A stretch of DNA of 64,000 nt from Onishia taeanensis. Lineage in GTDB: Bacteria > Pseudomonadota > Gammaproteobacteria > Pseudomonadales > Halomonadaceae. The stretch spans positions 62,001-126,000 of the forward strand of contig NZ_JABVXC010000009.1 in the NCBI RefSeq assembly GCF_013349955.1, written 5' to 3'. Every line of letters begins with the position of its first letter. Position 1 is the first letter of the stretch. The notes beneath the pieces are model-generated. The model was given only the letters and a program-made list of their open reading frames with translations, made no database searches and was not told where the DNA came from. Both the position numbers and the translations under genes were made by a program. Shown here piece after piece: positions 1-64,000 of this stretch.

Positions 1-185
1 CGCGTCTAGATAAAGCTTAGCATCCATGCACTCATTGAACCGCAACAACGGATTGAACGGAAATCGCTTTGCGCTATTTGACGTCTAGCGCCGCTCAATG
101 AGGCATCCTTGTACCAGCGAACACATGGCGCCGCCTCGTACTCACTTATGGTAACCCAAGCTAGGACCCATATTATTGCGTTGGG

Positions 186-671
186 TCAATCGCGGAAATT
201 GTTGTACTGCAGAGCCAGATCCGGCCCCTGCTCGCTCTTGAGCAAGGCGATGGTTTGCTGCAGGTCATCACGTTTCTTACCCGTCACGCGCACCTTGTCG
301 CCTTGGATCTGGGCCTGGACCTTGAGCTTGGCATCCTTGATCTGCTTGACGATGGCCTTGCAGTCCGGCTGCTCGAGCCCCTGCTTCAGCTTGATTTCCT
401 GGCGGGCTTTGACACCGCTCAACTCAGGGTCCTGTTCATCCATGCAGCGGGCATCGATACCCCGTGCGATCAGCTTGGCACGCAGCACATCGACCATCTG
501 CTTGAGCTGAAAGTCGGCGTCGGCTTCGAGCGCGACAGTGTCGTCATTGAGCGTGAAGCTGGCATCGACGCCGCGGAAGTCGAAACGCGTCTGTACTTCG
601 CGATTGGCCTGATCCACGGCATTCATGGCTTCGTGCTTGTCAAACTCAGAGACGATATCGAAGGAGGGCAT
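186..671 (-). CDS. yajQ: YajQ family nucleotide-binding protein
   Basis: 161 aa, full length for the UPF0234/YajQ family (about 160 aa). The start [21 protein letters not shown] and the RFDFRG segment are hallmark sequences of the family, which folds as two small ferredoxin-like domains. Known members bind nucleotides or RNA; in Xanthomonas a YajQ protein is a cyclic-di-GMP effector that works with a LysR regulator. It is cytoplasmic, with no signal peptide. It stands alone, read leftward. The 185 bases downstream to the window edge show no gene or clear terminator. Family assignment is secure; the role in this organism is inference. Confidence 0.95.
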
Positions 672-754
672 GAGACGTTCCTGAAGAAGTGGAAATGGAG
701 TGCGATTCTAGAGCACCGCGACGGGCATTTCACCCGTCGGCCTCGCTTCAATCA

Positions 755-1237
755 TCAGGCGTTGACCACTTGCCTCTTGTCAGCAGCCAGCAACGACTTC
801 TCCATCTGCCAGGCCGCGCAGCCATCGGCATAGTAGTCATCGAGCCAGCGCCGCAGCACGAAGCCCATTCGCCGATAGAGCGCCCGGGCACGTCGATTAT
901 CGGCCCGCACCTCGAGGGTTAGCCATTCACAACCAAGATCCCGCACCTCGCTTTCCAGCGTATCCAACAAACGCCGCCCAACGCCCTGCCCCTGAACCTC
1001 GGGATGCACGCAAAAGGAATAGAGCCTCGCCGCACGGCTGTTACGCCTCAACAGCAGGGTCGCATAGCCCACCAGTCGCTGTGCTTCATCCTCGGCCACC
1101 CAGGTGATGGCGTGAGCGCGGTTCAATAAGTGCCAAAGCTGGCGTCGGTTGAAGTGATCGGTCGTGAAACAGAGCTGTTCGAGCTGGCAGAGTGCTGCGA
1201 GGTCACCCGGCTGGGCCGGGCGCAACAGGGCGGTCAT
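755..1237 (-). CDS. GNAT family N-acetyltransferase (RimI-like)
   Basis: 160 aa from the ATG at 1237; an in-frame start 23 codons upstream exists but lacks an RBS, while AAGG lies about 11 bases before this ATG. The GNAT fold is clear: an acetyl-CoA loop VQGQGVGRRLLD, the beta4 segment YSFCVHPE, and the C-terminal NRRARALYRRMGF motif seen in RimI-like enzymes. It should transfer an acetyl group from acetyl-CoA to an amine, perhaps a protein N-terminus or a small peptide; the substrate is unknown. It diverges from the RimK-like ligase at 1410. In many proteobacteria a GNAT fused to a C39 peptidase neighbours that ligase, but the peptidase half is absent here. Confidence 0.85.
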   Translation of the reverse strand: MTALLRPAQPGDLAALCQLEQLCFTTDHFNRRQLWHLLNRAHAITWVAEDEAQRLVGYATLLLRRNSRAARLYSFCVHPEVQGQGVGRRLLDTLESEVRDLGCEWLTLEVRADNRRARALYRRMGFVLRRWLDDYYADGCAAWQMEKSLLAADKRQVVNA

Positions 1238-1409
1238 GTCGATGGGTACCTTGAGGATGTAACGAGGATTCTGCGATGCATGTAACCCAGTGTCACCGCC
1301 TTGCATGATGAATTTATTTCACCATATCCGCATATTGTCTTGATCTGCCTGCACGCGCATGCTGATCGCCAGGAATTGCCTTTTGGCCGAGCTCAAGGAG
1401 AGCCCTTCA

Positions 1410-2924
1410 ATGCCTCTGCAAATCGTCGTCGACCGTCTCATCGACTGGCGCCCCTACTTTCCAAGCGACGACCTGATCACGGCCGATGACTACCTGGCAG
1501 AGGCGCGGCCAGCGCAGGCCCTGAACCAGACCCCGGAAAAGGAACAAGAGCAGGATGCGGCCACTCATGTCATCAACCTGTCCGGTGAACTCGACTACCT
1601 GGAGAGTGGCTATTATGTATCGCTGCTCGCGCAAGCCCGCGGCCAGCGAGTGCTACCCAGCGTCGAAACGCTCAACCAACTGTCGCGCAAGGCACTGGTC
1701 GATCTGCAGCTCGAAGCCCTGAGCCCCCTGCTCAATGAGCTGGCCCGGCGCGGCTCTCTGACCGGCGACAGTATCACCCTGCGCGTGATGTTTGGTGAGT
1801 GCCTGCAACCTGGGCTATCAAAGCTTGCCCGCAAGCTCTTCGAGCGCCTGCCCTGCCCGCTGCTCGAGGCGCGCTTCACGCGGCGCCAGGATCTGTGGCG
1901 GCTGTCACGGCTCAAGCCATTGCGGCTCACCGCGCTCAGTCAAGAAGAGCAAGATCTGTTCGCCAGCGCCTTGAATCGGCACTCGCGCAAGGTCTGGCGC
2001 ACCCCTAAGGCCCGCCGGCGCTATCGCTTCGACCTGGCCATGCTGGTCGACCCCCAGGAGGCCCTGCCTCCCAGCAACCGCGGTGCGCTCAAGGAATTCA
2101 TTCGTGCCGGACGCAAGCTGGGCATCGATGTCTCGCTGATCACCAAGCGTGACGCGGGCCGCCTGGCCGAGTTCGACGGGCTCTTCATCCGGGAAACCAC
2201 CAGCCTCGACCACCACACCTATCGTATGGCGCGATGCGCCGAGCATGAGGGCCTGGTGGTCATCGATGACCCACGCTCGATCCTGCGCTGCACCAACAAG
2301 GTGTATTTGCATACCCTGCTGCGGGCAAGAGGCATCGCCACTCCCGAAGGCGTGCTGCTAAATCGCAGCGACCTTCCGCGGCTGGCGGAAAAAGCGGCGG
2401 GGCTCAGCTTCCCCATGGTACTCAAGGTGCCCGACGGCTCCTTCTCGCGGGGCATCGTCAAGATCGTTTCCGCCGAGGCGCTATTGCCCGAGGCCGAGCG
2501 GCTATTCGCCTCCTCGGCCCTGCTGTTGCTACAGGAATGGCTGCCCACCGACTTCGACTGGCGCATCGGCGTGCTCGACGGCCAGCCGCTGTTCGCCAGC
2601 CGCTACTACATGGCCCGAGGTCACTGGCAGATCTACGACCACTCCAAGGGCAAGGCCAGAAGCGGCGGCTTCAGCACGCACGCTCCCGAGGACGTGCCCG
2701 CCGCCGTCATCAAGGCGGCGCTCAAATCGACCCGGCTGATCGGCAACGGCCTGTATGGCGTCGACTTGAAGCAAGTCGGCGACCGGGTAGTCGTTATCGA
2801 GATCAACGACAACCCCAACATCGACACCGGCGTGGAAGATACCCTGCTGGGGCGAGCGCTCTATAGCCGAATCCTCGAGGTGTTCCTCAAGCGCATGGAG
2901 GCCAACCGTCGCGTCGGCGCTTGA
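1410..2924 (+). CDS. RimK-like ATP-grasp ligase with N-terminal extension
   Basis: 504 aa starting at ATG 1410, which has AAGGAG 9 bases upstream. The C-terminal half (about residues 270-500) is an ATP-grasp domain: RCTNKVYLHTLL, FPMVLKVPDGSFSRGIVKI as the nucleotide-binding segment, and VVIEINDNPNIDTG as the metal-binding EIN-N motif. The N-terminal half is the RimK-like ATP-grasp N-terminal domain. The family forms amide bonds between a carboxylate (acyl-phosphate intermediate) and an amine, likely on a peptide; the actual substrate is unknown. It diverges from the GNAT gene at 755-1237. It differs from the true RimK at 48076, which is only 302 aa. Confidence 0.85.
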   Translation: MPLQIVVDRLIDWRPYFPSDDLITADDYLAEARPAQALNQTPEKEQEQDAATHVINLSGELDYLESGYYVSLLAQARGQRVLPSVETLNQLSRKALVDLQLEALSPLLNELARRGSLTGDSITLRVMFGECLQPGLSKLARKLFERLPCPLLEARFTRRQDLWRLSRLKPLRLTALSQEEQDLFASALNRHSRKVWRTPKARRRYRFDLAMLVDPQEALPPSNRGALKEFIRAGRKLGIDVSLITKRDAGRLAEFDGLFIRETTSLDHHTYRMARCAEHEGLVVIDDPRSILRCTNKVYLHTLLRARGIATPEGVLLNRSDLPRLAEKAAGLSFPMVLKVPDGSFSRGIVKIVSAEALLPEAERLFASSALLLLQEWLPTDFDWRIGVLDGQPLFASRYYMARGHWQIYDHSKGKARSGGFSTHAPEDVPAAVIKAALKSTRLIGNGLYGVDLKQVGDRVVVIEINDNPNIDTGVEDTLLGRALYSRILEVFLKRMEANRRVGA

Positions 2925-3009
2925 GGCAACGGCTGCTAGAATGGGCGTCTTTTGCCCTAGACCCATATGTTTAAGGCCCGTCTACCAATCCCGTCAAGGA
3001 AAGCCCCGC

Positions 3010-3402
3010 ATGACCGACACTTCGTCTACCCAGACGCTGCTACGTCATTACCTGGTGCAGGTCGCTCGCCAGGGCCAGACCGTCACCTACCGCCAGGCCT
3101 GTGAAGCCCTGGGGCTATCTCCACCCGGCATGATCCAGGCCCTGGCGCGGCTATTGGAAGACAGTATGCGTGATGACGCGGCGGCCGATCGCCCCTTCCT
3201 GGCCGTCCTGGTCGTCAGCCAATCCAGAGAGCGCCGAGGCATGCCGGCGCCTGGCTTTTTCGATGAGGCCCGCCGTTTGGGACGCCTCACAAGCGAGGTG
3301 CAAGGCGATGGGGAAACAGAGTCCAGCGACCCGGTGGGAAGTGAGGCCGCCAGGCGCTTTCACGAGCAGGAACTGGCGGCCGCGCTAGCGCACTATGGTT
3401 GA
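3010..3402 (+). CDS. Conserved hypothetical protein, 130 aa
   Basis: Begins at ATG 3010, preceded by AAGGAAAG. It is predicted cytoplasmic, with no signal peptide or membrane segment. The N-terminal half (TYRQACEALGLSPPGMIQALARLLEDSM) reads as a helix-turn-helix-like helical region, followed by a strand-rich RPFLAVLVVSQSRERRGMPAPGFFDEARRLGR stretch. The AVLVVS and PGFFDEARRLGR pieces resemble proteins annotated only as hypothetical in Halomonas relatives. It lies 85 bases after the ATP-grasp gene on the same strand, so co-transcription is possible. I do not recognise a function. Confidence 0.7.
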   Translation: MTDTSSTQTLLRHYLVQVARQGQTVTYRQACEALGLSPPGMIQALARLLEDSMRDDAAADRPFLAVLVVSQSRERRGMPAPGFFDEARRLGRLTSEVQGDGETESSDPVGSEAARRFHEQELAAALAHYG

Positions 3403-3431
3403 GTAGAGGCTGAAACAGGCTGGCAGTCGCA

Positions 3432-4274
3432 TCACGCGACCTGGATTTCGTAGCCGGTAAACTTGCGCAGGTTGATGACGCCGGTATCGAGGATCAGGTA
3501 CTGGCCCTTGAGCCCCATCAGGGTGCCTTCAACCTCGGCGACCTTGTCGAAGTTGTGGGACACGATCTTGCGCGGGAACTCGAGCACCGGGTAATCGAGG
3601 TGGCGAGGCGCATCATCCAGCACGCGGATGGCATCAGCGCCGAAACGCTCGCGCAAGCTGCCAAGCCCGCCCTCGAGCTTGGCCAACAGCCGATCACGCT
3701 CGCCGACCAGATCCATCGGCTCAACGTCGCCCTTGAGCATCGCGCGCCAGTTGGTGCGGTCGCTGACTTCTTCCTTGAACAGCATCTCGACGAAGCCGGA
3801 CTGCTGGCGAGTGTCGACCTCGAGAATCGGCAGCGCCTGGATGGCGCCCTGATCGAGCCAACGAGTCGGCACCTGGGTACGCCGGGTGATGCCCACCTTG
3901 AGCCCCGATGAGTTGGCCAGATAGACCACATGGGGCTGGAAGCAGTGACGCTCGCCCCATTCCGGCTCGCGGCAGGTGCCGGCGAAGAAGTGGCAGGTCT
4001 CAGGCTTCATGATGCAGGTATCGCAGCTGGCCAGGCGCTTGAAGCAGGGGTAACAGTGGCCCTGGGCGAAGCTTTTCTTGGTGGCTCGGCCGCAGTTCGT
4101 GCAGGCAATGGCGCCGGTCCAGCTAAGCCGCAACGGCTGCCCCAAGCGCGCATTGAGGGGCAGGCGCCTCTCATCGAGGCACAATGCGTAATCCGCCGCC
4201 TCCCCCGCCTTTCCCGGCGAGATGGCCATCTTGCTCAGGCAACCGCGAGCGGCGGTGTCGATCAATTCACCCAC
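3432..4274 (-). CDS. DUF2797 family protein
   Basis: 280 aa using GTG 4274, which overlaps the end of yeaC and has GAGGAA about 10 bases upstream. An ATG at about residue 16 is an alternative, and the open frame runs further upstream inside yeaC without a credible RBS. The N-terminal part has Cys pairs that look like zinc ligands: CTNCG, CYPCFKRLASCDTC and CREPEWGERHCF. The family is uncharacterised; its core (VYLANSSGLKVGITRRTQVPTRWLDQGA) recalls a GIY-YIG-like strand-helix arrangement, which is inference. The overlap with yeaC suggests translational coupling. Confidence 0.85.
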   Translation of the reverse strand: MGELIDTAARGCLSKMAISPGKAGEAADYALCLDERRLPLNARLGQPLRLSWTGAIACTNCGRATKKSFAQGHCYPCFKRLASCDTCIMKPETCHFFAGTCREPEWGERHCFQPHVVYLANSSGLKVGITRRTQVPTRWLDQGAIQALPILEVDTRQQSGFVEMLFKEEVSDRTNWRAMLKGDVEPMDLVGERDRLLAKLEGGLGSLRERFGADAIRVLDDAPRHLDYPVLEFPRKIVSHNFDKVAEVEGTLMGLKGQYLILDTGVINLRKFTGYEIQVA

Positions 4275-4543
4275 TTGAGGCTTTCCTCGCCGTTGCTGGC
4301 ACTCCCCTGAGCACTGTCGGCATCGCTGCCACAGCTGGTGCGATCCAGATAGCCGACCCGCTGGTCGGGAGACACGCCATGCTCGGCCTCGTACTTGATC
4401 ACGGCCTCGAGGCACAGCTCGACCTGCTCGGCGCTCAGCACTCGCCCGTCGGGCCATTTGCGCAGCGACACCGCCTGCTTGAGGCTTTCGTAGATGGCCG
4501 GCGTCATCTGCTGGACCATCTTGTCGAAGGTCATCTCGCTCAT
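4262..4543 (-). CDS. yeaC: YeaC family protein (DUF1315)
   Basis: 93 aa, matching the usual size of the DUF1315/YeaC family. MTPAIYESLKQAVSLRKWPDG and LSAEQVELCLEAVIKYE are family-typical; the Ser/Asp-rich tail is variable. Small, cytoplasmic, function unknown. Its last codons overlap the GTG of the DUF2797 gene, a pairing also seen in pseudomonads. The start ATG 4543 is preceded by AAGGAAG. Confidence 0.9.
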   Translation of the reverse strand: MSEMTFDKMVQQMTPAIYESLKQAVSLRKWPDGRVLSAEQVELCLEAVIKYEAEHGVSPDQRVGYLDRTSCGSDADSAQGSASNGEESLKWVN

Positions 4544-4585
4544 TTCAGTCTTCCTTTAGTGACATGGGATGTCATCACCATCGCA

Positions 4586-5437
4586 TCAGGCCCTGCGGGC
4601 ACGGCGCGCATCATACCAGCCCAGCGCCAGGCCCACGACCAGGCCACCGAGATGGGCCTCATTGGCCACGTTGCCGAACCCGACCATGCCGGCCATCTCG
4701 GTCATGGTGAAGACCATCCAGCCCAGCATGAATACCACCAGCATCTGAGGGACGAAGAAGCCACTGCTGGGCGCGAGCCGCGACATCAGCCAGACGTAGC
4801 CAAGCAGCGCATAGACCACCCCGGACATACCGCCGAACAGCACCGTGCCGGTGGCGTACTGGGCCAGGTTGCCGACGATGGCGCTGACGATCGTCACGAC
4901 CAGCATCAGCTTGCCGCCGCGCAGCGCCTCGATCTGGCGGCCGAAATACCACAGCCACAGCAAATTGAAGACCAAGTGCATCCAGCCGAAGTGCAAAAGA
5001 GCCGGCGAGAACAGTCGCCACACCTGCCCGGAGCCCAGGGTGTCGGCCAGGGTGCCCAGACTCAGGCTGCCGCCCGCCACGGCCACCGGCACGATGGTCA
5101 ACATGGCCACCACGATATCGCCAAGTAGCGCCATCAGGCCAAACACGACCAGACAAGCCGCCAGCAAGCTGGCGGTCACCGGCGCCAGGGCGAAGGGGCG
5201 CAACAGCGGCGATGCATTGAGCTTAGTGCGGGCCACTTGGCCGCTTGGCATCAGCGACTCGCCGCGTTTCCAGCGCTCCAGCAGCTCCGTGAGCGCATCC
5301 AACTGAGCAGGGTCCGCAAGCCACAGGGTGTAGCCCTCTTCGTTTTCGGTGAAACGATGGCCGATGTGGTGAGCCCAAAGTGCTTGGCGCAGGTCACGGG
5401 TATCGGTGTCTCGGGGCAGCATGAGCACCTTCAACAT
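4586..5437 (-). CDS. glpG: Rhomboid intramembrane serine protease GlpG
   Basis: 283 aa from ATG 5437 (AAGGAA upstream). Residues 1-60 form the cytoplasmic N-terminal GlpG domain (LPRDTDTRDLRQALWAHHIG). Six membrane segments follow from about residue 86. Catalytic elements are visible: Ser205 in GGMSG, His262 in NEAHLGG, and the HxxxN motif His154-Asn158. The enzyme cleaves membrane proteins within the bilayer. Despite the name it is not linked here with the glp operon at 9-18.6 kb. It is the last gene before a leftward terminator-containing gap and runs towards yeaC. Confidence 0.95.
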   Translation of the reverse strand: MLKVLMLPRDTDTRDLRQALWAHHIGHRFTENEEGYTLWLADPAQLDALTELLERWKRGESLMPSGQVARTKLNASPLLRPFALAPVTASLLAACLVVFGLMALLGDIVVAMLTIVPVAVAGGSLSLGTLADTLGSGQVWRLFSPALLHFGWMHLVFNLLWLWYFGRQIEALRGGKLMLVVTIVSAIVGNLAQYATGTVLFGGMSGVVYALLGYVWLMSRLAPSSGFFVPQMLVVFMLGWMVFTMTEMAGMVGFGNVANEAHLGGLVVGLALGWYDARRARRA

Positions 5438-5519
5438 GCGGGGTTCCTTTTCATGCCGATATGAATGGGGGCATACGCCACAAGAGGCGTCCAGGCGCCA
5501 GTGTAACGAATTCCACAAA

Positions 5520-5548
5520 GAAAAATCCGGCGGAGGGGGCCGCCGGAT
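5520..5548 (-). terminator. Rho-independent terminator
   Basis: Inverted repeat ATCCGGCGG / CCGCCGGAT (9 bp stem, 6-base loop). On the minus strand it is followed by TTTTTC, so it should end leftward transcription of the nadK-phosphatase unit about 135 bases downstream of its stop at 5683. Confidence 0.8.
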
Positions 5549-5682
5549 AAGAGCAAGGGATCATTCAAGGGAACACCATTGAGATGCGCCTGCCGGTAAG
5601 AAGTTCATGCGTTTTGCCTAAAATAATGTAAAAGTTTGTTTTCTTAGCGTGACGAATTGTTTGAAGTAATGATCTCGACCGT

Positions 5683-6678
5683 TCAATCGAAGTCAATCTC
5701 CCAGGGCCGCGGCATCGCCTGCTCATCCCTGGGTACCTTGAGCCAAACGAAGTGGTTGGCATCCAGTCGCGTTTCACCACTCCAGCGATAGGCCACCAGG
5801 CGGCCAAACTTCACCGCACTGTAATCGAGGCAGGCCACGTTGGGCGCCGGCAATGCCGGGATGCCCTCGCACCAGTAGTGGCCGATAAACAGCGGCGGCT
5901 CATCGGGCCCGTAGTAGCTCAGCCGATCACGCTCGCTCGCGCTCAACGCTCGGAGCTCCAGGTCGCCAGGCAGGTTATCCGGCTGGAAGACCACATCGCC
6001 ATAGGTCTGAGGCTCCTTGGCCCAGAAGTGGGTGCGAAAGCTGCGGCGCCGGAAACCGTCTCCTGAGTGAATCTCCAGGTTATCGGGCAGCACGAGGTGG
6101 CTGCCACGGGTCAGTCGATCCATGATCGCAAACGCCTTGGTGCCCCGCACCGCCGACGCCTGCAGGAAGGCATCATCCATGCGCCCGTCTGGGTGGTCGC
6201 GGCGAAAGGCGTCGATCAACGCCTGATCCCAGCAGGCGTGAACCACTCGCAGGCCATCACGCTCGAGGAACAGCGGAATCTGCATGAACCAAGCCAAGGT
6301 ATCGTCCCACTCGTTCAGGTGATCGCTGTACTGCTCGAGGGTGTCCTTGATGATGCGGTTATGACGGGGGGTATGGGCTCGCAGGAAACCACCCTCGGGG
6401 TCACGCCGGCAATACGCCAGGGCGTTGTATTCGTGATTGCCCAAGACAATATGCGCCTCGCCGGCCTCGACCATACGTCGAGCAATAGTCACCGCCAGGC
6501 GGATGCGCGGGCCTCGATCGATCAAATCGCCGAGGAAGATCACCCGCCGACGAGGATGGCGATAGACGCCCCGCCGCCGGTGATAGCCGAGTTTCTCGAG
6601 CAGCGCGGCCAGGGTGGCGCCGCAGCCGTGCACGTCGCCGATCAGGTCATAGCCTTCGATGCCATCGCTCATGGTCAT
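5683..6678 (-). CDS. PPP-type metallophosphoesterase
   Basis: 331 aa. The N-terminal calcineurin-like domain has all the signature blocks: GDVHG (near residue 14), GDLIDRG (near 51) and GNHE (near 81), which bind a two-metal centre. A second start, ATG 6672, is two codons in. The remaining half (residues 150-331) is longer than in PrpA/PphA-type phosphatases and contains IGHYWCEG and VACLDYSAVKFGRLVAYRW, resembling the PrpE-like bacterial phosphatases. The substrate could be a phosphoprotein or a nucleotide and cannot be set from sequence. It starts one base after the nadK stop, so the two genes are coupled. Confidence 0.88.
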   Translation of the reverse strand: MTMSDGIEGYDLIGDVHGCGATLAALLEKLGYHRRRGVYRHPRRRVIFLGDLIDRGPRIRLAVTIARRMVEAGEAHIVLGNHEYNALAYCRRDPEGGFLRAHTPRHNRIIKDTLEQYSDHLNEWDDTLAWFMQIPLFLERDGLRVVHACWDQALIDAFRRDHPDGRMDDAFLQASAVRGTKAFAIMDRLTRGSHLVLPDNLEIHSGDGFRRRSFRTHFWAKEPQTYGDVVFQPDNLPGDLELRALSASERDRLSYYGPDEPPLFIGHYWCEGIPALPAPNVACLDYSAVKFGRLVAYRWSGETRLDANHFVWLKVPRDEQAMPRPWEIDFD

Positions 6679-6679
6679 C

Positions 6680-7561
<882 letters not shown>

Positions 7562-7634
7562 GCGTGCTCCCGCCTCATCGAGCCGCCATTATGCGGACTC
7601 CCGTCGGGAGCGGCAAACCGGCCGGCAGCTGACC

Positions 7635-8513
7635 TCAAGCCAGCGGTGAGACCGGCAGGCGACGACGGCGCACCCACCACTCGTTGATGAACAGCGACGC
7701 CACGAGGATAGCCCCGCCCAGCGCCAGGCGCGACAGATCGGCATCCCGGTTCCAGAGCACCAGGTTGACTAGCAGCCCCGCCGGCACCAGCGCATTGTTC
7801 ATGATGGCCAGCGCCCCCGCATCGACCCGGGTCGCTCCCTTGTTCCACAGGAAATAGCCGAGCCCGGAGGCGACCAGGCCAAGCCACGCCAGCACGCCCC
7901 ACTGCAGACCGGTGGAAGGCAGCTTGGCAGGATTGCCGAACAGTGCGAAGGCCACGACCACCAGCGCCAGCGCGCCCAGATAGAACCAGCCGAAGATGCT
8001 GTATTGGGGCACATCATCTTCCAGACGCACCGCCAGGTGACGGTAGGCCACCTGACCCAGCGCGAAGCACAGGTTGGCGCCCTGCACCACCAGGAACCCC
8101 AGCCAGAAACCGCTATCCACCCCCTGGTAGCGAATCACCGCCGCACCGATCACGGCAAGCAAGGCACTGAGCAGGTAGAATGGGGTGAACCGCCCGGCCA
8201 GGACATCGTCGATCAGGGTGACGTAGAGCGGCGTAAAGATGGTGAACAGCAGCACCTCCGGCACCGACAGCAGCAGAAACGACTGATAGAAGAAGATGTA
8301 CATCAGCCCCAGTTGCACGGCGCCGATCGCCATCAGCGCCAGCTTGTGGCGATTCGCCAGCAACCGGGGCTTGAGAAACGGCAAGAACACCAGCGTTGCC
8401 AGCACGATGCGCACCAGCACCGCGAAGTAGCTGTCGACCTGACCGGACAAATAGGCGCCGATCAACGAGAACGAAAACGCCCACAGGGCCGTGACGCCCA
8501 CAAGATAGCCCAT
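7635..8513 (-). CDS. EamA/DMT family transporter
   Basis: 292 aa with about ten hydrophobic segments in two EamA repeats (residues 1-130 and 145-280), the DMT superfamily arrangement. It starts at MGYLVGVTALWAFSFSLIGAYLSG. Members export amino acids or other metabolites, or act as permeases; the substrate cannot be predicted. A short gap (73 bases) separates it from nadK, so it may head the same leftward unit. It diverges from the DUF6314 gene with only 25 bases between starts. Confidence 0.88.
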   Translation of the reverse strand: MGYLVGVTALWAFSFSLIGAYLSGQVDSYFAVLVRIVLATLVFLPFLKPRLLANRHKLALMAIGAVQLGLMYIFFYQSFLLLSVPEVLLFTIFTPLYVTLIDDVLAGRFTPFYLLSALLAVIGAAVIRYQGVDSGFWLGFLVVQGANLCFALGQVAYRHLAVRLEDDVPQYSIFGWFYLGALALVVVAFALFGNPAKLPSTGLQWGVLAWLGLVASGLGYFLWNKGATRVDAGALAIMNNALVPAGLLVNLVLWNRDADLSRLALGGAILVASLFINEWWVRRRRLPVSPLA

Positions 8514-8538
8514 TGGTTAACTCCACAAGGATAGAAAG

Positions 8539-9012
8539 TTGACAAGCATTATACGCGTACGCGCCCTGCTACCAACCATCACTCGTCTGAAATTTTCCTC
8601 TCGCTCCGGCACGGCCTCGCAGTGCGATTGGTCCGGTGAAGGATCTGGTAGCGTCACGGTGAGCGAAGACGACCAGGCACGCTGCTTACATGTACGCTTC
8701 CATGAAGAGGGCCACTTCGCGCTCGCCGGACAATCCCAGGAATTGGCGTTTCGCAATGTCTATCGTTGGGAGTTGGAGGAGGACCGCTTGCGCCTCTTCC
8801 ATGAGCGACGCGGTCGAGAAGCCGCCGTCTGGCTGTTCGACCTGGTCGAGGCCCAGGATGGCAACGGACTGGTGGCCGCCGAGGCGCATCTATGTGGCGA
8901 AGATCGCTACACGGCTCGGCTGGAGATCAACACCGACGGCTTCTCGCTCGACTGGCGCATCCAGGGCCCGCGCAAGGACGAAGCGATCGCCTACCGCTAT
9001 TTCGTTAGCTGA
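8539..9012 (+). CDS. DUF6314-like protein
   Basis: 157 aa if the TTG at 8539 is used; no in-frame ATG exists, so the exact start is uncertain. The C-terminal two thirds carry a likely family pattern: FRNVYRWELEEDRLRLFHER, AEAHLCGEDRYTARLEI and DWRIQGPRKDEAIAYRYF, which match what I recall of the DUF6314 lipocalin-like fold. Soluble, with no export signal. Function unknown. It diverges from the transporter gene and ends 86 bases before the tail of glpD. Confidence 0.7.
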   Translation: MTSIIRVRALLPTITRLKFSSRSGTASQCDWSGEGSGSVTVSEDDQARCLHVRFHEEGHFALAGQSQELAFRNVYRWELEEDRLRLFHERRGREAAVWLFDLVEAQDGNGLVAAEAHLCGEDRYTARLEINTDGFSLDWRIQGPRKDEAIAYRYFVS

Positions 9013-9097
9013 GCCCATCCGCCCTCGCCGGCTATCTAGACTGGTTATCTAAAACGACTCTATAGACCAACTCACTACCCCGTTTGCTATGACGGTC

Positions 9098-10792
9098 TCA
9101 GCGCCATTTGAGTGACTCTGAACGGGCCGGGTTGTCGGAACTAGCGTCGGCATTGGCATCGGCACTCAGCACTTCGCCGACGCTTTGCGCGTGGGCGCTC
9201 GCCAAGTACTCCTCGAGCTTGGCTCCGGCTTCGTCGCCAAACAGGATCTCACAGGCTTCCCTGAGCCCCGGTGCCTGGCGAATCTCTTCGGCGCTTACCA
9301 CCAGCGAGATCTTCGAGCGTCGGCGCAGGAAGTCCTCGAGACGGGTGATCATCTCGCGGCGCTGTGCCTGGCGAATCTCACAGCGCAGGTACTCGGTGCC
9401 TTCTATCAGCACCTCGGCCTGACGCGGGTCTTCGCGAATTTCTTCGAGCATGTCCAACGCCTGGGCGCCATAACGCCGCCAAAGCCGAGTGCTCAAGGCT
9501 TCGTGATGATGCGGCGCCATGGCGTCCAGCCCCATCAGGCACGCCTGATGGAAGAACTCCTCGCGCACCGCGCGCCCCGGCTCGCCATACCAGACGTAAT
9601 CGGCATAGGGCACGTCCACGCCCAGCTCCTTGACCGCCGCGACGATCTCGTCACCGACATTGAGACAGTCGGTCAGCTTGCCGCCGAAGATACTCAGGTG
9701 ATGGGTCGCGGCGTCGGTATCGATGACATGCTTGCGCGAGAGCTGCAGGAAGTCCCGGTCGCCCCCCGAACTCGCCTTGACCGCCAAGGGGCGAACGCCA
9801 CAGCGCGTCGAAATGATGTCATCCTGGGTCAGCGGTGCATCCAGGGCTAGCCGCTTGTTGATGTTATCCAGCACGAAGCGAATGTCGTCTTCGGTGACCT
9901 GCACCTCAGGGCTATCGACCCGGGTATCGGTGGTGCCGATACAGGTTCTTCTGCCCATGGGAATGACGAAGAACAGCCGGCCATCATCGGCAAAGAAGGC
10001 CAGCACTCGCTGATGCTCGCTGAGCTGCGGCACGATCAGATGAATGCCCTTGGAATAGACGTGCTGGTGCTCGGTGCGCTCGCCGCTCAGGGAGTTGTGC
10101 TGATCCACATAGGGGCCGGCGGCATTGACCACCACCTGGGCGCGAATCTCGAAGGTATCGCCGGTCATCACGTCACGGGCCTGGGTGACCCAGCGTTGCC
10201 CTTCCCGCTTGGCACCCAGCGACTCGACGTAGTTGGTCGCCGCACAGCCTCGATCCATGGCGCTACGCACGAAATTGAAGACAAAGCGCGCATCATTGTC
10301 GTGCAGGTAGGCATCGGAGTATTCGAATCCGCCCACGCTGCCGGCGATATCGACGATCGGCTCCCGGGCCTTGATACCCGCCGGTGACAGATAATGCGGG
10401 ATCTTGGTGAAGCCATTACCGATGAACCAATAGAGCCAGCTACCCGCCCACAGATAGCGTGGGTGATAGCGAAAACCGCTGGCGATGGTGGTCAGGAAAC
10501 GAATCTCCTTCACCGTCGCCGGAAAGTGCTTGATCAGGTGGTTGCGACTCTTGCACAGCTTGCGGACCAGCGGAAAGTCATGGCTTTCCATGTACTTGAT
10601 ACCGCCCCACACCAGGTTCGAGGAATGCATGCTGGTGCTGCTGGCAAAGTCGCCGCGATCGATCAGCGCGACCTTGACCCCCTTGCCCGCTAACGCCGCC
10701 GCCGAGGCCGCGCCGTTGATGCCGCCCCCGATGACCAGGACATCGAAGTCCTCTTGCCGCTGACGGTCGAGATTGTGTTTGCGCAATTGCAT
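9098..10792 (-). CDS. glpD: Aerobic glycerol-3-phosphate dehydrogenase
   Basis: 564 aa FAD-dependent membrane-associated enzyme that oxidises sn-glycerol-3-phosphate to dihydroxyacetone phosphate and passes electrons to the quinone pool. The N-terminal dinucleotide motif VIGGGINGAASAAALAGKG and the FAD-binding DRGDFASSTSMHSSNLVWGG are clear. Conserved DAO-family blocks follow (VNAAGPYVD, TDTRVDSPEVQVTEDDI, FGGKLTDCLNVGDE). The C-terminal tail (about residues 535-564) is rich in Ala, Ser and Asp and not conserved. It is the last gene of the glpSTPQUVKD operon, 127 bases after glpK. Confidence 0.96.
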   Translation of the reverse strand: MQLRKHNLDRQRQEDFDVLVIGGGINGAASAAALAGKGVKVALIDRGDFASSTSMHSSNLVWGGIKYMESHDFPLVRKLCKSRNHLIKHFPATVKEIRFLTTIASGFRYHPRYLWAGSWLYWFIGNGFTKIPHYLSPAGIKAREPIVDIAGSVGGFEYSDAYLHDNDARFVFNFVRSAMDRGCAATNYVESLGAKREGQRWVTQARDVMTGDTFEIRAQVVVNAAGPYVDQHNSLSGERTEHQHVYSKGIHLIVPQLSEHQRVLAFFADDGRLFFVIPMGRRTCIGTTDTRVDSPEVQVTEDDIRFVLDNINKRLALDAPLTQDDIISTRCGVRPLAVKASSGGDRDFLQLSRKHVIDTDAATHHLSIFGGKLTDCLNVGDEIVAAVKELGVDVPYADYVWYGEPGRAVREEFFHQACLMGLDAMAPHHHEALSTRLWRRYGAQALDMLEEIREDPRQAEVLIEGTEYLRCEIRQAQRREMITRLEDFLRRRSKISLVVSAEEIRQAPGLREACEILFGDEAGAKLEEYLASAHAQSVGEVLSADANADASSDNPARSESLKWR

Positions 10793-10919
10793 GATGCCGT
10801 GCCTTTTTGGTAGACGGGCCTATGAAGTGACGACGCCATTAGGACGCGATAAATACCAAGAAGCCTTTCCACGCCCCGCCCTTTTTGCGATACCGCGTCA
10901 TAGCGAGCAAGGTACCGAC

Positions 10920-12428
10920 CTAGTCCAGCGGTGTATCCCAGGCCTTGGAGAGCGCCACCGCCCGATGCCAGCGCCGATAAAGGGCGGCGCGCTCCGCCTC
11001 AGGCATGCCCGGCTGATAGCACTGGGCGAGCTGCCACTTGGCGTCGATTTCGGCGCGATCCTTCCAGAAGCCGGTCGCCAGCCCCGCGAGATAGGCAGCG
11101 CCCAGCGCCGTGGTCTCGGTGATCCTCGGCACCTTGACCGGCACACCCAGAGTGTCGGCCTGGAACTGCATCAGGAAGGTGTTCACCGCTCCGCCGCCGT
11201 CGGCCCGCAGCTCCTTGAGGGGGATGCCCGACTCATCGACCATGATCTCGACGATATCCCGCGTCTGGTAGGCAATGCTCTCGAGCACTGCTCGGGCGAT
11301 GTGCGCCTTGGTCGTGCCCCGGGTGACGCCAAGCAGGGTGCCGCGGGCATAAGGATCCCAATGCGGCGCGCCTAGCCCGGTCAGGGCCGGCACGAAATAG
11401 ACGTTGTCATTGCCTGACAGCGACAATGCCATGCGCTCGGTGTCCGCGGCATCGTCAATGATATTGAGTTCGTCACGTAGCCACTGCACCGCCGCGCCAG
11501 TGACGAAGATCGCCCCTTCCAGGGCATATTCCACCGGCTCGTCGCCGATGCGCCAGGCGATGGTCGAGAGCAGTCCGTGCTGGCTGGCCACCGGCTGGGC
11601 GCCGGTGTTCATCAGCAAGAAGCTGCCAGTGCCATAGGTGTTCTTGGCCATGCCCTCGCCGTGACAGGCCTCGCCGAACAGCGCCGCCTGCTGATCGCCG
11701 GCGATACCGGCCACCGGCACGCGAGCGCCGAAGAAGGCCGCGGGGTCGGTTTCACCGAAGATCTCGGCGGAGGATTTGACCTCGGGCAGAATGGCCGCCG
11801 GCACCTTGAGCAGGTCCAGCAGCTCTTCGTCCCATTCGAGGCGATGAATGTTGTACATCAGGGTCCGCGAGGCATTGGACACATCGGTTGCATGCACTCG
11901 CCCGCCGGTCAGCTTGTGGACCAGCCAACTGTCGATGGTGCCGAAGGCGAGCTCGCCGCGCTCGGCGCGCTCACGCAGGCCGCTGACGTTATCTAGCAGC
12001 CAGCGCACCTTGGTACCGGAAAAGTAGGGGTCGCAGACTAACCCCGTTTTGGCGCGGAAGGTGGCCTCGAGCCCCTCCTCGCGTAGCGTCTCGCAAATAC
12101 CTGCCGCACGGCGGTCCTGCCAGACGATGGCGCGGTGAACCGGCTCACCGGTCTCGCGATCCCACAGCAGCGTGGTCTCGCGTTGATTGGCGATGCCGAT
12201 GCCGACGACTTGATCGGGAAGAATATCGGCGCGATTGAGCGCCTCCTGGACGACCTGGTGCGTTACGCTCCAGATCATCTGTGCATCGTGCTCGACCCAG
12301 CCAGGCTTGGGATAGTACTGACGAAACTCCCGATAGGCCCTGCCCCGGGCAATGCCGTCATGGTCGAAGACCAGCACTGTCGAGCCCGTGGTGCCCTGGT
12401 CGATGGCCAGGATATAGCCCTTGTTCAT
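10920..12428 (-). CDS. glpK: Glycerol kinase
   Basis: 502 aa FGGY-family kinase, full length. It phosphorylates glycerol with ATP to glycerol-3-phosphate, trapping substrate brought in by the ABC transporter. The phosphate-binding [13 protein letters not shown] lies near the N-terminus; the family signature [28 protein letters not shown] and the [11 protein letters not shown] adenosine-region motif follow. It lies between glpV and glpD in the leftward operon. A hairpin in the glpV-glpK gap may set its expression relative to the transporter genes. Confidence 0.97.
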
Positions 12429-12522
12429 GCAATCACCTCGGCACTACCTCGCCCCGCGAACGGGACGAGGCAGCGTCATGCCGGTTGACGATAGTCCGAT
12501 AATCCATGGTCCGGTAGAAATT

Positions 12523-12547
12523 GGGCGGCCGTTTTGGCCAGCCGCCC
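12523..12547 (-). other. Intercistronic hairpin between glpV and glpK
   Basis: GGGCGGC / GCCGCCC stem of 7 bp with an 11-base loop, about 15 bases after the glpV stop. On the minus strand it is followed only by CAATTTC, not a true T-run. It could be a leaky terminator or a 3' stabiliser that lets the binding-protein mRNA accumulate above glpK and glpD, which is common in ABC operons. The role is inferred. Confidence 0.45.
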
Positions 12548-12562
12548 TCCGGCGATCAAGCC

Positions 12563-14290
<1,728 letters not shown>

Positions 14291-14345
14291 AATGACCTCT
14301 TCTTATTGAAGTGCTTACTTGAAGGAGTGGCTCCTTCCACCCAGA

Positions 14346-14618
14346 TCACCCCCAACGGATCAGTACCAGCAACCACAGTACCGACCCCGCAAGGGCCCAC
14401 CAGATGCTCAGGGGCGTGAAGCCCACTACCATCAAGTGCAGATAGGCAGCGGACAACAGCCCGATAAAGAGACGATCACCGCGCGTGGTCGAGATCGGCA
14501 GAAAGCCCTTGCGCTCGACCGTTGGCTGCACCACCTCCCAGACCGTCATGCCGGCGAGCATCGCCGCAATGACGGAAAAGAAGACAGTGGTCGGCAGCGT
14601 CCATACCATCCATTCCAT
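14346..14618 (-). CDS. glpU: DUF2160 small membrane protein GlpU
   Basis: 90 aa with two or three hydrophobic helices (PTTVFFSVIAAMLAGMTVWE and LFIGLLSAAYLHLMVVGF, then a C-terminal LAGSVLWLLVLI). DUF2160 proteins occur almost only within glycerol-type ABC operons between the permease and binding-protein genes. In Rhizobium this small protein is part of the glpSTPQUV cluster; its mechanical role is not defined. It lies 12 bases after glpQ and 55 bases before glpV. Confidence 0.88.
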   Translation of the reverse strand: MEWMVWTLPTTVFFSVIAAMLAGMTVWEVVQPTVERKGFLPISTTRGDRLFIGLLSAAYLHLMVVGFTPLSIWWALAGSVLWLLVLIRWG

Positions 14619-14630
14619 GACGCGCCCTCC

Positions 14631-15524
<894 letters not shown>

Positions 15525-15525
15525 C

Positions 15526-16404
15526 TTAGGCGCCCCCCTCTTTGTCTTTCTGCATGTTCATGATCGCGGTGTAGAACACCCAGCTGACCAGCAGGATGAT
15601 CAGGAAGTAGATCAGCGAGAAGGCGGCGGAAGGGCCGAGGTCCTGCTGGCCGATCGCCATGGTGGTCAGCGACTGGCTGAGGAAGGTCGTCGAGCTTCCT
15701 GGTCCCCCACCAGTCAGCACGAAAGGCTCGGCGTAGATCATGAAAGAGTGCATGAAGCGCAGCAGCACCCCGATCACCAGCACGTTGGTCAACTTGGGCA
15801 GTTGGATGAAGCGGAACACTGCCCAGCGAGAGGCGCGATCGATGCGTGCCGCCTGATAGTAAGCTTCGGGAATCGAGCGCAGGCCGCTGTAGCACAAAAG
15901 CGCGATCAGCGGCGTCCAGTGCCAGACATCCATGATGATGATGGTGCCCCAGGCATCCACGGCGCTGCGGGTGATGTTGTACTCATAGCCCAGCTCGCGA
16001 AGCCCCCAGCCCATCAGGCCGATATCGCCGCGGGTAAAGATCTGCCAGATGCTGCCCACCACGTTCCAGGGGATTAGCAGCGGCAGCGTCACCAGGATCA
16101 GCACCGCCGAGGCCTGCCAGCCCTTCTTGGGCATCAATAGGGCAATGCCGATACCCAGCGGCACCTCGATGCACAGCACCGTCAGCGAGAAGGCGAACTG
16201 GCGCAGCAACGCCGACTGCAGGGCCGGATCGTTGAGCATCTGCACGAACCATTCCGTGCCCGTGAAGAAGCGGGTATTGGCGTCGAAAACGTCCTGCACC
16301 GAATAGTTGACGACGGTCATCAACGGAATGATCGCCGAGAAGGCCACCAGCGCCAGCATCGGCAGGATCAGCAGCCAGGCCTTGTTGTCGTAGACCTTAT
16401 TCAT
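15526..16404 (-). CDS. glpP: Glycerol ABC transporter, permease GlpP
   Basis: 292 aa MalF-type inner-membrane permease. I place the start at ATG 16404 (MNKVYDNKAWLL), which overlaps the end of glpT by 8 bases; an ORF start 5 codons upstream is less likely. Six hydrophobic segments, and an EAA-like loop (GLRSIPEAYYQAARIDRASR) typical of binding-protein-dependent permeases. It forms the heterodimeric channel with GlpQ. The overlap with glpT and 1-base spacing to glpQ show one tightly coupled unit. Confidence 0.9.
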   Translation of the reverse strand: MNKVYDNKAWLLILPMLALVAFSAIIPLMTVVNYSVQDVFDANTRFFTGTEWFVQMLNDPALQSALLRQFAFSLTVLCIEVPLGIGIALLMPKKGWQASAVLILVTLPLLIPWNVVGSIWQIFTRGDIGLMGWGLRELGYEYNITRSAVDAWGTIIIMDVWHWTPLIALLCYSGLRSIPEAYYQAARIDRASRWAVFRFIQLPKLTNVLVIGVLLRFMHSFMIYAEPFVLTGGGPGSSTTFLSQSLTTMAIGQQDLGPSAAFSLIYFLIILLVSWVFYTAIMNMQKDKEGGA

Positions 16405-17497
16405 GGTCGGTCTCCACACGGTATTCGTCGATATAGACGCCCAGGCGCGCCTGCGGGAAGCGGATATAAGCCTTGCCCTTGGGCGTGGCCTGATCCTCGT
16501 CGATACGCGCCTTGAGGGTCACGTCGCCAAGCGCCAGCGTCAGGATCGAATAGGTTCCCAGGTCCTGGGCGTTCACCACCTCGACCGCCAGCGAGTCTTC
16601 CTGGGCGGTCTCGAAGACTTCCACGAAGTCCGGGCGGATACCGAGGCGAATATTGTCCGAGGAACTGCGAGCGATGATGTCCCGCACCCTGGGAAAGACC
16701 GGCACGACCACCTCGCCGCAGCGAACCTGGTCATCCTTCACCGAGACGTCGAGCAGGTTCATGCCGGGGCTGCCGATGAAGTAGCCCACGAAGGTATGCG
16801 CCGGGCGCTCGTAAAGCTCACGAGGAGTGCCGAACTGCACCACCTGGCCCTCATACATGACCGCTATCTTGTCGGCGAAGGTCGAGGCTTCCAGCTGATC
16901 GTGAGTTACATAGACCATGGTGATATTGAAGCGCCGGTGGATCTCCTTGAGCTTGCGGCGAAGCTTCCACTTGAGCTGCGGATCGATCACGGTCAGCGGC
17001 TCGTCGAAGAGAATCGCCGAGACGTCTTCGCGCACCAGGCCGCGGCCCATGGAAACCTTCTGCTTTTCATCGGCGGTAAGGTTCTTGGCCTTGCGCTTGA
17101 GCTGGGGCGTCAGCTCAAGCACGTCAGCCACCTCGAGCACCTTCTCGCGGATCTGCGTTTCACTCATGCCGGTGTTACGCAGCGGAAAGGCCAGGTTGTC
17201 GAACACCGTCATGGTGTCGTAGACCACCGGAAACTGGAAAACCTGGGCGATATTGCGCTGCTCTGGGGGAAGCGAATTGACGCGTTCGCCGTCGAACAGC
17301 ACTTCACCGCTGGAAGGCTCGAGCAGACCCGAGATGATGTTGAGCAAGGTCGACTTGCCACAGCCGGATGGCCCCAGCAAGGCATAGGCGCCGCCCTGGT
17401 GCCAGACATGATCCATCTCGCGGATCGCATAATCTTCCGGCCCGGACGGCGACGGCAGATAGGAATGGGCGAGTTGCCGCAGGGTAATTTCCGCCAT
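16397..17497 (-). CDS. glpT: Glycerol ABC transporter, ATPase GlpT
   Basis: 366 aa from ATG 17497 (MAEITLRQLAHSYLPS), one base after the glpS stop. Walker A GPSGCGKST and Walker B ILFDEP are intact, with the H-loop VTHDQ. The usual LSGGQ signature is replaced by LTADEKQKVSMGRG, as I recall from GlpT relatives. The C-terminal third is a TOBE/regulatory domain. Together with GlpS it energises glycerol uptake. The name follows the rhizobial ABC cluster and is not the E. coli GlpT antiporter. Confidence 0.9.
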   Translation of the reverse strand: MAEITLRQLAHSYLPSPSGPEDYAIREMDHVWHQGGAYALLGPSGCGKSTLLNIISGLLEPSSGEVLFDGERVNSLPPEQRNIAQVFQFPVVYDTMTVFDNLAFPLRNTGMSETQIREKVLEVADVLELTPQLKRKAKNLTADEKQKVSMGRGLVREDVSAILFDEPLTVIDPQLKWKLRRKLKEIHRRFNITMVYVTHDQLEASTFADKIAVMYEGQVVQFGTPRELYERPAHTFVGYFIGSPGMNLLDVSVKDDQVRCGEVVVPVFPRVRDIIARSSSDNIRLGIRPDFVEVFETAQEDSLAVEVVNAQDLGTYSILTLALGDVTLKARIDEDQATPKGKAYIRFPQARLGVYIDEYRVETDHE

Positions 17498-17498
17498 C

Positions 17499-18587
17499 TT
17501 AGAGGCCTCCCAAATGCGCCGGAATATGCACCACGCCGCCCTGCCGATCGAAGGCATAGACCTTGTGCGTGGGCACGTAGAGAGTGACGCGGTCGTCAGG
17601 GTCGAACTCGTGAACGCCCTCCAGCAGTACCGTCATCTCGAAACGCTCATTATGTACGTGAAGGAAGGTTTCCGAGCCGCTGAGCTCGGCCAGGTCGACA
17701 CGCATCTCGAGCGCAAGATCATCACGGGCCTGAGGACTCAGCGCGATATGTGAGGCGCGGATGCCGAACCGAAAATCCCCTTCGCCCAGCGAGCGGAGGT
17801 CGTCATTGAGGGGAAACTGAATGCCACCATCGAGGTGCACCTCGCGCCCGGTGACGCGGCCATCGACGATATTGATCGGCGGCTCCGAAAACATCTCGGC
17901 AGCAAGGATGTCCTGGGGACGGTGATATACCTCATCGGTGGGACCGTACTGCAGCAATCGACCTTGATGCAGCACGGCGGTATTGCCCCCCAGCGCCAGC
18001 GCCTCGCCGGGCTCGGTGGTAGCGTAAACCGCGATGCAGTGGCGCTCACTGAACAGGGTGCGCAGTTCGTCCCGCAGCTCTTCACGCAGCTTGTAATCCA
18101 GGTTGACCAGGGGCTCGTCGAAGAGAATGACATCGGCTTCCTTGACCAGCGCCCGCCCCATGGCAGTGCGCTGCTGCTGGCCACCGGACAGTTCCAGCGG
18201 AAAGCGGTCCAGCAGGTGATCGATGCGCAGCATCTCGGCGGTCTCGCGCACCCGGCGGTCGATATCGGCGCTGGCCACCTTGGCCAACCTGAGCGGTGAG
18301 GCGATGTTCTCGAAGACGCTCAGCGCCGGATAGTTGATGAACTGCTGGTACACCATCGACACATTGCGACGGCGCACCGACACACCCGTCACATCACGAC
18401 CGTCCATCATGATGCGCCCACGGGTCGGGACTTCCAGCCCCGCCATCAGGCGCATCAGCGTTGTCTTGCCTGCCAGGGTGCGTCCTAGCAGCACGTTGAA
18501 CGACCCTGGGGCCAACTCCATATTCACGCCATCGATATGGGTGGCGCCGTTGACCACGTGGTCGATGTTCTCAAGGATCAGGGACAT
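17499..18587 (-). CDS. glpS: Glycerol ABC transporter, ATPase GlpS
   Basis: 362 aa. Walker A is the unusual but valid GRTLAGKTT, followed by a proper signature [16 protein letters not shown] and Walker B VILFDEPLVNLD. A TOBE-like domain occupies residues 240-360. It pairs with GlpT; the intact signature here complements the altered one in GlpT. It is the first gene of the operon, and its ATG at 18587 is preceded by a weak SD (GAGAACGAC). Upstream lies a 0.5 kb leader with GlpR-like half-sites. Confidence 0.9.
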   Translation of the reverse strand: MSLILENIDHVVNGATHIDGVNMELAPGSFNVLLGRTLAGKTTLMRLMAGLEVPTRGRIMMDGRDVTGVSVRRRNVSMVYQQFINYPALSVFENIASPLRLAKVASADIDRRVRETAEMLRIDHLLDRFPLELSGGQQQRTAMGRALVKEADVILFDEPLVNLDYKLREELRDELRTLFSERHCIAVYATTEPGEALALGGNTAVLHQGRLLQYGPTDEVYHRPQDILAAEMFSEPPINIVDGRVTGREVHLDGGIQFPLNDDLRSLGEGDFRFGIRASHIALSPQARDDLALEMRVDLAELSGSETFLHVHNERFEMTVLLEGVHEFDPDDRVTLYVPTHKVYAFDRQGGVVHIPAHLGGL

Positions 18588-19126
18588 GTCGTTCTCATGG
18601 GCAGCAGGGGTGAATCAGCGCGAGACGATCTGCAAACAGATGTCGCGCGACATGGCAGCGGAGAGAGCACTAACACTAGGCGAGCTCCTGTTTGTTGTTG
18701 TAGAAAGCGATTCAGGAGGACAAGAGCACATCAGCGCATCTTGATGTTCGCTTGCAAACATACGAACACTCAAAGATGTTCGTTTCAGTGCTCAGACTAG
18801 TCGAGAGGGGGTATGGCGGCAACGCAAACTGGCCGGCCCTGGCTTATACCTTGGTCTACAAGACCCTAAAAATCAGTAAAATGATCGAAAAATGCGAGAA
18901 AACCCGGAGGGCGGCTCAATATTTTCGTTTTCGATCATGAAAAGGAAGGCGAAGCGAACATTCGACGACACATACAGCGCCGTCGAGGCGTTGGTGGGGA
19001 ACGATGGGGAACTTAACATCGGGGAAAGAAGGCGGAAGGCAGCGCCTGCTCGGCGGGTGAGAGAGGCTAGCCAGCCCCCCAGTAGTCAGTTGAATAACAG
19101 TGATCGACTGGGCTCGTAGAGTCTTG
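18588..19126 (-). promoter_or_regulatory. glp operon leader with GlpR-like operator half-sites
   Basis: No gene is seen in these 539 bases. Half-sites of the GlpR type appear repeatedly: TGTTCG at 18745-18750, CGAACA at 18763-18768, TGTTCG at 18777-18782 and CGAACA at 18955-18960. A perfect inverted repeat TTTTCGATCATGAAAA lies at 18928-18943. The E. coli GlpR box reads ATGTTCG...CGAACAT, so a DeoR-type GlpR repressor relieved by glycerol-3-phosphate is the likely regulator. No glpR gene is in the window. No clean -35/-10 pair could be fixed. Confidence 0.55.
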
Positions 19127-19483
19127 TCATGTTTTGCCCTTCTCGCCAGCGCTTGGCTCGTCAGCCTTGCCTTCACCGGCCTGCCCCTTGCTGACAGGAC
19201 TCTCTTCGCCTTGATCGCCTGACGGTTTCGACTGACTGTCGCGCGCCCATGACTTGCCGCCGTGCGCCTTGGGATCGATTTTCTGCCCAAGCTCCTCGGC
19301 GCCCTCGGCCAAGGATTCATGATAACGAGACCAGTCTTCCCAGTCGTGGGGAGTGCCACTGCGCGGGCGATGCTGCCCTGCCTCGATCGCCCTGGACCAG
19401 GCCAACTCCTCAAGAGTGTTGGGTTTTTCCTCATCCTTGTCCAGATCGATGCCTTTCTTGGCAAGATATTGGCGAGCGTCCAT
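19127..19483 (-). CDS. Hypothetical charged protein, 118 aa
   Basis: Starts at ATG 19483 with AGGAGAG 5 bases upstream, so translation is well supported. The first 70 residues look ordered (MDARQYLAKKGIDLDKDEE, then EELAWSRAIEAGQHRP and DWEDWSRYHESLAEGAEELG). The last 45 residues are Lys, Glu, Gly and Ser rich and probably disordered. No signal peptide or membrane helix. I do not recognise the family. It is monocistronic and diverges from the flavoprotein gene at 19815. The composition would suit a salt- or stress-related hydrophilic protein, but that is only a guess. Confidence 0.75.
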   Translation of the reverse strand: MDARQYLAKKGIDLDKDEEKPNTLEELAWSRAIEAGQHRPRSGTPHDWEDWSRYHESLAEGAEELGQKIDPKAHGGKSWARDSQSKPSGDQGEESPVSKGQAGEGKADEPSAGEKGKT

Positions 19484-19814
19484 AGGGTCTCTCCTCTAGG
19501 CTCTTGTCGATGTTACGACTCTCGCGGCCAGCGCCGACAAACCAGTCAGCGCTGGCCGGCCTGTGACTATTCTACTCTTCATGACTCAAGTCGGTGATGG
19601 GTGTTTCATCAGCGAAAACTATCGCCAAGTTCAAATCAATCAAATTCCTCTCTCACTGACGTATCGGGATACTCAAAGGCGTTTCGCGTCAGACAGCGGC
19701 GCATGAAGCCTGAGATATCGTCGATGTTGCCGATCCAGGTCGTGGCAAACACGGTCTAGGCCAAGCTTCAAGTACGCCGTCGTCCGCTCACTCACTCGGA
19801 TATGGAAGCTGGAT
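19484..19814. promoter_or_regulatory. Divergent intergenic region
   Basis: 331 bases between the charged protein and the flavoprotein gene. It holds a perfect small inverted repeat GTATCGGGATAC at 19661-19672 and AT-richer patches around 19610-19660. I see no convincing promoter pair and no gene. Confidence 0.4.
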
Positions 19815-21284
19815 ATGCAAGAACGTCAGGTTGATGTCGCCATCATCGGTGCCGGTACCGCCGGGCTTGGCGCCTACCGCGCCGCCAAGCAGCACACCGA
19901 CTCTGTGGTCATGATCGAAGGAGGCCCATACGGTACTACATGCGCTCGGGTGGGCTGCATGCCCTCGAAACTCTTGATCGCCGCTGCCGAGGCCGCCCAC
20001 CAAGCCGCTGACACCGACGCCTTCGGCATCCGCCTCAATGGCGAGATCACCGTCGATGGTGCGGCGGTAATGGAGCGCGTAAAACGCGAACGTGACCGCT
20101 TCGTCGGCTTTGTCCTCGACTCGGTCGGACGCATCCCCGCTGGCGACAAACTTACTGGCTATGCCCGCTTTGAAGGCCCCAATACCCTGGTCGTCGATGA
20201 TCACACCCGCGTACACGCCAAGCGGGTAGTGATCGCCAGCGGCTCACGACCCAGCTACCCAAGCTTCTTCGAGGCGGCCGGCGATCGTCTGATCATCAAC
20301 GACGACGTCTTCGAGTGGGATGATCTACCGGAGTCGGTTGCCGTATTCGGCCCCGGCGTCATCGGCCTCGAACTCGGCCAAGCATTGCATCGCCTCGGTG
20401 TGCGCCTGAGAGTGTTCGGCGTCGGCGGCGCCTTGGGCCCTCTGCAGGATGAGGCCGTACGTAACGTCGCGGACCGCACCTTCAACCAAGAGTTCTACGT
20501 CGATCCCGATGCTCAGGTCGAGGCCATCGAACGTGACGGCGACAGCGTGGTGGTGACCTTCCTCGAGCGCGACAGCGGCGAGCGGCTGACCGAGCGCTTC
20601 GACTACCTGCTGGCGGCGACTGGGCGTCGCCCCAACGTCGACCGGCTCTCGATCGAGAACGCCAACCTGACGCTCAACGATAAGGGCGTGCCCACCTACA
20701 ACAGCTTTACCCTGCAGTGTCGCAATACCGATGGCGGCCCCAGTCATATCTTCATTGCCGGAGACGCCGACCAGGACCTGCCCCTGCTGCATGAAGCCAG
20801 CGACGAAGGACGCATCGCCGGCGACAACGCCGGACGCTACCCGGAAATGCGTGCCGGCCAGCGCCGCACACCGTTGGCGGTAGTGTTTAGCGATCCACAG
20901 ATAGCAACGGTAGGCCTCAGCTATGCTGAACTCGAAAGGCGTTACGGCGGATGTGACTGCCTGGCCAGCGGCGAGGTGTCTTTCGAAGGCCAGGGCCGCT
21001 CGCGGGTGATGCGAGTCAACAAGGGACTGATGCGGGTTTATGCCGAACAGGGCAGCGGACTCTTTCTTGGCGCCGAGATCTTTGGCCCCCGCGCCGAGCA
21101 CCTGGCGCACTTGCTGGCCTGGGCACAACAGCAGCGCATGACCGTCGCCCAGATGCTGGAGATGCCGTTCTATCACCCGGTCATCGAAGAAGGCCTGCGT
21201 ACTGCCCTTCGTGACCTGAACGCCAACCTGCAGCTCGGTTCTCGGATCATCGAGCGCTGCATGGAATGTGGACCGGGCGACTGA
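19815..21284 (+). CDS. Dihydrolipoyl dehydrogenase-like flavoprotein disulfide reductase
   Basis: 489 aa, class I pyridine nucleotide-disulfide oxidoreductase. FAD site [15 protein letters not shown] near residue 9; redox-active pair in [12 protein letters not shown] near residue 45 (Cys-X4-Cys); second dinucleotide site [16 protein letters not shown] near 178; FAD-contacting FIAGDA near 316. The C-terminal active-site region HPVIEEGL carries the His-Glu pair. Canonical E3 enzymes have CLNVGC and HAHPT, so this is a divergent Lpd-like branch. No dehydrogenase complex genes lie nearby, so its partner is unknown. The CBS gene follows 58 bases later. Confidence 0.88.
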
Positions 21285-21342
21285 CCCAGCCCGGGGCCAA
21301 GTGACGCAACGGGTCACTACCGTTGAAGCGAGGAGACTGACG

Positions 21343-21756
21343 ATGCCACAGACCGCTCCCAGTATCGTACGCGATATCATGTCCCGCGATTGCTACCGGG
21401 TGACCGGTAACACCTCGGTCACCCAACTGGTCAAAGGCCTTGCACTGCACAGGCTGCCAGGTGTTCCGGTCGTGGATGGCCGGGACCACCTGATCGGCTT
21501 CATCTCCGAGCAGGACGTGCTCGGCAAGTTGCTGCAGAGTGCCTACCTCAACGACGAGGCGCCACTGGTCAGGGAACTGATGCGCCATGAAGTCCTGTCG
21601 GTGACGCCTGCCAAGAGCATCACCGACCTTGCCCAGGAAATGCTCGGCACCAAGCCCAAGGTCTACCCGGTCGTGGAGCAGGAGCGCTTGGTGGGCATCG
21701 TCACCCGTCGTGACATCCTCAGCGCCATTCTGCAAATGCGCGGCGGGCCCCACTAG
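21343..21756 (+). CDS. CBS domain-pair protein
   Basis: 137 aa from ATG 21343 with AGGAG upstream. It consists of two CBS domains (residues about 8-65 and 75-132; MSRDCYRVTGNTSVTQLVKG and MRHEVLSVTPAKSITDLAQE open them), ending RLVGIVTRRDILSAIL. Such stand-alone pairs bind adenine nucleotides and act as energy sensors for partner proteins. Co-oriented and close to the flavoprotein gene, so the two may be co-transcribed. The partner is unknown. Confidence 0.88.
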   Translation: MPQTAPSIVRDIMSRDCYRVTGNTSVTQLVKGLALHRLPGVPVVDGRDHLIGFISEQDVLGKLLQSAYLNDEAPLVRELMRHEVLSVTPAKSITDLAQEMLGTKPKVYPVVEQERLVGIVTRRDILSAILQMRGGPH

Positions 21757-21810
21757 GCAGCAGCGGCCAGTACCGCTCCAAGCCACCCCAGCATCAACCC
21801 AGAGATCCCG

Positions 21811-21835
21811 GCCCGGCCTTTATTCAAGGCCGGGC
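21811..21835. other. Strong GC-rich hairpin after the CBS gene
   Basis: GCCCGGCCTT / AAGGCCGGGC, a perfect 10 bp stem with a 5-base loop, 55 bases after the CBS stop. Neither strand shows a T-run after it, so termination may be Rho-dependent or the hairpin may protect the mRNA end. Confidence 0.6.
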
Positions 21836-21890
21836 CGCGCTCGTCACGCTTGCGCCTGGATGGCCGAGCGAGCCAATCAACCGTACAGGC

Positions 21891-21920
21891 AAAAAAAACG
21901 CCATGTGTAGACACATGGCG
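21891..21920 (-). terminator. Intrinsic terminator on the minus strand without an obvious gene
   Basis: CGCCATGTGT / ACACATGGCG inverted repeat followed on the minus strand by eight T residues: a textbook Rho-independent terminator. No protein gene is read leftward into it; the nearest upstream minus-strand sequence is the 180-base gap up to the tRNA. Confidence 0.8.
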
Positions 21921-22012
21921 GTAAGGATCGGAACCTGAGTAGTTCACTCCTCGCAGCGACTGCTATCGCCAAGGAATTTGTACTCACCATCTGTGACCAC
22001 GCCCTAGCGAAA
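21891..22012 (-). ncRNA. Candidate small RNA ending at an orphan terminator
   Basis: The 90-120 bases read leftward into the terminator contain no plausible ORF but have small stems (GAGT-N5-ACTC; GCGA-N6-TCGC) before the terminator hairpin and T-run, the layout of an Hfq-type sRNA. A GATAGT -10-like hexamer lies at 22013-22018 on the minus strand, but no good -35 was found. It does not match an sRNA family I can name. Hfq is encoded in this window. Existence is inference. Confidence 0.35.
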
Positions 22013-22105
22013 ACTATCCTTCCCCAGGAAAAAATTCTGAGGCTGGCATTTCACGGCCCGAGGCTAGACGCTGTCTAACACATTGGTTACAGTGCGTATC
22101 GGCTC

Positions 22106-22179
22106 GCGGGTGTAGCTCAATGGTAGAGCAGAAGCTTCCCAAGCTTAAGACGAGGGTTCGATTCCCTTCACCCGCTCCA
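22106..22179 (+). tRNA. tRNA-Gly (CCC)
   Basis: 74 bases with encoded CCA. Acceptor GCGGGTG pairs with the 3' CACCCGC; D-arm GTAGCTCAATGGTAGAGC; anticodon loop TTCCCAA with CCC at 22138-22140; T-arm GAGGGTTCGATTCCCTT. Very close to E. coli glyU. Base pair 27-43 appears to be a mismatch (G-A). A T-rich stretch at about 22232 could serve as its 3' end. It borders the accessory region that starts at 22314. Confidence 0.95.
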
Positions 22180-22313
22180 TAAGCCCGCCTCATCCTGTCC
22201 AGATTGCACTCCCCCTCCTCGCAATCATCTGTTTTTCTTAACGCTACCGATCTCGCCGGCTGATCAGCATGCGCAGCGCTGAAAGCTGTGTATGGCTTAA
22301 CGCATGGAGAGAA

Positions 22314-22339
22314 TGAACCGTACCGGGATTCCCGGAGGC
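22314..22339 (+). repeat. IS left inverted repeat (IRL)
   Basis: 26 bases starting TGAACCGTACCGGG, matched by the complement of 23606-23631. It marks the left boundary of the IS. Confidence 0.85.
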
Positions 22340-22363
22340 TCCAAACCTTGAGAGGATGGAGCC

Positions 22364-23592
<1,229 letters not shown>

Positions 23593-23605
23593 CTCAAACC
23601 AACAG

Positions 23606-23631
23606 GTCTCCGAGAAAGCCGGGACGGTTCA
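23606..23631 (-). repeat. IS right inverted repeat (IRR)
   Basis: On the minus strand it reads TGAACCGTCCCGGC..., matching the left end at 21 of 26 positions. It marks the right boundary of the IS. Confidence 0.85.
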
Positions 23632-23634
23632 CCT

Positions 23635-26409
23635 TCAGTCGACACCTGAGCGCTTGCGCCGTCTGGCCCTGCGTCGCAGCCCGAGTTTCTCGAGTTCCAG
23701 TACGGCGAAAAGGCCGACACCGATCAGAAGAATCTCGACGCCGTGGACGAAATCCACCGGCCGGGTGTCGAAGAAGCGTTCCATGAAGGGGGCGTAGGTG
23801 AACATCAGCTGCAATACGGCCACCACGGCGACGGCGATAATGGCGGCGCGGGAGTTAAACATGCGTTCCCAGGTCAGGGAGGGGGTTCTCAGGAAGCGCA
23901 CGCTGAACAGGTAGAAGATTTCCATCAGCACCAAAGTGTTAACGGCATAGGTGCGCGCCTCTTCCAGGCTCGCCCCCTCAGACAGGGCCAGCCGAAAGAT
24001 CCCGAACACGCCAGCCGCCATCAGCAATGCCACCAAGGCGATGCGCCACAGCAGGAACCCGGAGATCATGGCTTCATCGGCTGCCCGTGGCGGCTGACGC
24101 ATGGCTTCCGGCTCGGTGGCCTCGAAGGCCAGCGCCATGGCCAGCGCCACGGAACTGACCATGTTGACCCATAGGATCTGCACCGGGGTGATCGGCAGGG
24201 TGAGACCGAACAGGACTGCGACCAGGATGCTCATGGCCTCCCCGCCGTTGATCGGCAGCAGGAAGACGATCGCTTTTTTCAGATTGTCATAGACGGTGCG
24301 GCCCTGTTCCACGGCGCGCACGATGGAGGCGAAGTTGTCATCTGCGATGACCATCTCCGAGGCCTCCTTCGCCGCTTCGGTTCCCTTGCGGCCCATGGCG
24401 ATGCCCACGTCGGCACGCTTCAGCGCGGGGGCATCGTTTACGCCGTCACCGGTCATGGCGACGATCGCCTGCTGCGCCTGCAAGAGGGTGACCAAGCGCA
24501 GCTTGTGCTCAGGGCTGACGCGGGCGTACACGTCGACGCCGCCGATGCGCCGGGCCAGTTCCTCGTCGTCCATGCTTTCCAGTTGCTGCCCGGTAATCAC
24601 CTCATCGCTGTTGGAAAGATCAAGCTGGGCGGAGATGGCCCGGGCGGTGCCGGCATGGTCCCCGGTAATCATCTTGACCCGGATCCCCGCCTCCCGGCAG
24701 TCGGCGACGGCCCGGATGGCCTCTTCGCGTGGCGGATCGATCAAGCCGAGCAATCCGAGCAACACCAGGCCCGATGCCACGTCGGGGAAATCCACCTCCT
24801 GCGCATGGGATGGCATGGCCTTGCAGGCCACCGCCAGCACGCGCTGCCCTTGCGCCGCCAGGGCCTCGATGTCTTGTTCCCAAGCCTCGAGGTCCAGCGG
24901 TTGTTCGCCTTGCTCGTCCCACACGGCATGGCAGGCCCGCAACACCTGTTCCGGCGCGCCCTTAACGAAGACACACGCCTCACCCTCGTGGCCTTGATGC
25001 AGGGTGGCCATGAACTTGTGCTGGGCATCGAAGGGAATGAGATCGATACGGGGATTGCCGGCGCGTTCGTCATCGGCATCCAATCCCCCCTTCAGGGCAG
25101 CGGCGATCAATGCCCCCTCCATGGGGTCGCCATGCACCTGCCAGCCGTCCTCCACCTGTTCCAGGGTGGTATCATTGCAGAGCAGGCCCGCGCGCAGGAT
25201 CCGCTGCAACCATGGGTGCCTGGCCGGGTCGAGGGTTGCCTCGTCACACAGGAAGTCGCCGCGCGGGAGGTAGCCATCGCCTTCCACCCGGCAGCGGCCC
25301 GCGGCAGAAACCAGGCTTCGGACCATCATCTCGTTGCGGGTCAGGGTGCCGGTCTTGTCAGAGCAGATCACGCTGACCGAACCGAGCGTTTCCACGACCG
25401 GCAGGCGGCGGATGATGGCATGGCGACCGGCCAAGCGCTGAACGCCGATAGCTAAGGTCACGGTGAGGATCGCCGGCAGGCCTTCGGGGATAGCCGCGAC
25501 GGCTAGGCCCACCACCGTCATGAACATCTCGGCGGGGGCCATACCGCGCCAGAGGATGCCGAACAGGAAGATCAACAGGGCCACCGCCAGGACGGCACCC
25601 GTCAGCCAACGCGAGAAAGTCGCCATCTGACGCAACAGCGGCGTGGTGAGGGTCTCGACCTGCGACACCAGGTGGCTGATGCGGCCGATTTCGGTATCCG
25701 CCCCCGTGCCCACCACGATCCCGGCTCCCTGGCCATGGGTCACCAAGGTCCCGGAGTAGGCCATGCCGATGCGATCGCCGAGCACCGCAGTGACCGGTAC
25801 CGGATCAATCGACTTTTCCTGGGCAACCGATTCGCCGGTCAGCGCCGCCTCCTCGATCTGCAGGCCCCGGGCGCGCCACAGTCGCAGGTCGGCCGGCACC
25901 CGGTCACCGGCCTGCATCAGCACGACGTCGCCGGGCACCAGCTCCTCTGCCGGCAGCGTGTACTGCCGCCCGCCGCGAATGACCATGGCCCGGACTGAGA
26001 GCATGTCGCGAATCGCGCGCAAAGCGTCCTCGGCCTTACCCTCTTGGACGAAGCCGATGACCGCGTTCAACAGCACCACCCCCAGAATCACGGCCATATC
26101 CACCCAGTGGCCAAGCAGAGCCGTGATCAGGGCCGCGCCAATCAGCACGTAGATAAGCAGATTGCGGAATTGGGCCAAGAAGCGCATCAACGAACTATGG
26201 GGCTGGGCCTCGGGCAAGCGGTTTAAGCCGAAGCGTTCGCGGCGTCGGGTCACCTCCGCCTCATCCAGCCCCGACCCCGGCGCGACCTCCCAATGTTGCG
26301 CTACGGCATCGGCCGGCCGTGTATGCCAGTCCAGCAAGGCCGAGCCCGCTCGATCCCTCGCCGACTTATCATCCAACGCTGGCTTTATATCCGTATCTCC
26401 CTTGTTCAT
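23635..26409 (-). CDS. P2-type cation-transporting ATPase
   Basis: 924 aa. N-terminal cation-ATPase domain (residues 25-75), actuator domain with TGES at 191-194, M4 motif PEGLPA at 308-313, phosphorylated Asp351 in DKTGTLT, and the GDGVNDAPALK hinge. Topology fits ten membrane segments. M6 reads WVNMVSSVALAMALAFEATE, without the Asp found in SERCA calcium pumps and closer to CtpF-like pumps, so the ion (Ca, Na or another) is open. The tail RRRARRRKRSGVD is basic and its stop lies 3 bases from the IS. It is downstream of the stress-protein and antiporter genes, suggesting a joint role in ion or stress homeostasis. Confidence 0.9.
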   Translation of the reverse strand: MNKGDTDIKPALDDKSARDRAGSALLDWHTRPADAVAQHWEVAPGSGLDEAEVTRRRERFGLNRLPEAQPHSSLMRFLAQFRNLLIYVLIGAALITALLGHWVDMAVILGVVLLNAVIGFVQEGKAEDALRAIRDMLSVRAMVIRGGRQYTLPAEELVPGDVVLMQAGDRVPADLRLWRARGLQIEEAALTGESVAQEKSIDPVPVTAVLGDRIGMAYSGTLVTHGQGAGIVVGTGADTEIGRISHLVSQVETLTTPLLRQMATFSRWLTGAVLAVALLIFLFGILWRGMAPAEMFMTVVGLAVAAIPEGLPAILTVTLAIGVQRLAGRHAIIRRLPVVETLGSVSVICSDKTGTLTRNEMMVRSLVSAAGRCRVEGDGYLPRGDFLCDEATLDPARHPWLQRILRAGLLCNDTTLEQVEDGWQVHGDPMEGALIAAALKGGLDADDERAGNPRIDLIPFDAQHKFMATLHQGHEGEACVFVKGAPEQVLRACHAVWDEQGEQPLDLEAWEQDIEALAAQGQRVLAVACKAMPSHAQEVDFPDVASGLVLLGLLGLIDPPREEAIRAVADCREAGIRVKMITGDHAGTARAISAQLDLSNSDEVITGQQLESMDDEELARRIGGVDVYARVSPEHKLRLVTLLQAQQAIVAMTGDGVNDAPALKRADVGIAMGRKGTEAAKEASEMVIADDNFASIVRAVEQGRTVYDNLKKAIVFLLPINGGEAMSILVAVLFGLTLPITPVQILWVNMVSSVALAMALAFEATEPEAMRQPPRAADEAMISGFLLWRIALVALLMAAGVFGIFRLALSEGASLEEARTYAVNTLVLMEIFYLFSVRFLRTPSLTWERMFNSRAAIIAVAVVAVLQLMFTYAPFMERFFDTRPVDFVHGVEILLIGVGLFAVLELEKLGLRRRARRRKRSGVD

Positions 26410-26528
26410 CGCATCCTTGGCTTGCTCTTACGCGACCGACGCCTGCTGACAGTCGGCGCCATTGCCCCCGGCCTGGTCTCGCTCGCTTTTCCATCGGGGG
26501 GTGACACTTGGATTGGATCAGGCTTTGG

Positions 26529-27494
26529 TCACGTCAGGGTGACCGGTGAGACGAAGCCCTGCGGCTTCAGCGCCAGCACCGAACACTTCAGTTGATAGAG
26601 CACCGCCTCAGCCGTGTTGCCGATGATGAAGCCAGGAATCCCGGTCCTGACCACCGTTCCCATTACCACCAGGTCCGCCTCCAGCCTATCGACCAGTTGA
26701 GGAAGCTGCTTGCGTGCCTGCCCCATGGGCATGTGGACCCGGGGAGACAGGTACTCATGGGTTTCCAGACCGATGCGCTCACGAAGCCGATGCGACAGTC
26801 TGTCCATCCCGGCCTTGTGACGATGATACTCACCCTCCAGCAAGTGTCGCTCCATCTTGTCAGGATCGTTGGACCAGATGCTCACGAAACCGGCTTCGGG
26901 CGCATCCCAGGCATGCACAAGATGAAGCTCAGCGAACTCCGACAGTGCCAGAGAGCTAGCAACATCCAAGATGCTATCGTTCAGCGCTTGTTCTTCGGGT
27001 TCGGCTTGATAAACGTCGATATCGACGGCCGCGACGATGCGCCGATAGCTGGTCGTTTCCTCTGGCTTCATCAGCCAGACCGGACAAGGACACTTGCGCA
27101 TCAGGTGCATGTCATCGCTGCCAAACAGCAACCGGCTCCATTCCGGATTTTCCGCCGTCTTGATCACGAGATCATGGTGATCCCGTAAGACGGCACGAAT
27201 GACCTCGATGAATGTGATCCCGGTCAGCAACGCGATATGCCAGTCGGCCTTGTCGATATAGGGAGCGATCAGCGACTCGATCAAGGCCCGGCGCTCTGCT
27301 GTCACTGCGTCCCTGAACTCGTGTGCTGATGGCTCCCCAGGCGCCAGGGACAGGTCCAGCATCTCCTCGGGGATGACGTTGATGAGGGTCAGCGTCGCCT
27401 GGTTGTTCTCAGCCAGAGAAAACGCCCGGGCAAGCCCCGTCTCTTGAGTGACCGCAGGGTCGATGACATAGAGAATGTTCCTGAAACCTTTCAT
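26529..27494 (-). CDS. Tandem universal stress protein (UspE-like)
   Basis: 321 aa from ATG 27494, which overlaps the antiporter stop as ATGA. Two UspA domains in tandem (residues 1-145 and 150-310). The first opens FRNILYVIDPAVTQETGLARA; the second ends with the nucleotide-binding pattern GTVVRTGIPGFIIGNTAEAVL, like E. coli UspE. Such proteins accumulate under starvation or membrane stress and may gate ion transporters. Coupling to a CPA2 antiporter fits that idea, which is inference. An upstream open frame (to 27779) is an artefact inside the antiporter gene. Confidence 0.9.
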   Translation of the reverse strand: MKGFRNILYVIDPAVTQETGLARAFSLAENNQATLTLINVIPEEMLDLSLAPGEPSAHEFRDAVTAERRALIESLIAPYIDKADWHIALLTGITFIEVIRAVLRDHHDLVIKTAENPEWSRLLFGSDDMHLMRKCPCPVWLMKPEETTSYRRIVAAVDIDVYQAEPEEQALNDSILDVASSLALSEFAELHLVHAWDAPEAGFVSIWSNDPDKMERHLLEGEYHRHKAGMDRLSHRLRERIGLETHEYLSPRVHMPMGQARKQLPQLVDRLEADLVVMGTVVRTGIPGFIIGNTAEAVLYQLKCSVLALKPQGFVSPVTLT

Positions 27495-29152
27495 GCGCTC
27501 TTCCCTCCTCGAGGTTCGGCCGTCATCAGCCGGATGGCTGCTTCCCTTGCGGCGTCTGCGTAGGGCACTAGCATCAGATCCACGCCACCTTGCTCGAATC
27601 TTTGGGCATCCCGAATATGGGAAACGGCGATCGCAACCTTGCCCGTGAAGCCCTGCTGACGAAGGCCGTGCAAGAGCATGCGGTTGATCGCGGAGTCCCT
27701 CAGGGTGCTGACCACCCAGCTCGCCTGGTGCAGCGGCAAGGTCGCCAGAAACTCCGGATCCTCGGCATCTCCGTAGCAAACCCGGTAATGATCGCGGGCA
27801 TGTTGCTGAACGGCAGTGGGGTCGAAGTCCACCGCCAGCAGGCGACAGCCTCGCGCTCTGAGCTCTGCCGCAAGAGCCGCGCCGTAGCGCCCCAACCCGA
27901 CCAGCAGGACATCCACTTCATTATTGTCCTCCTCCAGGCTGTCGAGTTCCCGATGCGCCACCCGGCGTTCGAAGGTCGACAGCCGCGGCGCTAGCCACTC
28001 GTAGAGAACATGCGAGTAGAGAATCATGTAAGTGGATACGCTAATGGTGATCAGACCCACGAGGGTGATCAGACCCACCGTCTCTTCCTGCAGGTGCCCT
28101 AGCGCCAGGCCCATCGCCGCCAGGATCAGAGAGAACTCACTGATCTGAGCCACCGTGAGGCCGGCGAGAAAGCCCGTACGCTTGCGATAGCCCATATAGC
28201 CCATGATAGCCATGACGATCAGCGGATTGCCGATCAGCACGAAGAGGGAAAGGGTTATCGAGGCACCGAGCTGTGCGCCAAGCATCCCGAGGTCCAGGGT
28301 CGCCCCCAACTCGATGAAGAAGAACAGCAGCAGGAAATCGCGAAGGCTCACCAGACGAGAGGCCACCTGTTCACGGTAAGGGGTCGAGGCGATGGACACC
28401 CCGGCGAGGAAGGCCCCCACCTCCTTACTGAAACCGAGGGCCTCGCCACTCATCGCACCGATGACCGCCCAAGCGATGGCGAAGAGCATCAGCAGCTCCG
28501 AAGAATGGGCCAGCCGATGGAGAAGCCTCGGCAGGACGTAGCGCATCAGCAGGGCCAGCCCCACCAGCATGGCGGCCCCCGTTAGCAGAACCCTCAGGGC
28601 CTCCCAGCCCATGTTGACGTCTCCGCCGGCCTGCCCGTAGGCGGTCAGGCCGATCATCACCAGAACCACCACAATGTCCTGCACGATCAAGAAGCCGACC
28701 GCAATCCGCCCGTGCAGAGCATCCACCTCCCGTTTATCGGATAGCAGCTTCACGATGATGATGGTGCTAGAGAATGTTAGAGCAACGGCCACATAGAGAG
28801 CGGTCACCGGCGACATGCCGAGCCAAAGGGCGATGACATAGCCCAGCGCCGAGGTGAAGACCACCTGCCCCAGGCCAGAGGCGAGCGCCACCGGCCCCAC
28901 GGTGCGAATGATATGCAGGTCGAGCTTGAGCCCCACTACGAACAGCAGTAGCGCGATGCCGAGCCGGGCAAACAGCTCGATCTCAGTGCGCTGATCTACA
29001 AGGCTTAGGCCAGAGGGCCCGAGCAGGATGCCCACGCCAATGAAGGCGACGATCAAAGGCTGGCGCAGCCACTGCGCAAGCACACCTCCCAATACGGCGA
29101 GGCCGAGGACCATCCCGATCTGGGCAAATACGCTCTCTAGCATCATGGCCAC
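27491..29152 (-). CDS. CPA2 cation:proton antiporter with RCK/TrkA-N domain (KefB/YbaL-like)
   Basis: 553 aa. Residues 1-385 hold about 12-13 membrane segments (GVLAQWLRQPLIVAFIGVGI, LTFSSTIIIVKLLSDKREVD, the latter a CPA2 core motif). A cytosolic TrkA-N domain (about 415-530) begins with a Rossmann motif VDVLLVGLGRYGAALAAELRARG and should bind NAD(H) or another nucleotide that controls gating. It exports K or Na in exchange for protons across the inner membrane. ATGs at codons 3 and 4 are alternative starts. It heads a leftward cluster with the Usp and ATPase genes. Confidence 0.9.
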   Translation of the reverse strand: MAMMLESVFAQIGMVLGLAVLGGVLAQWLRQPLIVAFIGVGILLGPSGLSLVDQRTEIELFARLGIALLLFVVGLKLDLHIIRTVGPVALASGLGQVVFTSALGYVIALWLGMSPVTALYVAVALTFSSTIIIVKLLSDKREVDALHGRIAVGFLIVQDIVVVLVMIGLTAYGQAGGDVNMGWEALRVLLTGAAMLVGLALLMRYVLPRLLHRLAHSSELLMLFAIAWAVIGAMSGEALGFSKEVGAFLAGVSIASTPYREQVASRLVSLRDFLLLFFFIELGATLDLGMLGAQLGASITLSLFVLIGNPLIVMAIMGYMGYRKRTGFLAGLTVAQISEFSLILAAMGLALGHLQEETVGLITLVGLITISVSTYMILYSHVLYEWLAPRLSTFERRVAHRELDSLEEDNNEVDVLLVGLGRYGAALAAELRARGCRLLAVDFDPTAVQQHARDHYRVCYGDAEDPEFLATLPLHQASWVVSTLRDSAINRMLLHGLRQQGFTGKVAIAVSHIRDAQRFEQGGVDLMLVPYADAAREAAIRLMTAEPRGGKSA

Positions 29153-29914
29153 CTGCGCAGCGGATTAAAGCCAATGCTGATCGTGCCGGTGCCTCATGAC
29201 AGGCCTTGATCTGCACTCAAAAATACAATGTAGCCCGACGGGCAGGGTTTGGCGTGGTGGTCACGAAATACCATGGACACGAAAAGTGGCGACGCACTAG
29301 CTGAGAAAGTGGGCGTATCGGGTAACACGAGTATTCGACCCAGCCCGTCGCATTCGCTCAGTGTGGCCGCCTTACCGGCTAGAGGACTGAGCGCAGGGGA
29401 ACGAGTGAGGCGCCATAAACACCAACGCCTCGGCACATGGCCAGGGCGTAGTAGTGGTAGCAGGCTAGGGAGTCGAACCTGGTATCTCTGGATTATGAGC
29501 CCAGCGATTTGCCGTCTGCCCCGCCTGCGTCAAAGCGAAATGCCCCGCCGAGAGGCCGGCGTAACACTCGCCTAGCTACACACAAGCCACTCAAGAGTGG
29601 ATATTGTCCAGCGCTAAGGCAGCTCTCTTTGGAAGGTCTCGGCCAAGAGTTGGCTTTAAGACGACGCTGATATAACGCTTGAGCCATCGGGCGTCGTAAG
29701 GACGTGTTGATTTAAAGATAAATGATGTGAGCTTACTTATGGAAGTACTGGATCAATGACTGCCAACTACATTGCGTGACAAGGCGACAGTAAAAGTTTC
29801 CCAGAACCCGACGCCGGAAATGGCAGGTGCTGATTTCAGATGTCACTCTTGTCCGGTGATATGAGAGGAAGGGGAAGGCAACTTCCCCTCCTATACGGTG
29901 CGTGACCGAGCAGT
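29153..29914. other. Gene-poor gap with tRNA-like relic
   Basis: 762 bases without a supportable protein gene. It contains the tRNA-like sequence at 29455-29529, AT-richer sequence from 29690 to 29830, and an imperfect GGGGAAG / CTTCCCC hairpin at 29871-29888 that may lie at the 3' end of the outer-membrane gene's transcript. Confidence 0.6.
29455..29529 (-). pseudogene. tRNA-like relic with CAU anticodon
   Basis: On the minus strand a 75-base segment ends in CCA and has an acceptor pairing GCAGGC / GCCTGC, an anticodon arm CTGGG-CTCATAA-TCCAG with anticodon CAT, and a TTCGACT T-loop. The first base is C opposite T72, reminiscent of the C1-A72 mismatch of initiator tRNA. The T-stem has only two good pairs, the D-stem is poor and position 8 is G, so it is probably a decayed or phage-type tRNA-Met rather than a functional gene. 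Confidence 0.4.
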
Positions 29915-30445
29915 TTAGAACTTGAACAATGCACCGATGGAAAACAGATCAATGTCATTGTCAATATCATACCACTCCCACTCACCGACAATACCGAGCT
30001 GGTCAGTGAACATATATTGACCGCCGAGGCCATACATGAGGTCAGTGCCATCGTCGTCAGTACCGGATGCAGCACCGCCCCCTTTAACATCCCACATAAT
30101 CGTGCCGAACTTGCCGAAGACGCCGAACTGCTCGTTGAGTGGCAGAATGCCTTTCGCGGCGAGTGTCCAGCCGTCCGCTTCGGCGCTGACTGCCGAACCG
30201 CCTACGGATCCACTGATCTCACCAAAATCTACCCAGGCGGCCTCGAAGGCGATATTCGAATTCATCTCCCAACCGCCGAAGATCTTCCAGCTGGTATCAT
30301 TATCGTCGCAACTGGTTACACCATCACACGCATCGATAGTTGCCTGCCCGATGCCTGCTCCACCATAAAAGCCATTCTCTGCGAGAGCATTGCCCGTCAG
30401 ACCCAGCGTCAAAAAAATAGAACCAATGATTTTCGTTTTGTTCAT
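29915..30445 (-). CDS. Outer-membrane beta-barrel protein (OmpA-like barrel)
   Basis: 176 aa. A signal peptide is clear (MNKTKIIGSIFLTLGLTGNALA, cut before ENGFYGG). The mature part alternates polar and aromatic residues as in an 8-strand barrel and ends in Phe (SIGALFKF), the outer-membrane assembly signal. It belongs to the OmpA-like transmembrane / porin-family small barrels. A CDGVTSCDDND loop near residue 40 has a possible disulfide. It is acidic, as often in halophiles. Strong SD AGGAG. It stands alone within the accessory region and the role is unknown. Confidence 0.85.
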   Translation of the reverse strand: MNKTKIIGSIFLTLGLTGNALAENGFYGGAGIGQATIDACDGVTSCDDNDTSWKIFGGWEMNSNIAFEAAWVDFGEISGSVGGSAVSAEADGWTLAAKGILPLNEQFGVFGKFGTIMWDVKGGGAASGTDDDGTDLMYGLGGQYMFTDQLGIVGEWEWYDIDNDIDLFSIGALFKF

Positions 30446-30599
30446 GACCTGCTCCTAATAGCAGCCCCGCAAGAATCATCCGGACAAACCATTTATACCT
30501 GCTGTGCAACAGCATAGTGTAATTCGATTTACCTTCCCCTGTACCTGAATCCGGGAGACCGCCCCTGGAATGCATCTAACTCCCTGGCCTGCATAGTAA

Positions 30600-30880
30600 T
30601 ATAGTGGATATCGCCATTCGCCCAGACGGTACTATTCGGCGGCTCTTTCAGATCACCGGTGTCGACAGCATCGATAGCCGCTTCCCCACCACCTGTGCAT
30701 GCGCACCAGCGACGTGGTCAAGAGCTACCTGAGCCTGCTGTGTCTGAGCATGAGCGACTATGGCGCTATCCTTCCGCCGCGACAAGCCCTTCCAGCAACT
30801 GCTGCCCCCTGCAAAAGGTGCCGAGCACGGCGACGCTTTGACAGCCAGGCGCACCTAGCGCTTCTGTAACAACAGCGGCT
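30600..30880 (+). pseudogene. Decayed IS1380-like transposase fragment
   Basis: Three-frame remnants of an N-terminal transposase region: LFQITGVDSIDSRF, then MRTSDVVKSYLSLLCLSMSDY, then FRRDKPFQQLLP in the next frame and KVPSTATL in the third. From memory, intact IS1380-type transposases read MRTSDVVKSYLGLLCLGKSDFEAI...FFQQ...VPS..TLRQ. At least two frameshifts and loss of the remainder make it a relic. No terminal repeats were found. Confidence 0.5.
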
Positions 30881-31339
30881 GGCCTTTGCCGGCATGTCAG
30901 CTTCGGGTCGGAAGCTGACAACTGCTGACTATCGCGGACACATCCACGAGAAAATGCAAATGAAAGGTAGCTTGATATGAATTGGCTGACCACTGAGCAG
31001 CATCCTTGCGCCATCGGGAATTCGTCCAGCCTAGCGGGCTAACCCCTGGCTGTTACAAGAACTAATAGTGATTGGTAGTCCAGATCGTGAGAAATGATTT
31101 ATGCTTCTCTATCAAAATCACCGCAGCCCAATCGGCCTTCGCTGCATCATTGATTGACTGCCCCTGCGGACGAGCCCTGTCGCCATTATCGGCAGTCACC
31201 CTAGGGGCCAGGCATAGGGGCCAGCATTCATTGCGACCTGTTCCCGCCCTTCCCATTCGATAGGATTTTACACAACAAGCCGCTCTGGCTCATGCGGGGT
31301 TTGCGGACCAATAATGTCGGCGTATGGGTTGACGCCAGT
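30881..31339. other. Gene-free stretch
   Basis: 459 bases between the transposase relic and the phosphatase gene. I see no plausible gene, RNA or terminator; base composition is uneven, with an AT-rich patch at 31050-31110. Confidence 0.5.
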
Positions 31340-32014
31340 TCACGTCACCACCTCCCGCGCCTCGATCACTGTCAGGCGGCCGGTCATAAAGGCGCCGGTG
31401 TCGATATAGTGAACATTGCCAAGGGTGGTCAGGGCACTAACGATGCTGTGCCCGACCACGACGGCATCGATACCGTCGACGGGTGTTGTGTCCCCTGCCT
31501 TGATGCGCGAACGGCGCCAAACAAGCCGCTCGTGGCCGGCGTCGTTGTCTTCAAGCTCGAGACGTGACCAGTCGTCAGGCGGTTCGGCATGCACGATGCC
31601 GATACGCTTACCGGCGACGCTGACTTCTCGGGCGTAGGGCAGATGGCGCATGGCCTCCTTGAGCACCATCTTCACCTCGTTGAGGTCTTCCCTCTGCACC
31701 CAGCTGCCGCCGTTGACCATCCACAACTCGCGTTTTCGCCACTCCTCCCCGGCGGTGCTGAACAGGGCATCGTAGGCCAGCATCTCGTGATTGCCGCGCA
31801 CGCCGAAAAACCAGGGTTCGAACGGCAAAGACAGGCAATCTAACGATTGTGCACCTCGATCGATCAGGTCCCCTACGCTGAATAAGCGATCCCGGTCTCT
31901 GTCGAATGCCACGCTGGCCATGGCTTTCATCAGCAGGTCGTACTGGCCATGAATATCGCCAACAAAGAAGTCGCGGCCTTGTGTATTGGCGTCATGCTGC
32001 TCAAGAAAGCTCAC
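31340..32014 (-). CDS. PrpA/PphA-like serine/threonine protein phosphatase
   Basis: 224 aa from GTG 32014, which has AAGGAG 8 bases upstream; a GTG nine codons earlier lacks one. The PPP core motifs are GDIHGQYD, GDLIDRG and RGNHE near the N-terminus, then VVVGHS and the terminal HYIDTGAFMTGRLTVIE, as in PphA/PrpA. Such enzymes remove phosphate from Ser/Thr or Tyr on proteins in a Mn-dependent way and feed into heat-shock or envelope signalling in E. coli. It is monocistronic and much shorter than the phosphatase at 5683-6678. Confidence 0.9.
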   Translation of the reverse strand: MSFLEQHDANTQGRDFFVGDIHGQYDLLMKAMASVAFDRDRDRLFSVGDLIDRGAQSLDCLSLPFEPWFFGVRGNHEMLAYDALFSTAGEEWRKRELWMVNGGSWVQREDLNEVKMVLKEAMRHLPYAREVSVAGKRIGIVHAEPPDDWSRLELEDNDAGHERLVWRRSRIKAGDTTPVDGIDAVVVGHSIVSALTTLGNVHYIDTGAFMTGRLTVIEAREVVT

Positions 32015-32164
32015 GGCTCCGACTCCTTCTGACCTGCCCACATCGGCTACTGGGCAAGAATGGCACTATTCACCACCCCTTCTCTACCGAGTAACGCAGG
32101 AGACCGAGGGCAGATTCTTGATCAGGTAACGCAAGCCCTGTGGGGGTAGCCTGCGCCCTCTGCT

Positions 32165-32193
32165 CTCCTGCTCCTGCTCCTGCTCCTGCTCCT
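32165..32193. repeat. CTCCTG hexanucleotide tandem repeat
   Basis: Four full copies plus five bases of a fifth. On the minus strand the unit is CAGGAG, rich in SD-like sequence; an in-frame reading gives a Glu-Gln run. It lies in the 388-base gap 32015-32402, which otherwise shows no supportable gene. Copy number may vary between strains. Confidence 0.85.
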
Positions 32194-32402
32194 CTACTAT
32201 AGGGCCGCCGAGCCATGGTAAGGTACAGTCAGGTTTGGGCACTGCCGGCAAGGACTTGCGTAATGCCGGGTAGAGCCGCAAGTGATAGTGACAGACAGCC
32301 CACCAACAGGGGCCGGTAAATGCTCTATAACCCGCATACCTGCCTTAGCCGCTTCACATCGCCCAGTATCTGATTGTCTTTTCCTACCTGTGAGTCTCTC
32401 GC

Positions 32403-32777
32403 ATGACTACCTTTCTGCTGATCTTTGCTGTTTGCTTCCTGGTCATCGGCAGCATGGTCGGTGTCATGATGCTAACGCGCACGCCGCGCTACCGAACGGA
32501 GGCGCATGATCTCATTGCGCTCTTCGACAAGGCGCTCAGCGGCACTCTCAGCGAAACGGAATGGCATACCGTGATTGGCTATCCGGTGCGTCATGATGAA
32601 TTCCTCGAAGGTGTTCGCCGCCGCGCCCAGCATCTGATGGATGAGCACGGTCGCCCCTGGCAGGCCGCTCAGGGTGGGTCGCTGTTTTCCCGAAGTGGGC
32701 GCGAAGACCTTCAGGCGCTACGCGACCACCTCGCTTCCAGAACGGCGCTACGCGAGACACGCGAGCGCCCACAGTAA
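32403..32777 (+). CDS. Small membrane-anchored hypothetical protein
   Basis: 124 aa. One N-terminal membrane helix (LLIFAVCFLVIGSMVGVMML) followed by a soluble domain (ALFDKALSGTLSETEWHTVIGYPVRHDEFLEGVRRRAQHLMDE) rich in charged helices; it likely faces the cytoplasm. I do not recognise a named family. It has no strong SD. It lies 80 bases before the AraC-type regulator on the same strand, but a functional link is not evident. Confidence 0.75.
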   Translation: MTTFLLIFAVCFLVIGSMVGVMMLTRTPRYRTEAHDLIALFDKALSGTLSETEWHTVIGYPVRHDEFLEGVRRRAQHLMDEHGRPWQAAQGGSLFSRSGREDLQALRDHLASRTALRETRERPQ

Positions 32778-32857
32778 GGCTCAGGCCGCTGTCTTTCGAT
32801 TTGCAGCGGCGTACAATGGCCGCCTATCTGGTTTAATGTGCCGGGAGAGGCAAACCA

Positions 32858-33658
32858 ATGCCCAGCGCCCTTCATCTTTTCCCGCTCGATACCACGACCA
32901 AACACCATGATCATGACTACCATCAGATCGTGATTGGGGTGGATGGTAATGCCGAGTTCGAGATCGAAGGCTTGGGAGGGTCGATTGCCCCTCTCTCGGG
33001 ATGCATCGTGCCGGCCAATCACGTGCATTACTACGAAGGGGTGGGAATCAATCGCCACCTGATCATGAACCTGCCATCCGACGCTTTCCCCCTGGCAGGC
33101 CAGCACCATGAGTTTGCGAGGCTGTTCGACGCGCCACTGTTCTTCTCGTTGGATGCATCGCTCACCCGCTACCTCGACTTCCTGGTGCAAGAACTCAGCC
33201 ATAGGGTAGACGGGGCGCCACAGCCGCTGGTGCATCACGAACTGATGGCGACCACCTTTCTATCCTGCCTGAGCGTGCGCCTGCAGCCTGCTCAAGAAGT
33301 GCCCAACGGGCAACAGCGCATCAACCTGGCCTCGTTGGACCGCTATATTCAGCAGCATTTGTCACAACGTCTCAGCGTTGCCGATTTGGCAAGATATGCC
33401 TGCTTGAGTGAGGCCCATTTCACGGACTGCTTTCGCCAGCAGGCAGGCGTAACTCCTTATCAATATCTGCTGAATAAGCGCCTGCGCACGGTCCAGCATC
33501 TACTCCTTTCAACGCGGCTCCCCTTGTCGGAAATTGCTGATCAGACTGGCTTTTCTTCACAAAGCTCGCTGTCACACGCCTTCCGCCGCAGCTTCGGCCA
33601 CCCCCCCAGCGCCTTGCGTCGGCCTACGCAGCCAACCATTCTTAAGAACGCTCGTTAA
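32858..33658 (+). CDS. AraC/XylS family regulator (PruR-like)
   Basis: 266 aa. Residues 15-100 form a cupin-type sensor (HHDHDYHQIVIGVDG) and residues about 160-258 a double helix-turn-helix AraC domain (LSVADLARYACLSEAHFTDCFRQ ... LSEIADQTGFSSQSSLSHAFRR). SD GGGAGAGG. It lies directly upstream of putA on the same strand. In Pseudomonas aeruginosa the AraC protein PruR activates proline catabolic genes, and the putA here lacks its own DNA-binding domain, so control of putA/putP by this protein is a good inference. Confidence 0.85.
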   Translation: MPSALHLFPLDTTTKHHDHDYHQIVIGVDGNAEFEIEGLGGSIAPLSGCIVPANHVHYYEGVGINRHLIMNLPSDAFPLAGQHHEFARLFDAPLFFSLDASLTRYLDFLVQELSHRVDGAPQPLVHHELMATTFLSCLSVRLQPAQEVPNGQQRINLASLDRYIQQHLSQRLSVADLARYACLSEAHFTDCFRQQAGVTPYQYLLNKRLRTVQHLLLSTRLPLSEIADQTGFSSQSSLSHAFRRSFGHPPSALRRPTQPTILKNAR

Positions 33659-33916
33659 GACGTTACCCAAAAGTCTAAATACTGACTTACTCTCGTCATC
33701 TTTCCGGTTTTTTGACAAATCAAGCCGGGAAATTCGCAAGACGCAAGCCGCGAGCATCACTACATTCATCCAGTCATGAAACGACGACGGGCAGTTCGCG
33801 CCTGCCCTGACGTTTCCTGGGCCACGCTTCACCAGCCGGGTTCCTGCCACCGCCGCAGGCCACTGACGTCATGTCGGCAATGTCGCCCGGTCACGCATTG
33901 TCATGGGGTATTCATA

Positions 33917-36900
33917 ATGCTAGATGCTAACAACATGCTGGATAGCACCATTTGGAAGCAGGACCTGGATACGCTGTTTGCCCGTATCAGCGATCATTAC
34001 GTCGTGGATGAAGAAACCTTCGTAGGTGAACTCGTCGACTTCCTGTCCGCCGACGAAGCAGAATTCAAGCGGACAGCAAACCAGGCGGCCGAACTGGTGC
34101 GCGAAGTCCGGGAAATGGATACAGCAGTAGATTCCATCGATGAGCTGCTCCAACAGTACAGCCTGGATACCAATGAAGGCCTGATGTTGATGTGCCTCGC
34201 CGAGGCCATGCTGCGCATTCCGGATAAGGCCACTGCAGACGCCCTGATCGAAGACAAGCTTGGCCCGGCAGACTGGAAGGCCCACGTCGGCAAGAGTGAG
34301 TCGTGGTTCGTCAATGCCTCAACCTGGGGCCTTTTGATGACCGGTCGCGTCATCAACCTGGACAAGCCCAAAGAAGGCAAGCCCGCCCACTTCATCAATA
34401 AGCTCGTCAATCGCATGGGGGAGCCGGTCATTCGTCGCGCCATGTACGAAGCGATGAAGATCATGGGCAAGCAGTTCGTGCTCGGCCGCGACATCGAAGA
34501 GGCACTCAAGCGCTCCAAGCCGCTTTTCGATAAAGGCTATACCTACTCCTACGACATGCTCGGTGAGGCGGCTCGGACTCGCGAAGACGCCAAGCGCTAT
34601 TTCGATTCCTATGCCGACGCCATCAAGAGTGTGGGCAAGACCAGCAAGAACCTGTCGTCCAAGACACCCTCACCGTCGATTTCCATCAAGCTCTCGGCGC
34701 TGCATCCGCGCTATGAATTCGGCCGTCGCGAGCAGATCCTCGAAGAGCTGGTCGGCACCGTGTGCGAACTGGCGGCAATGGCCCGCGATCGCGATGTGGC
34801 CATGACCATCGACGCCGAAGAAGTCGATCGCCTGGAGCTGTCGCTGGAAGTCTTCCGCGCCGTCTATGAAAGCGATACCTGCCGTGGCTGGGGCCACTTC
34901 GGGCTGGTCGTACAGGCGTACGCCAAGCGTGCCCTGCCGGTGCTGCATTACATCAATCGCCTGGCCGACCAGCAGGGCGACGAAATCCCGATGCGACTGG
35001 TCAAGGGCGCCTACTGGGATACCGAAGTCAAGGAATGCCAGCAGATCGGCGTCGATGGCTATCCGGTCTATACCCGCAAAGCCAGCACTGATGTTGCCTA
35101 CCTGGTCTGTGCCAACTTCCTGCTGTCGGAAAGCACCCGCGGACGCATCTTCCCGCAGTTCGCGACCCATAACGCGCATACCATCAGCACCATTCTTGAA
35201 CTGGCCAACAACGCCGGCCGGCCCTTCGAGTTCCAGCGCCTGCACGGCATGGGCGAGGCGCTCTACGACGCGGCCCTCAAGCGTGCACCACAAGGCACTT
35301 ACTGCCGTATCTATGCGCCGGTAGGGGCGCACAAGGATCTATTGCCTTATCTGGTTCGCCGACTGCTCGAGAACGGGGCCAACTCCTCCTTCGTTCACCA
35401 GCTGGTGGACCCGCGTGTCCCGGTCGAGTCGCTTTGTGTGCACCCGGTAGAGACGCTCAAGCAGTACAAGACTTACGCGAACAACCGAATTCCTTTGCCC
35501 AAGGATATCTATGGCCCTAACCGCGTGAACTCGAAGGGAGTGAACTTGAACATCAATAGCCAGTACCAGCCGCTCATGGATGAGATGGCGACATTCATGG
35601 ACAAGGAGTACACCGCTAAACCGCTCCTGGCCTTCGATGTTGCCGATGACAGCAGTGCTCGCCATGACGTCCTCTGCCCGTTCGACCGCAAGGTCAAGGT
35701 GGGCAGCGTGCAGTGGACCAGCAAGGAACAGGCGTCCAAGGCCGTGGATGCCGCCTGGGCTGCCTTCCCGCGTTGGGAGAACACCCCAGTTGCCGAGCGT
35801 GCCGCCATCATTCGCCGCCTGGGCGACCTGATGGAAGAAAACCTCGCCGAGCTGATGGCGCTGTGCTCCCGCGAAGGTGGCAAACTGTTGACCGATGGCG
35901 TCGACGAGATCCGCGAGGCGGTCGACTTCTGCCGCTACTACGCGACCCGTGCCGAAGAGCTGTTCGGGGGTGCCACCACCCTGCCGGGCCCCACCGGGGA
36001 ATCCAACGAGCTGATGCTGTCCGGCAAGGGCGTGTTTGCCGCCATCAGCCCCTGGAACTTCCCGATCGCCATCTTCTGCGGTCAGGTCGTTGCCGCAGCC
36101 GTTGCAGGCAACCCGGTACTGGCCAAGCCGGCCGAACAAACCTCGCTGGCAGCCAACCGCGTTATCGAACTGCTCTTTGAAGCCGGCATGCCGCGAGACG
36201 TCGTGCAGCTGCTGCCGGGCGATGGTCCCACCGTGGGCAGCGTGCTCAGCGGCGATCCGCGCATCACTGGGGTGGTCTTCACCGGCGGCACCGACACCGC
36301 GCAGATCATCAACCGTGCGCTGGCCGCCCGTGAAGGCGCCGCGCTGCCGACACTGATCGCTGAAACCGGTGGCATGAACGCCATGATCGTCGACTCCACC
36401 GCCCTGCCCGAGCAAGTCGTGGCCGATGTCGTGCAGTCCGCCTTCCAGAGCGCCGGTCAGCGTTGCTCCGCGCTACGCGTGCTTTACCTTCAGGAAGACG
36501 TGGCCGACCGGGTCATCGAGATCCTCAAGGGCGCCATGGCCGAACTGCATGTAGGCGATCCGCGCAATCTGGGTACCGATGTTGGCCCGGTAATCGATGA
36601 AGATGCACGCAAGGGCCTGATGGCGCATATCGAGAAGCTAAAGGGTGAAGGCCGCCTGGTCGCCGAAACCAAGCTCGATCCTACGCATACCGCCGAGGGC
36701 ACTTTCGTCGCACCGGTCGCCTTCGAGATCGACAGCATCGATGCCCTGGAGCGTGAACAATTCGGCCCGATCCTGCATATCGTTCGCTATAAGGCCAGCG
36801 AGATTGACAAGGTGGTTCAATCCATTAACGATCGCCGCTACGGCCTGACCTTTGGTGTGCATAGCCGCAATGAATCTTTCGCCGAAGAAATCGCGCAGAA

Positions 36901-37108
36901 GATTCGGGTAGGCAATGTATACGTAAATCGTAATATCATAGGCGCCGTAGTCGGCGTTCAGCCCTTTGGTGGTCAGGGGCTTTCGGGCACCGGTCCTAAG
37001 GCAGGTGGACCGAACTATCTGTTGCGTTTCGCCACAGAGAAGACGCTGACCATCAATACCGCCGCACTCGGCGGCAACGCGTCGCTACTCGCGATGGGTG
37101 ATGAATAA
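33917..37108 (+). CDS. putA: Bifunctional proline dehydrogenase / P5C dehydrogenase
   Basis: 1063 aa from ATG 33917. Residues about 70-480 are the FAD-dependent proline dehydrogenase barrel (LKRSKPLFDKGYTYSYDMLG, LVKGAYWDTEVK); residues about 570-1040 are the NAD-dependent P5C dehydrogenase with PWNFP, catalytic Glu in LIAETGGMNAM and catalytic Cys in SAGQRCSALR. It oxidises proline to glutamate with channelling between sites, on the inner face of the membrane. Unlike the 1320-aa E. coli protein it lacks the N-terminal ribbon-helix-helix domain, so it cannot autorepress. An in-frame upstream extension (to 33776) has no RBS and no PutA similarity. Confidence 0.96.
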   Translation: MLDANNMLDSTIWKQDLDTLFARISDHYVVDEETFVGELVDFLSADEAEFKRTANQAAELVREVREMDTAVDSIDELLQQYSLDTNEGLMLMCLAEAMLRIPDKATADALIEDKLGPADWKAHVGKSESWFVNASTWGLLMTGRVINLDKPKEGKPAHFINKLVNRMGEPVIRRAMYEAMKIMGKQFVLGRDIEEALKRSKPLFDKGYTYSYDMLGEAARTREDAKRYFDSYADAIKSVGKTSKNLSSKTPSPSISIKLSALHPRYEFGRREQILEELVGTVCELAAMARDRDVAMTIDAEEVDRLELSLEVFRAVYESDTCRGWGHFGLVVQAYAKRALPVLHYINRLADQQGDEIPMRLVKGAYWDTEVKECQQIGVDGYPVYTRKASTDVAYLVCANFLLSESTRGRIFPQFATHNAHTISTILELANNAGRPFEFQRLHGMGEALYDAALKRAPQGTYCRIYAPVGAHKDLLPYLVRRLLENGANSSFVHQLVDPRVPVESLCVHPVETLKQYKTYANNRIPLPKDIYGPNRVNSKGVNLNINSQYQPLMDEMATFMDKEYTAKPLLAFDVADDSSARHDVLCPFDRKVKVGSVQWTSKEQASKAVDAAWAAFPRWENTPVAERAAIIRRLGDLMEENLAELMALCSREGGKLLTDGVDEIREAVDFCRYYATRAEELFGGATTLPGPTGESNELMLSGKGVFAAISPWNFPIAIFCGQVVAAAVAGNPVLAKPAEQTSLAANRVIELLFEAGMPRDVVQLLPGDGPTVGSVLSGDPRITGVVFTGGTDTAQIINRALAAREGAALPTLIAETGGMNAMIVDSTALPEQVVADVVQSAFQSAGQRCSALRVLYLQEDVADRVIEILKGAMAELHVGDPRNLGTDVGPVIDEDARKGLMAHIEKLKGEGRLVAETKLDPTHTAEGTFVAPVAFEIDSIDALEREQFGPILHIVRYKASEIDKVVQSINDRRYGLTFGVHSRNESFAEEIAQKIRVGNVYVNRNIIGAVVGVQPFGGQGLSGTGPKAGGPNYLLRFATEKTLTINTAALGGNASLLAMGDE

Positions 37109-37128
37109 CCCGGATTGAGTAGTCTGCC

Positions 37129-37152
37129 ATGCGGGGTGATGACACCCCGCAT
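37129..37152 (+). terminator. Hairpin after putA
   Basis: ATGCGGGGTG / CACCCCGCAT, a perfect 10 bp stem with loop ATGA, 20 bases after the putA stop. No T-run follows, so it may be a weak terminator or a 3' stabiliser that separates putA from putP expression. Confidence 0.5.
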
Positions 37153-37247
37153 AGCGGAAACGTACGAAAAGGCCTTGTCGATCGTCTATAAATGAAGCAG
37201 GGCCCTTTCGGCGTTGGACAACAATAACTGCAGAAGGACGACGCAAC

Positions 37248-37265
37248 ATGATGGAAAAAACCTAG
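37248..37265 (+). CDS. Possible 5-codon leader peptide upstream of putP
   Basis: AGAAGGA, 9 bases, then ATG ATG GAA AAA ACC TAG: a well-placed SD followed by a tiny ORF encoding MMEKT, 143 bases before putP. It could be an upstream ORF that tunes putP, or chance. Similarity cannot be tested for so short a peptide. Confidence 0.25.
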   Translation: MMEKT

Positions 37266-37408
37266 CCCCCGGCTTTACCTTCGCGCTCTACCTGAAGCAG
37301 GTGAAGAGAAAAGCGTTACAAAAACAATGCGTGCGACTACCGGATTCTGTACGGTAAACGCACTAACCGGTCGGAACGAGTTCCGTCATAATAAATTGGA
37401 GATGTTCC

Positions 37409-38899
37409 ATGGCTATTGGTGTTTGGATCAGCCTATTTGCTTACTTTGCGCTCATGGTTGCCATCGGCATTTATGCGATGCGCAAAGCCACGTCTTCGTC
37501 TGAAGACTACATGCTGGGTGGACGATCTCTCAGTCCGAAGGTGGCGGCGCTATCAGCCGGTGCGTCGGACATGAGCGGTTGGTTGCTTCTGGGGCTACCC
37601 GGTGCACTGTTTGCATCGGGTCTGGGCTCAGCTTGGATCGGTATCGGCCTGCTCGTTGGTGCGTTCTTCAACTGGACGCTGGTCGCACCCCGCCTTCGTG
37701 AACAGACAGTTCACTATGGCAACGCGATTACCATTCCGTCTTTCCTGGCCAACCGGTTTCCGACTCGGGCGCTGTCGCTGAGGACGGTATCCGCTATCGT
37801 CATCGTGATTTTCTTCGCGGTTTATACAGCATCAGGCCTGGTAGCAGGCGGCAAGCTGTTTGAAAGCGCGTTTTCCGGGATCTTCAACTTCGGCGGCTTG
37901 AGCGACTACGCGGTAGGTATCGTCATCACCTTGGGCGTGGTACTTGCCTACACGGTGGTCGGCGGCTTCCTGGCCGTGAGCATGACGGACTTCGTGCAAG
38001 GCTGCATCATGATGCTGGCCCTGGTGATCATGCCGGCGGTTGTGCTCTTTGGCGAAGGCGGCGGCGGTTTCGCCCAAGCCTCTCAGACCCTCAATGAGGT
38101 CGATCCGACCCTGCTCTCCTGGACCAACGGGCTGACCTTTATCGGCTGGCTGTCCGCGGTTACCTGGGGTCTCGGGTATTTCGGCCAGCCGCACATCATC
38201 GTGCGTTTCATGGCGATCCGCACGCTGAAGGAAGTGCCCGTTGCCCGTAACATCGGCATGGGTTGGATGGCTATTTCCCTGATCGGGGCGGTATCCCTGG
38301 GTATTTTCGGCCGCGCTTATGCGGTTCGCAACGGCCTGAACATTGAAGACCCGGAAACCATCTTCATTGTGCTGTCTAACCTGCTGTTCCACCCGCTGAT
38401 CACTGGCTTCCTCTATGCGGCGCTGCTGGCGGCGATCATGAGCACCATCTCCAGTCAGTTGCTGGTGTCCTCCTCCTCGCTGACCGAGGACTTCTATCGC
38501 CTGTTCCTGCGCAAGGAAGCCAGCGACCGTGAGTGTGTGAACATTGGTCGTATCTGCGTGGTACTGGTTGGCCTGGTTGCTGCCGTCATTGCCTCCGACC
38601 CGAACTCTCAGGTTCTGGGGCTGGTCAGTAACGCCTGGGCAGGTTTTGGTTCGGCGTTTGGTCCTTTGATCATCCTGTCGCTGATGTGGCAGCGTACTAA
38701 CGGCGCTGGCGCCATTGCGGGCATGGTGGTAGGTGCCCTCACCGTCATTATCTGGATTTCCCTGGGCTGGAATGGCTCGTTCATGGGTGGCCCGGGTATC
38801 TACGAGATCATTCCTGGCTTCATCGCTTCCATGATTGCCATTGTGGTGGTGAGCAGCGTTACCGCTGATGCCGGCGAATACCAGCACATCACTCGCTAA
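37409..38899 (+). CDS. putP: Sodium/proline symporter
   Basis: 496 aa, solute:sodium symporter family, about 13 membrane segments, normal PutP length. The opening WISLFAYFALMVAIGIYAMR, SLSPKVAALSAGASDMSGWL (sodium-site region in TM2), and SMTDFVQGCIMMLAL match PutP. It imports proline with Na, for use as carbon and nitrogen source via PutA and as an osmoprotectant. A clear terminator follows at 38954. It has its own leader, so it may be transcribed apart from putA. Confidence 0.96.
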   Translation: MAIGVWISLFAYFALMVAIGIYAMRKATSSSEDYMLGGRSLSPKVAALSAGASDMSGWLLLGLPGALFASGLGSAWIGIGLLVGAFFNWTLVAPRLREQTVHYGNAITIPSFLANRFPTRALSLRTVSAIVIVIFFAVYTASGLVAGGKLFESAFSGIFNFGGLSDYAVGIVITLGVVLAYTVVGGFLAVSMTDFVQGCIMMLALVIMPAVVLFGEGGGGFAQASQTLNEVDPTLLSWTNGLTFIGWLSAVTWGLGYFGQPHIIVRFMAIRTLKEVPVARNIGMGWMAISLIGAVSLGIFGRAYAVRNGLNIEDPETIFIVLSNLLFHPLITGFLYAALLAAIMSTISSQLLVSSSSLTEDFYRLFLRKEASDRECVNIGRICVVLVGLVAAVIASDPNSQVLGLVSNAWAGFGSAFGPLIILSLMWQRTNGAGAIAGMVVGALTVIIWISLGWNGSFMGGPGIYEIIPGFIASMIAIVVVSSVTADAGEYQHITR

Positions 38900-38953
38900 C
38901 CGGGTGCGCATGATGCACTCAACGTAGCGAAGGCTGTAGTAAAAAGCGTCGTG

Positions 38954-38980
38954 AAAGGGCTCCTCAGGGAGCCCTTTTTA
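38954..38980 (+). terminator. Rho-independent terminator of putP
   Basis: AAAGGGCTCC / GGAGCCCTTT with a 4-base loop, and the T-run runs on from the stem (TTTTTA). About 55 bases after the putP stop. Confidence 0.85.
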
Positions 38981-39201
38981 TTACCCCCTGACCCTGGCCA
39001 TTTGCCCCCAACAGGTGGCCACTCGCCTCTACCGCCCCCTCCTCAATTTGCGCTTTTTGGCTAATAAAAGCCCAAGCCGGTACCCAATAACTGGCGAGCT
39101 TGCAGGCAGCCAAGGTCATTTATTGAGGTGTCGTCATACCCATTGATCAACTGGTCTGCCACAGCATATGCCTGACCAACTTGATGATCCCACCCCATCC
39201 A

Positions 39202-39492
39202 TCAGGTCGCTGCCATTCGGCCAAGCACGAACAGCGAAAAAATCACTAGCCCCCACCAGCAGACAGGCGCCGCTATCAACTGACGCATCCAACGACGAGG
39301 CACCGTCACCCCCACCCCGTGCATGAAACCTGCACCTATTGCCCAGAGCCCCAGCAGTATCATCGGCAAGCGCCATCCCCAGGACAAATCACTGAGCGCC
39401 TCGGGCCGCCACAGCAGCGCCACCGAGATAACCGACGATAGCACCAGGCCGGCAAAGGGCAGCCAAACGTGCCGTAACATGCGTGAATTCAT
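39202..39492 (-). CDS. ybgE: Cyd operon protein YbgE-like
   Basis: 96 aa from ATG 39492, with AAGGAGG closely upstream; a longer frame to 39552 is not needed. Three membrane helices. The central GLWAIGAGFMHGVGVTVPRRWMRQ matches the YbgE pattern (MWAVCAGVIHGVGFRPQ in E. coli). YbgE normally follows cydA-cydB-cydX and is linked to cytochrome bd oxidase. Here no cyd gene is adjacent: putP converges from one side and ompW diverges on the other. The protein is therefore an orphan copy or the cyd genes lie elsewhere. Confidence 0.8.
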   Translation of the reverse strand: MNSRMLRHVWLPFAGLVLSSVISVALLWRPEALSDLSWGWRLPMILLGLWAIGAGFMHGVGVTVPRRWMRQLIAAPVCWWGLVIFSLFVLGRMAAT

Positions 39493-39726
39493 ATGCCCTC
39501 CTTGCCGACTCACCGTTATCGAGCAATCTCCCTGATAGCCAGTCAAGACCAATTCAGATGACTTGGCGAATCGACATCGCCCATATAGCGGCGCACAACC
39601 TTACAATTGCTATACAGGGCACCACCTGGAATAAGAGGTCATTAACCTCATAACCCCCATATCCTGGGGCAATCAGAACTATCAGCGTCATTGGAAAAAT
39701 TGTGATGCAAAGAAAACAGCGTTTCC

Positions 39727-39732
39727 TATACT
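39727..39732 (+). promoter_or_regulatory. Possible -10 box upstream of ompW
   Basis: TATACT, one mismatch to consensus, 77 bases before the ompW ATG. No convincing -35 hexamer is correctly spaced, so confidence is low. Confidence 0.25.
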
Positions 39733-39808
39733 GCTTTTGTCCAACTAGGAACCGGCATCGGCCAGTGGCCGCTAACGTCGATCCACCAACAGCAATCAGG
39801 AGGCTTAC

Positions 39809-40417
39809 ATGAACAAGGCTACTCTTTTGTCCGCAGCTGTTATCGCCACCAGCGGTTTGATGGCCGCTCAGAGCGCCATGGCCTACCAGGCAGGTGATAT
39901 TTTCGTGCGCGGCGGTATCGCCCAGGTCGAACCCAGGTCCGATAACGGCAAGCTCACTGGAGCCGACGTCGATGTATCCGACGAGAGTGGCTTCACCTAT
40001 GGCTTTGGCTACCTGTTCACCGACAAGGTGGGGGTCGAGCTCAACAGCAGTGAGCCCTTCGAGCATGACCTGAGCCTGGGTGGAGCTGGCATCGGCAGCG
40101 TGGACCGCACCCCTGTCAACCTGCTGGCGAACTATTACCCGCTGGGCGGGACTGGCGGCAAGGTACAGCCGTACGTCGGTGTCGGTGTCAATTACACCAC
40201 CTATTCCGATGAGGAGCTGAGCGGGCTGGATATCGATGATTCCTGGGGTGCGATTGGCCAGGTCGGCGTCGACCTCGCCCTTACCGACTATCTGCTGCTC
40301 AACGGTTCGGTGAGTTATTCCGATGTCGAAGCCGACGCCAGCCTGAATGGCAATGGTATCGGTACCGCAGATATCGACCCTGTAACCATCGGCGGCGGCA
40401 TCACCCTGCGCTTCTAA
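39809..40417 (+). CDS. ompW: OmpW family outer-membrane protein (copy 1)
   Basis: 202 aa. Signal peptide MNKATLLSAAVIATSGLMAAQSAMA, then YQAGDIFVRGGIAQVEPRSD, the standard OmpW opening; an 8-strand barrel ends in Phe (GGGITLRF). LANYYPLGG and KVQPYVGVGVNYT are family blocks. SD AGGAGG. OmpW forms a narrow hydrophobic channel in the outer membrane. A strong terminator follows, so it is monocistronic. A paralogue is encoded at 42087-42725 on the other strand. Confidence 0.93.
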   Translation: MNKATLLSAAVIATSGLMAAQSAMAYQAGDIFVRGGIAQVEPRSDNGKLTGADVDVSDESGFTYGFGYLFTDKVGVELNSSEPFEHDLSLGGAGIGSVDRTPVNLLANYYPLGGTGGKVQPYVGVGVNYTTYSDEELSGLDIDDSWGAIGQVGVDLALTDYLLLNGSVSYSDVEADASLNGNGIGTADIDPVTIGGGITLRF

Positions 40418-40479
40418 GGAAGGACAAACTGCAACACGCTTTTGAGCAGCCACTGATCACCAAGCACAGAAGCATCCAG

Positions 40480-40508
40480 CGCCGGGCCTTTGGCCCGGCG
40501 TTTTTTTT
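40480..40508 (+). terminator. Rho-independent terminator of ompW
   Basis: CGCCGGGCC / GGCCCGGCG, 3-base loop, followed by eight T residues. Confidence 0.92.
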
Positions 40509-40595
40509 GCTGCGAGAAGACGCATCGACGATAATACCGCGCCGAAAACCCCAGGTTCTTTCCAACCTCCCACTATCAACTCGCAGGTATTCCCC

Positions 40596-41930
40596 GTGAA
40601 AACGCGTCTTTCCGGCTTCGAGGTGCTCGCGATGGGCTTCATGACCTTCGCGCTGTTCCTCGGTGCCGGCAACATCATCTTCCCGCCGCAAGTCGGTCAG
40701 GGCGCTGGAATTGCCTTCTGGCCCGCGGCACTCGGCTTTCTAGTCACCGGCGTCGGCATGCCACTGCTGGGCATCGTCGCTGTGGCCATCGTCGGCGGCG
40801 GGCTGGACCGGCTAACCTCCCCCCTCCCCAAGGCGGCCGCGGCACTCTTCGGGCTGGGCATCTACCTGTCGATCGGCCCCTTGTTTGCGCTTCCTCGCAC
40901 CGGCACCGTGGCCTTCGAGATGGGCATGGCGCCCTTCACCGACTCGGCTCCCAGCACCGGCCTGGCCATTCACTCGGTGCTTTTCTTTGGCCTCGCCACT
41001 TTGCTGGCATTATCGCCCGGTCGACTGGTAGATGTGATCGGCAAATGGATCACTCCGCTGCTGATATTCCTGCTGCTGATGATTGCCGGCGCCACCCTGC
41101 TCTTTCCTCAAGGACCGCTGGGGCCAATCAGCGAGACCTGGGCCGACGCCCCCTTCGCTCAGGGCTTCGAAAACGGCTACCTGACCATGGACACCCTGGC
41201 CTCGCTGGTCTTCGGCATCCTGATCGTCAGCGCCCTCCGCGAACGCGGCATCGAGGATCGGCGGGCCCTGATGCGCTACACCCTGATCACTGGCGTGATC
41301 GCCGCCACCTGCCTGGCCGCGGTATACCTGCCTCTGGCCTACATGGGCGCTACCAGCCATGAAGTCGCGCCCGGGGCAGACAATGGCACACTGATTCCCA
41401 CCTATGTGCAGGCGCTATTCGGCCCGACCGGCCCTGTGTTGCTGGCGGTGATCATCACTCTGGCCTGTCTGACCACGGCGGTCGGCCTGCTGACCGCCTG
41501 CGGCGAATATTTCCATCGTCTCTTTGTCCGCCTGCCCTACCGGGTGATGGTCATCATTATGGGGGCTTTTGCCGCCCTGGTAGCCAATCAGGGGCTGGAG
41601 AGCCTGATCCGCGTCTCGGTGCCGGTACTGGTAGCCCTCTATCCACCGGCCATTGCCCTGATCGCCCTGTCGATGTTGCGCCGACAGTTGGCGGATGCGC
41701 CGCGGGTCTTCTCCTGCACGATGGGCCTGACCTTCGCCGCGAGCCTATTGGACGGCCTGGCTGCCAGCGGCATCGAGGCCCTGGTGAAACCAGCGAGCAC
41801 CCTGCAAGCCATGCTGCCGCTCGGTGAGACAAGTTTCGGCTGGGTGCTGCCGGCCGCCGTTGGCCTGCTGCTGGGCCTGGTCATGAGTCGCCGACGCGGC
41901 ACCTCGCTGGACCCCGCATTCGCCGACTGA
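40596..41930 (+). CDS. brnQ: Branched-chain amino acid transporter, carrier protein II
   Basis: 444 aa, LIVCS family, about 12 membrane segments. The GTG start at 40596 gives MKTRLSGFEVLAMGFMTFAL; FLGAGNIIFPPQVGQGAG is the diagnostic N-terminal block, and ALPRTGTVAFEMGMAPF follows. It takes up Leu, Ile and Val with Na or protons. Monocistronic between terminators at 40480 and 42008. Confidence 0.94.
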   Translation: MKTRLSGFEVLAMGFMTFALFLGAGNIIFPPQVGQGAGIAFWPAALGFLVTGVGMPLLGIVAVAIVGGGLDRLTSPLPKAAAALFGLGIYLSIGPLFALPRTGTVAFEMGMAPFTDSAPSTGLAIHSVLFFGLATLLALSPGRLVDVIGKWITPLLIFLLLMIAGATLLFPQGPLGPISETWADAPFAQGFENGYLTMDTLASLVFGILIVSALRERGIEDRRALMRYTLITGVIAATCLAAVYLPLAYMGATSHEVAPGADNGTLIPTYVQALFGPTGPVLLAVIITLACLTTAVGLLTACGEYFHRLFVRLPYRVMVIIMGAFAALVANQGLESLIRVSVPVLVALYPPAIALIALSMLRRQLADAPRVFSCTMGLTFAASLLDGLAASGIEALVKPASTLQAMLPLGETSFGWVLPAAVGLLLGLVMSRRRGTSLDPAFAD

Positions 41931-42007
41931 CCCCATCAAGTGGGCTTTAGGGGCTAGCGACATGTCCAACCATTAATATGCCATGACGCTACTGGTGCCC
42001 AACGCAA

Positions 42008-42042
42008 GACGCCCGCTTCCCATAGGACGCGGGCGTCGTCGT
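42008..42042. terminator. Terminator between brnQ and ompW copy 2
   Basis: GACGCCCGC / GCGGGCGTC, 9 bp stem with a 12-base loop, followed on the plus strand by GTCGTTT. It sits between two convergent genes and may serve both. Confidence 0.65.
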
Positions 42043-42086
42043 TTAGACAAGCCATTCAGCGATGCTTGCAGGCAATGGCCGGCGAC

Positions 42087-42725
42087 TCAAAAGCGATAGC
42101 TCAGGCCCGCCATCAATACCACCGGATCGATTTCGACAGTGCCGGCATCGCTGCCACCAACCTTGGCATCGGTATCGATGTCCAGATACCAGGCCGCCGC
42201 GTTGAGCGCCCAATGATCATCGATCACCAGATCGACCCCAACCTGCCCCGCAGCCCCCCAGGAATCATCGAGCTCCAGGGTAGAACCATCGACCTTTTCA
42301 TCGCTGAACCTAGTGTAATTGACGCCCAGCCCGGCATAAGGCTGCACGTGGGCCTCGGTGCCACCCAGCGGGTAGTACTGCAGGGTCAAGGTCGGAGGCA
42401 GGTGCTTGGTGGAGGCCTGATTGGCACCATTGAGCTCAATGTCATGCTCAAAGCGCTGAGCGGCCAGCAGCTCGACGCCCAGCTTGTCGGTAAACCGATA
42501 GCCCAGAGTGAAGGCGGCCCCACTGTCACTCTGCACGTCCACTTCGATGGCACCGTTGACGAGCCTGCCGTTATCACTCTTCGGTGTGACCTTGGCCACG
42601 CCGAATCGAGTGAAAATATCCCCGGCGCCATACTGGACACCGGCAGCGAGAGCATCACTTGAGTGGACAGCGCTGGCAGCGACCAGGCCAGAGGCGAGAA
42701 CGGCAGTGAGGACAGAATGGCGCAT
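42087..42725 (-). CDS. ompW: OmpW family outer-membrane protein (copy 2)
   Basis: 212 aa. Signal peptide MRHSVLTAVLASGLVAASAVHS..., mature VQYGAGDIFTRFGVAKVTPKSDNGRL with the OmpW opening; family blocks LQYYPLGGTEAHVQPYAGLGVNY and LDDSWGAAGQVGVDLVI; C-terminal Phe (MAGLSYRF). SD AAGGAAACG. It resembles the copy at 39809 throughout, with an ancient divergence judged by eye. The two flank brnQ in opposite orientation. Confidence 0.92.
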   Translation of the reverse strand: MRHSVLTAVLASGLVAASAVHSSDALAAGVQYGAGDIFTRFGVAKVTPKSDNGRLVNGAIEVDVQSDSGAAFTLGYRFTDKLGVELLAAQRFEHDIELNGANQASTKHLPPTLTLQYYPLGGTEAHVQPYAGLGVNYTRFSDEKVDGSTLELDDSWGAAGQVGVDLVIDDHWALNAAAWYLDIDTDAKVGGSDAGTVEIDPVVLMAGLSYRF

Positions 42726-42989
42726 GACTCGTTTCCTTTTGATGTCGAGGCAGACATGGCTGCCGGAAAAGACATCTCGAGTCTACTCAGCGCAAAAGGG
42801 GCAAATATTGACTTGGCGCAAGGCCGAACGGCTCACCGTCCCGCCTGCGACAATACGCCCCGCCATCGGCGCCAGGGCCTGAGCGGTGAACCTTGAACGA
42901 AAAAATGGAGCCAGTGAAATGATTGGGCAGCGCAAGTGCTCAATCAGTAACAGCATCCAGTAAGCAAGGTCAGTGAGCGTTGGCTGATA

Positions 42990-43490
42990 TCAGCGTGGCG
43001 TGTGGCGATGTAGGCCGAGGTCCGCCAGGCTGGCATCGTCGAGTTCCTCAACGGCCTCGACCCGCGCCAGCTGCGCATGATACTGCGCCGACAGGAAGGC
43101 CTCTCCCGCCAACAGATGGGCAAGATACTCTCGCGCCGGCCGCAACGACTCGGCGGTGCGCTGCGGTTGGGCGACGTACACCCACGCCTCGATGAGGCCT
43201 TCATCGGTGAGCACCGATTCGCGTACACGGGTGTAATCGTGTGGATGCCCCTCGAAGGGATCCATCAGCGTGATCTGGTCAGGATGGGTCAGCTCGAAGA
43301 GCGCCCCCTCGACCCGCTGCCCCTGGGCCGGATGGACATTGGCATGTGCAACCCCGGGCACCCTGGAGGCTTTATCGAAGCTCAGCCGATAATCCTCCAG
43401 CACTCCGGCCATAGCTCGCCGGGTTTCGCCGATCCGTGCATCGACCCGGGCCACGTTCATGTTGCTGCCATAGGCAAAGTAATAGGGCAT
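42990..43490 (-). CDS. Gamma-glutamylcyclotransferase-like protein
   Basis: 166 aa from ATG 43490 (MPYYFAYGSNMN). YFAYGSNM is the signature of the GGCT/AIG2-like fold. The ARVPGVAHANV and DPFEGHPHDYTRVRE segments follow, and the catalytic Glu is probably that in DPFEG. Family members release 5-oxoproline from gamma-glutamyl peptides or amines; the substrate here is not fixed. It follows yqcC by 23 bases on the same strand and is likely co-transcribed. Confidence 0.88.
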   Translation of the reverse strand: MPYYFAYGSNMNVARVDARIGETRRAMAGVLEDYRLSFDKASRVPGVAHANVHPAQGQRVEGALFELTHPDQITLMDPFEGHPHDYTRVRESVLTDEGLIEAWVYVAQPQRTAESLRPAREYLAHLLAGEAFLSAQYHAQLARVEAVEELDDASLADLGLHRHTPR

Positions 43491-43513
43491 GGAAACCTCG
43501 CCGTGCGTGACGT

Positions 43514-43849
43514 TCAGGGGGCCTCGTTGATCACCTGATCGACTTCCTCGATGGCCTTGACCACCAGCAGGCGATCGCCGGCGCGGGCCTGCTCCTGCTT
43601 GAGATACAGATCGGCCGCCGGTGCCACATTGCAGGTGGCGGGGAGTGCCGCTTGTGCTGCAACCATGGTATCGAGGCGGGCGATGAACACGAAACGCAGC
43701 CATTGGGGCAATGACATGCTGTCGACACAGAACGGCTGCTGGCTGGCCATCGCCTCGGCTGAAGGCTCTTCCACCCGCCACAGGTCTGAGGCCTTGAGGG
43801 TCGCCTCCAGACGGCGAACCGCTTGGTCGAGTTGCTGGTGAACGCTCAT
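43514..43849 (-). CDS. yqcC: YqcC family protein (DUF446)
   Basis: 111 aa. The pattern PSAEAMASQQPFCVDSMSLPQWLRFVFIARL is diagnostic of YqcC/DUF446, a small all-helical cytoplasmic protein of unknown role. SD GGGAGAGA. In enterobacteria it sits beside truC; here it precedes the cyclotransferase-like gene. Confidence 0.92.
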   Translation of the reverse strand: MSVHQQLDQAVRRLEATLKASDLWRVEEPSAEAMASQQPFCVDSMSLPQWLRFVFIARLDTMVAAQAALPATCNVAPAADLYLKQEQARAGDRLLVVKAIEEVDQVINEAP

Positions 43850-43920
43850 AGTCTCTCCCCATCTAAACCAAAACGAACCATTATCCCGGCCAAGCCTCGC
43901 CTTGGCCAGTCGTGAGAGGC

Positions 43921-44676
43921 CTAGCTCTCCAATGGCGCCTGATTGGCCAGCACCTTGCGCAGGAAATCCCGAGTACGCGGGTCACGAGGCGCCGAGAACA
44001 GCTCAGAAGGCGGCCCCTGCTCGACAATGCGCCCGCCCTCCATGAAGATCACTCGATCGGCCACGTCGCGGGCAAACGCCATCTCGTGAGTCACCACCAG
44101 CATGGTCTGACGTTCCTCGGCCAGTTGCTTCATCAGGCCCAGCACCTCCTCAACCCATTCCGGGTCCAGCGACGAGGTCGGCTCATCGAACAGGATCACC
44201 TCAGCCTGGGCCGCCATGGCGCGCCCTATGCCGACGCGCTGCTGCTGCCCACCGGAGAGCGAGGCAGGATAGGCATCCGCCTTGTCGGCAAGACCGATAC
44301 GCTCGAGAATCTCCCGCCCGCGAGCCTGCGCCTTAGCCTTGGGCCAGCGGTTGACCACGATCAGGCCCTCGATGATGTTCTCGAGCGCCGTCTTGTTGGC
44401 GAACAGGGCATAGTTCTGAAACACGAAAGCGGTCGCGCGACGCAGCGCCAGAATATCCGCCTTGCGCGGGCGGGCGGCGTCAACGTCGAGATTGCCGATA
44501 CGAATCCGCCCGGCATCCGGCCGTTCGAGAAAGTTCAGGCAGCGCAGCAGCGTCGACTTCCCGGTACCGGACGGGCCGATCACCACGATGATTTCGCCCT
44601 GCTGAATCTGCAGATCGATACCACTGAGTACCGCGCTATCCTGAAAATGCTTGATCAGTCCTTCTACCACTATCAT
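43921..44676 (-). CDS. Polar amino acid (cystine-type) ABC transporter ATPase
   Basis: 251 aa from ATG 44676, overlapping the permease stop as ATGA. Walker [11 protein letters not shown]-loop [12 protein letters not shown], signature [14 protein letters not shown], Walker [15 protein letters not shown] and H-loop VTHEM. It powers import for the permease and binding protein encoded just upstream. Resembles TcyC/GlnQ-type subunits (tcyN in other nomenclature). Cystine is the favoured substrate from the binding protein; other polar amino acids are possible. Confidence 0.93.
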
Positions 44677-45350
44677 CGTTGATAGGCCTCGTTGAACCGT
44701 GCCTCCAGACGCCGCTGCAGCCAGGCCAGCAGCTCGACTATCCCCCAATAGATCACAGCGACCGTAATGAAGGCCTCGAAGTAGAGGAAACTGCCGGCGG
44801 CCTCCTTCTGGGTAGCCCCCATCAGTTCCGTGACGCCCAGGGTAAAGGCCAGCGAGGTGGCCTTGATCATGTCGATGAAATAGTTCATCAAGGTCGGCAC
44901 GGCAATGCGGGTCGCCTGGGGCAGCACGATGCGCCGCATCAATTGCCCATTGGTCATGCCGATCGATAGCGCCGCCTCGGTCTGACTGCGGTCCACGCCG
45001 ACGATGGCGGCACGGATCGATTCCGCCATGTAGGCAGAAAAATGCAAGGTCAGGCCGAGGATGGTCGCGGTAATGCCATTGATCTCGGTCAGCGCACTGA
45101 ACAGCTGGGGCAGTCCGTAATAGAACAGGAACAACTGGACCAGCAGTGGCGTGCCGCGAAAGAACGAGATGAACAGCAGCGTGAGCGCATTCAAGCCGGG
45201 AATCGCCAGCACCCGAACCACGGCTAGCAGGCAGGCCAGTATCAGGGCCAGTACCATGCCGGCCCCGGCCATCTCCAAGGTCAGCGGCAGATAGCTGAGC
45301 AGGACCGGCACCAGCCCAAGCATGTAATCAACGTCGAGCACGTTCATCAT
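44673..45350 (-). CDS. Polar amino acid (cystine-type) ABC transporter permease
   Basis: 225 aa inner-membrane permease of the HisM/TcyB group, five or so membrane segments. [20 protein letters not shown] is the family-typical motif and [22 protein letters not shown] the EAA loop. [20 protein letters not shown] opens the protein. It begins 9 bases after the binding-protein stop with SD GGGAG and overlaps the ATPase gene. One permease gene implies a homodimer channel. Confidence 0.93.
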
Positions 45351-45359
45351 GACTCCCGA

Positions 45360-46109
45360 TTACGGGCGGGTGATATCGGTACCGAACCAGCGCTCGGAAA
45401 TCGCGCTCAGCGTACCGTCGCTGCGCAACGCCGACAGCGCCGAGTTGACCCGATCACGAAGTTCGGCGTCGCTCTCACGGAACGGCAGCGCATTGCGGAT
45501 CTGTGAGAACGGCTGGCCGGCCAGCGCCAGCGGCAGCGGTTTTTCCTTGATGACCTGGCTGGCACTGACCCGGTCCATGACAAAGGCATCGACCCGGCCC
45601 AGCGCCGTGTCCTGCTCGATATTGCTTTCGTAAGTGCGAATGTCGATCTCGTCGGCATAGGGCAGGTCTTCGAGCAACGCTTCGTAATTGGAGCCCAGGT
45701 TGACCGCCACCGACTTGCCGCGCAGGTCCTCGACGCCATGGATGCTGTCATTGCCGCGCTTGACCACCACCTGGGCACCGTCATAAACGTAGGGGTCGGT
45801 GAACAGGTACTTCGCCTCACGCTCGTCGGTAATGGTGATCTGGTTGGCAATGGTATCGATACGCCCTGACTCGAGCATGCCGAACAGGCCTGAGAAGTTA
45901 GCGGTGACGAATTCCACCTCGACGCCCATCTGGTCGGCGACCGCCTCCAGCACGTCGACCTCAAAGCCCTTGAGCTCATCCTGTTCGACGAAGGTGAAGG
46001 GGAAATATCCGCCGGACATGCCGACCTTGAGTGGATCGGCGGCCTGGGCCAACCCTGCAGTGGCGAGTGCCGCCGCACCCAGCAGGGAAAGAGTAAAGGA
46101 ACGCAGCAT
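45360..46109 (-). CDS. Cystine-type periplasmic binding protein
   Basis: 249 aa family-3 solute-binding protein. Signal peptide MLRSFTLSLLGAAALATAGLAQA. The mature chain aligns well by eye with FliY/TcyJ: GGYFPFTFVEQDELKGFEVD, NQITITDEREAKYLFTDPYV, LRGKSVAVNLGSNYEALLED and the end GTLSAISERWFGTDIT. It should capture L-cystine in the periplasm. First gene of the operon, with SD AGGAGAG and a palindrome-embedded promoter upstream. Confidence 0.9.
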   Translation of the reverse strand: MLRSFTLSLLGAAALATAGLAQAADPLKVGMSGGYFPFTFVEQDELKGFEVDVLEAVADQMGVEVEFVTANFSGLFGMLESGRIDTIANQITITDEREAKYLFTDPYVYDGAQVVVKRGNDSIHGVEDLRGKSVAVNLGSNYEALLEDLPYADEIDIRTYESNIEQDTALGRVDAFVMDRVSASQVIKEKPLPLALAGQPFSQIRNALPFRESDAELRDRVNSALSALRSDGTLSAISERWFGTDITRP

Positions 46110-46147
46110 ACGGGCTCTCCTGAATCCAGTGTAGAAAGATCATTAAG

Positions 46148-46172
46148 TAATAAGTCATTATAAAGCTTATTA
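46148..46172 (-). promoter_or_regulatory. Promoter and operator of the cystine-type operon
   Basis: Inverted repeat TAATAAG-N11-CTTATTA (perfect 7-base arms). A consensus -10 TATAAT on the minus strand lies inside its spacer (46157-46162), about 48 bases before the ATG at 46109. No good -35 is seen. A protein bound to the palindrome would cover the -10. The rest of the 438-base gap 46110-46547 shows no gene. Confidence 0.6.
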
Positions 46173-46547
46173 CCCTTTGGAACATAGGGCAGGTAAGGCT
46201 TAGCGACTAAATTTCACTCCTGCGCATAGCGCGAGGCGTCCCCGCTTCCGCTTTCAACATCAACGCCACAACATCAACACCGCCGCATTATGCTTCCCTT
46301 GTAAGACAACAACCATGCCTTCCCCCTTTCCAGCTCAGATTGAAATCTATTCGTCACGCTATTGTCATGCACAGGAACACTGAAAAGAACTGTGGATAAC
46401 CATTGGACAAGCGCGGCTTGCCGGGACGTCATGGGGCCTAGGGATGACTGGGTAATTTTTATACAACCCACGGTTTCTCCCCATCTCAGGACTGCCAAGG
46501 GAACCGGCTTAAGTGATAGAGTGACCGCTTGATTATGGGAAGGTGCC

Positions 46548-47603
46548 ATGCAGCCAATTTTAACGCTTCACGACTTCTTCACGCGCAGCGGTGCCCGGGT
46601 TCGGCTCTATCACATGGGCCGGCGCCTGGCATCCTGTTCGCTCGACGAGCTGGCGGCCTTCGAGGCCCAACAGCAGCCTTGGCCGAGCCCCTGGCAGGGG
46701 CATGCCCGACTGGCTTGCATCTTCACACTTGGCGATGCCGAAGAGCCGCTGATCTGGTTTCTGTCACTGCCGCTGGACGAGCAGGGATACCTGGTGGCCG
46801 CGCCTCGGGATGCGTTCATCCAGCGCCTGCTCGAGACCCTTGGCCATAGCGTTTCGACGCTGGGCAAGGAACACCGGGTCGATAACCTGATGAAAGACAA
46901 CCCGCTGGCCTTCACACCCTCTTTGCAGCTTCAGGCGATGCTGCATGCCCATGCCAACCAGGACATGGATCGCCCAGGCAGCCAGTATCTCGAGTTCGCT
47001 GAAGACTACTTGACCGGCGCCCAGGGTGATGTTGCACCAGAGCACCAGCGCGATCTTCAGGACATTCAGTGGCAGGCACTTGGCTTGCAGGGCCTGGCTG
47101 ACTTCGCGACACGTCACGATAGCGATCAGGCCCATGCCCTGGCCCAGCGGCTGCCAGGGCTACCCAATCAGGTACTGCATTCGCTGTGCTATTGCCTCGA
47201 GCATGTCAGCCTTGATGCCGTACTGATTCAGGCGCTACGCGCCCGCGGTGAGCAGGCGGCCAGTGCTGGTGACATCGAGACCTTCTGCGCCTGCGTGCGC
47301 GCCATGGGCGCAAGTCCAGATGACAGCGTCGGCGCCTGGTATGGCAAGCTGCTTGACGACCCCGCCGCCTGTGGCCCGGACCTGCTCGCGGCGATCGCCG
47401 CTCGCGGATGGGAGCACCTGGAGGATGCCCAGCGTCTGCCGCGCTATCTCGAGCGCCTAGCCGAGCAGCCGTCGGTTGACTTCACCGCGATGGTCAAGGA
47501 CCTGGCGCTGATTCCCCGGCTGCGCCTGCCGCTGCTGATGCAGTTGCGCGATGCGCCGGCCGACTCACCGGTCGGCCAACGGCTCGCCCACCTTCACCAC
47601 TGA
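46548..47603 (+). CDS. DUF3549 family protein
   Basis: 351 aa, soluble. The opening LHDFFTRSGARVRLYHMGRRL and EPLIWFLSLPLDEQGYLVAAPRDAF are DUF3549-typical, a family found in Pseudomonas and Halomonas relatives. Residues about 170-350 look like short helical repeats. No catalytic motif is obvious. SD GGAAGGTG. It lies 12 bases before rimB on the same strand, hence probably in the same transcript as rimB-rimK. Confidence 0.88.
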   Translation: MQPILTLHDFFTRSGARVRLYHMGRRLASCSLDELAAFEAQQQPWPSPWQGHARLACIFTLGDAEEPLIWFLSLPLDEQGYLVAAPRDAFIQRLLETLGHSVSTLGKEHRVDNLMKDNPLAFTPSLQLQAMLHAHANQDMDRPGSQYLEFAEDYLTGAQGDVAPEHQRDLQDIQWQALGLQGLADFATRHDSDQAHALAQRLPGLPNQVLHSLCYCLEHVSLDAVLIQALRARGEQAASAGDIETFCACVRAMGASPDDSVGAWYGKLLDDPAACGPDLLAAIAARGWEHLEDAQRLPRYLERLAEQPSVDFTAMVKDLALIPRLRLPLLMQLRDAPADSPVGQRLAHLHH

Positions 47604-47615
47604 CGCGGAGAGGTC

Positions 47616-48053
47616 ATGAAAGCACTGCCCTACCAGGCCAAGGCGGTCATCGGTCGCCGCGAAATGGTCACGCTTCCAGAACTGGGGCTGACCCTCTGTT
47701 GCAAGGCCGACACCGGTGCCCGTACCTCGGCCCTGCATGCCGAAGACATCGAGACCTATGAAGAGGCTGGCCACGTCTGGGTCAGCTTCGTGACACGAGG
47801 CGGCGGACCCGAGAGTCCGGCCCATCCCGTGCGCCTGCACCTCCATGACCGTCGAATGGTCACCAGTTCCAACGGCCAATCCGAATGGCGCTATGTAGTG
47901 CGCACACGCTTGCAAATGGGTGAGCTCGACTTCATGGCAGAGTTGAGCCTGACGCACCGCGGCGATATGCGCCACCCGATGCTGCTCGGCCGTCGTGCCA
48001 TGCGCCGCCTGCTGGTTGCGCCCGGCGCCGCCTTCCTTCACGGCGAGCCCTGA
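47616..48053 (+). CDS. rimB: RimB-type zinc-dependent protease family protein
   Basis: 145 aa of the Zn_protease family (PF05618, DUF785), a retropepsin-like fold. The characteristic [11 protein letters not shown] lies near residue 31 and MLLGRRAM near the end. In Pseudomonas a small protein of this family is RimB in the rimABK operon, where it controls RimK-dependent glutamylation of ribosomal protein S6. Here it directly precedes rimK by 22 bases. SD GGAGAGG. Confidence 0.9.
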
Positions 48054-48075
48054 TTTTTTGATAAGGACCCGATGC

Positions 48076-48984
48076 ATGCATATCGCTCTGCTTTCCCGCA
48101 ATCGCCACCTGTATTCCACCCGCCGACTGATCGAGGCGGCGGAGCAGCGTGGCCATAGTATTCGGGTTGTCGACACCCTGCGCTGTTACATGAACATCAC
48201 CTCGCATCGGCCCTCGATCCACTACAAGGGGGCAGAGCTAGAACCGTTCGACGCGGTGATTCCGCGTATCGGCTCGTCGGTGACCTTCTATGGCTGCGCG
48301 GTGCTACGCCAGTTCGAGATGATGGGCACCTATGTGCTCAACGACAACGTGGCGATCACTCGCTCACGAGACAAGCTGCGCTCTCTGCAGCTACTGTCAC
48401 GAAAGGGTGTGGGCCTGCCTGTCACCGGCTTTGCTCACTCTCCCGATGACATCCCGGACCTGATCACCATGGTCAAGGGGGCCCCTCTGGTCATCAAGCT
48501 GCTGGAAGGCACCCAGGGCATAGGCGTGGTGCTGGCTGAGACCAACCAGGCGGCCGAGAGCGTGATCCAGGCCTTCATGGGCATGAAGGCCAACATCATG
48601 GTTCAGGAATACATCAAGGAAGCCAAAGGGGCCGATATCCGCTGCCTGGTCATTGGCGACAAGGTGGTAGCCGCGATGAAGCGCCAAGCCGCGGAAGGCG
48701 AGTTTCGCTCCAATCTGCACCGGGGTGGTAGCGCCAGCGTGATTCGCATCACCCCGGAGGAGCGCTCCACGGCGATCCGCGCGGCCAAGGCCATGGGCCT
48801 GCATGTAGCTGGGGTCGACTTGCTGCGCTCCAATCACGGGCCCGTGATCATGGAGGTCAACTCATCACCAGGGCTTCAAGGCATCGAGACGGCCACCGGC
48901 AAGGACATCGCCGGTCAGATCATCGAGCACTTGGAAAAGCATGCCGCCCCGAAACTCAAGGCCCCGCCCAAGCCCAAGGGCTAG
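48076..48984 (+). CDS. rimK: Ribosomal protein S6 glutamate ligase RimK
   Basis: 302 aa from ATG 48076 (AAGGA upstream), normal RimK size. [21 protein letters not shown] opens the protein; the ATP-grasp region includes [41 protein letters not shown] and metal-binding [15 protein letters not shown]. It adds glutamate residues to the C-terminus of S6 and may make poly-alpha-glutamate. A lysine/proline tail ([10 protein letters not shown]) ends the chain. A terminator follows at once. Confidence 0.95.
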
Positions 48985-48991
48985 GGTGGCA

Positions 48992-49017
48992 CTCTCGGGC
49001 TAGCCCGAGAGTTTTTT
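48992..49017 (+). terminator. Rho-independent terminator of rimK
   Basis: Palindrome CTCTCGGGCTAGCCCGAGAG followed by six T residues, 7 bases after the rimK stop. Confidence 0.9.
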
Positions 49018-49085
49018 ATCGCCCAGGGGTAGAAAAACACTGTTTCCCCACGCACAATCTGCGTCACCGGAGGAGGTGACTGCTC

Positions 49086-49526
49086 ATGTTTCTCGATAAT
49101 CGCCAAGTGGCGATGGACAGCCTGCTCGAAGCGCTGGCCGATAGCCTCGACTACTTTCAGGACAACATCGAACGCCTGCGTCCGTCGCTGCGCGAAGTAC
49201 TGAAGCCACACTACGAGGCGCGCAGCAAGGACATGCAAAAGCTGCAGGCGCTGGCCAAGCGTCACCTCAACCTGCTGCCGAGGGACGCCGATGTCGAGCG
49301 CGACGACTACATGTGGTTATGGAGTCGGCTGAAGAGCTTCGTCGGCAACGACAGTCAGGTGTTGATTGGAGAGCTGCTCGAACAGGAGCGCGTGCTGATG
49401 CAGGCTCTCGCCACGCTGCACACTCACCCCCTGCCCGACTCCATCGAGCCGGTCATGGAGCGCTGCTGGAAGGGCTGTCGTAAGCTGATTCGCGAGCTTT
49501 ATCAGCTGCAGAAAGAGAACCGCTAG
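49086..49526 (+). CDS. Helical hypothetical protein, 146 aa
   Basis: Very strong SD (GGAGGAGGTGA) before ATG 49086. The sequence looks all helical with heptad-like Leu spacing (MDSLLEALADSLDYFQDNIE, LIGELLEQERVLMQALATLH), suggesting a four-helix bundle. No export signal. I do not recognise a named family. Its last 74 bases overlap, tail to tail, the C-terminal coding region of the SanA-like gene on the other strand. Confidence 0.8.
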   Translation: MFLDNRQVAMDSLLEALADSLDYFQDNIERLRPSLREVLKPHYEARSKDMQKLQALAKRHLNLLPRDADVERDDYMWLWSRLKSFVGNDSQVLIGELLEQERVLMQALATLHTHPLPDSIEPVMERCWKGCRKLIRELYQLQKENR

Positions 49527-50346
49527 CCTCCTCTTCGCCTTCGGGCCCCTCCCCGGGGGACGTCACCTCAGCGTCGACGTCCCCTGTCGTGCCGTTCTGC
49601 CCTGATGGCGCTTCCCGCAGGCGCTTTTGCTTCTGCAGATGCAGCGATGCCGCCACCGCCTGAGCCGATACCCGCGGCGGCTCGGCAATCACCAGCGGCT
49701 CTTCGGGCCCCAGAAAGTAGGCTTCCCGCCCCCAGAGATACAGATCGCCGAGCGTGGCCAGTCGCGCCAACCACTCCCGGGCGCGCAGCCGCCATATACC
49801 TTCAGCCTGTTCGTCCTGGACCGCGCAGCCCTCAACCTCGAGCCCCAGCGCATCGGCGATGAACATGGCCCTGGGCAGATGCCAGGCCTGACTGATCAGC
49901 AGCGCGCGCTCGACGTCGAAGACCGCCTGAGCGCGCACCAGGGTATCGAAGGTGCTGAAGCCGGCATAATCCAAGGTCATGTCGACATCTCGCACGCGCT
50001 GTGCACGCAGCTCTCGCCACATGCTCACAGGCTCGTTGTAGTAGCGAGTACGGTTGTCACCGGATAGCAGCAGATGCTCGACGCGTCGATCGCGCATCAA
50101 GCTGGCCGCGGCTTCGATCCGCGCAGCGAAATAGGGATTGCGCCCGCCCTGTCGGCTCCAAAGCGAGGTGCCGAAGACGATGCCTACCGGCGCTTCGACA
50201 CACTGGGACAGCTGGTGATCGATACGGCCACGCGTGCGCTCGACCATCCACAGATTGGCCGCCACCCCTGCGATGATCAGGCACACCACCAGAGCACCCA
50301 GCGTCATCAGGAGAGCTCTGAGGCCCACCCCCCATTTCCGGTACAT
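49453..50346 (-). CDS. SanA/YdcF-like DUF218 membrane protein
   Basis: 297 aa. One N-terminal membrane helix (ALLMTLGALVVCLIIAGVAAN) then a periplasmic DUF218 domain: APVGIVFGTSLW, HLLLSGDNRTRYYNEPVSM, FSTFDTLVRAQ and LLISQAWHLPRAMFIAD are SanA hallmarks. SanA affects envelope permeability and vancomycin sensitivity in E. coli. Residues from about 235 on form a low-complexity tail (Gly, Glu, Ser, Ala) not usual for the family; it is encoded across the overlap with the helical protein gene. Confidence 0.88.
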   Translation of the reverse strand: MYRKWGVGLRALLMTLGALVVCLIIAGVAANLWMVERTRGRIDHQLSQCVEAPVGIVFGTSLWSRQGGRNPYFAARIEAAASLMRDRRVEHLLLSGDNRTRYYNEPVSMWRELRAQRVRDVDMTLDYAGFSTFDTLVRAQAVFDVERALLISQAWHLPRAMFIADALGLEVEGCAVQDEQAEGIWRLRAREWLARLATLGDLYLWGREAYFLGPEEPLVIAEPPRVSAQAVAASLHLQKQKRLREAPSGQNGTTGDVDAEVTSPGEGPEGEEEASGSLSAADKARESAYDSPSSSAP

Positions 50347-50552
50347 GCAAGCTTACCCTTTACTGTCCAGCACAATGGGCGCATGGCGTTTTGTTCCACC
50401 GCTTGGCCCGGCTCGCCAGTGGTGCTGTTTCCCCGCGTTCGGGGACGTCGTCTCACGGCACACGACACGCACGCTACTATGTCGACCGACATCAATCCAT
50501 GGCAGTTAGCCTGGCACTTGTGCCCTGATCACTCAGGTCCGACCGTGAAGCC

Positions 50553-51125
50553 TCAGAACATGCCCAGCTCGAGCCGGGCCTCCTCGCTCATCATCTCGCG
50601 ACTCCAGGGCGGGTCGAAGACGATGTCGACATGGACCTTGCTGATCTGCGGGGCGCCGAGGATCTTGTTGCGGGCGTCGGCGGCGATCACGTCGCCCATG
50701 CCGCAGCCCGGCGCGGTAAGGGTCATCCGAATGGTGACGAGGCGTTCGCCGGTCAGCAGCCGCTCGATGCGACAGCCATAGACCAGCCCCAGCTCGACGA
50801 TATCGACCGGGATTTCCGGGTCGAAGCAGGTACGCAGCTGGTCCCAGACGAACTGCTCGATTTCCTCTTCGCTGGCATCTTCGGGCAGCGTCGGGCGCGG
50901 CAATGACTCGAGCCCCAGGGCATCCAGGTTGGCGCCCTCGATCAGAAACAGGCGGCCCTCGAAGGCCACGCTGACGGTGCTGCCCTTGGCCTGCATCACC
51001 GAGACGATGCTGTCCTCGGTCAGTGTCACGGTCTTGCCGAAGGGAATGGAGATGACCTCCACGTCCCGCTGCAGGGGCATTTCCTGGCCCTTATAGAGCG
51101 CATCCACTTGTTCCATGGCCGACAT
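50553..51125 (-). CDS. sufT: SufT Fe-S assembly factor
   Basis: 190 aa. The C-terminal MIP18/PaaD-like domain (DUF59) reads QLRTCFDPEIPVDIVELGLVYGC and RMTLTAPGCGMGDVIAADAR, with conserved Asp-Pro and the Cys in APGCGMG. The N-terminal 80 residues are the SufT-specific extension. SufT helps mature Fe-S proteins as a carrier or insertion factor. Last gene of the suf operon, 19 bases after sufS, SD GGAGGAG. Confidence 0.93.
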   Translation of the reverse strand: MSAMEQVDALYKGQEMPLQRDVEVISIPFGKTVTLTEDSIVSVMQAKGSTVSVAFEGRLFLIEGANLDALGLESLPRPTLPEDASEEEIEQFVWDQLRTCFDPEIPVDIVELGLVYGCRIERLLTGERLVTIRMTLTAPGCGMGDVIAADARNKILGAPQISKVHVDIVFDPPWSREMMSEEARLELGMF

Positions 51126-51144
51126 TTCACTCCTCCGGGGTCAG

Positions 51145-52386
51145 TTAGCGCACCATGCCGATCACCCGCTCCAGAGACTCGACGAAGATGTCGATCTCCT
51201 CGGGGGTGTTGTAGGCAGCAAATGAGGCGCGACAGGTAGCATCGACACCGAAGTGTGCAAGCAACGGCTGGGCACAGTGGTGGCCGGTACGAATCGCCAC
51301 GCCGAGCTGATCGATCAGCAGACCGATGTCCTGACTGTGGGCGCCCTCGACCACGAAGGACATGACGGCCGCCTTGCCGGGCGCGGTGCCCAGAATCCGC
51401 AGGCCATCGATGCGCGAAAGCTCTCGCGTGGCATGTTCGGTGAGGCGGTGCTCCCAGGCCCGGATCAGCGGCAGACCGATGCCGGACACCCAGTCGAGCG
51501 CCGCGCCCAGGGCGATCACCTCGGCGATCGCCGGGGTGCCCGCCTCGAACTTGTGGGGAATGTCGGCGAAGGTACTGCCGGCCTCGAAGGACACGGTCTT
51601 GATCATCTCGCCACCGCCCTGCCAGGGCGGCATGGCTTCTAGCAGTGCGGCCTTGCCGTAAAGCACACCCACGCCTGTGGGCCCGTAGACCTTATGCCCG
51701 GAAAACGCATAGAAGTCGGCGTCCATGGCCGCGACGTCGACCTGCTCATGGGGAGCCGCCTGGGCGCCGTCGACCAGGATGAGGGCGCCATGGGAGTGCG
51801 CCACGCTTGCCATCTCGGACACCGGGTTAACGGTGCCGAAGGCATTGGACACCTGGTTCACCGCCACCAGGCGAGTCCGTTCGGTGAAGAGGTCGCGATA
51901 GGCGGCCTGATCGAGCACACCGCGCTCATCGACCGGGATCACCTTGATGGTGAAGCCGATCTCCTTGGCCAGCAGCTGCCAGGGCACGATATTCGAGTGG
52001 TGCTCGAGCTGCGAGACCAGCACCTCATCGCCGGCCTTGAGATTGGTCCGGCCCCAGGTGTTGACCACCAGATTGATGGCCTCGGTGGTACCCCGAGTAA
52101 AGATGATCTCGCGGATCTCGCGGGCATTGATGAAGGCCCGCACCTTGTCACGGGCACGCTCGAAGGCCGAGGTGGCCTCATCGGACAGGGTATGCAGCCC
52201 CCGATGAATATTGGCGTTGTAGTGCCGATAATAGTCGTCGAAGACCTCAATCACCTGCCGTGGCGTCTGGCAGGTGGCGGCGTTGTCCAGATACACCAGC
52301 GGCTTGCCGTGAACCTCCCGATCGAGGACCGGGAAGTCGCGGCGTACCTTGGCCACGTCCAGCATCAGGTCACTGAAGTCGGTCAT
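51145..52386 (-). CDS. sufS: Cysteine desulfurase SufS
   Basis: 413 aa PLP enzyme. YLDNAATCQTP opens the fold, PLP-binding Lys lies in FSGHKVYGPTGVG, and the catalytic Cys in RTGHHCAQPL. It mobilises sulfur from cysteine for cluster building on SufBCD. sufE and sufU were not seen in the operon, so the sulfur acceptor must be encoded elsewhere or be SufB directly. It starts 3 bases after sufD with SD AGGAGTGAG. Confidence 0.96.
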   Translation of the reverse strand: MTDFSDLMLDVAKVRRDFPVLDREVHGKPLVYLDNAATCQTPRQVIEVFDDYYRHYNANIHRGLHTLSDEATSAFERARDKVRAFINAREIREIIFTRGTTEAINLVVNTWGRTNLKAGDEVLVSQLEHHSNIVPWQLLAKEIGFTIKVIPVDERGVLDQAAYRDLFTERTRLVAVNQVSNAFGTVNPVSEMASVAHSHGALILVDGAQAAPHEQVDVAAMDADFYAFSGHKVYGPTGVGVLYGKAALLEAMPPWQGGGEMIKTVSFEAGSTFADIPHKFEAGTPAIAEVIALGAALDWVSGIGLPLIRAWEHRLTEHATRELSRIDGLRILGTAPGKAAVMSFVVEGAHSQDIGLLIDQLGVAIRTGHHCAQPLLAHFGVDATCRASFAAYNTPEEIDIFVESLERVIGMVR

Positions 52387-52389
52387 GAC

Positions 52390-53748
52390 TCACTCCTCAT
52401 CCAGGGCGGCGGCAACCTCGACCAGCCCGGCCAGATTGAACCGCTCCGGCAGCTTGCCGGCCACCGTGCGCTCGACGCGTTCGGCCACGGCGTCCAGCAC
52501 CACCTGCTCCATCACTTCGCCGGCAAAGGCCAGCGTCAGCAAGCCGCGGGCCGTCTCTTCACCGATACCCCGCGCCCGCAGGGCGAAGATGGCTTCTTCG
52601 TCGAGCTGGCCGGTGGTGGCGCCATGGGAGCACTTGACGTCATCGGCGTAGATCTCGAGCTCCGGCTTGGTGTCGATCTCGGCACGGTCGGAGAGCAGCA
52701 GGTTGGCGTTGCTCTGGTGTGCTTCGATCTTCTGGCTATCGCGGCGAACTACCACCTTGCCATTGAAGACACCGTGCGCCCGGTCGCCGAGGATGCCCTT
52801 GTAGTTCTCGTTGGAGAAGGTGTGGGGCGCGTTATGGTTGACCAGGGTGTGGTTATCGACATGCTGGCGACCCTGAGCAAAGAACAGACCGTAGTAGTTG
52901 GTCTCGGCGCCCTGAGCGTTGAGATCGGCGACGATGTCGTTGCGCACCAGCGAGCCGCCCAGGTTCAGGTTGAAGGACGTGAAGCGACTGTCGCGGCCCT
53001 GATCGATATGCAGGCTCGAGACATGCAGGTCCTTGAGCGAGGCTTCCTGCAGTTTGTAGTGCGTCAGGATAGCGCCACGCTCCAGCATCACCTCGGAGAC
53101 CAGGTTAGAGAAGTTGGCAGCCTCTTCCTCGCCCACCTGGTGCTCGATCACGGTGGCCTGACTGCGCGCACCGGCCTCGATCAGCACGCGCGGATGACTC
53201 ATCAGCGGCGTGGCATTGGCCCGGGACAGGAACTGTACCAGGATCGGCGTCTCGACCACCGAGCCCGGTGCCAGGCGAATCACCGCCCCTTCTTCGGCGA
53301 AGGCGGTATTGAGCGCCGTGAACGGCGAGAAGTCGACGCCGGCCAGGCGACCCAGGGCGCCACCCACGGCTTCGTGGTTGTCGGCCAGCGCCTCGGACAG
53401 CGGCTCGACGCTGACGCCAGCCGGCAAGGCCGCCAGGTCGGACAGCTCGGGGGCGAAGATGCCGTCGACGAAGGTCAGACGCAGCGCCTCGAGAGGCAGC
53501 GTCAGCGCCGCCGCGGTCGCGGGCGACAGCGGTGCCAGGTCCTGCGCATCCTGAGCCAGGGTAAAGTCGCCGCGGGCGATGGTGCGCACATCGGTGTACT
53601 TGAAGGCCTCATCACGGCGGGTCGGGAAGCCCAGCGCCTCGAAACGCGCCGCACCAGCCTGACGGCGGGCGGCAATCCAGGTCGGCTCGGCGCCACGGCG
53701 CGTGCCGCGTGCGCTCAGTGCATCGAGAAAAGTCTGTTCGTCGCTCAT
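52390..53748 (-). CDS. sufD: Fe-S cluster assembly scaffold SufD
   Basis: 452 aa from ATG 53748, overlapping the sufC stop as ATGA. It belongs to the SufB/SufD beta-helix family: LQEASLKDLHVSSLHIDQGR and KCSHGATTGQLDEEAIFAL are typical, with the conserved His in CSHGAT. It forms the SufBC2D complex, which assembles clusters on SufB with SufC ATPase activity. Confidence 0.95.
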   Translation of the reverse strand: MSDEQTFLDALSARGTRRGAEPTWIAARRQAGAARFEALGFPTRRDEAFKYTDVRTIARGDFTLAQDAQDLAPLSPATAAALTLPLEALRLTFVDGIFAPELSDLAALPAGVSVEPLSEALADNHEAVGGALGRLAGVDFSPFTALNTAFAEEGAVIRLAPGSVVETPILVQFLSRANATPLMSHPRVLIEAGARSQATVIEHQVGEEEAANFSNLVSEVMLERGAILTHYKLQEASLKDLHVSSLHIDQGRDSRFTSFNLNLGGSLVRNDIVADLNAQGAETNYYGLFFAQGRQHVDNHTLVNHNAPHTFSNENYKGILGDRAHGVFNGKVVVRRDSQKIEAHQSNANLLLSDRAEIDTKPELEIYADDVKCSHGATTGQLDEEAIFALRARGIGEETARGLLTLAFAGEVMEQVVLDAVAERVERTVAGKLPERFNLAGLVEVAAALDEE

Positions 53749-54497
53749 GCCGCGGATTCCTCCAGGACCCATTCGTAGCCGCGCGATTCGAGTTCCAGGG
53801 CCAGCTCCTTGCCACCGGTCTTGACGATGCGCCCGTCGACCAGCACATGCACCACGTCCGGCACGATATGATCGAGCAGACGCTGGTAGTGGGTGACCAT
53901 CAGGATGGCGCGATTGGCGTCACGCAGAGAGTTGACGCCGTCGGCGACCACCTTCATGGCGTCGATATCCAGGCCGGAGTCGATCTCGTCGAGCATCGCG
54001 AGCTTGGGCTGGAGCAGCAGCATCTGCAGGATCTCGTTGCGTTTCTTCTCGCCACCGGAGAACCCTTCATTGACGGCGCGCTGCAGGAAGCTCGAGTCCA
54101 TCTTCATGAACTTGATCTTTTCCCGCACCAGCTTCATGAAGTCCGGCGCCGGCATCTCGTCTTCGCCACGAGCCGCACGCTGAGCGTTGAGCGCCGCCTT
54201 GAGCAGGTAGATGTTCTTCACCCCAGGGATCTCGACCGGATACTGGAAGCCGAGTAGCAGGCCGGCACAGGCACGCTCCTCGATATCCATTTCCAGCACG
54301 TCCTTGCCTTCGAAGGTGATCGTGCCGCTGGTGACCTCATAGCCGTCCTTGCCGGCGATGACCGCCGACAGGGTCGACTTGCCGGCTCCGTTGGGGCCCA
54401 TGATGGCATGCACCTCACCAGGTTGGATGGTCAGCGAGAGGCCCTTGAGGATTTCCTTGCCTTCCACCGTGACGTGCAGGTCCTTGACTTCGAGCAT
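53745..54497 (-). CDS. sufC: Fe-S assembly ATPase SufC
   Basis: 250 aa from ATG 54497. ABC-type ATPase with Walker A GPNGAGKST, signature FSGGEKKRNE and Walker B LAMLDEIDSGLDIDA, all characteristic of SufC. It drives conformational change of the SufBC2D scaffold in the cytoplasm. 82 bases separate it from sufB and it overlaps sufD by 4 bases. Confidence 0.97.
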   Translation of the reverse strand: MLEVKDLHVTVEGKEILKGLSLTIQPGEVHAIMGPNGAGKSTLSAVIAGKDGYEVTSGTITFEGKDVLEMDIEERACAGLLLGFQYPVEIPGVKNIYLLKAALNAQRAARGEDEMPAPDFMKLVREKIKFMKMDSSFLQRAVNEGFSGGEKKRNEILQMLLLQPKLAMLDEIDSGLDIDAMKVVADGVNSLRDANRAILMVTHYQRLLDHIVPDVVHVLVDGRIVKTGGKELALELESRGYEWVLEESAA

Positions 54498-54579
54498 GTT
54501 GACACCTTGATTCGGTTCGGGCCGCCACGCGGCCTTTAAAGATTCGATGACGAATGACGTATCGCTGGGCATCCGGCAC

Positions 54580-56022
54580 TTAGCCGACGGCACCTTCCAA
54601 TGTCACGTTGAGCAGCGCTTCGGCTTCAACGGCGAACTCCATCGGCAGCTCCTGGAAGACGTCCTTGCAGAAGCCGTTGACGATCATGCTGACCGCGTCT
54701 TCCTCGGAGATACCCCGGCTCTGGCAATAGAACAGCTGGTCCTCGCCGATCTTCGAAGTAGTCGCCTCGTGCTCGACGGTGGCGGAGCTGTTGCCGATCT
54801 CCTGATAGGGGAAGGTGTGAGCGCCACACTGATCGCCGATGAGCAGCGAATCACACTGGGTGAAGTTGCGTGCCCCCTTGGCCCGCGGGCCGATCTTGAC
54901 CAGGCCACGATAGGACTGGTTGCTGCGCCCGGCGGAAATACCCTTGGAAATGATGCTGGAACGGGTGCCCTCGCCGATGTGAATCATCTTGGTGCCGGTA
55001 TCGGCCTGCTGGCGGCCGTTGGTCACGGCGACCGAGTAAAACTCACCGATGCTGTCACGGCCACGCAGCACGCAGGACGGATACTTCCAGGTAATCGCCG
55101 AGCCGGTCTCAACCTGGGTCCAGCTGATCCGCGAGCGGTCACCGCGGCAATCACCGCGCTTGGTCACGAAGTTGTAGATACCGCCCTTGCCGTCTTCGTC
55201 CCCCGGGTACCAGTTCTGCACCGTGGAGTACTTGATGTAGGCATCTTCCAGCGCCACCAGCTCGACCACCGCGGCGTGCAGCTGATTCTCGTCACGCTGA
55301 GGCGCGGTGCAGCCCTCGAGATAGGAGACCTGGGCCTGCTTCTCGCAGATGATCAGGGTGCGCTCGAACTGCCCCGTGTTGGCGGCGTTGATACGGAAAT
55401 AGGTGGAAAGCTCCATCGGGCAGGTCACGCCTTCCGGCACGAAGACGAAGGAGCCATCGGTGAAGACGGCCGAGTTGAGCGCCGCGAAGTAGTTGTCGGC
55501 GGCGGGCACGACGCTACCCAGATACTGCTTGATCAGTTCCGGGTAATCGCGGATCGCCTCGGAGATCGAACAGAAGATCACCCCGGCTTCGGCCAGCTTG
55601 TCCTTGAAGGTAGTGGTCACGGACACCGAGTCGAAGACCGCGTCCACGGCGACGCCGGCCAGTGCGGCCCGCTCGTGCAGCGGAATGCCCAGCTTCTCGT
55701 AGGTTTCGAGCAGCTTGGGATCGACCTCGTCGAGACTTTGCGGGCGGTCTTCGTCCTTCTTCGGTGCGCTGTAGTAAGAGATCGCCTGGTAGTCGATAGG
55801 TGGATAATCCAGATGCGCCCAGGAAGGAGACGTCATCTTCAACCACTGATGATAGGCCTTGAGACGCCACTCGAGCATCCACTCGGGCTCGCCCTTCTTC
55901 TTCGAGATGAAGGCGATGGTGTTCTCATCGAGGCCAGGCGGCATCGTGTCGCTTTCGATGTCAGTCACGAACCCTTGGGTGTATTCGCGACGGACAAGCT
56001 GCTCCATTTCTTCACTTGCCAT
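54580..56022 (-). CDS. sufB: Fe-S cluster assembly scaffold SufB
   Basis: 480 aa from ATG 56022 (SD GGAGGAGA). Conserved blocks include [39 protein letters not shown] and [20 protein letters not shown], the last with a Cys region used for cluster or sulfur handling. SufB is the scaffold on which the new cluster forms with SufC and SufD. Second gene of the operon, 50 bases after the Rrf2 regulator. Confidence 0.97.
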
Positions 56023-56072
56023 GGTCTGTCTCCTCCCGGGCAATTGGAATCGAGGGATCCGGGCGTTTTACG

Positions 56073-56540
56073 TTAGCGACCGGCCTCGCTGGCCAGGGTC
56101 ACGGATTGAATGGGAAGCCTGACCGGCAACTTGATCGGCGTGGTTTCGGCCAGATGCGCCAAAGTCACGCTGTCGAGCAGAGTGCGCACGGCAAGTGACA
56201 CCCGCTGCCAGTTGTCGGACACCCCGCAGGTAGCGGCCAACTCGCAGTCGCCGTCGTCCTGACTGCACTCGGTCATCGCTACCGGGCCTTCGATCGCGGT
56301 AATGATATCGATAGCGCTGATCTCGGAAGCGGGACGCGCCAGCCGATAGCCGCCTTGGGCGCCGCGCTGAGACAGCAACAGCCCCGCGCGAACCAGCATC
56401 TTCAGGGTCTTGCTCACCGTTGGGTGCGGCAGCTGAACCGCCTCGGCCAATTCAGCGGCAGCATGCGGCTGCTCCGGATGACGAGCGATCTGCGCCATGA
56501 CCACGGCGGCGTAATCGGTCAAACGGGACAGTTTCAGCAT
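56073..56540 (-). CDS. Rrf2-family regulator of the SUF system (IscR-like)
   Basis: 155 aa from ATG 56540. Winged-helix Rrf2 domain (KLSRLTDYAAVVMAQIARHP, LPHPTVSKTLKMLVRAGLLLS, RGAQGGYRLARPASEIS). Three Cys in CSQDDGDCELAATC near residue 98 match the IscR-type cluster ligands, with spacing X6/X5. It probably senses Fe-S status and controls its own operon. First gene of the suf cluster; promoter and inverted repeat lie just upstream. Confidence 0.92.
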   Translation of the reverse strand: MLKLSRLTDYAAVVMAQIARHPEQPHAAAELAEAVQLPHPTVSKTLKMLVRAGLLLSQRGAQGGYRLARPASEISAIDIITAIEGPVAMTECSQDDGDCELAATCGVSDNWQRVSLAVRTLLDSVTLAHLAETTPIKLPVRLPIQSVTLASEAGR

Positions 56541-56601
56541 GGCGGCACTCCTTGTGCGCAATAGCGCGGTGGCGGTCTGCCTGGCGAGGTAGCCTCGGAT
56601 T

Positions 56602-56637
56602 GAGGACCATTTTAGTCCTGTATAAGGACGATGTGAA
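56602..56637 (-). promoter_or_regulatory. Sigma70 promoter of the suf operon with overlapping inverted repeat
   Basis: On the minus strand: -35 TTCACA (56632-56637), 17-base spacer, -10 TAAAAT (56609-56614), each with one mismatch to consensus; the start site should fall near 56602. An AGGAC-N7-GTCCT inverted repeat (56603-56619) overlaps the -10 and would suit autoregulation by the Rrf2 protein. It lies about 60 bases before the regulator's ATG. Confidence 0.7.
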
Positions 56638-56700
56638 GCCTCCCGCTTGGTATCGGCATGCTTGTCGACGGATCGGCGCACGATCGGCACCGATGGCATC

Positions 56701-56722
56701 AATAATGACAATTATTATCATT
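56701..56722. promoter_or_regulatory. Fur-box-like palindrome
   Basis: On the minus strand GATAAT-AATTGT-CATTAT, close to the Fur consensus (GATAAT / CATTAT arms). It sits about 65 bases upstream of the -35 of the suf promoter and no gene reads rightward from it, so it most likely ties the suf operon to iron supply. Confidence 0.6.
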
Positions 56723-56816
56723 TGGGCAGGCCCCCTCCCCTTCGCCGGAATACCTCACCACTTGGCGCGTCTGACCAACCAGACACACTGACCCGGCAAG
56801 CAAGTCCGAAACGCAA

Positions 56817-56847
56817 ACACCCCCGCCAGGAAACCTGGCGGGGGTGT
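56817..56847 (-). terminator. Terminator of purA
   Basis: ACACCCCCGCCAGG / CCTGGCGGGGGTGT, perfect 14 bp stem with AAA loop (TTT on the minus strand), about 36 bases after the purA stop. Only a short T tract follows (TTGCGTTT). Confidence 0.75.
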
Positions 56848-56882
56848 CATCGCTCGATCAGCGCTCGGTAAAGCGCAACCGG

Positions 56883-59412
<2,530 letters not shown>

Positions 59413-59549
59413 GTTGTGTCCTGCCAAGGTTGAATGGCCTATCCGGGCGTCGGCCGGGATCACGAAGCCTTTAAAAGGCCACGACTTCCACGCCCCTAGG
59501 GTCGCTTGACCCAAGCAAACGGAGTCGCATGACCCGTGGAAACGCCCAC

Positions 59550-59573
59550 AAAAAAACCGGGCAACGCCCGGTT
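59550..59573 (-). terminator. Rho-independent terminator of hflC
   Basis: AACCGGGC / GCCCGGTT with 3-base loop, followed on the minus strand by a run of T. Lies 113 bases after the hflC stop. Confidence 0.9.
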
Positions 59574-59685
59574 TATAGATTCTATCACGTTTGCCTGTGT
59601 GATGAACCCTGAGCGGGGCGCAGATCGCCCCGCTCGCTGCACTGTGCATGCAGGACCACGCTAGCGTAAGTTCACGCCAGCGTTA

Positions 59686-60570
59686 TCATTCCCCGCCTTG
59701 CGGTGACGGGCTCTTCAGATAGCGGAAGAAATCGCTAGATGGGTCGAGCACCATCATGTTTCCGCCGCCGCTGAAGCTCTGGCGATAAGCATCGAGGCTG
59801 CGCCAGAAGGAGTAGAACTCCTCGTCCTGCTGGTAGGCATCCGAGTAGATCGCGGCGGCCTCGGCATCGCCCTCACCTCGAAGAGTCTCGGAGCGCGACT
59901 GAGCCTGGGCCAACAGTACCTGACGGCGACGATCGGCATTGGCACGAATTCGCTCAGCCTCTTCCTGACCCTGCGCGCGCCATTCCCGGGCCTGACGCTC
60001 ACGCTCGGAGCGCATGCGTGAATAGACCGCCGACGACACATCTTCGGGCAGGTCGATACGCTTGACGCGAATGTCGCGAATCGCCACACCCAGCTCGTCG
60101 CGCATCAGGCTGTCGAGCTCCTGGGTCGGAGTGGTCATCAGATCATCGCGACGCTCGGAGATGATCTGCTGTAGGTTCAAGCGACCGAACTCGTTACGCA
60201 GGCTCTCGTCGACACGGGGCTGTATCAGGCGCACGGCCATCATCTCATCCCCGGCGGTGGCCTCGTAGTAGCGGGTCGGGTTGACCACCTGCCACTTCAC
60301 ATAGGAGTCGACGATGACCGCTTTCTGCTCGAGCGTCAGATAGCGGCTGGCATCGGTATCCAGCGTCAGCACACGGGTATCGAAGGTCCGCACCGTCTGG
60401 GTGATGGGAATCTTCACGTGCAGGCCAGGCTGGATATTCTCCTCAACGACCTCACCAAAGCGCAGCTTAACGGCGCGCTCGGTCTCATCGACGATGTACA
60501 GGCTGTTGCTGGCCAGCCAGGCGACGGCGGCGAGGCCACCGACGATCAGCAGGGAGCGATTATTGATCAT
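59686..60570 (-). CDS. hflC: HflC, modulator of FtsH protease
   Basis: 294 aa, SPFH/prohibitin family. One N-terminal membrane helix (LLIVGGLAAVAWLASNSLYIV), then the SPFH domain (VDETERAVKLRFGEVVEENIQPGLH) and a coiled-coil region rich in Arg, Glu and Gln. It forms the periplasmic HflKC cage around FtsH. Start overlaps the hflK stop (TAATG). Confidence 0.96.
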   Translation of the reverse strand: MINNRSLLIVGGLAAVAWLASNSLYIVDETERAVKLRFGEVVEENIQPGLHVKIPITQTVRTFDTRVLTLDTDASRYLTLEQKAVIVDSYVKWQVVNPTRYYEATAGDEMMAVRLIQPRVDESLRNEFGRLNLQQIISERRDDLMTTPTQELDSLMRDELGVAIRDIRVKRIDLPEDVSSAVYSRMRSERERQAREWRAQGQEEAERIRANADRRRQVLLAQAQSRSETLRGEGDAEAAAIYSDAYQQDEEFYSFWRSLDAYRQSFSGGGNMMVLDPSSDFFRYLKSPSPQGGE

Positions 60571-61805
60571 TACCGGCCCTCCCTCTGGATACCGCTGGAG
60601 CTATTGCTGGAACTTGAACTGCGATTGGACTGCTGGCCCTGGCTGCGCAGGCGCTCCAGCAGCTGAGGATCGACATCCTGGGCATTGGCATCCTGATTGT
60701 TCTGGCCGTTTTGCCCCGACTTGCTGTCCGAGCGCAGTTTATCCAACGGCAGGTACATCATTGGGCTCGATTCGGCATCGACCAGCACCTTGTCGGTACG
60801 GCCCAAGACCTCGCTCATGGTATCGAGGTAGAGACGCTCGCGCATCACACTCGGTGCCCCCTCGTACTGGGTCAGCAGCGAGTTGAAGCGGTTGGCCTTA
60901 CCCTGAGCCTCGGCTACGACCGATTCGCGATAGCCCTGGCCCTGTTCGATCAGGCGCTGCGCCTGACCCTGGGCGGCGGGAATGATTGCATTGGCATACG
61001 CCATCGCTTCGTTGATGGTGCGCTGGCGATCCTCGCGGGCCCGAATGACGTCATCGAAGGCATCCTGCACGGCATCCGGCGGCGCAGTCGATTCGATGTT
61101 GATGGTCTGCAAGAGCAGCCCCGTGCCGTAGCTGTCCAGGTAGGACTGCAGACGGCTGCTGACCGCACTGCCGAGGATCTCACGACCGGAGGTCAGGATA
61201 TCGATCATCTCGGTACCGCCGACCACATGACGCAGAGCGGAGTCCAGCGCATTCTCGAGGCTCACCTCGGGATTGCGGACATTGAGCACGAAATCACGCG
61301 GATTGGAGACCTGATACTGGGCCGAGATCTCGACGGAAACGATGTTCTCGTCCTCGGTCAGCATCGACTGTGTCTGGGTCAACGAACGGACACGCGTCAC
61401 GTTGACCATGCGCACGTCATCCACCAGCGGCGGATTCCAATGCAGACCCGGCGTGACGATCTCCTGGAACTTGCCGAAACGCAGTACCACGCCACGTTCG
61501 GACTGGTCGACCAAATAGAACCCCGAGGCTGCCCATACGGCCAACGCGATCACGATCAGCAGCCCGGGCAGAGCGAAGGTGTTGCGACGCCCGCCACCCG
61601 GCTTGCCGCCGCCACCGCTGCGCTTACCGCGACCGCCCAGCAGGCCGTTGATCTTGTCCTGGAATTTCTTCAGGGCTTCATCGAGGTCAGGAGGCCCCTG
61701 ATTGTTGCCTCCACCTCCATTGTTGCCGCCGCCATTACCACCGCGTCGGCCACCCCCACTCCAGGGGTCATGCTGCTTGCCGCCACCAGGCTCATTCCAA
61801 GCCAT
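60570..61805 (-). CDS. hflK: HflK, modulator of FtsH protease
   Basis: 411 aa from ATG 61805. A Gly/Asn-rich cytoplasmic N-terminus (about residues 7-75, with GGNGGGNNGGGG), one membrane helix near 78-96, then the SPFH domain (LVDQSERGVVLRFGKFQEIV) and coiled coil; C-terminal tail is Ser/Gln rich. It partners HflC. SD GGAGAA. Coupled to hflC by a TAATG overlap. Confidence 0.96.
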   Translation of the reverse strand: MAWNEPGGGKQHDPWSGGGRRGGNGGGNNGGGGNNQGPPDLDEALKKFQDKINGLLGGRGKRSGGGGKPGGGRRNTFALPGLLIVIALAVWAASGFYLVDQSERGVVLRFGKFQEIVTPGLHWNPPLVDDVRMVNVTRVRSLTQTQSMLTEDENIVSVEISAQYQVSNPRDFVLNVRNPEVSLENALDSALRHVVGGTEMIDILTSGREILGSAVSSRLQSYLDSYGTGLLLQTINIESTAPPDAVQDAFDDVIRAREDRQRTINEAMAYANAIIPAAQGQAQRLIEQGQGYRESVVAEAQGKANRFNSLLTQYEGAPSVMRERLYLDTMSEVLGRTDKVLVDAESSPMMYLPLDKLRSDSKSGQNGQNNQDANAQDVDPQLLERLRSQGQQSNRSSSSSNSSSGIQREGR

Positions 61806-61963
61806 ACGTATTCTCCACTCTGCGTTGACTGCGTCGAGGGCCGAGGTTTTCGCGCCTCGACCCGACATGCGATGGAATCGTCATGTCCTGTTCGGTGCCC
61901 CGGCCATCCCGCCGGCAGCGTCAGGCTGCCATCTTGCCCTCAATGACGGGTATCAGAAAACCC

Positions 61964-63280
61964 TCAAGGCTCCCAGACTGGCTTTTCCTGCTCTTCGGGG
62001 GGCAGGTAGGTCTCGGCTTTTTCGCCGAGGCGCGCCATCAGCTGCATGAATTCACGCCTGGGCAGACGGATATCGAGCAGCGAACGCCCCAGCTCATCGA
62101 AATGCTCCTCGCGAACGGCTCCCAGCTCATGCAGGCCGGCACGCAGCTTGCCCTGCTCGGGCGAGAGCGCCAGAGAGGTGTCCAGCACGTCCTCGGCGAG
62201 GCACTCGGAAAGCGCCTGCTGCAAAAGATCCAGCCCCAGTCCTTTCTGGGCCGATACCCAGACCGACATGGGGCGACCCTCGCCATCGCGCTCGATGCGT
62301 GGCGCGCTGTCGAACAGATCGATCTTGTTCATCACCCTCAGACACGGCACCTCATCGGCACCGATTTCCTCGAGCACTTCTTCGACCTGAGCCACGTTGA
62401 GCTCACGATCCGGGTCGGCGGCATCGATCACATGCACCAGCAGGCTGGCCTCGGCGGCCTCCTGCAAGGTGGCACGAAAGGCTTCGACCAGCTTGTGCGG
62501 CAGGTGGCGGATGAAACCAACGGTATCGGCGAGTACCACCGGCCCCACATCGTCGATCTCGAGCCGGCGCAGGGTCGGGTCGAGCGTCGCAAAGAGTTGG
62601 TCGGCGGCATAGACGCTGGACTCGGTCACACTATTGAACAGCGTGGACTTGCCGGCGTTGGTGTAGCCCACCAAGGAAACGCTGGGGATCTCCGCCCTGG
62701 CGCGCGCCCGGCGATTCTGCTCACGCTGGGAGCGCACCTTGTCGAGCCGTTTATGGATCGACTTGATACGTCCGCGCAGCAGGCGACGGTCGGTCTCGAG
62801 CTGGGTTTCACCCGGCCCGCGCAGGCCGATACCGCCCTTCTGGCGCTCGAGGTGGGTCCAACCACGCACCAGGCGCGTAGACATGTACTCGAGCTGGGCC
62901 AGTTCGACTTGCAGCTTGCCTTCATGGGTCCGCGCACGCTGAGCGAAGATATCGAGAATTAACCCGGTGCGATCGAGCACCCGGCATTTCAATGCCTGCT
63001 CGACATTACGCTGCTGGGAAGGGCTCAGAGCATGGTTGAAGATCACCAGTTCGGCATGGTGAATCTCGCGCAGCTCCTTGAGTTCCTCGAGCTTGCCACT
63101 ACCGATGAAGGTGCGGGAATCAGGCCGACTCCGGCTGCCCTGCATCAGGGTAGCCGGCTCGGCACCAGCGGAGCGCACAAGCTCGAGGAATTCACCCGGA
63201 TCTTCGCGCTCCCTCTCATCCTGGAAGTCTACGTGGACCAGGATCGCCGTCTCTCCGGCGTCGGGACGTTCAAAAAACAA
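61964..63280 (-). CDS. hflX: GTPase HflX
   Basis: 438 aa from TTG 63280 (reading MFFERPDAGETAILVHVDF, as in E. coli HflX), with GAGG upstream. N-terminal HflX domain (GSGKLEELKEL; LSPSQQRNVEQALKCRVLDRTG) then a coiled linker and G domain with P-loop VGYTNAGKST, DTVGFIRHLP and NKID. It binds the ribosome and can split stalled or heat-damaged 70S. It lies 14 bases after hfq. Confidence 0.96.
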   Translation of the reverse strand: MFFERPDAGETAILVHVDFQDEREREDPGEFLELVRSAGAEPATLMQGSRSRPDSRTFIGSGKLEELKELREIHHAELVIFNHALSPSQQRNVEQALKCRVLDRTGLILDIFAQRARTHEGKLQVELAQLEYMSTRLVRGWTHLERQKGGIGLRGPGETQLETDRRLLRGRIKSIHKRLDKVRSQREQNRRARARAEIPSVSLVGYTNAGKSTLFNSVTESSVYAADQLFATLDPTLRRLEIDDVGPVVLADTVGFIRHLPHKLVEAFRATLQEAAEASLLVHVIDAADPDRELNVAQVEEVLEEIGADEVPCLRVMNKIDLFDSAPRIERDGEGRPMSVWVSAQKGLGLDLLQQALSECLAEDVLDTSLALSPEQGKLRAGLHELGAVREEHFDELGRSLLDIRLPRREFMQLMARLGEKAETYLPPEEQEKPVWEP

Positions 63281-63294
63281 TCAATACCTCGTAA

Positions 63295-63540
63295 TCAGCT
63301 TTCCTCGGCCGCCGCAGGGTCTTGGGCGGGCAGGCGCACGTTACGCGACGGCACAACCGTCGAGATAGCATGCTTGTATACCATCTGGCTGACGGTATTG
63401 CGCAGCAGGATCACGAACTGATCGAAGGATTCGATCTGACCTTGCAGCTTGATACCGTTGACCAAGAAGATCGATACCGGAATGCGCTCCTTGCGCAGGA
63501 TGTTCAGGTAAGGGTCTTGGAGGGACTGCCCCTTGGACAT
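63295..63540 (-). CDS. hfq: RNA chaperone Hfq
   Basis: 81 aa from ATG 63540 (SD GGGAGAG). Sm1 region [20 protein letters not shown] and Sm2 [12 protein letters not shown] are intact; the C-terminal tail is short ([12 protein letters not shown]). It forms a hexameric ring that pairs small RNAs with mRNAs. Position between miaA and hflX is the classic gammaproteobacterial order. Confidence 0.98.
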
Positions 63541-63664
63541 TTTGCTCTCCCTAATCTGTCTCTTTGATGTCGTTTTTATCGGCCTCGGCGCGGCATATAC
63601 CACTCCTCGGCTCGAATAGTGTGCGGCTCGAAAAGTGCGAACCAATCCAACCGTCTATCTTACG

Positions 63665-64000
63665 CTATGTGCTGCACTGGCGCACGAGATTCAGAACTTC
63701 TTCGAGCGGGTCTACACTCTGGCTATCGACCCAGTGCAGGTCGGGCCAGCGGCGCAGCCAAGTCAACTGACGCTTGGCCAACTGACGGGTGGCAATCACC
63801 CCTCGCTGGCGAAACGCTTCCCAGCCATAGCGACCGTCCAGATGCTCCCAGGCCTGCCGGTAGCCGACGCTCTTCATCGAAGGCAGCCCAGGATGCAGGT
63901 CGGCACGCTCACGCAGGGCGGCAACCTCGTCGAGGAAATCGCCCGCCAGCATGGCATCGAAGCGCTCGGCGATGCGCGCGTGAAGCAGGGCACGATCCGT
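63665..64000 (-). CDS. miaA: tRNA dimethylallyltransferase MiaA (3' part)
   Basis: C-terminal 111 residues, cut by the window end at 64000. Visible blocks are [37 protein letters not shown] and [17 protein letters not shown], typical of the MiaA C-terminus. The enzyme puts a dimethylallyl group on A37 of tRNAs reading UNN codons. Stop at 63665, 124 bases before the hfq start. The P-loop half lies outside the window. Confidence 0.95.

Follow-up and report, generated by a model that had tools for sequence, protein, structure and literature searches.

The window, a 64,000-nucleotide stretch of Onishia taeanensis DNA, very probably encodes a trans-acting small RNA (sRNA) of about 100 nt that is found across much of the Halomonadaceae, would be made upon envelope stress and would repress the major porin by bracketing its start codon. 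The gene comprises promoter-like blocks, a long hairpin whose cap is conserved, a UUUCGAUC segment predicted to be single-stranded, and a terminator; the RNA is complementary to the porin mRNA and varies together with it. On this basis the sRNA most likely switches the major porin off, probably under envelope stress.

The predicted sRNA gene and its genomic context

The predicted gene forms a conserved unit on the minus strand at 21891-22021, the parts of which are given in Table 1; the 5' end of the RNA was placed from the promoter blocks and the 3' end from the terminator. The initial annotation had proposed an independent leftward sRNA gene beside tRNA-Gly, which is supported by family-wide conservation, a hairpin kept in shape, synteny and a co-changing target. 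Its range of 21891-22012 was too short, as the conserved unit ends at about 22021. The terminator had been described as a 10-bp hairpin followed by eight T residues on the minus strand. Strand and T-run (21898-21891) are as described, whereas the stem has 9 bp and a 4-nt loop (CGCCATGTG-TCTA-CACATGGCG, minus strand, 21920-21899), because a tenth pair would shrink the loop to 2 nt. The absence of a gene upstream of the terminator was also found on reexamination: none is seen on the minus strand, and the CBS-domain gene, ending at 21756, and tRNA-Gly(CCC) both lie on the plus strand. A terminator scan of 20500-23500 gave 3 sites versus 1.9 in shuffled sequences, which is weak statistics when taken alone. 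The 140 nt ending at the terminator fold with -52.5 kcal/mol compared to a shuffle mean of -39.1 (z -3.5), and 0/200 dinucleotide shuffles were as low.

Table 1. Positions of the predicted sRNA gene, its parts and the neighbouring tRNA gene in the window
Feature	Position	Strand	Evidence
Intrinsic terminator, 9-bp stem, TCTA loop and U8 tail	21891..21920	-	Sequence, terminator scan, fold
Predicted sRNA, ~100 nt	21891..21990	-	Conservation in 7/7 genus genomes, covariance-model matches, folds
Main long hairpin, TGAGTA ... TACTCA at base	21936..21986	-	Folds; hairpin statistics of 80 members
Apical hairpin GGCGATAGCAGTCGCT, 16 nt perfectly complementary to codons 6-11 of own porin	21955..21970	-	
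Segment TCAGGTTCCGATC, 12/13 positions of which pair with the porin 5'UTR sequence GATCGAAACCTGA	21926..21938	-	
-35-like block GGATAGTTTT, degenerate compared to GAACTTTT of the family	22010..22019	-	Conserved in Onishia
-10-like block GTCACA of a putative sigma-E/AlgU-type promoter	21992..21997	-	GTC core is the anchor of the family set
tRNA-Gly(CCC), divergent neighbour and synteny marker of the sRNA locus	22106..22179	+	

Other elements were noted in the surroundings. A near-perfect inverted repeat (CGGCCCGGCC...GGCCGGGCCG) at 21809-21837 follows the CBS-domain gene and is probably its terminator; a permissive Rfam scan gave sub-threshold mir-3130 matches on both of its strands. An insertion sequence starts about 185 nt past tRNA-Gly(CCC), from 22364 onward, and contains an HTH_Tnp_1 transposase ORF (22364-22684) and an ALIL frameshift pseudoknot (RF01497, 22642-22758). 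The initial annotation stated that the window also encodes Hfq, and the minus-strand ORF at 63298-63654 is Hfq-like by its sequence motif and is taken here to be Hfq.

Distribution in the Halomonadaceae

The element is present once per genome in 7/7 genomes of the genus. They align densely between the -35-like block and the T-run, with unalignable flanks on both sides, so that the conserved block reaches beyond the terminator. BLASTN of 58 genomes detected the element in 7, all of the same genus. A first covariance model built from six sequences matched 116/250 family genomes at E 0.01, weak false matches included. From the 90 loci gathered (30 + 60), 80 were kept as members; the ten dropped were L013, a near-duplicate of L012, L069 and L085, which are porin 3'UTRs, and L081, L082, L086, L087, L090, L093 and L095, judged by eye to be without the core motifs. 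A second model (R2), trained on 32 of the 80 members, matched 207/250 Halomonadaceae genomes in 15/24 genera at E 0.001, the 32 training sequences counted in. Among 390 genomes of the order R2 matched 14, all of them Halomonadaceae. A search of the plasmid collection gave no match. The two porin 3'UTRs come from genomes of group g11, G016 (L085, ~742-787) and G218 (L069), in which another porin-like gene ending in ALGARYHF carries GCATGTTTCGATCTTTACCGG and a terminator in its 3'UTR; together the two resemble the seed and 3' end of the sRNA.

Synteny with tRNA-Gly(CCC) is seen in 49/80 members, which have this gene somewhere in the 0.7-1.5 kb of flank that was fetched; ARAGORN detected no other tRNA in the fetched flanks. 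In g11 (mostly Vreelandella) it was found in the flank of 0/23 members. The distance to the tRNA gene is about 630 nt in G003, and none was found in the G001 locus. Past the sRNA 5' end, G001 has a gene (L005, 1745-2485) that, judged by its motifs, presumably encodes a metallophosphatase-like protein, and G003 has an apparent remnant of it (L006, ~1580-1976).

The initial annotation could name no sRNA family for this RNA, and no Rfam family fits it. At the gathering cut-off, Rfam 15 returned only tRNA and ALIL in the window and the loci of 15 relatives. The best match on the sRNA itself was ncS54, sub-threshold with 16.5 versus 43 bits; all matches at permissive E-values were sub-threshold and were taken as chance. 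Since there was no Rfam match and R2 gave no match outside the Halomonadaceae in the order sample, the sRNA was classed as a new family within a known kind of regulator, apparently distinct from MicA, RybB and VrrA.

Structure of the RNA

A typical member has an A/T-rich stretch, then GAACTTTT-like and GTC-containing blocks whose spacing hardly varies, a long hairpin, the UUUCGAUC segment (in some members replaced by a close variant), pyrimidines and the terminator. The arms of the hairpin differ between members, while its cap is mostly GCGAUAGCAGUCGC or GCGAUGGCAGUCGC and is lost in L051. When the hairpin segment alone was folded for the 80 members, the mean z was -2.4 and 47/80 were below -2; four members were above -0.7 (L027 +0.3, L051 -0.6, L094 +0.5 and L098 -0.6). 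When RNAalifold was run on a MAFFT alignment of the whole family, only the terminator emerged, with 8 pairs, 6 of which have changes on both sides; the main stem was missed because its arms are too different to align. The main stem was recovered within the Halomonas/Vreelandella set, where 2/16 pairs are compensated, and within the genus 1/33 pairs are compensated. Covariation inside the sRNA is modest.

Complementarity to the porin mRNA

In a PF13609 scan of 12 genomes, 11 of which matched, the porin starting with MKKTLL(A/V)TA was found to carry two sites complementary to the sRNA. These are GATCGAAAC in the 5'UTR and GCGACTGCTATCGCC in codons 7-11, with small variations, the complements of the UUUCGAUC region and the apical hairpin, respectively. 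Porin genes were collected by the 14-mer ATGAAAAAGACACT, which overlaps neither pairing site; it is present in 69/80 sRNA-bearing genomes, and 11/80 are without any such gene. Subtracting nine other genes and two genes from genomes whose sRNA was not extracted (G016, G218) from the 77 genes with this start left 66 pairs. At the coding site, within the first 60 coding bases, the longest stretch of perfect complementarity has a median of 15 nt (range 10-19, n=66) and is at least 10 nt long in 66/66. The nine other genes that share the 14-base start reach 8 nt at most, and 300 control windows around rpoE reach no more than 10 nt. At the 5'UTR site the median is 8 nt (range 5-12, n=66), a match that alone is not beyond control length because the rpoE windows reach 10 nt. 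Compared to shuffled targets, the duplex energy z is below -2 in 56/66 (5'UTR) and 48/66 (coding) cases; the coding-site duplexes of G093 and G077 are not below this value.

The porin of the window genome is encoded on another contig (G000:C33) and has both sites, the 16-nt match lying at +18..+33 and GATCGAAACCTGA pairing at 12 of 13 positions. The local duplex energies are -35.3 (coding) and -19.0 kcal/mol (5'UTR), the cost of opening the RNAs being excluded. Throughout the six Onishia genomes, pairing in the 5'UTR falls between -51 and -28 and pairing in the coding region spans +18 to +33 (codons 6-11). The longest other match to the sRNA is 12 nt in the window and 11 nt elsewhere, and in nine loci of the window genome (58,960 bases, both strands) a match of at least 11 nt occurs at the porin locus only. 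When the six Onishia genomes were scanned for TAAGGATCGRAACC, the complement of the seed, at 2 mismatches, the matches were not clearly more numerous than those of the reversed control (18 vs 18 in G000), so that the porin stands out only through its two sites together; the match at G000:C33:15796 is the porin site. The pattern GGATCGAA-N-ATG was above the reversed control in 19/20 genomes (25 vs 2 in G000) and was rejected as too unspecific, its control not being composition-matched.

Conservation along the porin gene peaks at both sites: UTR columns, at about 0.3-0.5 elsewhere, mostly reach 0.8-1.0 there, and codons 7 and 8 have the same third base in 68/68 sequences; codons 2-4 of this profile are fixed by the search 14-mer. 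The conserved UTR block is longer than the seed, reaching AAGCTAGT, and may serve something besides sRNA pairing as well. Sequence and conservation thus describe a putative trans-encoded sRNA, a conserved non-coding intergenic unit that ends in an intrinsic terminator and is partially complementary, at two sites, to an mRNA encoded elsewhere. Complementarity to an outer membrane protein (OMP) mRNA around the start codon is of the kind known from MicA, RybB and VrrA.

Coupled changes in the sRNA and the porin

Coupling is seen at porin codon 9, which is GCT or GCC (both alanine) and faces A or G in the sRNA. All 64/64 scored genomes have a matching pair (47 A-U and 17 G-C, 0 mismatched); G030 and G077 stand outside this count, as their apical loops misfit the search pattern, and agree by eye. 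When the two codon-9 types are cross-paired, about 10 nt are left of a perfect match that otherwise measures 15-16 nt. On the tree of the porin body, the best topology needs nine codon-9 state changes and well supported branches force four. The independent pairs agree in 4/4 cases (p 0.125), which is too few for significance, and the tree is that of the porin body and not of the species.

Besides codon 9, coupled change is found in three other lineages. In G018, porin GTGACTGC goes with sRNA GTCAC, and in G116, G102 and G082, porin GATCAAAA goes with sRNA TTTTGATC; four further sRNAs with TTTTGATC face porin GATCGAAA, which yields a G-U pair. Onishia has its own version around CCTGA in both partners, with porin GAAACCT(G/T)A and sRNA CAGGTTTC/CAGGTTCC, and a mismatch inside the seed in 3/6. 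The sRNAs pair more strongly with their own porins than with those of other genera in 63/66 (5'UTR) and 52/66 (coding) cases. The Onishia sRNAs lose most at the 5'UTR site (-21.2 kcal/mol with their own porin vs -12.6 with those of other genera). Contrary cases, in which foreign sRNAs pair with a porin at least as well as its own sRNA does, are the g12 and g14 porins at the 5'UTR site and the g12, g2 and g6 porins at the coding site.

Behind its one conserved start region, the porin gene has two strongly diverged body types, each present in several genera. This distribution suggests that the porin body was replaced or recombined and the regulated start retained.

Promoter and sigma factor

GAA[CT]TT is located exactly 20 nt before GTC in 56/80 members and 18-19 nt before it in 6, and is absent in 18. 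All six Onishia copies, including that of the window, belong to these 18, and the -35 blocks of Onishia, g12 and g21 are degenerate; within Onishia the block is kept (GGAGAATTCT in G004) and the spacer is variable. For AlgU promoters, the consensus GAACTT-N16/17-TCtgA has been published (PMC10651043), and the majority spacer of the sRNA family, N15 to TC, is one base short of it. Upstream of rpoE, 5/17 loci exceeded the 95% shuffle level (8.6 bits) and 12/17 did not, so that the promoters of sigma-E itself are poorly defined in the Halomonadaceae. The best of these sites, in G003 (GGAACTT...GTCACA, spacing 22), scored 14.9 bits compared to a shuffle maximum of 14.8. A strict sigma-E pattern had a single match in 5 genomes, in G116 at the sRNA position. 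On this evidence, sigma-E control is likely for the sRNA family and unproven for the copy in the window.

The same sRNA could instead be transcribed from another promoter, by sigma-70 with an activator or by another ECF sigma factor, in which case the envelope-stress reading would be wrong and the porin pairing would stand. This is a serious, if less probable, possibility, to which the short spacer and the degenerate -35 blocks lend weight, together with two further sigma genes in G000 that score far below the RpoE model cut-off. It is opposed by the combination of GAACTTTT and GTC at a fixed distance with a variable spacer, which is the sigma-E pattern, by the site upstream of the G003 rpoE and by a sigma-70 scan of 20500-23500 that found no site.

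Proposed mechanism and alternative explanations

Upon envelope stress, an ECF sigma factor of the RpoE/AlgU type would transcribe the sRNA, and Hfq, the gene of which is present, would hold it at its U8 tail. Both the apical loop and the UUUCGAUC segment of the sRNA would pair with the porin mRNA, the apical stem having to open before the coding site could be reached. Pairing would flank the Shine-Dalgarno sequence and the start codon, thereby block ribosome binding and lower porin synthesis.

sRNAs can repress translation by pairing within the footprint of the initiating ribosome. The coding site covers codons 6-11 and lies inside this footprint, which makes it unlikely that the sRNA pairs with the porin mRNA to activate it, whether by undoing an inhibitory structure in the 5'UTR or by protecting the transcript from RNase. 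One pairing site does lie upstream of the Shine-Dalgarno sequence, and FoxJ of Fusobacterium is reported to be a sigma-E-dependent sRNA with an activating effect; against this, VrrA, an sRNA of similar design, represses ompA (PMC2628432). It is highly improbable that the region holds an orphan or bidirectional terminator, an attenuator or transcription debris beside the tRNA gene and no functional RNA. The near-chance result of the terminator scan alone would fit such debris, but promoter blocks, hairpin, seed and terminator are conserved family-wide between free flanks and co-vary with an unlinked gene. Equally hard to credit is a conserved DNA element or small protein gene in place of an RNA. 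The region, described as lacking an ORF in the initial annotation, is overlapped by a 37-aa ORF (21877-21990); this ORF runs through the terminator and is broken by one-base gaps between relatives, which speaks against coding. Moreover, the long hairpin is kept while its stem arms differ, and the complementarity is to an mRNA. Repression of the porin by a trans-acting sRNA is therefore the preferred reading.

Relation to known sRNAs and significance

In enteric bacteria and Vibrio, the repression of porins by sRNAs is textbook knowledge. The enteric MicA and RybB belong to the envelope stress response, repress the translation of OMPs close to the start codon and have their seeds at or near the RNA 5' end. 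The Halomonadaceae sRNA, in contrast, would pair by its hairpin cap and a segment between hairpin and terminator, and has no Rfam match. OxyS likewise pairs with fhlA at two separate places, close to the ribosome site and within the coding region, but by two short loop contacts; compared by description only, the coding match of the Halomonadaceae sRNA is a perfect complement of 10-19 nt. ErsA of Pseudomonas aeruginosa, which depends on AlgU, is likewise a gammaproteobacterial sRNA and is reportedly linked with Hfq and a porin gene, oprD. Other targets reported for it are algC, AmrZ and Anr. The sigma-E-dependent VrrA of Vibrio (PMC2628432) is similar in being intergenic, ending in a terminator, having a sigma-E motif conserved among relatives and pairing with the 5' part of an OMP transcript; it differs by its target ompA and its length of 140 nt, a separation made by description and Rfam only.

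In the open-licence literature, as far as titles and the beginnings of abstracts tell, no natural sRNA of Halomonas or other Halomonadaceae was found. For this family an sRNA is now described together with its promoter blocks, its structure and its probable target. Because sRNA and target co-vary, compensatory mutation can test the interaction directly. Halomonas porin promoters are used as constitutive engineering parts, according to a paper that also covers a synthetic sRNA (PMC13101641). If such parts keep the native 5'UTR, the constructs may fall under the control of the sRNA. More tentatively, and with some doubt, the Halomonadaceae may have evolved a porin switch of their own, in which a family-specific sRNA bridges the start codon through two co-evolving sites and in which some Vreelandella might possess a second RNA, from the 3'UTR of another porin with a UUUCGAUC-like segment and terminator, directed at the same target.
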